Virus record (IMG/VR): IMGVR_UViG_3300025141_001025
Span: 1-20,095 of that record
Length of the DNA: 20,095 nucleotides
Direction: 5' to 3' (one strand)
DNA from: a virus
The notes below the pieces were generated by a model, which was not told the DNA's origin, did not search any database, and was given only the letters and a program-made list of their open reading frames with translations. Made by a program: the position numbers and the translations under genes. This document shows positions 1-20,095 of the stretch, piece after piece (positions within the stretch are counted from its first letter, which is position 1; every line of letters starts with the position of its first letter).

Positions 1-188
1 AGATAATACAAGGCGGTTTAGCTGCCTTAGTAGCTTGGTTATTTAGAACTGTACAACAATTAACTAATGAAGTAGCAGTACTAAAGGCAGAGATTGTCAA
101 TGCTAATGAAAGATTAGCTGAGGTTTTAACTGTAATAAGTGGAATATCGGGAGAGATAACAGAAATTATATGGAAGATAGGTGGCTAA
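1..188 (+). CDS. Partial small membrane/coiled-coil protein, C-terminal 61 residues
   Basis: The reading frame is open from the left edge and ends with TAA at 186-188. The visible part starts with a hydrophobic stretch (IIQGGLAALVAWLF) that could be the end of a membrane segment. It continues with an amphipathic, heptad-like helix rich in Leu, Val, Glu and Asn (LTNEVAVLKAEIVNANERL). One membrane segment followed by a coiled coil, placed in the lysis/late-end region, is the usual look of phage holin-like or spanin-like accessory proteins. The start codon and family cannot be seen. The stop overlaps the ATG of the next gene (TAATG), so the two are probably translationally coupled. The family assignment is inference from context only. 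Confidence 0.55.
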   Translation, partial: IIQGGLAALVAWLFRTVQQLTNEVAVLKAEIVNANERLAEVLTVISGISGEITEIIWKIGG

Positions 189-283
189 TGGATTGCTATG
201 GTGAATGTACAACAACTAAAGATGAAAAAGGTACTTATGTTACAATTTGTACTTGTAAATATGGGAGTTTTGGAAAAAAATGA
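188..283 (+). CDS. Cysteine-rich micropeptide, 31 aa
   Basis: A 31-codon frame starts at the ATG that overlaps the previous stop (TAATG) and ends in TGA at 281-283, overlapping the next ATG as ATGA. Its start and stop overlaps on both sides are what is expected of a real member of this tightly packed operon. Translation gives MDCYGECTTTKDEKG at the start and a second Cys pair (ICTCK) near the end, so four Cys (residues 3, 7, 21, 23) could bind one zinc ion. GGAAG and AGGTGG just upstream could serve as a ribosome site. No family is recognised. Confidence 0.5.
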   Translation: MDCYGECTTTKDEKGTYVTICTCKYGSFGKK

Positions 284-876
284 AACTAGAAGTATTAAGA
301 ATAAGTTCGCAAGAAGATTCATCATCTGGAATTTTATTTGATGTTGTTAATGGTAAAAGAAATTTTCTTTGTTATACCATTGAAGATGAACAACGTGATG
401 TAAAAGTCTGGGGTGAGACAAGAATACCTGCTGGTGAATATAAGCTTTCATTAAGAAAAGAAGGTGGATTTCACAGTAGATATCAAGCTAAGTATGGTGA
501 TATGCACAAAGGTATGATTCATGTTAATGATGTACCAGGATTTGAATTTATTTTATGGCACACGGGTAATTCTGACGAATCGACTGCAGGTTGTCTGATT
601 TTAGGTCAGACTCAAGCGAGTAATTTAGTTAAAAAAGACGGATGGGTTGGTTCAAGTACAGCAGCATATAAGGCTGTTTATCCTTATGTGGCTGCTGCTA
701 TAGAACAAGGTGATGTATATGTGACATATATAGACTACGATGGTGATGTTAATACTAATGACATAGAAACTGTTAATAGTAATGACACGAAGATAATGGA
801 AAAGCTACAAGAAATCAGTGGAGAGATACAGGTATTAACAAGTAAAGTTGATACTGATGGCAAATGGTTTAGCTAA
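280..876 (+). CDS. DUF5675-like protein, possible peptidoglycan-acting enzyme
   Basis: This 198-residue protein has the layout of the DUF5675 family, common near phage lysis genes. It has an N-terminal beta-rich region, a GETRIPAGEYKLSLR segment (about 45-59), then VNDVPGFEFILWHTGN (about 82-97) and TAGCLILG (about 102-109). The conserved His94, Asn97 and Gly104-Cys105 resemble the His...Gly-Cys arrangement of YkuD-type L,D-transpeptidases, so a role in cell-wall cleavage or cross-linking is possible, but this is inference. The C-terminal ~60 residues are acidic and helical (EKLQEISGEIQVLTSKV) and echo the ISGEI stretch of the partial gene at the left edge. A GGGAG lies 14 bases before the ATG, and the start overlaps the upstream stop. 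The stop overlaps the next start (TAATGG). Confidence 0.62.
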   Translation: MKLEVLRISSQEDSSSGILFDVVNGKRNFLCYTIEDEQRDVKVWGETRIPAGEYKLSLRKEGGFHSRYQAKYGDMHKGMIHVNDVPGFEFILWHTGNSDESTAGCLILGQTQASNLVKKDGWVGSSTAAYKAVYPYVAAAIEQGDVYVTYIDYDGDVNTNDIETVNSNDTKIMEKLQEISGEIQVLTSKVDTDGKWFS

Positions 877-3800
877 TGGGTGATATATATCCTGATGGTA
901 TAGTTCCTATAAAGAGAGATATACATGGTACACCATTAAAACAAGTAAAAAGTAGTTATAAAAAGATTATACTCGTAAATCCAGATTCGGTATATGGCAA
1001 AGCAATGTTAAGAAATCAAAGAAAAAAACAATTAGAAGAAGCTAAAAGAATAGAAGAAGCTAAAAGTAGAGGGGTATTTGATTTAACCGATAGGAAAGTA
1101 TCTAAAAAACATGCTTACCCAGCTGCAGGTGTTAAGATTACTGATTCAGATATAGGATATAGTCATAAACAAAATATTGTAAATCAATTTGGCCTTGAGA
1201 GTAAACTTAATATTGGTGAATATAAGAATGAATCAGGTAATCCGTTAAAAGTAGAAACATCACTGCAACAAGCATTGGAAGATGCATATGCATACAACAA
1301 TGATGGAAGTAAAACTGCAGATGCTTCAGCTGGTTCAGCACATATAGAAATGCATGGTGATGATATAGTTGAAAAAGGTGAGATGTATGAAAGTAAAATG
1401 CAAATAGAACAAAATCAAAAGATTCTTTTAACTAGTGAACAAAAAGCAAAAGTAGGACCTATATCAGATTTAAAAGATTTAGAAGAAGTTAAATTTGAAA
1501 TAGATAGAGTTTTAAAAGGAATTAAAAAAGGAACTATTACAAATTATGTTATTCCTCCAGGTATTCCAGCAGAATCATGGACAAAGAAAAAAGGAAGTGC
1601 TGTTGCTGATTTAACTTTCTGGCAAAATCCTGAAAATGAATTTAGTTTAACAGAAGAAAGATTAGGTTCAGCTTCAGATATTTCAGAGAAACAAATAAAG
1701 AGTGTTGAAAATCTTCAAAAATATCAAGGAGATGTTAATAAAGTTATAGCTGATTTATATGTAAAACAAAATTTAGAAAATTTAGAAAAACTTAAATTAA
1801 ATAAACAAAGTAACATTTACAAAGAATTAAAAAAAGAAGTAAAATCACAAAATACAAAAGAACTTGGTATAAAGTATTTAAAAAGACGAGCCACACATCT
1901 AAAAATAAATCCAAAAACAGTTACAGGTGAAAAGGTATTAATTACTAATGAACCAACTTATAGAGAAATGCAACAAGGTAACTATAATGAGTCAGTTAAA
2001 GGTGAAATTGTATATGATACTTTCCATGCAAAAGAGAGAGCAAGAATGAATATAGGAGGTGGTAAACAAGGTGGATTAGCTGAGATGCATACAGAAATTA
2101 TAGATGATAGAAGTAAAAATATTGGTTCGAATTTTGCAGATATAGGAAGAATAGATGGAAAAGATTTAAGATATAAAGAACAAGAAAATGTATTAAAAGG
2201 TTTTACTGGTCCTAATCCTGCAGACTTTGAAGAAAGAGTTTTGGGAAACATACAATGGGATAAAGTTAAATTAAGAGTAACAAAGATTGCTGCTAAAGAA
2301 TGGTCTCGTACTGGATTTTTAATGGTCACTCCACAAGGAAGTATAGTTCCTTATTTAGATAAATTATGGCAGACTGAAAGTGGAAAGAAAATACAAAGTA
2401 AAAGATTAATGATGTCAGACAAATTAATTAATCCAGAATTTATAGAAAAATTTCAAATTGATATGCCTACTATATATGAAGATGTTTCAATAAGAAAACA
2501 AATAGGACAAGAAAAAGTGGCACGATTTAATGAAGGTCCTTTAATTAGAGTAAAAAAATCTTCAGAAAAAACTAGAACAGTAGAAACTACTTTAAAATCA
2601 GGTAAGGTACATAAACAAGGAATTAAAGTAATTGATAAAATTTTAGATGCTGAAGTTATTTATGATAAATCTCCTATAGAAAATATCACAGTTACAAAGA
2701 CAAAGGAAATAACGGATGTTTCTAGAGTATTAGATAGAGTACAAACAAAACTTAAAGATATAGCTACTACTAAAAAAGGAGATTCATACGGGCTTGCAAT
2801 GGATAAACTTCCAGACAATTGGAAATTTGCAAAGTCAACAGCATTAGTATCAGATATAGAAGAAACTAGAGGGCCTTCACATACTAAGGGTATAAAATAC
2901 AAACACACTCTAGATGCTAAAGAGGGTATATCTACAACAGATGATATTAGTGGAAAAATTTATGCAGTTGCACCTAAGAAATTAATACAACCAGGTGCTA
3001 AATATAAATATACTTTAAGGGATTTAATGATTAAAGGTCATGGTGTAGAAGCTGTACTAGGAGGTGTAGGTAAAGGAAAAGCTATACTACCTGATTATAG
3101 AGGATATGTACCACAAAATTGGTTTATAAAACCAATTATTGGAAACACTGCTTTTCAAACTCATTTACATAATATAAATCCTTTACAAAAGGAGCCAGTT
3201 AAAGGTATGGATATTGAGAAATTAAAAGCTTCAGGTTCTGCTGATTTAATCAAATCATTAGCAGGTACAGGACCAGATGAAATAATTAATATAGCTCCTT
3301 TAATTACAAAAGGATATGGGAAAAGATTTGGTATTACAGGAGGAGATGTATTTCAAGAAATAGAAATGGAAACTATTCAAATAGAAAAAGTTAAATCAGG
3401 TCTTGAAGAAGAATTAAATAAAATATCAAGTGTAAATATTCAATCTGGCTCACGGTATAAATTTAGTGATAAAAAAGTATCTTCAGACTTTTTTGTGGGT
3501 AAAAAATCACAAGAACTAAATAAACTAAGAACAGGTGGACAAACTGGTCTTGTAAATAGAGAGCGAATTAAAGAGTGGAAAGAATTGAAAGAAGGTCCAA
3601 GTGAATTTAAACCTAATCCTAGAAAAAAATATACTAGTTATCCTAAGTGGAGTAATAAACATCAATCAAAAGTATTTAGATTTAATTTAGAGCATAGTGG
3701 TGGACCAGAAGTTATTGTCCTTCAAGAAGGTGTTGCTGCTAAATCAATAAGAGAAGATTTTGCAGAAAAAGGAAAACCATTTGACCCTACAGTAGGATTA

Positions 3801-4448
3801 AAACATCCTAAAAATTTGCGTATATATGCTGAAGAAAAATATCCTGAAATAGTTAAAGCAGGAATATTTGATGAAGATAAAAGTAGAGGAAAAGGATTAA
3901 GTATCCAAGAAAAAATCTTGAAAAAGAAAGGTTTAGGTGGAGATTTGACTAAAGCTTCATGGGTAATAAAACCTCAACAAGAGACTAAAGCTTTATTTAG
4001 TCAACCTAAACTTAACCTTGATGAAGCAAAAAGAGTTATGACAAGAATGAAAAAACAAATTGCTTGGGAATCTTATACTGCTAGTGGTACTGCTAAACAG
4101 TTGTTTTCTAGAGATAAAAGATTAACTCCTAAATCTTCAACAATGCAATTACTTCAAGCAACTTCTACGTCTGATTTTTCTAAAACTATTGCTAAGTACC
4201 ATAAAATAGAAGGAGAAGACATTGGAAATAAAGCACAGAAAAATCTAAAAGTAAATATGAGTAGAGATTATAAAACTTTAAAAATGGGAACACAAGGAAG
4301 AGAAGCTTTGAGAGATTTGTCAAAAGCTGCTGGTAAAAGGGTTATTTCTGAATACAAAAAATCTGTATCGCCTGAAGAGTATAAAAAATCTGCTCCATTA
4401 ATTGAAGAATTTAAAAAAGCGTTTAAACTAGCATTAAAGAGTGTATAA
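876..4448 (+). CDS. Large uncharacterised phage protein (1190 aa), probable virion or injected protein
   Basis: This is the largest gene in the window and not confidently recognisable. It is lysine/glutamate-rich, lacks a signal peptide and has no clear membrane segment. Helical charged stretches (about 45-65, QRKKQLEEAKRIEEAKSRG, and 270-340) alternate with more globular sections. Near residues 885-970 it has RTGGQTGLV, then Asn-rich/basic sequence, then SGGPEVIVLQEGVAAKS and EKGKPF. That order loosely resembles the SLOG/YpsA-like 'putative molybdenum carrier' fold (GGQTG...D, ...GKP), though the following Asp-Arg is absent. Codon use is extremely AT-rich. It overlaps its neighbours by one base on both sides (TAATG). 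Its place at the end of the late operon next to a holin suggests a structural, internal-virion or DNA-injection protein. That role is inference. Confidence 0.6.
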   Translation: MGDIYPDGIVPIKRDIHGTPLKQVKSSYKKIILVNPDSVYGKAMLRNQRKKQLEEAKRIEEAKSRGVFDLTDRKVSKKHAYPAAGVKITDSDIGYSHKQNIVNQFGLESKLNIGEYKNESGNPLKVETSLQQALEDAYAYNNDGSKTADASAGSAHIEMHGDDIVEKGEMYESKMQIEQNQKILLTSEQKAKVGPISDLKDLEEVKFEIDRVLKGIKKGTITNYVIPPGIPAESWTKKKGSAVADLTFWQNPENEFSLTEERLGSASDISEKQIKSVENLQKYQGDVNKVIADLYVKQNLENLEKLKLNKQSNIYKELKKEVKSQNTKELGIKYLKRRATHLKINPKTVTGEKVLITNEPTYREMQQGNYNESVKGEIVYDTFHAKERARMNIGGGKQGGLAEMHTEIIDDRSKNIGSNFADIGRIDGKDLRYKEQENVLKGFTGPNPADFEERVLGNIQWDKVKLRVTKIAAKEWSRTGFLMVTPQGSIVPYLDKLWQTESGKKIQSKRLMMSDKLINPEFIEKFQIDMPTIYEDVSIRKQIGQEKVARFNEGPLIRVKKSSEKTRTVETTLKSGKVHKQGIKVIDKILDAEVIYDKSPIENITVTKTKEITDVSRVLDRVQTKLKDIATTKKGDSYGLAMDKLPDNWKFAKSTALVSDIEETRGPSHTKGIKYKHTLDAKEGISTTDDISGKIYAVAPKKLIQPGAKYKYTLRDLMIKGHGVEAVLGGVGKGKAILPDYRGYVPQNWFIKPIIGNTAFQTHLHNINPLQKEPVKGMDIEKLKASGSADLIKSLAGTGPDEIINIAPLITKGYGKRFGITGGDVFQEIEMETIQIEKVKSGLEEELNKISSVNIQSGSRYKFSDKKVSSDFFVGKKSQELNKLRTGGQTGLVNRERIKEWKELKEGPSEFKPNPRKKYTSYPKWSNKHQSKVFRFNLEHSGGPEVIVLQEGVAAKSIREDFAEKGKPFDPTVGLKHPKNLRIYAEEKYPEIVKAGIFDEDKSRGKGLSIQEKILKKKGLGGDLTKASWVIKPQQETKALFSQPKLNLDEAKRVMTRMKKQIAWESYTASGTAKQLFSRDKRLTPKSSTMQLLQATSTSDFSKTIAKYHKIEGEDIGNKAQKNLKVNMSRDYKTLKMGTQGREALRDLSKAAGKRVISEYKKSVSPEEYKKSAPLIEEFKKAFKLALKSV

Positions 4449-4729
4449 TGTTAGAGAAGTTTAAAAGAAAAAGAAACTCTGATGGGACGTTCAAGACGGA
4501 TGTGAAGTGGACCCCTTGGAACGAAGCATGGAGTTATAAGATGAGTGAAGAACTCAAAGACGTTATCGAAAGAACCGTTTGGACATTTATCGAGGCCTTT
4601 ATCGGAGCCTTAACTGTCGCTCCATTAGTTGGTGTAGACGCTGGAGCACTTCAGTTGGCTGCGTTAGCTGGTGGTGGTGCTGCATTAGCAGTCATCAAGA
4701 CATACGCTAAAAAACAAATTAGTAAGTAG
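4448..4729 (+). CDS. r1t-type holin
   Basis: This 93-residue protein has a basic, hydrophilic N-terminus (MLEKFKRKRNSDG) followed by two hydrophobic segments at about 44-62 and 66-84, and ends with a basic tail (KTYAKKQISK). The block RTVWTFIEAFIGALTVAP, then VDAGALQLAALAGGGAALAVIK, is very like the r1t-type phage holin family: a first helix containing RTxxTFxxAFxGAL and a second Ala/Gly helix ending in VIK. Holins of this class accumulate in the inner membrane and open it at a set time so endolysin can reach the wall. The gene overlaps the previous stop (TAATG). Its codon use (GAC, ATC, GCC, ACC, GTC, GAG) is clearly richer in G/C at third positions than its neighbours, suggesting a different origin or selection. 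Known members come mostly from Gram-positive hosts. Confidence 0.78.
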   Translation: MLEKFKRKRNSDGTFKTDVKWTPWNEAWSYKMSEELKDVIERTVWTFIEAFIGALTVAPLVGVDAGALQLAALAGGGAALAVIKTYAKKQISK

Positions 4730-4734
4730 GAATA

Positions 4735-5451
4735 ATGGGATACAAATACGGTGAACAATATAAACCTAAAGGTAAAGTAATTCCTATTCATCAAAGAACA
4801 GATGTAATAGGTGCTAGAAATATGCAACAAAATGCTGTTAAGAATATGAATAAACATGTTACTCAAGGAGGTAGAAGACCATCAGGTGTTTCTACTAGGA
4901 ATACAACAGGTGTCATGGGTTCATATACAGGTGTAGGTGCAGGAAGATTTGTATCTAACAAATTAACAGGTATGAATGATGATATTGTAAGAGGAGTTAT
5001 TAAGGGAGCACAGCATTTTCCAGGATACCATAGTGCAATAAAAACTGCTACTGACATTCATAAAACTACATTACATCATGCATTTACAACGTTCGAACAG
5101 GCGAAGAGTTACTATGCAAAACAAACAGCAGGACTATCAAAAGGTTATTTGGTTAATGAAGCCGATAGAGTATTAACCGGACAATCAAAAAATTTATTAC
5201 ATTTGTATAATAAAGGAGGAATGAATACTCATCCCGGTTCATCAGTATCACAATTACAAAAAGCTGCAACTAGAGTTGGAAAAAAAGTAGTCCATGGTGG
5301 TATTAAAAGAGGAGTAGGTAGAGCTCTTGGTTATGCAACTGGAGTAGGTGTAGCAGTGGACTTTGGTCTTGCTGCTAAATGGGCATATGATTATAATAAA
5401 AAGAATCCTAAAGCATATGGTAAACATAAAACTAAATTATATAAAGGTTAA
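4735..5451 (+). CDS. Basic hypothetical protein (238 aa) of the late region
   Basis: No family is recognised. The protein is strongly basic and Gly/Lys/His-rich. The N-terminal third is polar and probably disordered. The middle (about 85-160) is helical with many His and Lys. The C-terminal part has a Gly-rich hydrophobic stretch (ALGYATGVGVAVDFGLAAKW, about 198-217) that might insert in or touch a membrane, followed by a Lys/Tyr-rich tail ending YGKHKTKLYKG. Basic proteins with a short hydrophobic stretch in this place are often internal virion or ejection proteins, but nothing here proves it. The SD is weak (GTAGGAATAATG). It lies 5 bases after the holin gene and 2 bases before the next gene, clearly in the same operon. 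Confidence 0.6.
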   Translation: MGYKYGEQYKPKGKVIPIHQRTDVIGARNMQQNAVKNMNKHVTQGGRRPSGVSTRNTTGVMGSYTGVGAGRFVSNKLTGMNDDIVRGVIKGAQHFPGYHSAIKTATDIHKTTLHHAFTTFEQAKSYYAKQTAGLSKGYLVNEADRVLTGQSKNLLHLYNKGGMNTHPGSSVSQLQKAATRVGKKVVHGGIKRGVGRALGYATGVGVAVDFGLAAKWAYDYNKKNPKAYGKHKTKLYKG

Positions 5452-5453
5452 TA

Positions 5454-5798
5454 ATGCCTGCACCTTATGAAAAACATAACGACTATACCACACATGGTAT
5501 GCCTGAACGTGAGTTAAAGAAGAGATTACAACAACATTATAAAATGGCTCAGTTTGCTAAAGGTAAAGTTATTGCTGCTGGAAAGAGATTTAATCAATCT
5601 AAAATTGATTTAATTGCAGGTGATATGTTTGCTGGTTATGGAAAGTATCAAAGAGATTATTATGATAGATTAGAGCAATTTAATATGTGGGAAGGTGGAA
5701 AAAGTAAGTTACAAAAAGAATCTAATAGAAGAAGTACATTAAAAAATCTTAACAATCCTAATTACAGGTCAACACCTAAGTGGAAGAGAGGAAAATAA
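5454..5798 (+). CDS. Basic hypothetical protein (114 aa)
   Basis: No family is recognised. The protein is basic and hydrophilic, with predicted helices in the middle (about 18-50, ELKKRLQQHYKMAQFAKGK) and Tyr/Gly-rich sequence around 60-75 (DMFAGYGKYQRDYYDR). It ends in a Lys/Arg tail (STPKWKRGK). There is no Cys, no signal peptide and no membrane segment. It starts 2 bases after the previous stop (TAATAATG) and has AAAGG about 5 bases before its ATG. It is probably co-transcribed with the holin and the upstream basic protein and may be a nucleic-acid-binding virion component. That function is inference from charge and position. Confidence 0.55.
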   Translation: MPAPYEKHNDYTTHGMPERELKKRLQQHYKMAQFAKGKVIAAGKRFNQSKIDLIAGDMFAGYGKYQRDYYDRLEQFNMWEGGKSKLQKESNRRSTLKNLNNPNYRSTPKWKRGK

Positions 5799-5800
5799 TA

Positions 5801-5866
5801 ATGCCTATAGATAAAAAAGGTAAAAAGAAAGCATATAAGCCTGGTCGTAAGGGTAAAAGATACTAG
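5801..5866 (+). CDS. Tiny basic peptide (21 aa) ending the late operon
   Basis: This 21-codon frame (MPIDKKGKKKAYKPGRKGK plus RY) starts 2 bases after the previous stop, with GAGAGG about 8 bases upstream of its ATG. It ends in TAG one base before a large inverted repeat. Twelve of its 21 residues are Lys, Arg or Gly, giving a very high positive charge. Such short Lys/Gly peptides occur in the late operons of some marine phages and could bind nucleic acid, but the function is unknown. Support comes from the SD spacing and its tight fit between gene and terminator. Confidence 0.45.
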   Translation: MPIDKKGKKKAYKPGRKGKRY

Positions 5867-5907
5867 AATAGCCCTATAAGCTGTTTAAAGCCGTTTTAAG
5901 GACTATT
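5867..5907. terminator. Candidate bidirectional terminator between convergent operons
   Basis: AATAGCCC (5867-5874) pairs with GGACTATT (5900-5907). One C/A mismatch on the + strand becomes a G-U pair in the leftward transcript. On the + strand the stem is followed by a pyrimidine-rich run (CTTTCTCTCTT). It lies exactly where the rightward late operon and the leftward operon meet. The loop is long (25 nt) and the U-run is not pure, so strength is uncertain. Confidence 0.4.
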
Positions 5908-5916
5908 CTTTCTCTC

Positions 5917-6537
5917 TTAGCTAGATAGTTCGTCAGGATATTTCCAAGTAGATTCAGGTAGAAAGTAATCATTACCTGTTGTAGGAAACTTCCAATATTT
6001 TTGTATCATATGTTTATTTACTTTTTCATCTCCTATATATATAGCGTCTGCTACATATGTAAAGAAGTGTTTAGTTGCTTTACCTTTAACAAATGCTTTC
6101 ATATATTCTATTTCTTCTAATATCTGTAGTCTTTTAAGCCAATGTAATGTCTTTATGTCTACTTCTCCAGTACGTTTCTTCTTTAATTGTCTTACCATAG
6201 TGTTATAATCAGTTACTTGTTCTCTAGGTTTAAACATATATCTATCGTTAGCGAACTTAGCACCTTCTTTAGTTAATACATTTAAGCTATGACTAAACTT
6301 TATGTTTGGTTTTAATGTATCTTTATTAATATTATAAGAAGCAAATACTGGTTTACCTTTATTAGTTAAACCAAGAAATCTTCTACCACCAAAATTATCT
6401 ACTAATTTCATAGTAGTTTCTTCTATTAAACGTCTGTTTTCTTTCTGTTCTATTATGTCTGTTAAAGAACTTTCTTTTGTCTGTCTCTGTTGTCTTGTAA
6501 CAAAGGCAGGACCACCTCTTAATTGGTCAATAACCAT
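5917..6537 (-). CDS. Hypothetical protein (206 aa), last gene of the leftward operon
   Basis: No family is recognised. The N-terminus is polar (VIDQLRGGPAFVTRQQRQTK), followed by a helical charged region, then a mixed alpha/beta section. Tyr and Trp are frequent near the end (KYWKFPTTGNDYFLPESTW). No zinc motif, signal or membrane segment is seen. The start ATG overlaps the previous stop (TAATG), and the SD (GAGGAGG) is read from the Glu codons at the end of the upstream gene. The gene ends about 10 bases from the convergent terminator candidate. Being last in the leftward operon behind a lysozyme-like protein suggests a late-expressed or structural role, without direct evidence. Confidence 0.6.
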   Translation of the reverse strand: MVIDQLRGGPAFVTRQQRQTKESSLTDIIEQKENRRLIEETTMKLVDNFGGRRFLGLTNKGKPVFASYNINKDTLKPNIKFSHSLNVLTKEGAKFANDRYMFKPREQVTDYNTMVRQLKKKRTGEVDIKTLHWLKRLQILEEIEYMKAFVKGKATKHFFTYVADAIYIGDEKVNKHMIQKYWKFPTTGNDYFLPESTWKYPDELSS

Positions 6538-6740
6538 TATTCCTCCTCACTTGAATAAAGTTTTTCATAAAAGTAGTTATAATCAGCTACAAAACTAGCT
6601 ATTAATTCATCTACTTTTTCTGTATTAGGTAATGTATTTGTTCTAGTATCTCCTAAATATCCTATTAATGTTACTGCCCAATTTCTTAAGTCCATTGGTG
6701 TATTAAATATATTTTTATTTTTTTCTTTGTCTTTAGACAT
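6537..6740 (-). CDS. Acidic hypothetical protein (67 aa)
   Basis: I place the start at the ATG ending at 6740 (MSKDKEKNKNIFNTP), because AGAAAGG lies 5 bases upstream. A start at 6794 would have no SD and would overlap the upstream lysozyme-like gene by 53 bases. The protein begins with a Lys-rich patch, continues as probable helices (MDLRNWAVTLIGYLGD) and ends in an acidic tail (YSSEEE). The tail codons GAG GAG GAA also form the SD for the next gene. No family is recognised. Confidence 0.55.
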   Translation of the reverse strand: MSKDKEKNKNIFNTPMDLRNWAVTLIGYLGDTRTNTLPNTEKVDELIASFVADYNYFYEKLYSSEEE

Positions 6741-6741
6741 A

Positions 6742-7146
6742 TTAACCTTTCTTCCAGCAGTCTGAGCTGCTGTTCCAGTGATGCCATCCATCATTATACA
6801 CTAACCATGAAGCTACTGCTGTTGATAACCTTGCATTAAATCTATCACCTTTAATGTTTAACTTAGGTGTTAACCATTCCCAGGTTCTGTCATTAAACTG
6901 CCATAAGCCTTTATCTTTAGACTTATCTTTATTTATTCCAACTGCATTAGCTTTACCTCTACTTTCACAGTAGACAATTAGCATTGCTTGTTTGACATCT
7001 TCTTGTTTAAAGTACTGTTCAATAGTGGGTTGCCATTGTTGAACATACATTACTTTTCTTTCTTCTTCTTTACATTGGATGTAATTAGTTATGCTGTCCA
7101 CACTCACAGGAATGGATAATGCACAACTAATTACTAATCCAATCAT
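6742..7146 (-). CDS. Lysozyme/transglycosylase-like cell-wall hydrolase (134 aa)
   Basis: A hydrophobic N-terminal segment (about 1-18, MIGLVISCALSIPVSV) looks like an uncleaved or weak signal. From residue 57 the sequence follows the lysozyme-like superfamily (SLT transglycosylase and actinobacterial Rpf/transglycosylase-like domains). Cys60-Glu61-Ser-Arg-Gly supplies the catalytic Glu61, then Asn/Ala-Val-Gly, KGLWQFNDRTWEWL (79-92) is the GLWQF core, and a terminal Trp-rich segment (DGWHHWNSSSDCW) follows. Cys60 and Cys130 could form a disulfide. It would cleave peptidoglycan glycan strands, either during entry or lysis. The start overlaps the previous stop (TAATG), and the upstream gene's Lys codons provide little SD. 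The family call is good at fold level. The exact subfamily is not certain. Confidence 0.68.
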   Translation of the reverse strand: MIGLVISCALSIPVSVDSITNYIQCKEEERKVMYVQQWQPTIEQYFKQEDVKQAMLIVYCESRGKANAVGINKDKSKDKGLWQFNDRTWEWLTPKLNIKGDRFNARLSTAVASWLVYNDGWHHWNSSSDCWKKG

Positions 7147-7460
7147 TACTTAACAGCTTTTAGATGTCTTTTAGTCATCTTCTTAGCTTGTCTTTTCATT
7201 GATTTAGAATCGGCTGGTGTTGATACTAAATAGTATAAATAATGTCCCTTTTGTTTAGCAGGTAGAGTTACTATATCGTATCCTTCTTTTCTTAAATCAT
7301 GTAACACACCACCAAATCTTGTACATCTTAATTCAAATACAAATTCTCCATTGCTAATTGGGTCATTATATCTTTCAGCTTCTAAGACATATCTTATTAG
7401 CTGACTTTTGCTTTTGATTGTTTTAGGAATTTTCTTTCCTCTAAATGATTTAACTATCAT
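7146..7460 (-). CDS. Helix-turn-helix (winged-helix) DNA-binding protein (104 aa)
   Basis: The middle of this basic protein resembles phage helix-turn-helix domains used to read DNA. QLIRYVLEAERYND (helix), GEFVFELRCTRFGGVLHDLRKEGYDIVTLPA (recognition helix and start of a wing) and GHYLYYLVST (strand) follow the pattern '..RI..LR..GY.I...' of the HTH_39-type family. The N- and C-termini are very Lys/Arg-rich (KRQAKKMTKRHLKAVK). The start has a strong SD (AAGGAGAAAAGATG). It overlaps the end of the upstream 45-aa zinc-ribbon gene by 11 bases. It may control expression of the leftward operon, but no target is known. Confidence 0.5.
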   Translation of the reverse strand: MIVKSFRGKKIPKTIKSKSQLIRYVLEAERYNDPISNGEFVFELRCTRFGGVLHDLRKEGYDIVTLPAKQKGHYLYYLVSTPADSKSMKRQAKKMTKRHLKAVK

Positions 7461-7587
7461 CTTTTCTCCTTATAATAACGCTGTATTTCATACAGCCTAG
7501 ATTTTTACAACCAATGACTTGGTTGTTATTCTTTTTAAATTGAACTAGAACCTCTCCACATTCTTTACAATGCAGGCTTTTCTTCAT
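7450..7587 (-). CDS. Zinc-ribbon micropeptide (45 aa)
   Basis: This is a 45-codon frame (MKKSLHCKECGEVLVQFKKN at the start) with CKEC at about 7-10 and CKNLGC at about 27-32, a compact four-Cys zinc ribbon. It starts 20 bases inside the end of the upstream zinc-ribbon gene, preceded by GTGGGGAATGA, and ends within the start of the HTH gene. Overlaps on both sides and the intact Cys pairs argue for a real gene. Zinc ribbons of this size usually bind nucleic acid or a protein partner. The role is unknown. Confidence 0.6.
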   Translation of the reverse strand: MKKSLHCKECGEVLVQFKKNNNQVIGCKNLGCMKYSVIIRRKDDS

Positions 7588-8134
7588 TCATTCCCCACTC
7601 TTTTGGGATATCGCTATTGTCTAACCACCATGACTTACGCCATTTGCCTGAATGGCCACCACATTTAGCAGGGTCATTCTCAGCACATACAAAGTCAGGA
7701 CTTTTGTCTGACTTTTTATTATTTCTATTATCGTATACCATACTTTGACAGTAAGGACATTTTAAGTCATCACGATATTTCTTTTTTTCTTCCAATTTAC
7801 TAACTATTCCTTCCACCATATTACCTGCAGGTTCTACACCTGGAGTTATATCTTCTACTGGTCCCATTATAGCTTCTACCTTCTTTATTACATCAAGATT
7901 ATTAAATTCATCTTGTTTATATACAGTAGGCATATCAACTAATCTTTCTATAAAAGAAAAGTATTGTTCAAGTTGTTTATTATTCCAATCTTCTTTATTA
8001 GGTGGAAATTTACGAACTTGTGCATATTGGTTAGCACTACCAATTATTTTATTGATAGTGTTTGAATCATTTACTTTATTACTTAATATAGTATTCACTG
8101 TATCAGCTATAAATTCTAGGTTTTGCTTACCCAT
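7565..8134 (-). CDS. Zinc-ribbon protein (189 aa) next to the annealing protein
   Basis: The N-terminal ~110 residues are helical and polar (KQNLEFIADTVNTILSNK). PPNKEDWNNKQLEQYFSFIERL (44-65) may be a small helical domain. After a charged linker, a zinc ribbon is formed by CPYC (126-129) and C150/C158 (VCAENDPAKCGG), followed by a Trp-rich end (WRKSWWLDN). It overlaps the Rad52-like gene by 8 bases, so the two are very likely co-translated. In phages, small zinc proteins next to single-strand annealing proteins are often recombination accessories or nuclease partners, and that is my best guess. No nuclease motif is visible. Confidence 0.6.
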   Translation of the reverse strand: MGKQNLEFIADTVNTILSNKVNDSNTINKIIGSANQYAQVRKFPPNKEDWNNKQLEQYFSFIERLVDMPTVYKQDEFNNLDVIKKVEAIMGPVEDITPGVEPAGNMVEGIVSKLEEKKKYRDDLKCPYCQSMVYDNRNNKKSDKSPDFVCAENDPAKCGGHSGKWRKSWWLDNSDIPKEWGMNEEKPAL

Positions 8135-8657
8135 CCTCGCCTACAATACTATCCATAATGTCATTCATTCGTTGTGTATCTTCAGCAGTAGGTTTATTTT
8201 CTTTCTTACGCATATCAACTTTCTCTACTTTAATACTAGCTTCTCTAGCAGCTTCAGCAGTAGCTTCTTCTTCAGTCTGTGTAGAACCTGACCAAAGCTC
8301 TACGCCTAATCCAAATCGCATGCATGCACGCTTAAATGCGTCACTCTCTGCGTCTTTTAGATTACTTCCATCATTGAATTTAGCATTAGTTAATTTGAAG
8401 GTATCTACATCTCCGAATCCATCAAATGAACCCATACCTTCTATAGTTATAGTACCTTTAGCACCAACTATTCTTTTAACTCCGTCTACTCTTCCATATA
8501 CTGGTTCACAGTGCCAACTGTAAGTAACACCACTATCACGTAGTCTTTCTACATAGTTAGCGTGTGGTACATAGTCCCCGAACTTTCCAGCTGGTGCTTT
8601 ACGCACTAAATGTGCAGGAAATGGGGATAGTAATTTACTGGTATCTTTTTCTACCAT
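8127..8657 (-). CDS. Rad52/Rad22-like single-strand annealing protein (SSAP)
   Basis: This 176-residue protein has the phage Rad52-family core. It has an N-terminal region with YVERLRDSGVTYSWHCEPVYG (about 35-55), a beta section KGTITIEGMGSFDGFGDVD (about 67-85), and the family's strongest block, NLKDAESDAFKRACMRFGLG with VELW after it (99-122), which forms the DNA-binding helix of the annealing ring. The C-terminus is acidic and probably disordered, as in other SSAPs. It anneals complementary single strands during phage recombination-dependent replication and repair. The ATG has a good SD (AAAAGGAGCAATC). A 41-nt hairpin element lies directly upstream and another copy precedes the SSB-like gene, suggesting joint control of recombination genes. 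Confidence 0.8.
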   Translation of the reverse strand: MVEKDTSKLLSPFPAHLVRKAPAGKFGDYVPHANYVERLRDSGVTYSWHCEPVYGRVDGVKRIVGAKGTITIEGMGSFDGFGDVDTFKLTNAKFNDGSNLKDAESDAFKRACMRFGLGVELWSGSTQTEEEATAEAAREASIKVEKVDMRKKENKPTAEDTQRMNDIMDSIVGEDG

Positions 8658-8682
8658 GATTGCTCCTTTTCATATTCTATTT

Positions 8683-8723
8683 ATTACAAAAGAGAATTAA
8701 TATAAAGTAACCGTTAGGTTACT
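8683..8723 (-). promoter_or_regulatory. 41-nt UAAC-hairpin element, copy A (upstream of the SSAP gene)
   Basis: On the sense (-) strand it reads AGTAACCTAACGGTTACT (perfect 7-bp stem, TAAC loop), 8 variable bases, then ATTCTCTTTTGTAAT. It lies between the stop of the upstream gene (8729) and the SD of the Rad52-like gene. It is one of five copies with identical length and spacing. Confidence 0.75.
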
Positions 8724-8728
8724 CTATG

Positions 8729-8899
8729 TCAATAATCTTTTGCTTTATTTTCAGCCTCAGTAATGGTATTGGAACCCAACTCTATAGGTATAAACTTAAA
8801 CTCGCCATCAACTTCGATAACAAAGTATGGTTTACTACCCAGGCCTGCGTATTCAACAGACATTACCTTAACTCTATCTTCTACATTTGGATTAGACAT
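8729..8899 (-). CDS. Small hypothetical protein (56 aa)
   Basis: I place the start at the ATG ending at 8899 (MSNPNVEDRVKVM), which has GGAGAGG directly upstream. A start 9 codons earlier (8926) would overlap the phosphoesterase gene and has no SD, but cannot be excluded. The protein is mainly beta-strand in character (VKVMSVEYAGLGSKPYFVIE, then FKFIPIELG) and ends ENKAKDY. No Cys, signal or membrane segment is seen, and no family is recognised. It follows the phosphoesterase by 16 bases and is probably in the same transcript. Its stop lies 5 bases before hairpin copy A. Confidence 0.5.
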   Translation of the reverse strand: MSNPNVEDRVKVMSVEYAGLGSKPYFVIEVDGEFKFIPIELGSNTITEAENKAKDY

Positions 8900-8915
8900 A
8901 ACCTCTCCATTTGTT

Positions 8916-9971
8916 CTATACATCATCTAGTCTAACAAGATATTCTGCAGTTACGCCACTTCCAGGCCTACAAAATAGTAACCATTGGCATGGTCTACCC
9001 ATACTTGCTAGTTGTTCTAATGCATATGTGTTATAACTTTCAGTACTTCCATTAACCCAAAGCCTAATATCATTGAGATACATGGTCGTAGGTGTATGAA
9101 AGTGTCCAGCTATAGCATAATCAAAGTCAGGCATTAACCCATTAGCAGCTAATGTCTTCCAACCTTGTAGTTTTTTACCAAATCCGTACCATGGGAAGCC
9201 ATTAAAGCCTCTTACATTGTCTCCATGCCATATAAAGAACCTGGATTTAGGTCCTAAATCAGCAACATCGAACCAATGATTGTCTCCTGTACTGTCTGGT
9301 ATAGTCCATTTTATTCTTTTCTCATCTCTATATATCATTGACATAATACGTCCTAGCATTCTATCAGCGTTACTATCTGGATGATAATCCTTTCTTGCTC
9401 GGCCACCTAAGTGACCATGGTTTCCGATGACCCAATGAACATCTACTTCATCGAAATTAGCAAGTAATATGTCAAAGAACTTTGTCATTATTCTTGGACC
9501 ATCAACTGTTACTTGCTTATATAAGCTTGAATCAATTAGATGTGACTGTCCTGGGAATATAAGTTCGCCTTCTATGATGTCTCCAGCTGCAAAGACGGCA
9601 CATTTATTAACTGGATGTACTTGTCTTTGTATATTAGCTAGGTCAACTATCTTATTAGCATACTTTATGACACGTTCTTCTGCTACTTCTGTGTTGTAGT
9701 CAGGTGTTACTTTAGCTAATTGAATATCAGAGAGTACAGCTATTGCTATCTCTTCATCTTTACTTTTTTTGATATTTTTTGGCTTAGGTATCTTTGGTTT
9801 TTCCCACAGTTTAAGATTGATATTTACAGCGTCATATACTGCACTTATCATATCTTCTTTTCTATTTTTTGCTTTATCTAGTTGTTTTAATAATCTTAAA
9901 TTATCTTTTTTTAAGTCCTGAATTTGTTTACTCTCTGCTTCTGCTAAGAGTTTATCTATTTTATCAGTCAT
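8916..9971 (-). CDS. Calcineurin-like metallophosphoesterase (351 aa)
   Basis: After an N-terminal coiled coil (about 10-45, LRLLKQLDKAKNRK), the sequence has the ordered metal-binding motifs of the calcineurin-like phosphoesterase fold. They are SDIQL (Asp82, Gln84), AAGDIIEGE (Asp131), VIGNHGHLGG (Asn184-His185), IWHGD (His249) and AGHFHTP (His290, His292). Phage members of this fold act as nucleases or phosphatases on DNA or nucleotides. The neighbourhood (annealing protein, SSB-like protein) favours a DNA-processing role, which is inference. The first motif is Asp-x-Gln rather than Asp-x-His, a known but less common variant. The GD motif carries Glu at the usual metal-proximal position. 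The gene overlaps the upstream 78-aa gene by 8 bases. Confidence 0.78.
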   Translation of the reverse strand: MTDKIDKLLAEAESKQIQDLKKDNLRLLKQLDKAKNRKEDMISAVYDAVNINLKLWEKPKIPKPKNIKKSKDEEIAIAVLSDIQLAKVTPDYNTEVAEERVIKYANKIVDLANIQRQVHPVNKCAVFAAGDIIEGELIFPGQSHLIDSSLYKQVTVDGPRIMTKFFDILLANFDEVDVHWVIGNHGHLGGRARKDYHPDSNADRMLGRIMSMIYRDEKRIKWTIPDSTGDNHWFDVADLGPKSRFFIWHGDNVRGFNGFPWYGFGKKLQGWKTLAANGLMPDFDYAIAGHFHTPTTMYLNDIRLWVNGSTESYNTYALEQLASMGRPCQWLLFCRPGSGVTAEYLVRLDDV

Positions 9972-10200
9972 TATGTATCAATAGTTTAAGATATCTAGTC
10001 ATTGCACTGTCAGAAATATGAATGTCATAATTCTCACGCAATAATCTACATACAACTGAAGGTCTCATAGGTACCTTCTCTTTTACTACCCTGTCTTTGA
10101 GTGCAATCCAGAAAGGTTCTGCGTCTGGAGTAATTTTACTCTCAACATAGTTTCCTTTCGCTCCATGCTCTGCTTCTGTTAACATATCTTTTATATCCAT
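9964..10200 (-). CDS. Small HTH-like protein (78 aa), probably leaderless mRNA
   Basis: The C-terminal half (RPSVVCRLLRENYDIHIS, then SAMTRYLKLL) looks like a helix-turn-helix: a first helix, a turn around YDIHIS and a recognition helix SAMTRYLK. This suggests a small DNA-binding regulator or a DNA-tethering partner of the overlapping phosphoesterase gene. No SD precedes the ATG. A perfect extended -10 (TGGTATAAT) ends exactly 6 bases before it, so the transcript likely starts at or next to the ATG. The gene heads a short unit with the phosphoesterase and the 56-aa gene. The HTH call is a pattern judgement only. Confidence 0.5.
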   Translation of the reverse strand: MDIKDMLTEAEHGAKGNYVESKITPDAEPFWIALKDRVVKEKVPMRPSVVCRLLRENYDIHISDSAMTRYLKLLIHND

Positions 10201-10206
10201 AAGAAG

Positions 10207-10212
10207 ATTATA
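10207..10212 (-). promoter_or_regulatory. Extended -10 promoter for the 78-aa/phosphoesterase unit
   Basis: On the - strand TATAAT is preceded by TGG, an extended -10 (TGnTATAAT). The start codon begins 6 bases downstream, matching the usual -10 to +1 distance, and no SD exists. The -35 region (GCTACA at 16-bp spacing) is poor, as is common for extended -10 promoters. The layout predicts a leaderless mRNA. Confidence 0.6.
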
Positions 10213-10254
10213 CCATAGTATGCAAGAATGTAGCGTTATATAAAAGATTACAGA

Positions 10255-10280
10255 TGTAGTGGGAATGATAACCCACTACA
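10255..10280 (-). terminator. Perfect 9-bp hairpin, possible terminator or operator
   Basis: TGTAGTGGG (10255-10263) and CCCACTACA (10272-10280) form a perfect stem around an 8-nt loop. In the leftward direction it is followed by TCTGTAATCTTTTATA, which is T-rich but lacks an unbroken U-run. It sits between the VWA gene and the promoter of the next unit, so it could end the VWA transcript or bind a regulator. Confidence 0.4.
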
Positions 10281-10298
10281 CCCGTCATTATGAAAGAT

Positions 10299-10361
10299 GT
10301 AGCACCAAACTTGACATAGGAAAGGAGTACTATGCACACTTGCGTGTTTGCTTGGTGCTAC
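10299..10361 (-). ncRNA. Candidate structured RNA, three-way junction
   Basis: In the leftward transcript GTAGCACCAA pairs perfectly with TTGGTGCTAC (arms 10352-10361 and 10299-10308). Between them are two short hairpins, ACAC-GCAA-GTGT with a GNRA tetraloop, and CATAG/CTATG around a 10-nt pyrimidine loop. Together they form a plausible three-way junction of about 63 nt, right after the stop of the VWA gene. No known RNA family is recognised. Confidence 0.45.
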
Positions 10362-10368
10362 TTTCCTT

Positions 10369-11919
10369 TCATTGTAGCCGATTTAACTCCAAAGCGAAGC
10401 GTTTCACTTCATCTATGTCGGCCAATCTTGTTATTCCAGATTGTTTCATTATCTGGTGGCACTCCTGTAACAAGTTACCTGTGCTGGTATTGTCTCTACC
10501 AAATACCATCATATCTGATACCCATATTCTTTTAGGTGCTTCTTTGCTTAACCACCTTAAAGCTGGGCCATCAACTAAATTACCACCACCTGAGTATCTT
10601 TCTAGATATTCAGTTGTAACTCGTTTGCCTTTATCTCCTATAATTCTTAAAGAACCTATTTCTCCATAATATGAATTAGAATCTTTATTATCTTCGTATG
10701 TAGAGTTATACATAGCTATCTTTACAGCTGGTAGCATTTGCATAATCTCTAATATATCTTTTCCATTGAAAGACATAGAACCTGAAGCATCTATTAATAT
10801 AGTTCCACCATATACTCTTTGTTTCTGTTGAAATACTTTTCTATCAACACACCAACGATTCATATACTTAGGTGTTACACCGTAGTCCATAGGTCTGTAT
10901 TCTCTACCACCTTTGATTCTACCTTGTAAATTAACATTTAATTCAGGTGTTCTTATAACCATATTTCCCCATCTTCCTGACATATCAGATAAATCAGGTT
11001 CATAGTTTATATCTCCACCGTGTCTTTCAATCATTTCGCTTATTTGATTTCTAGTTTCAAATTCAGCTTCTTCTAATGACATATTCTCTGGCTGACCTTC
11101 TTTAGATTCTTCTTCTTTAGCTTTCATATTAGCTATAGAAGAATTAGCTTTTTTCTTAGCTTCAGCTGCTATTCTTGCAGATTCAAGAACTTGCTCTTGA
11201 GTAGGTTTCTCATTGAAACCATTCTCTTGAAGCATATATTTATATAGTTCTTTTGCTACATTTCTAGTTTTTCTGTAGCTAATTGTATCTGCATATGACC
11301 AACCACCTTTTCTCAACTTGGTTAATCTGTCATAGAAATAGTTTGCTTTTTTTAATACCCATTGAAAATGCATTTTTCTTAATGCTGTAAATTCAGTATC
11401 ATTAGCTGAACTTGCTTCAGTAAGCATATCAAGAATAAGTTCATATTCTCTATTGTGGGCCACCCATTTTTGATAATATTGTTGTTCTTCTTTAGATGGC
11501 CACATACCTGCTAATACAAAACAAAGCATTTCAAATTCAGATGCGTTATACATCATAGTCATAACTTGTTTTCGTATATTTTCTTCACAATCATATAGGT
11601 TTTCTATATATAACCCTCTTCTTGCTAGTAAATAACTAATACGAATTTCTTCTATGATTTCTACGCATTTTTCAGATTCATCAGGTCCTAATTTACCAAC
11701 AGTTTGTGGTGACCATTTAACATGTCCTAATTCGTGTCTTCGTATTGCTCTCGCATGATACTCTCCACATTCAGGACAATCATCGCCAAATGGTACATAC
11801 ATTTCTTTTGATAAGTTAGATGTTCTTGGTCTTTTATTATCTTCGAATACTTTCCATCCTTCTTTCCCCGAAACTATTTCAGGGAAAGGGACTTTCTTAT
11901 TCTTCTTCTGATGTAGCAT
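10369..11919 (-). CDS. VWA-domain protein with N-terminal HExxH metallopeptidase-like region (CobT-like)
   Basis: Two regions are clear. The N-terminal part has CPEC (48-51), RRHELGHVKW (HExxH at 62-66) and, about 20 residues on, IIEEIRISYLL. That spacing matches the zinc ligands of the metallopeptidase-like domain seen in CobT-like/VWA proteins. A helical, charged middle (240-300) leads to a C-terminal von Willebrand A domain: GGTILIDASGSMS gives the MIDAS DxSxS (Asp377, Ser379, Ser381) and WVSDMM gives the later Asp469. Marine phages often carry a CobS/CobT-like pair, although they do not make cobalamin. The real partner reaction is unknown. The start overlaps the AAA+ gene by 23 bases, so the two are translationally coupled and likely work as one complex: the ATPase remodels a target brought by the VWA protein. 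Confidence 0.75.
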   Translation of the reverse strand: MLHQKKNKKVPFPEIVSGKEGWKVFEDNKRPRTSNLSKEMYVPFGDDCPECGEYHARAIRRHELGHVKWSPQTVGKLGPDESEKCVEIIEEIRISYLLARRGLYIENLYDCEENIRKQVMTMMYNASEFEMLCFVLAGMWPSKEEQQYYQKWVAHNREYELILDMLTEASSANDTEFTALRKMHFQWVLKKANYFYDRLTKLRKGGWSYADTISYRKTRNVAKELYKYMLQENGFNEKPTQEQVLESARIAAEAKKKANSSIANMKAKEEESKEGQPENMSLEEAEFETRNQISEMIERHGGDINYEPDLSDMSGRWGNMVIRTPELNVNLQGRIKGGREYRPMDYGVTPKYMNRWCVDRKVFQQKQRVYGGTILIDASGSMSFNGKDILEIMQMLPAVKIAMYNSTYEDNKDSNSYYGEIGSLRIIGDKGKRVTTEYLERYSGGGNLVDGPALRWLSKEAPKRIWVSDMMVFGRDNTSTGNLLQECHQIMKQSGITRLADIDEVKRFALELNRLQ

Positions 11920-12652
11920 TGTTCAACTCTGTTTCATTGATATTTACTTCATCGGATAATGTGACTGCGTCTAATAGTTCTTCAGCTCTTTCTCCAAAGA
12001 TAAGTTCAGATGCATCTTCTTTCTTTAGTCCTTTGTCCATAAGTTCAAAGAACTCTCTCCATGACCTGATTGATAGTCTCTGGTCTGTATCTTCACTTAA
12101 TGAAGTATCATTTATGACACTATGCCATGATTTAGGAAACATCGCTAATGCTTTAGGATGTATCTTATCAACATTAATTTTAACAGGGAACCTATCTTTC
12201 AATGCCATAGGTAAACTCTCAGGTAGAGAGTTCGTAGTTGCAATAACTGTAAATCCCTTAGCAGGCCTTACTGTTTCTTTGTTGTCATTGTTTAATGTCA
12301 ATTGTGCTATATCTTTGTCATCTAATATTGCATGCAAGAATGTCATAGCGTCTGGTGATGCGTGGTCAATTTCATTGACTACTAATCTTCCACCTCTTCG
12401 CCATGCTTGTATTGCAATACCGTCATGCCATTCGAATGAACCACTACTATTAGGTTTATAAAAACCCTCTAGGTTAGCACTCGCAGTATCTTCAGTCATA
12501 GTTATTTGATATACATTTGGTTCGCCTTCCATTGTATATCCTATTTTGTTAGTCGCAGCAGCATATGTTTTACCTGTCCCTGGTGGACCGTATAACAATA
12601 TTCTGTCTGAGTTACCGATAGCATTATCTATCGCTTTCCAACAGTTTTTCAT
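11897..12652 (-). CDS. MoxR-like AAA+ ATPase (CobS-like)
   Basis: This is a compact 251-residue AAA+ protein. Walker A is GPPGTGKT (22-29). A MoxR-type insert follows (DTASANLEGFY, about 55-65), then a Walker B-like LVVNEIDHAS (90-99), sensor 1 at VIATTNS (136-142) and an arginine-finger-like ALKDRF (150-155). The tail is helical and acidic (NNATSEEE). Walker B carries Asn93 where the magnesium-binding Asp is usual, while Glu94 is kept. MoxR ATPases act as chaperones that load or remodel partners with VWA domains, and the downstream overlapping gene is such a partner. The start has an SD about 8 bases upstream (AAAGGAAAACATG). It shares a transcript with the 190-aa and 101-aa genes behind the structured leader L1. 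Confidence 0.78.
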   Translation of the reverse strand: MKNCWKAIDNAIGNSDRILLYGPPGTGKTYAAATNKIGYTMEGEPNVYQITMTEDTASANLEGFYKPNSSGSFEWHDGIAIQAWRRGGRLVVNEIDHASPDAMTFLHAILDDKDIAQLTLNNDNKETVRPAKGFTVIATTNSLPESLPMALKDRFPVKINVDKIHPKALAMFPKSWHSVINDTSLSEDTDQRLSIRSWREFFELMDKGLKKEDASELIFGERAEELLDAVTLSDEVNINETELNNATSEEE

Positions 12653-12663
12653 GTTTTCCTTTC

Positions 12664-12969
12664 CTAAAATGGATTAAAAGGTACAAATCTACAATATATC
12701 TCTATAAATCCATCTTCATTTTTTCTTTGCTTTATCTCAAACTTACCTTTATTTATTAAGTGTGAGATATTCTTTTGTTTCATATGTTCTATGTTAGATT
12801 TAACACCTGATATCCATTTATCAGATGTTCCAAGAACATACCATTCTGTAGGTGTTGATAATAAAGTTCTTACTTTCTCATCAGTTAATAGAGTTGGTTG
12901 TTTACCACTTCTATTAATACCTGCAGCTGGGGGATTTTTTCTTTCAAGTTTACTCTTCTGAATCGTCAC
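12664..12969 (-). CDS. Hypothetical protein (101 aa)
   Basis: No family is recognised. The protein is basic, with a Lys/Arg/Pro-rich N-terminus (KSKLERKNPPAAGINRSGK), then KVRTLLSTPTEWYVLGTSDKW, which looks like a helix followed by strands, and a C-terminal beta-like segment (FIEIYCRFVPFNPF). Its start overlaps the end of the upstream 190-aa gene by 20 bases, and it lies 11 bases before the AAA+ gene, so it is co-expressed with the MoxR/VWA pair. It might be an adaptor or substrate of that complex, but only position suggests this. Confidence 0.55.
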   Translation of the reverse strand: MTIQKSKLERKNPPAAGINRSGKQPTLLTDEKVRTLLSTPTEWYVLGTSDKWISGVKSNIEHMKQKNISHLINKGKFEIKQRKNEDGFIEIYCRFVPFNPF

Positions 12970-13522
12970 GTTTACCTAACCATTCTTCTACATCATCTAT
13001 AAGATGTTCTCCCATATGGTCCATATATTCTACAGTAGTTGACATAGCTGCATTCTGCATTAATTCTTCATTATCAGCTAATACACATTGTATAGCAGTA
13101 GGTTCTGCCATATAGAATTTATGAAATATTTCTTCTCCAATTAAAAACTCTCTAAAATCATTTACAGTTTTCCAATCAAAATCTACTGGTGTATCTGTTT
13201 GTTCTAGATTACTTTTGCTTAGAATCTTAAAGAATCCTGTTAATACTTCCATCTTTCTATATCTATCTAGTTCTAAAGCTTGCATGATTGCTTCTTTAGC
13301 ATTGCTTGCTTCGACTATATATCTAGTAGTTAATGATGGTGCGTCTATATGTGCTACTCTTGATGCAAATAAATCATTATTTACTGCTTTATTCAAGTAA
13401 GTACATATAACATGATACTTTTCTCTTCTATTATTTCTTAATTCAACTGATTCATGTTCAGAGAACATAGATGTATCATCACTATGTTCATGTCCACATT
13501 CACAGTTTTCTTCTTTTGCCAT
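12950..13522 (-). CDS. Hypothetical protein with N-terminal CECGHEH motif (190 aa)
   Basis: I choose the ATG ending at 13522 (MAKEENCECGHEHSDD), which has a strong SD (AGGAGGGAG) about 7 bases upstream. An in-frame GTG at 13555 lies inside the structured leader and is unlikely. Cys7, Cys9, His11 and His13 could bind a metal. The remainder is helical and acidic, with EKYHVICTYLNKAVNNDLFA early, a RYIVEASNAKEAIMQALELD helix and a C-terminal acidic end (EEWLGKRDDSEE). No family is recognised. It is the first gene behind leader L1 and heads the unit that contains the MoxR/VWA pair, so it may be part of that system. Confidence 0.6.
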   Translation of the reverse strand: MAKEENCECGHEHSDDTSMFSEHESVELRNNRREKYHVICTYLNKAVNNDLFASRVAHIDAPSLTTRYIVEASNAKEAIMQALELDRYRKMEVLTGFFKILSKSNLEQTDTPVDFDWKTVNDFREFLIGEEIFHKFYMAEPTAIQCVLADNEELMQNAAMSTTVEYMDHMGEHLIDDVEEWLGKRDDSEE

Positions 13523-13541
13523 TTTTTTCTCCCTCCTATTA

Positions 13542-13722
13542 ATAGCTTGTAACACATAGACAATCCTTACATTACTTAAGTGAGTGATATCTGGGTAAGA
13601 TATGTGACATAATGCCTACTTCATATATGGCACGCCATATATGCTATATCTATGTGCTACAAGCTATCAACATGTACATATACAAGGGTTGTATATTATC
13701 AATCGCTTGATTGTTGATAGCT
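13542..13722 (-). ncRNA. Structured leader L1 with alternative pairing (upstream of the 190-aa/MoxR/VWA unit)
   Basis: The closing stem is 19 bp: 13649-13667 (sense ATAGCTTGTAGCACATAGA) pairs with 13542-13560, all paired in sense RNA with one G-U. Inside are a 9-bp hairpin (CATATATGG-CGTG-CCATATATG, 13622-13643) and a 6-bp hairpin (13587-13603). Upstream, AGCTATCAACA (13712-13722) pairs perfectly over 11 bp with 13662-13672, which overlaps the 5' arm of the closing stem, so the two folds exclude each other. Hairpins 13678-13696 (8 bp) and 13700-13713 (5 bp) sit in between. The closing stem ends about 9 bases before the SD. Confidence 0.6.
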
Positions 13723-13743
13723 TCTAACCTGCTGGGATTAGAA
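13722..13743 (-). repeat. Small hairpin just after the 68-aa gene
   Basis: TTCTAA pairs with TTAGAA, extended by CC/GG with a one-base bulge, around a CAGCA loop. It starts one base after the stop of the upstream gene. It might end the previous transcript, but no U-run follows, so a processing or spacer role is equally possible. Confidence 0.3.
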
Positions 13744-13744
13744 T

Positions 13745-13951
13745 TTAAGTGCCGTAAAAATAACTGCCATTGTTCCTTATCTCATAATTTTGATAAGGTG
13801 TTCGACATCCATTACACCACCATAAATCTGTGTCAATGTCTTGATGAATTTCATCTCCACATTCACAAAATTCTTTCTTACTTTCTTCATGTAAAGCCAT
13901 TAAAGTTTTTTCTACTTCTATTTTCTTTAATATCTTTTTAATAAAGTTCAT
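13745..13951 (-). CDS. Zinc-ribbon protein (68 aa)
   Basis: A basic, helical N-terminus (MNFIKKILKKIEVEKTLM) precedes a zinc ribbon made of CECG (29-32) and CNGC (46-49), WWCNGCRTPYQ, followed by a Tyr/Asn-rich tail. Its start overlaps the previous gene by 4 bases (ATGA). It is the last gene of the small-protein unit behind leader L2. Several genes of the leftward module encode zinc ribbons of this size, hinting at a set of host- or polymerase-binding micro-regulators. No function can be assigned. Confidence 0.6.
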   Translation of the reverse strand: MNFIKKILKKIEVEKTLMALHEESKKEFCECGDEIHQDIDTDLWWCNGCRTPYQNYEIRNNGSYFYGT

Positions 13952-14196
13952 TCTTCTTCCCCAAACATTTCAATGAAACATTTAGGATGGGTTCCTGTCA
14001 TTATTTGTTCTCTTAAATCTTTTTCAATATAAGGAAACAAATCCTGAACTAATGGTCTAAGATATCTTGATGTGTACTTCCAAGTAGCTTCGTCTGCTTT
14101 CTTTACTCGTACATAACCTGTATCTCCGCAATGAATACACATAGGTGTAAACATCATGGTCCATTCATCTACATTTGGTTTATTCAGGGATATCAA
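13948..14196 (-). CDS. Zinc-finger hypothetical protein (82 aa), TTG start
   Basis: The start is best placed at a TTG ending at 14196 (protein begins MISLNKPNVDEW), because GGGAG lies 7 bases before it. An ATG 13 codons downstream lacks an SD. CIHCGDTGYV (20-29) is a knuckle like those of DnaJ-type or topoisomerase zinc ribbons. His51-type or Cys72 (THPKCF) may complete the site. The rest is helical (YLRPLVQDLFPYIEKDLRE). The C-terminus is acidic (FGEEE). It overlaps the previous gene by 17 bases and the next by 4. No specific family is recognised. Confidence 0.55.
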   Translation of the reverse strand: MISLNKPNVDEWTMMFTPMCIHCGDTGYVRVKKADEATWKYTSRYLRPLVQDLFPYIEKDLREQIMTGTHPKCFIEMFGEEE

Positions 14197-14443
14197 AGTC
14201 TGGCTCCCATACTTCTAACATATCAAGGCTATAGCTTATAAAGTTATTATCTTTCCCAGCTTTAGTATTACTACCTTTTTCTATAACCTTATGTATATTA
14301 TCTGTTATTTCTTCTTTTGTCATTTCTTCTGGATATGTAAATGTGACAGTTAAATCTTGTGTATATTGTCTTTTGTTTGTGTTCTTATATACATATAGTT
14401 CATCTCTGTCATCAAATTCATAACTCATGTCTGGTCCTCCCAT
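14180..14443 (-). CDS. Acidic hypothetical protein (87 aa)
   Basis: The start ATG ending at 14443 overlaps the previous stop (TAATG) and has AGGAGG 4 bases upstream. Five codons later another ATG (14428, MSYEFDDRDEL) has GGGAGG at an even better 7-base distance, so the true start may be there. The protein has a central strand-rich part (QDLTVTFTYPEEMTKEE) and a helical part (ITDNIHKVIEKG), and is acidic overall. No Cys, signal or membrane segment is seen and no family is recognised. It is part of the L2-led unit of small proteins. Confidence 0.55.
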   Translation of the reverse strand: MGGPDMSYEFDDRDELYVYKNTNKRQYTQDLTVTFTYPEEMTKEEITDNIHKVIEKGSNTKAGKDNNFISYSLDMLEVWEPDFDIPE

Positions 14444-14613
14444 TATTCCTCCTCTTCAACAGGCATACCAACATATTTAGCAACAAGTTCTATCATCTTC
14501 TGATGTGTTTGTAATATATCATTGATGCGAACTAAAGTATCTGCTATATCTACATTTACTGTATGTTGATTGTAATCTTCCCAATCTTTTTCTTTTTCGG
14601 TATAGTCAACCAT
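14443..14613 (-). CDS. Small acidic helical protein (56 aa)
   Basis: This 56-codon frame runs from an ATG that overlaps the previous stop (TAATG at 14611-14615) to a TAA that overlaps the next ATG. The product begins MVDYTEKEKDWEDYNQHTVN and contains a probable amphipathic helix (IADTLVRINDILQTHQKMIE). It ends PVEEEE, with the Glu codons (GAAGAGGAGGAA) doubling as the SD for the next gene. Both overlaps, and an SD (GGAGAGGAG) from the upstream gene, support it as real. Its function is unknown. Confidence 0.6.
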   Translation of the reverse strand: MVDYTEKEKDWEDYNQHTVNVDIADTLVRINDILQTHQKMIELVAKYVGMPVEEEE

Positions 14614-14840
14614 TATTGCTCCTCTCCTATATTATTCATAGCAATTTTCTTATTAATATTATATATCATCATCTCTAACAACATTCCTGAATGTCCTGAA
14701 ATCATGTCCATAATATTCTCATTTTTACTCCACATATCTAATTCTCTTAACATGAATATTAATATGTCATTCTTTTGTGCTATTGTTAATTGGTCAAGCA
14801 TTTCTTGATACTCCAATTGTATAGCTTTCATTTGTGCCAT
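14613..14840 (-). CDS. Small helical protein (75 aa) behind leader L2
   Basis: The start ATG ending at 14840 has a perfect SD (AAGGAGGATAAATG). The protein is helical and Met/Ile-rich (LEYQEMLDQLTIAQKNDILI, DMISGHSGMLLEMMIYNINK) and ends in IGEEQ. No Cys pair or obvious membrane span is present, although ILIFML (26-31) is hydrophobic. No family is recognised. It is the first gene of a unit of five overlapping small genes (to 13745). The whole unit is preceded by the long structured leader L2. Confidence 0.58.
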   Translation of the reverse strand: MAQMKAIQLEYQEMLDQLTIAQKNDILIFMLRELDMWSKNENIMDMISGHSGMLLEMMIYNINKKIAMNNIGEEQ

Positions 14841-14855
14841 TTATCCTCCTTAATA

Positions 14856-15099
14856 GATAGCTTGTAACACACAACCAGCAATATCGTCATATTACCTACC
14901 CCCTAAGACAAACTTAGGGTTACTTTGAACCTACTGTGTTTATATTCTTTAAAGTACTAATAAAATATACAATGGGGACACCAGCCTTCCATTGACGAAG
15001 CAGTTTCTTCACTCCCTTCGGTTCGATTATGTGCTACAAGCTACCTACTTTCAGTGGTTAAGCAACAGGGCTAGTTCTTAACTCTTACTAATAGATAGC
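14856..15099 (-). ncRNA. Structured leader L2, second member of the L1 leader family
   Basis: The closing stem pairs 15030-15043 (sense TAGCTTGTAGCACA) with 14858-14871 (TGTGTTACAAGCTA), 14 bp with one G-U in sense RNA. Upstream, GCTATCT (15093-15099) pairs with AGGTAGC (15040-15046), overlapping the closing stem's 5' arm, the same mutually exclusive design as in L1. Internal hairpins are CCCTAAG/CTTAGGG (14901-14919), AATAT/ATATT (14880-14893) and CAATGG/CCATTG (14970-14994). After the closing stem come TATTA and AAGGAGG, then the ATG. The interior is unlike that of L1. The 428 bases between 14841 and 15269 hold no convincing gene. Confidence 0.6.
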
Positions 15100-15186
15100 T
15101 AATCTTCGTCTCCCTTTTTCATTCAGGGGCAACGCAATCTCCCTTTTATTTTAAGAGATTTTATACCATTTACTTCCTTTATTATT

Positions 15187-15200
15187 GTCGCGTTAGCGAC
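15187..15200 (-). repeat. Isolated UAAC-loop hairpin
   Basis: GTCGC-TAAC-GCGAC on the sense strand is a perfect 5-bp stem with the same TAAC loop as the five 41-nt elements, but without the 15-base ATTCTCTNNNGTAAT part. It lies just downstream of the terminator of the SSB-like gene, upstream of leader L2. Confidence 0.5.
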
Positions 15201-15210
15201 ATCGAAGGTT

Positions 15211-15257
15211 AAAAAAAAAGCTAGAAACAGCTGGAACATTACTGCTCCAACTGTTCT
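15211..15257 (-). terminator. Rho-independent terminator after the SSB-like gene
   Basis: In the leftward direction AACAGTTGGA pairs with TCCAGCTGTT (one G-U) around a 10-nt loop, followed by TCTAGC and an unbroken run of nine T. It lies just after the stop of the SSB-like gene at 15270. This is the clearest intrinsic terminator of the window. Confidence 0.85.
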
Positions 15258-15269
15258 ATCTTTTATTAT

Positions 15270-15707
15270 CTAACTAGGGTTATTTTCATTACTTGGATAT
15301 ACATACACAGTGTCATCTTTAACTGGTGCATTCCAAACATCTGTTATAATTAGTCTGTTATCATACTTAACTTCCCCGCTCTCTGGGTCTGTCCAAGTAT
15401 TTCTTTCAATTCTACCACCTACTTGTATTCTCATAAATGGTGCTTTATAGTCTTCATTAATAGGTTGTTCTTTTAATGCTTCTGCTATTTCAACAGCTAC
15501 ATCATCAAATGCACTAGCTATAAATGATGCTTTCTTTCCCTCAGTTCCGTCCTTAATAAAGTTAAGTCCGTTAATCCAAGGTGTTCCTGCGTCTGATACA
15601 CCTGTTCTAGGTTGTCCGTCTTCAGTTACTGTAGTTAGTACTCCGATATGTACGAATTTGTTAATTACGCTCATATCGCCTTGATAGTTTTTAAGTAGTT
15701 TATTCAT
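15270..15707 (-). CDS. Divergent single-stranded DNA-binding protein-like (OB fold)
   Basis: This 145-residue protein matches the order of the bacterial SSB core without being a close relative. It has an N-terminal strand region (FVHIGVLTTV), then KKASFIASAFDDVAVEIAEAL (about 58-79) like the SSB 'W/F...AFG..AE..A.YL' helix block. Next come FMRIQVGGRIERNTWTDPES and KYDNRLIITDVWNAP, like the '..VEGRL..R.W.D..G......' strands. The acidic PF-type tail of SSB is replaced by NENNPS. It would coat single strands during recombination or replication and fits with the Rad52-like protein. The ATG has an SD (AAAGGA, 8 bases upstream) and hairpin copy B upstream. The assignment is by pattern, so moderate. 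Confidence 0.5.
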   Translation of the reverse strand: MNKLLKNYQGDMSVINKFVHIGVLTTVTEDGQPRTGVSDAGTPWINGLNFIKDGTEGKKASFIASAFDDVAVEIAEALKEQPINEDYKAPFMRIQVGGRIERNTWTDPESGEVKYDNRLIITDVWNAPVKDDTVYVYPSNENNPS

Positions 15708-15737
15708 TTTTTATCCTTTCATAAATAAATTATACTT

Positions 15738-15778
15738 ATTACAATAGAGAATAGATTAAGAGAAACCGTTAGGTTTCT
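15738..15778 (-). promoter_or_regulatory. 41-nt UAAC-hairpin element, copy B (upstream of the SSB-like gene)
   Basis: The sense strand has AGAAACCTAACGGTTTCT (perfect 7-bp stem, TAAC loop), 8 bases, then ATTCTCTATTGTAAT. About 30 bases separate it from the ATG, and TATAAT lies 3 bases after the element. Compared with copy A, two stem pairs differ in a compensatory way (GT..AC to GA..TC). Confidence 0.75.
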
Positions 15779-15782
15779 TATT

Positions 15783-15917
15783 TTAACTATTCTTCTCTTC
15801 CTTATCTAACCACCATTTGGTAGTCATTCTGTATTCATAACATGGATTACAAAATGTTAGTCCTGCCATTGGTAGTTCATTGGTTTTACATACTGTACAT
15901 TTAGTTTTTACACTCAT
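15783..15917 (-). CDS. Zinc-finger micropeptide (44 aa)
   Basis: This 44-codon frame starts at the ATG ending at 15917, with GAAAGGAAA just upstream as SD, and ends in TAA 5 bases before hairpin copy B. It reads MSVKTKCTVCKTNELPMAGL, then TFCNPCYEYRM and a Trp/Lys-rich end. CTVC (7-10) and CNPC (23-26) form a four-Cys zinc site. Its size and design match the other zinc micropeptides of the leftward module. Function unknown. Confidence 0.6.
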   Translation of the reverse strand: MSVKTKCTVCKTNELPMAGLTFCNPCYEYRMTTKWWLDKEEKNS

Positions 15918-15944
15918 ATGTTTCCTTTCTATATATAATACCTC

Positions 15945-15996
15945 TCACTTCACTCGCTTTAAAACTCCTTTCAAGCTCAGAGTGCAACTGAAGTGA
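15945..15996 (-). repeat. Nested hairpin between two micropeptide genes
   Basis: In sense RNA TCACTTCA/TGAAGTGA (8 bp), CTC/GAG and GCTT/AAGC nest into one long hairpin with small bulges. The apical loop contains AAAGGAG, an SD-like sequence. It lies between the 24-aa and 44-aa genes. It could be a regulatory or processing site, and no U-run follows. Confidence 0.4.
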
Positions 15997-16002
15997 AAGC
16001 TA

Positions 16003-16077
16003 TTAGTTATTTAAGTAGTACAAATTCATAGCAGTAAATATAATAATTATCCATGCTAGTTTTAATAAATTATTCAT
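16003..16077 (-). CDS. Membrane micropeptide (24 aa)
   Basis: This 24-codon frame reads MNNLLKLAWIIIIFTAMNLY and ends YLNN. Residues 4-21 make one hydrophobic membrane-spanning helix. GAAAGG lies 6 bases before its ATG, and hairpin copy C ends 13 bases upstream, the same arrangement as at the annealing and SSB-like genes. That is the strongest sign that it is a gene. Single-helix phage micropeptides often act on a host membrane protein or as holin regulators. Here the role is unknown. Confidence 0.5.
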   Translation of the reverse strand: MNNLLKLAWIIIIFTAMNLYYLNN

Positions 16078-16090
16078 TTTTACCTTTCTT

Positions 16091-16131
16091 ATTACTATAG
16101 AGAATGATTAATGAGTAATCGTTAGATTACT
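16091..16131 (-). promoter_or_regulatory. 41-nt UAAC-hairpin element, copy C (upstream of the membrane micropeptide)
   Basis: The sense strand has AGTAATCTAACGATTACT (perfect 7-bp stem), 8 bases, then ATTCTCTATAGTAAT. The stem pair next to the loop is T-A here rather than C-G, another compensatory change. It lies 13 bases from the ATG of the 24-aa gene. Confidence 0.75.
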
Positions 16132-16153
16132 TCTTCTCACTTTTATTCTAAAT

Positions 16154-16204
16154 ATTCCCCCAAATGCAGGCTTAAAGATAGGGGAATTGTTACACTCCCC
16201 TACC
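16154..16204 (-). repeat. G/C-rich block with two exclusive hairpins after the 77-aa gene
   Basis: In sense order, GGTAGGGGA (16196-16204) can pair with TCCCCTATC (16177-16185), or ATTCCCC (16181-16187) can pair with GGGGAAT (16154-16160). The middle arm is shared, so only one can form. The first resembles a terminator stem but has only a short TCTTT after it. It lies between the 77-aa gene and hairpin copy C. Confidence 0.4.
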
Positions 16205-16213
16205 TAACTTGCA

Positions 16214-16447
16214 TTACCTTTCAGTTGCTACTAATTCTTTTCTAGCACATGAGTTGCAATACTCGGTTACGAGTTTATTACCTGGTGCTTTCATATTGAA
16301 AGGCGATGGAAGGTCTGCACAACGCTCTTTTTGGGCGTCTGATAACCAACTACCGTCTTCAATTACACAATGCATATCATATTTTGGCAAGTCTGTAGCT
16401 TTACATTTAGTACAACTATAGACTTGGTAGATTATCTCTTTAGGCAT
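16214..16447 (-). CDS. Zinc-binding hypothetical protein (77 aa)
   Basis: The start ATG has a strong SD (AAGGAG, 5 bases upstream). CTKC (12-15) near the N-terminus and CNSC (65-68) near the C-terminus make a likely zinc ribbon split by a helical section (SWLSDAQKERCADLP). The C-terminus is basic (ARKELVATER). Hairpin copy D ends 17 bases upstream of the ATG. With the 44-, 45-, 68- and 82-aa proteins it belongs to the set of small zinc proteins of this module. No family is recognised. Confidence 0.6.
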   Translation of the reverse strand: MPKEIIYQVYSCTKCKATDLPKYDMHCVIEDGSWLSDAQKERCADLPSPFNMKAPGNKLVTEYCNSCARKELVATER

Positions 16448-16464
16448 AGTATCTCCTTAGTTAG

Positions 16465-16505
16465 ATTACTGTAGAGAATAAAGTTAAAGAAACTGTTAGG
16501 TTTCT
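16465..16505 (-). promoter_or_regulatory. 41-nt UAAC-hairpin element, copy D (upstream of the 77-aa gene)
   Basis: The sense strand has AGAAACCTAACAGTTTCT (7-bp stem, the loop-closing pair C-A in the sense strand, G-U in the opposite strand), 8 bases, then ATTCTCTACAGTAAT. It is followed 17 bases later by the ATG of the 77-aa gene. Confidence 0.75.
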
Positions 16506-16509
16506 AATT

Positions 16510-16557
16510 CTACCTACCTACATAATTAATAGAAAGTATGTAAGCAAGATGGAACAT
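16510..16557 (-). CDS. Possible micropeptide (15 aa)
   Basis: A 15-codon frame (MFHLAYILSINYVGR) lies between hairpin copies E and D, in the place where the other copies have a gene. It ends 4 bases before copy D. It has no good SD (TATAAAGTAATATG), so it may be only the untranslated spacer of a transcript that starts at copy E. Evidence is positional and weak. Confidence 0.2.
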   Translation of the reverse strand: MFHLAYILSINYVGR

Positions 16558-16567
16558 ATTACTTTAT

Positions 16568-16608
16568 ATCACAACAGAGAATGATGAATTAGAATGCGTT
16601 AGCATTCA
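16568..16608 (-). promoter_or_regulatory. 41-nt UAAC-hairpin element, copy E (start of the leftward module)
   Basis: The sense strand has GAATGC-TAAC-GCATTC (6 bp), 8 bases, then ATTCTCTGTTGTGAT. It is the rightmost copy and carries a completely different stem sequence that still pairs, the strongest support for selection on structure. It probably marks the first leftward transcript or its leader. Confidence 0.7.
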
Positions 16609-16880
16609 AGTGTCGTTAGAATGGGTTAGCTGATACAATGTTAGACCTACACATGTCAATCTGGCCATTCGTTAGATACTATGTATGTAGAAAAAAATAT
16701 GTTGGTAATTCTGTATGGTGTTCTTGGGTAGGGGCGGGCCTATAATATAAGGTTTATTTGATTAATCAGTCTTACTAAGTCCTTGAGTATTCGGTTTGTG
16801 TTTCTACTGTATACTTCCGTATCCCGAACTTTCTGCCTCCCGATGGCACCTTCACTTGTAACTTAAATCCTTCTCAATGT
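16609..16880. other. Divergent control region without genes
   Basis: No convincing gene is seen here. The stretch holds several GTTAG repeats, the possible leftward promoter, an unusually G/C-rich block (GGGTAGGGGCGGGCC, about 16726-16740) in an otherwise AT-rich region, and a perfect palindrome TGATTAATCA (16759-16768) that could be an operator. Confidence 0.5.
16630..16659 (-). promoter_or_regulatory. Possible leftward promoter of the early module
   Basis: TTGACA (16654-16659 on the - strand) is a perfect -35. TATCAG at 18-bp spacing (16630-16635) is a 4/6 match for a -10. It would fire leftward through copy E. The -10 is poor, so support is limited. Confidence 0.35.
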
Positions 16881-16909
16881 TTGTAATTATTATCAATATA
16901 GCATATAAT
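16881..16909 (+). promoter_or_regulatory. Near-consensus sigma-70-type promoter of the late operon
   Basis: TTGTAA (16881-16886, 4/6 match to TTGACA), exactly 17 bases, then TATAAT (16904-16909, perfect). It lies 35 bases upstream of the terminase ATG, so transcription should start near 16916. It points to a host-type RNA polymerase for this late promoter. Confidence 0.7.
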
Positions 16910-16910
16910 T

Positions 16911-16944
16911 AAATCTACGCAACCATCTACAGAGAGGTAGATTT
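16911..16944 (+). promoter_or_regulatory. Terminase 5' leader with competing hairpins over the SD
   Basis: GTAGATTT (16937-16944), directly before the ATG, can pair with AAATCTAC (16911-16918, 8 bp) or its ATCTAC copy (16925-16930, perfect 6 bp). The SD (AGAGAGG) lies in the loop and stem of the second hairpin. Such folding could limit terminase translation. Confidence 0.45.
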
Positions 16945-18852
16945 ATGGCAAGAATAGTATGTCAAGCGAAAGGATGTAAGAACTGGCTTAAAGGTAAGCA
17001 ACGTAAGTTCTGTTCTGAGCAATGTAATAAGAGAACCTGGGCTCAAAAGAAGAGAGACGGTAAAGAATTACCAACTAAACCTATAAATCAGGAATTTAAA
17101 TCAGAAGAAGGGAACTATGCTTCTATACGTAGAGGTAGATACTATGATGAATTTAGAGAGAGATGGGCAGAACCTTTAGCTACAGGAGAGATAACCACAA
17201 TGGACGTGGCCTCACAGCTTGAATGTACGTCAGCAACCGTATCACGTATGCTCGCTGCATACAAGATAGACAGAACTACAGAGATAAAAGCAGAAGGTTG
17301 GGAAGTAACTGAAGAATCAATTAATGATTTAGAAAATTTTTCTAGCTTCCGCAACAAATATTTTGCTACAGAAACGGGGGAAAAGTATGAGACTGCTGAC
17401 TTTCATATGAATTGGATAAATAATATTAATGACTCTATAGCTAACGGTAAAGAGCTTTTAATATTAAGTCCACCTAGGCATGGCAAGACAGAACTATTAA
17501 TACACTTCGCTGTCTACCAGATAATGAAGAACCCTAACATAAGAATCATGTGGGTAGGTGGAAACGAAGACATAGCTAAGAATGCTGTGAGCTCTGTGTT
17601 AGACCATCTAGATGAGAATGAAAGACTTAGAGAAGACTTTTGTCCTCCAGGTAAAAACTTTAAACCTGACAATAGGTCGGGAAAGAATTGGTCACAGAAT
17701 CAATTTACTGTAGGTACAAGAACAGTACCAGGTATTAAATCTCCAACAATGGTTGCTGTAGGTAAAGGTGGAAAGATACTTTCAAGAGACTGTGACTTAA
17801 TAATTGCAGATGACATTGAGGACCACCAGACAACAATGCAACCTGGTGCTAGAGAAAATACCAGACAGTGGTGGACAACAACTCTTTCTTCAAGAAAAGA
17901 AGAACATACTGCTGTTGTAGTAATAGGTTCAAGACAACACTCTGATGATTTATATCACCACTTACTTTCTAATGATAGTTTTACAACAATAGTTGAAACA
18001 GCACACAGTATAGATTGTAATATACCTGACCATTTAACTGATGAACATAAAAGCTGTATGTTATGGCCAAGTAAGAGAACACACAAATGGTTGATGTCAC
18101 GTATGCAAGCTGCAGAGACTACTGGTGGTAGACAGATATACGAAATGGTTTATTACAACCAGGCATATGTAGAAGGTACACAAATCTTTACTATGAATAT
18201 GATTGACCAATGTATGAGACCTGACTTTGTTTTAGGGCAGGTACCAGGTAACTTACATTTAGTTGCTGGACTTGACCCTGCTTCTTCTGGATATCAAGCT
18301 GCTGTTCTATGGGGAATAAATGCTTATAGAGGAGAACTATATCTTATAGATATTGAAAATAGACAAGGTGGAGGAGTTAAACATGCTCTACAGATTATGT
18401 CTGACTGGTTTCATAAATATGATTTACAACATTGGATTATTGAAGAGAATGGTTTTCAATCTGCTATTAGACAAGATGATAAAATAAAAGAATTTGTTTT
18501 AAGAAGTGGTATTACTATGCAAGGACATGTTACTGGAAAAAATAAACATGACCCTATGTATGGTGTAGGTTCTATGGCTGGATTATTTGAAAATCAAAAA
18601 ATATTTTTACCGACAGGAAATTCTGAAAGTCTTGCTAAAGTTAATGCTTATAGACAACAATTATTATACTTTGATGGAAAGCCTGTAACTACTAGGAATA
18701 AAGAAAAGACAGATATTGTTATGGCAGGATGGTTTCCAATGAAGGTATTTAGAAGAATGAACAAAGAGCAGTTAGCGACAATGGGATTAGATTATAACGC
18801 AAGTTTCACAGACTTTGATAGAACCGACTATAATGAGGCACCATGGGGATAG
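16945..18852 (+). CDS. terL: Terminase large subunit with N-terminal zinc/HTH extension
   Basis: TerL is the ATP-driven motor and nuclease that cuts and packs phage DNA into proheads. Walker A-like SPPRHGKTE is at 175-183, with Walker B CDLIIADDIED at 283-293, and WVGGNEDI and VIGSRQHSDD are coupling-type motifs. The RNase H-like nuclease has AGLDPASSGYQA (Asp444), WIIEENGFQS (Glu500/501) and the late HDPMYGVGSM and TDIVMAGW regions. The first ~110 residues are unusual: a Cys cluster (Cys6, Cys11, Cys23, Cys27) and an HTH-like segment (MDVASQLECTSATVSRMLAAYK, about 86-107 in two halves) resembling small-terminase DNA-binding domains. No separate terS gene lies upstream, so this may be a fused TerS-like head. 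The length of 635 aa is above usual. It overlaps the portal gene. Confidence 0.9.
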   Translation: MARIVCQAKGCKNWLKGKQRKFCSEQCNKRTWAQKKRDGKELPTKPINQEFKSEEGNYASIRRGRYYDEFRERWAEPLATGEITTMDVASQLECTSATVSRMLAAYKIDRTTEIKAEGWEVTEESINDLENFSSFRNKYFATETGEKYETADFHMNWINNINDSIANGKELLILSPPRHGKTELLIHFAVYQIMKNPNIRIMWVGGNEDIAKNAVSSVLDHLDENERLREDFCPPGKNFKPDNRSGKNWSQNQFTVGTRTVPGIKSPTMVAVGKGGKILSRDCDLIIADDIEDHQTTMQPGARENTRQWWTTTLSSRKEEHTAVVVIGSRQHSDDLYHHLLSNDSFTTIVETAHSIDCNIPDHLTDEHKSCMLWPSKRTHKWLMSRMQAAETTGGRQIYEMVYYNQAYVEGTQIFTMNMIDQCMRPDFVLGQVPGNLHLVAGLDPASSGYQAAVLWGINAYRGELYLIDIENRQGGGVKHALQIMSDWFHKYDLQHWIIEENGFQSAIRQDDKIKEFVLRSGITMQGHVTGKNKHDPMYGVGSMAGLFENQKIFLPTGNSESLAKVNAYRQQLLYFDGKPVTTRNKEKTDIVMAGWFPMKVFRRMNKEQLATMGLDYNASFTDFDRTDYNEAPWG

Positions 18853-20095
18853 AAAATTTAGGTCTTAAGAACTATAAAGAAATAGTTGATAACGCTACAC
18901 AATTAGTAGTAGGTAAACCTTCTAAGCATAGACAAGTACAGAAGGCTAGAATTAAAGCTATTTTAAATGGTGGTGCTGATGGTATGAAAGCATTACTAGG
19001 TAATAAAATGGAAACTTCAGATGTCGACCTTTTACCAGCTCCTAACATGCTTCAATCTGGTATAGATAGATTAGCTCAAAAGATTTCAGGAATACCTCAA
19101 GTAAGAGTAGATATATTAAATCATAATAGTTCTGACAGAGCAAAGGTAAGAGCAGAGAAGCTAGAAAGAATTGTTACTTCTTATGATGAGAAACAAAATT
19201 TAAATTTACAATTAAGTCAGGCAGCTAGATGGTTACCTGGTTACGGATACTGTGCTTGGATTATAACAACAAGAACTGATAAAAATGGTTATATATATCC
19301 TACAGCAGAACTCCGTGACCCTTTTGATACATTCCCAGGAAACTTTGGGCCTAATCAAGAACCAAGAGAATTAGCTGTATTGAGAAGAGTACCTAGGTCT
19401 AAACTTGCTCAGCTATATCCTGAATTTGCAAAAGAGATTTTAAATCCCGATGAGAGTGAAGCTACAGAAGCAGCTTATGGTCCTGGTGGTGGAAAAGTTG
19501 GTACACAGTATGAAAGTGATAAAGATAATACCTGGGAAGATAATACAGGCCAGGGTGTACGAATAATTGAATATTATGATATGGGTGGTACTTATGTAAT
19601 ATTCCCAGAAAAGAAAATGATTCTGGATTTCATACCAAATTTTTTAAGCAGTCCTCCATTTGTATTTATGAAGAGAACATCTTTTGATGAACTCAAAGGT
19701 CAGTATGACCATGTTATAGGTTTGATGGCTATGATGGCAAAGATTAATATCATGTCAGCAATAGCTATGGAAGACTCTGTATTCACAGAAACTAACATAT
19801 CAGGAGAACTTGAATCAGGACAATATAGAAGAGGTAGATTTGCAATTAACTATCTTGCTCCTGGTACTCAAGTATCTAAACCACAGAACAATATACCTTA
19901 TCAATTATTTCAACAGATAGATAGATTAGAAAGACAACTCAGATTAGTTGGTGGATATCCAGTTACTGATGATGCTCAATCTCCTAACTCATTTGTTACT
20001 GGTGCAGGACTACAAGAACTTAATGGAACTATGTCATTAATGATTAATGAATATAGAGAAGTTATTAAACATGGTCTTGAAAGTATGGATGAAAA
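18843..20095 (+). CDS. Portal protein, partial (first 417 residues)
   Basis: The ATG at 18843 overlaps the terminase stop (CCATGGGGATAG), and the frame stays open to the right edge. The product has the shape of a tailed-phage portal, the dodecameric ring through which DNA enters the head. It has a helical N-terminus, APNMLQSGIDRLAQKISG and VDILNHNSSDRAKVRAEKLE, a central wing-like part (WLPGYGYCAWIITTRTDKNG, PTAELRDPFDTFPGN), then strands (RIIEYYDMGGTYVIFPEKK). The C-terminal part has the portal-typical stem/crown features YDHVIGLMAMMAKINIMSAI, LAPGTQVSKPQNN and GAGLQELNGTMSL. Its place right after terL is the classic portal position. I do not assign a portal subfamily. Confidence 0.78.
   Translation, partial: MGIENLGLKNYKEIVDNATQLVVGKPSKHRQVQKARIKAILNGGADGMKALLGNKMETSDVDLLPAPNMLQSGIDRLAQKISGIPQVRVDILNHNSSDRAKVRAEKLERIVTSYDEKQNLNLQLSQAARWLPGYGYCAWIITTRTDKNGYIYPTAELRDPFDTFPGNFGPNQEPRELAVLRRVPRSKLAQLYPEFAKEILNPDESEATEAAYGPGGGKVGTQYESDKDNTWEDNTGQGVRIIEYYDMGGTYVIFPEKKMILDFIPNFLSSPPFVFMKRTSFDELKGQYDHVIGLMAMMAKINIMSAIAMEDSVFTETNISGELESGQYRRGRFAINYLAPGTQVSKPQNNIPYQLFQQIDRLERQLRLVGGYPVTDDAQSPNSFVTGAGLQELNGTMSLMINEYREVIKHGLESMDE

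Follow-up and report, generated by a model that had tools for sequence, protein, structure and literature searches.

Leader RNAs in which helices compete for a strand are already known. In riboswitches and other alternating-helix leaders (antisequestor/sequestor or antiterminator/terminator), a shared strand pairs in alternative ways next to the Shine-Dalgarno sequence (SD) or a terminator. Phage leaders that are controlled by RNA structure or by double-strand cleavage include the lambda cIII mRNA, with its alternative structures, and the RNase III sites of T7. In integron cassette arrays, variable modules are exchanged between constant, recombination-competent arms, with precise gain and loss of units. 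GOLLD, ROOL and other large RNAs are structured RNAs known mostly from metagenomes and phages (PMC12286853, PMC2864571), and the TIGR arrays of TIGR-Tas systems, also found in phages, consist of RNA units in tandem, part constant and part variable (PMC12045711).

The leader described here, L2, lies in a 20,095-base viral record of a tailed phage (IMGVR_UViG_3300025141_001025), the whole of which was analysed and is referred to as the window. Like a second leader, L1, it consists of a constant frame of three arms (A, B and C) that encloses two inserts, e1 between A and B and e2 between B and C. Each of the two leaders precedes an early gene block. The frame resembles the alternating-helix leaders in the alternative pairing of a shared strand, in its leader position and in carrying a conserved structured element on the regulatory helix. 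It differs from riboswitch-type leaders in that a constant sequence is combined with about 212 insert families, in that the insert is replaced before the same gene and in having no Rfam match. The lambda cIII and T7 sites, in turn, are single structures of fixed design and are not known to exchange modules or to share a third competing arm across hundreds of phages. GOLLD and ROOL have long fixed architectures, whereas the phage frame is short and repeated, has variable inserts and matches no Rfam family. The guides of TIGR arrays are short, whereas the inserts of the phage frame are long structured elements; membership of TIGR-Tas was ruled out, as no Tas protein with a Nop domain (PF01798) was found in any of 30 contigs. 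Unlike integron cassettes, the inserts fold as non-coding RNA, and conservation of the constant arms is at the level of RNA pairing.

A search of Rfam 15 at the gathering score (including riboswitches, T-box, GOLLD, ROOL, OLE, IMES and tRNA) gave no matches in the window or in 14 array-bearing loci, and at E values of up to 10 the window gave only sub-threshold, chance-like matches. No counterpart was found in the literature on phage structured RNAs and leaders (open-access papers). We know of no RNA class in which a constant frame exchanges hundreds of unrelated structured modules at fixed positions. Judged by its sequences, the leader RNA looks like a new modular RNA class. The novelty is one of evolution and architecture, as the leader belongs to none of the named RNA families tested and a frame with an open fold repertoire has no counterpart in Rfam or the open-access papers; in its switch principle, which is known, the leader would work like an alternating-helix attenuator or sequestor. 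If the inserts prove to be neutral, the novelty of the class would shrink.

The minus strand of the window encodes a single-strand annealing protein (PHROG match) and a metallophosphoesterase/exonuclease, a gene related to a PHROG of unknown function that is VWA-like as judged by eye, and a MoxR/CobS-like AAA ATPase, which in a comparison with isolated phages is only distantly related to the CobS genes of cyanophages (27-28% identity). The terminase has relatives in an Actinomycetota MAG (89%) and a Gammaproteobacteria MAG (61%), which is not decisive for the host; one unit (L271) sits in a contig binned as a Gammaproteobacteria MAG. The features of the window and of its two leaders are as follows.

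16945-18852: terminase large subunit
15225-15256, minus strand: intrinsic terminator of the gene upstream of L2 (15270-15707), a 14-bp stem followed by CTAGCTTTTT
15160-15168, minus strand: candidate extended -10 promoter TGGTATAAA for the L2 transcript, weak and identified by eye
14853-15099, minus strand: whole L2 leader, with arms A, B and C, followed by AGGAGG and ATG
15099-15091, minus strand: L2 A arm GCTATCTAT, pairs 9/9 with the outer half of B
15049-15090, minus strand: L2 e1 insert, with an AGUA/GAA internal loop, a covarying hairpin and a loop with GCCCUGUU
15048-15029, minus strand: L2 B arm GTAGGTAGCTTGTAGCACAT, made up of GTAGGTAGC-TTGTAGCACAT
15040-15048, minus strand: outer half of L2 B, GTAGGTAGC, pairs with A or with the outer half of C
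15029-15039, minus strand: inner half of L2 B, TTGTAGCACAT, pairs with the inner half of C
14873-15028, minus strand: L2 e2 insert, 156 nt with several hairpins
14872-14853, minus strand: L2 C arm GTGTGTTACAAGCTATCTAT, made up of GTGTGTTACAA-GCTATCTAT
14862-14872, minus strand: inner half of L2 C, GTGTGTTACAA
14853-14861, minus strand: outer half of L2 C, GCTATCTAT, competes with A for the outer half of B; 2 nt from the SD
14850-14845, minus strand: L2 SD AGGAGG; GGATA just downstream could pair weakly with a freed outer arm of C
14840, minus strand: L2 start codon ATG
14613-14840, minus strand: first gene under L2, 75 amino acids, no family; homologues behind units in 16 leaders
13722-13745, minus strand: small hairpin with a CCCAGCAGG loop, directly 5' of the A arm in L1-type leaders and kept in L002 and L003
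13721-13713, minus strand: L1 A arm GCTATCAAC
13672-13712, minus strand: L1 e1 insert, two small hairpins with an ACCCTT loop
13671-13651, minus strand: L1 B arm GTTGATAGC-TTGTAGCACATA
13559-13650, minus strand: L1 e2 insert
13558-13538, minus strand: L1 C arm TATGTGTTACAA-GCTATTAAT
13537-13531, minus strand: L1 SD
13522, minus strand: L1 start codon ATG
12950-13522, minus strand: first gene under L1, 190 amino acids, followed by the AAA ATPase and VWA-like genes; homologues behind units in 44 leaders
11897-12652 and 10369-11919, minus strand: the CobS/MoxR-like AAA ATPase and the adjoining protein that is VWA-like by eye

The earlier note on this DNA had described L2 as repeating the A-B-C design of L1 around a different interior, and it was right both about where the leader lies and about its anatomy: L1 follows the same plan, and the inserts of the two leaders are unrelated. 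In L2 the B-C stem is 20 bp long, and A and the outer half of C are complementary to the same half of B. Between the two leaders there are compensatory changes in all three arms (GCTATCAAC/GTTGATAGC/GCTATTAAT in L1 versus GCTATCTAT/GTAGGTAGC/GCTATCTAT in L2). The fold z-scores are -5.0 for L2 and -6.1 for L1, and none of 200 shuffles was equally stable. The terminator at 15225-15256 separates the gene at 15270-15707 from the L2 transcript; a search for -35/-10 pairs did not return the candidate promoter at 15160-15168. The two controlled units are adjacent, as had also been claimed, with L2 heading the operon and L1 lying inside the same minus-strand cluster.

The earlier note had suggested a search for the closing stem with variable interiors. 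A generalised finder (TAGC..GCTA anchors, an inner stem of at least 11 bp and an outer stem of at least 4 bp) returned 252 distinct B..C units in related viral contigs, and a later independent batch provided 72 further distinct units, with a 9/9 A arm in 59 of them. Counted with redundancy, there were 333 units in the fetched loci compared with four in the reversed sequence and none in dinucleotide shuffles; the frame shared by L1 and L2 is therefore not due to chance. Pattern scans of IMG/VR, with one arm or with both arms and a gap, found at least about 120 stretches each. The exact 20-nt B arm was absent from 84,980 bacterial and archaeal genomes, and no L2-like sequence was present in 50,697 phage records. 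Of the 27 loci that carry the AAA gene and extend 6 kb upstream of it, 22 contain a unit. The carriers are mostly one phage group: the terminase is 52-74% identical to that of the window in 29 of 49 carrier contigs. Several of the remaining carrier contigs are short fragments, and the 71.8-kb contig of L109 lacks both marker genes.

Each contig carries one to four units, which lie on one strand in nearly every contig and cluster in one or two positions, either at a terminator or where a conserved operon begins. Among array-final units, 79 of 150 have an SD and start codon no more than 40 nt away, compared with 6 of 102 for non-final units and about 7% for random positions; the other 71 final units are farther from a start. 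As in cis-regulatory leaders, the units are found directly upstream of the SD and start of conserved genes and on the same strand. The outcome that the earlier note had named as speaking against its interpretation, a shared stem that is a dispersed repeat unrelated to gene starts, was not observed, given the one to four B-type arms per contig and the association of the stem with gene starts.

Read as sense RNA, the B-C stem is paired in 95-100% of cases at each of its 20 positions (233 units). Wobbles (G.U in the sense strand) occur at about five positions, at four of which the antisense strand pairs in only 6-17%. The outer nine nucleotides of the stem arms are near-constant in sequence and the inner half is variable. 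Among the 69 units with noncanonical inner arms, 60 pair over 10-13+ bp with their own partner, compared with about four expected for swapped partners. The near-constant outer nucleotides and the covariation of the inner arms with their own partners show that the outer half is constrained in sequence and that the inner half is merely paired. A MITE or dispersed inverted repeat was rejected on the grounds of the strand-specific wobbles and the location of the units.

The A arm is present upstream in 109 of 157 arrays, compared with 4.9 expected after shuffling. In 192 of 252 units it is 9/9 complementary to the B of the same unit; this figure also counts units in which the C arm of the preceding unit serves as A. 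The possibility that A is a mere remnant of a C arm is disfavoured by the truncated A arms, which in most leaders with a single unit still match their own B at 9/9 positions, and by L1, where A is altered together with B. As in alternating-helix leaders, one strand has two conserved, mutually exclusive pairings. Both A and the outer half of C are complementary to the same half of B in 58 of the 79 units within 40 nt of a start, and in 54 of these 58 the A-B pairing is at least as stable as the C-B pairing. The retention of both exclusive pairings argues for a switch over a static fold. The full B-C stem is favoured over the A-B state by 6.2 kcal/mol in L2 and 4.8 kcal/mol in L1 (Vienna energies), and a switch would therefore need a factor that biases the choice, co-transcriptional folding or noncanonical pairs that are not modelled.

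In some relatives the frame is joined to terminators or to further competing helices. In L103, L133 and L187 an intrinsic terminator capped by an e1-type element uses the outer arm of C as its 5' side, and the same e1-type element is found on terminators with different, compensating stems in L151, L173 and L199. Downstream of the arrays of L036, L041, L043, L050 and L156 there is a second three-strand set, in which the SD lies in a helix that can be broken by an upstream strand and in which GCCC-type or ACCC-type loops again occur in the first hairpin. The earlier proposal that the frame is the switch gains support from the co-conservation of two exclusive pairings of the same half of B in gene-proximal units, from the terminator variants built with the outer arm of C and from the SD-sequestering sets downstream of some arrays; from these we infer the switching itself. 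Pairing of the outer half of C with the 5' UTR before the start is weak and only modestly enriched (27 observed compared with 15.3 expected, with a maximum of 23 in 100 shuffles), and such a 'D arm' was dropped as a general feature for this reason. In L2 the SD is strongly sequestered in neither state, and the pairing of the outer half of C with GGATA is weak.

Three-strand SD-sequestor/antisequestor arrangements were seen downstream of arrays in L041, L042, L036, L037, L043, L046, L050, L051, L156, L174, L221 and L251. They have different sequences and the same 1-2-3 logic, with a CCC-containing loop in the 1:2 hairpin, and could constitute an RNA switch family of their own.

When the arrays are split at the arms, 428 segments are obtained that fall into about 212 similarity clusters, 15 of which occur in both slots, and insert families are common to different phages. 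In the commonest A-B insert, an AGUA/GAA internal loop (bulged-G-like, as judged by eye) is combined with a covarying hairpin and a CCCUGUU loop. The covariation score of the commonest e1 helix is 0.357 compared with 0.195 for shuffled alignments (0 of 500 shuffles), with 47 doubly changed cells compared with 14. A covariance model (R1) of this commonest A-B insert finds the copy in the window (15040-15099), which was part of the build set, with an E value of 1e-14, together with more than 50 others. The A-B insert is more stable than the B-C insert, which is hypervariable. Representative inserts fold better than shuffles (mean z of -1.17). The claim of a modular RNA class, in which a shared frame holds different inserts, is strongly supported by the 252 units, the range of insert families and the pairing at the RNA level.

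A T-arm-like hairpin occurs in four of the 212 insert clusters, compared with 0.45 expected and a maximum of two in 100 shuffles; ARAGORN found no tRNA or tmRNA genes in the loci scanned. On the minus strand of L136 there is a tRNA-like fold (GGGCGTG...GAGGGTTCAACTCCCTCCACGTCCA) with a 7-bp acceptor-like stem and a T arm, which ARAGORN did not call. The next start codon after the array follows this fold at a distance of about 90 nt.

Inserts are exchanged in front of unchanged genes. In 15 of 22 unit pairs (not independent of one another) that precede genes at least 97% identical, e2 is unrelated and the arms are about 94% identical, and the conserved aptamer linked to a gene class that characterizes riboswitches is not seen. 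In L003 and L004 the gene and the arms are identical and e2 is different. The e2 insert of L2 is the same in L034 and L059 and is replaced in L002. Where both slots could be compared (gene at least 90% identical), e1 was kept and e2 replaced in nine pairs, and the reverse was found in three. L059, which is near-identical to the window (the AAA fragment is identical), has one extra B-e-C unit exactly between the C arm of L2 and the SD. The repertoire is not saturated, with interiors not previously seen in 61 of the 72 out-of-sample units. Assembly error is unlikely as a general cause of the differences, since the same inserts recur across many samples and phages. From these comparisons the B-C insert appears to turn over faster than the downstream gene, and both the RNA class and cassette exchange are well supported. 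The earlier note had also suggested that the interior is a sensor or protein site, probably too simple a picture: the slots number at least two, and a sensor matched to its gene fits poorly with a B-C insert that is exchanged in front of downstream genes 97-100% identical to each other.

The sequence comparisons establish the frame and its conservation as RNA, the two competing complementarities, the location at gene starts and the exchange of inserts. On this basis we propose, with a probability of about 0.52, that L2 (like L1) is a cis-acting structured 5' leader RNA in which A and the outer half of C exchange on B by three-strand branch migration. A, B and C form the constant frame, with e1 and e2 as exchangeable structured cassettes. 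In state I, A would pair with the outer half of B and the inner halves of B and C with each other, leaving the outer half of C free; in state II, the full 20-bp B-C stem would form and A would be free. We infer that this exchange takes place in the cell and controls translation or termination. Whether the downstream operon is translated or read through would depend on the partner of the outer half of C, because this arm lies 2 nt from the SD in L2 and, in related leaders, serves as the 5' arm of a terminator or can pair before the start. It speaks against the proposal that a free outer half of C would signify OFF in the terminator variants but could signify ON at the SD. A factor that biases the choice would most likely act at the e1 insert, with its conserved CCCUGUU loop, and e2 cassettes would be exchanged by recombination at the conserved arms, perhaps via the phage's own annealing protein.

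The main rival explanation is that the arrays are made or processed out as trans-acting structured RNAs, with the frame as a scaffold and the cassettes as the functional part, for example as decoys or mimics against host defences or competing phages. It would explain the rapid replacement of inserts, and it is consistent with an e2 insert that is replaced far more rapidly than the downstream gene changes, the unsaturated repertoire (61 of 72 new units with unseen interiors), the inserts common to different phages and to both slots, the arrays that end in a terminator followed by promoter-like sequence and the few inserts with a tRNA-like T arm (four of 212 clusters versus 0.45 expected). However, 79 of 150 final units are directly before an SD and start, the competition between A and the outer half of C is kept in the last units, no insert resembles a known RNA family and the decoy idea is without a target. 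We consider this explanation unlikely. It is quite improbable that the 20-bp B-C stem is an RNase III processing site or an mRNA 5' stabiliser and the inserts freely recombining filler. The RNase III intergenic sites of T7 early mRNA are the model for such a stem, which offers about two helical turns of near-perfect duplex just upstream of the SD, and the content and length of the inserts do vary widely. Yet a generic duplex needs no constant outer sequence, 9/9 A arm or preserved G.U pattern, and the inserts are conserved families with covariation and with folding energies below those of shuffles (mean z of -1.17).

Constant terminal arms around variable interiors, the precise gain or loss of a unit between L059 and the window and the exchange of cassettes between phages would also fit a DNA-level element without RNA function, such as a MITE-like mobile inverted repeat, an integron-like attachment site or a recombination hot spot. 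This is very improbable: through its wobbles the palindrome is imperfect in DNA but perfect in one RNA strand, the units have a single orientation relative to genes and are not dispersed, and the inserts covary as RNA.

The cis-acting leader with branch-migrating arms remains the preferred reading. It is possible, although doubtful, that the frame is part of a genetic element of a new kind, an RNA cassette system in which phages retain the branch-migrating frame unchanged at set positions in their leaders and trade an open-ended range of structured modules via it. Selection would favour diversity among the modules, tRNA-like ones included, with the frame coupling the state of the module to expression of the early operon, and would serve, for example, as counter-defence RNAs or in phage-phage competition. 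The phage frame allows the evolution of modular RNAs to be tested in phages that are abundant and so far uncultured, and its one scaffold holds small RNA folds as a natural library. It also raises the question of what selects for replacement of the module while the gene stays unchanged.

A second repeat family is found on the plus strand of the window (ATTACNATAGAGAATNNN..GAAACCGTTAGGTTTCT), with four to five copies that are 73-81% alike (8683-8734, 15738-15789, 16091-16142, 16465-16516 and 16567-16602). The repeats contain a small hairpin, the stem of which is altered on both sides between copies. Their sequence is unrelated to the A-B-C frame, and several copies lie near the starts of small minus-strand genes.
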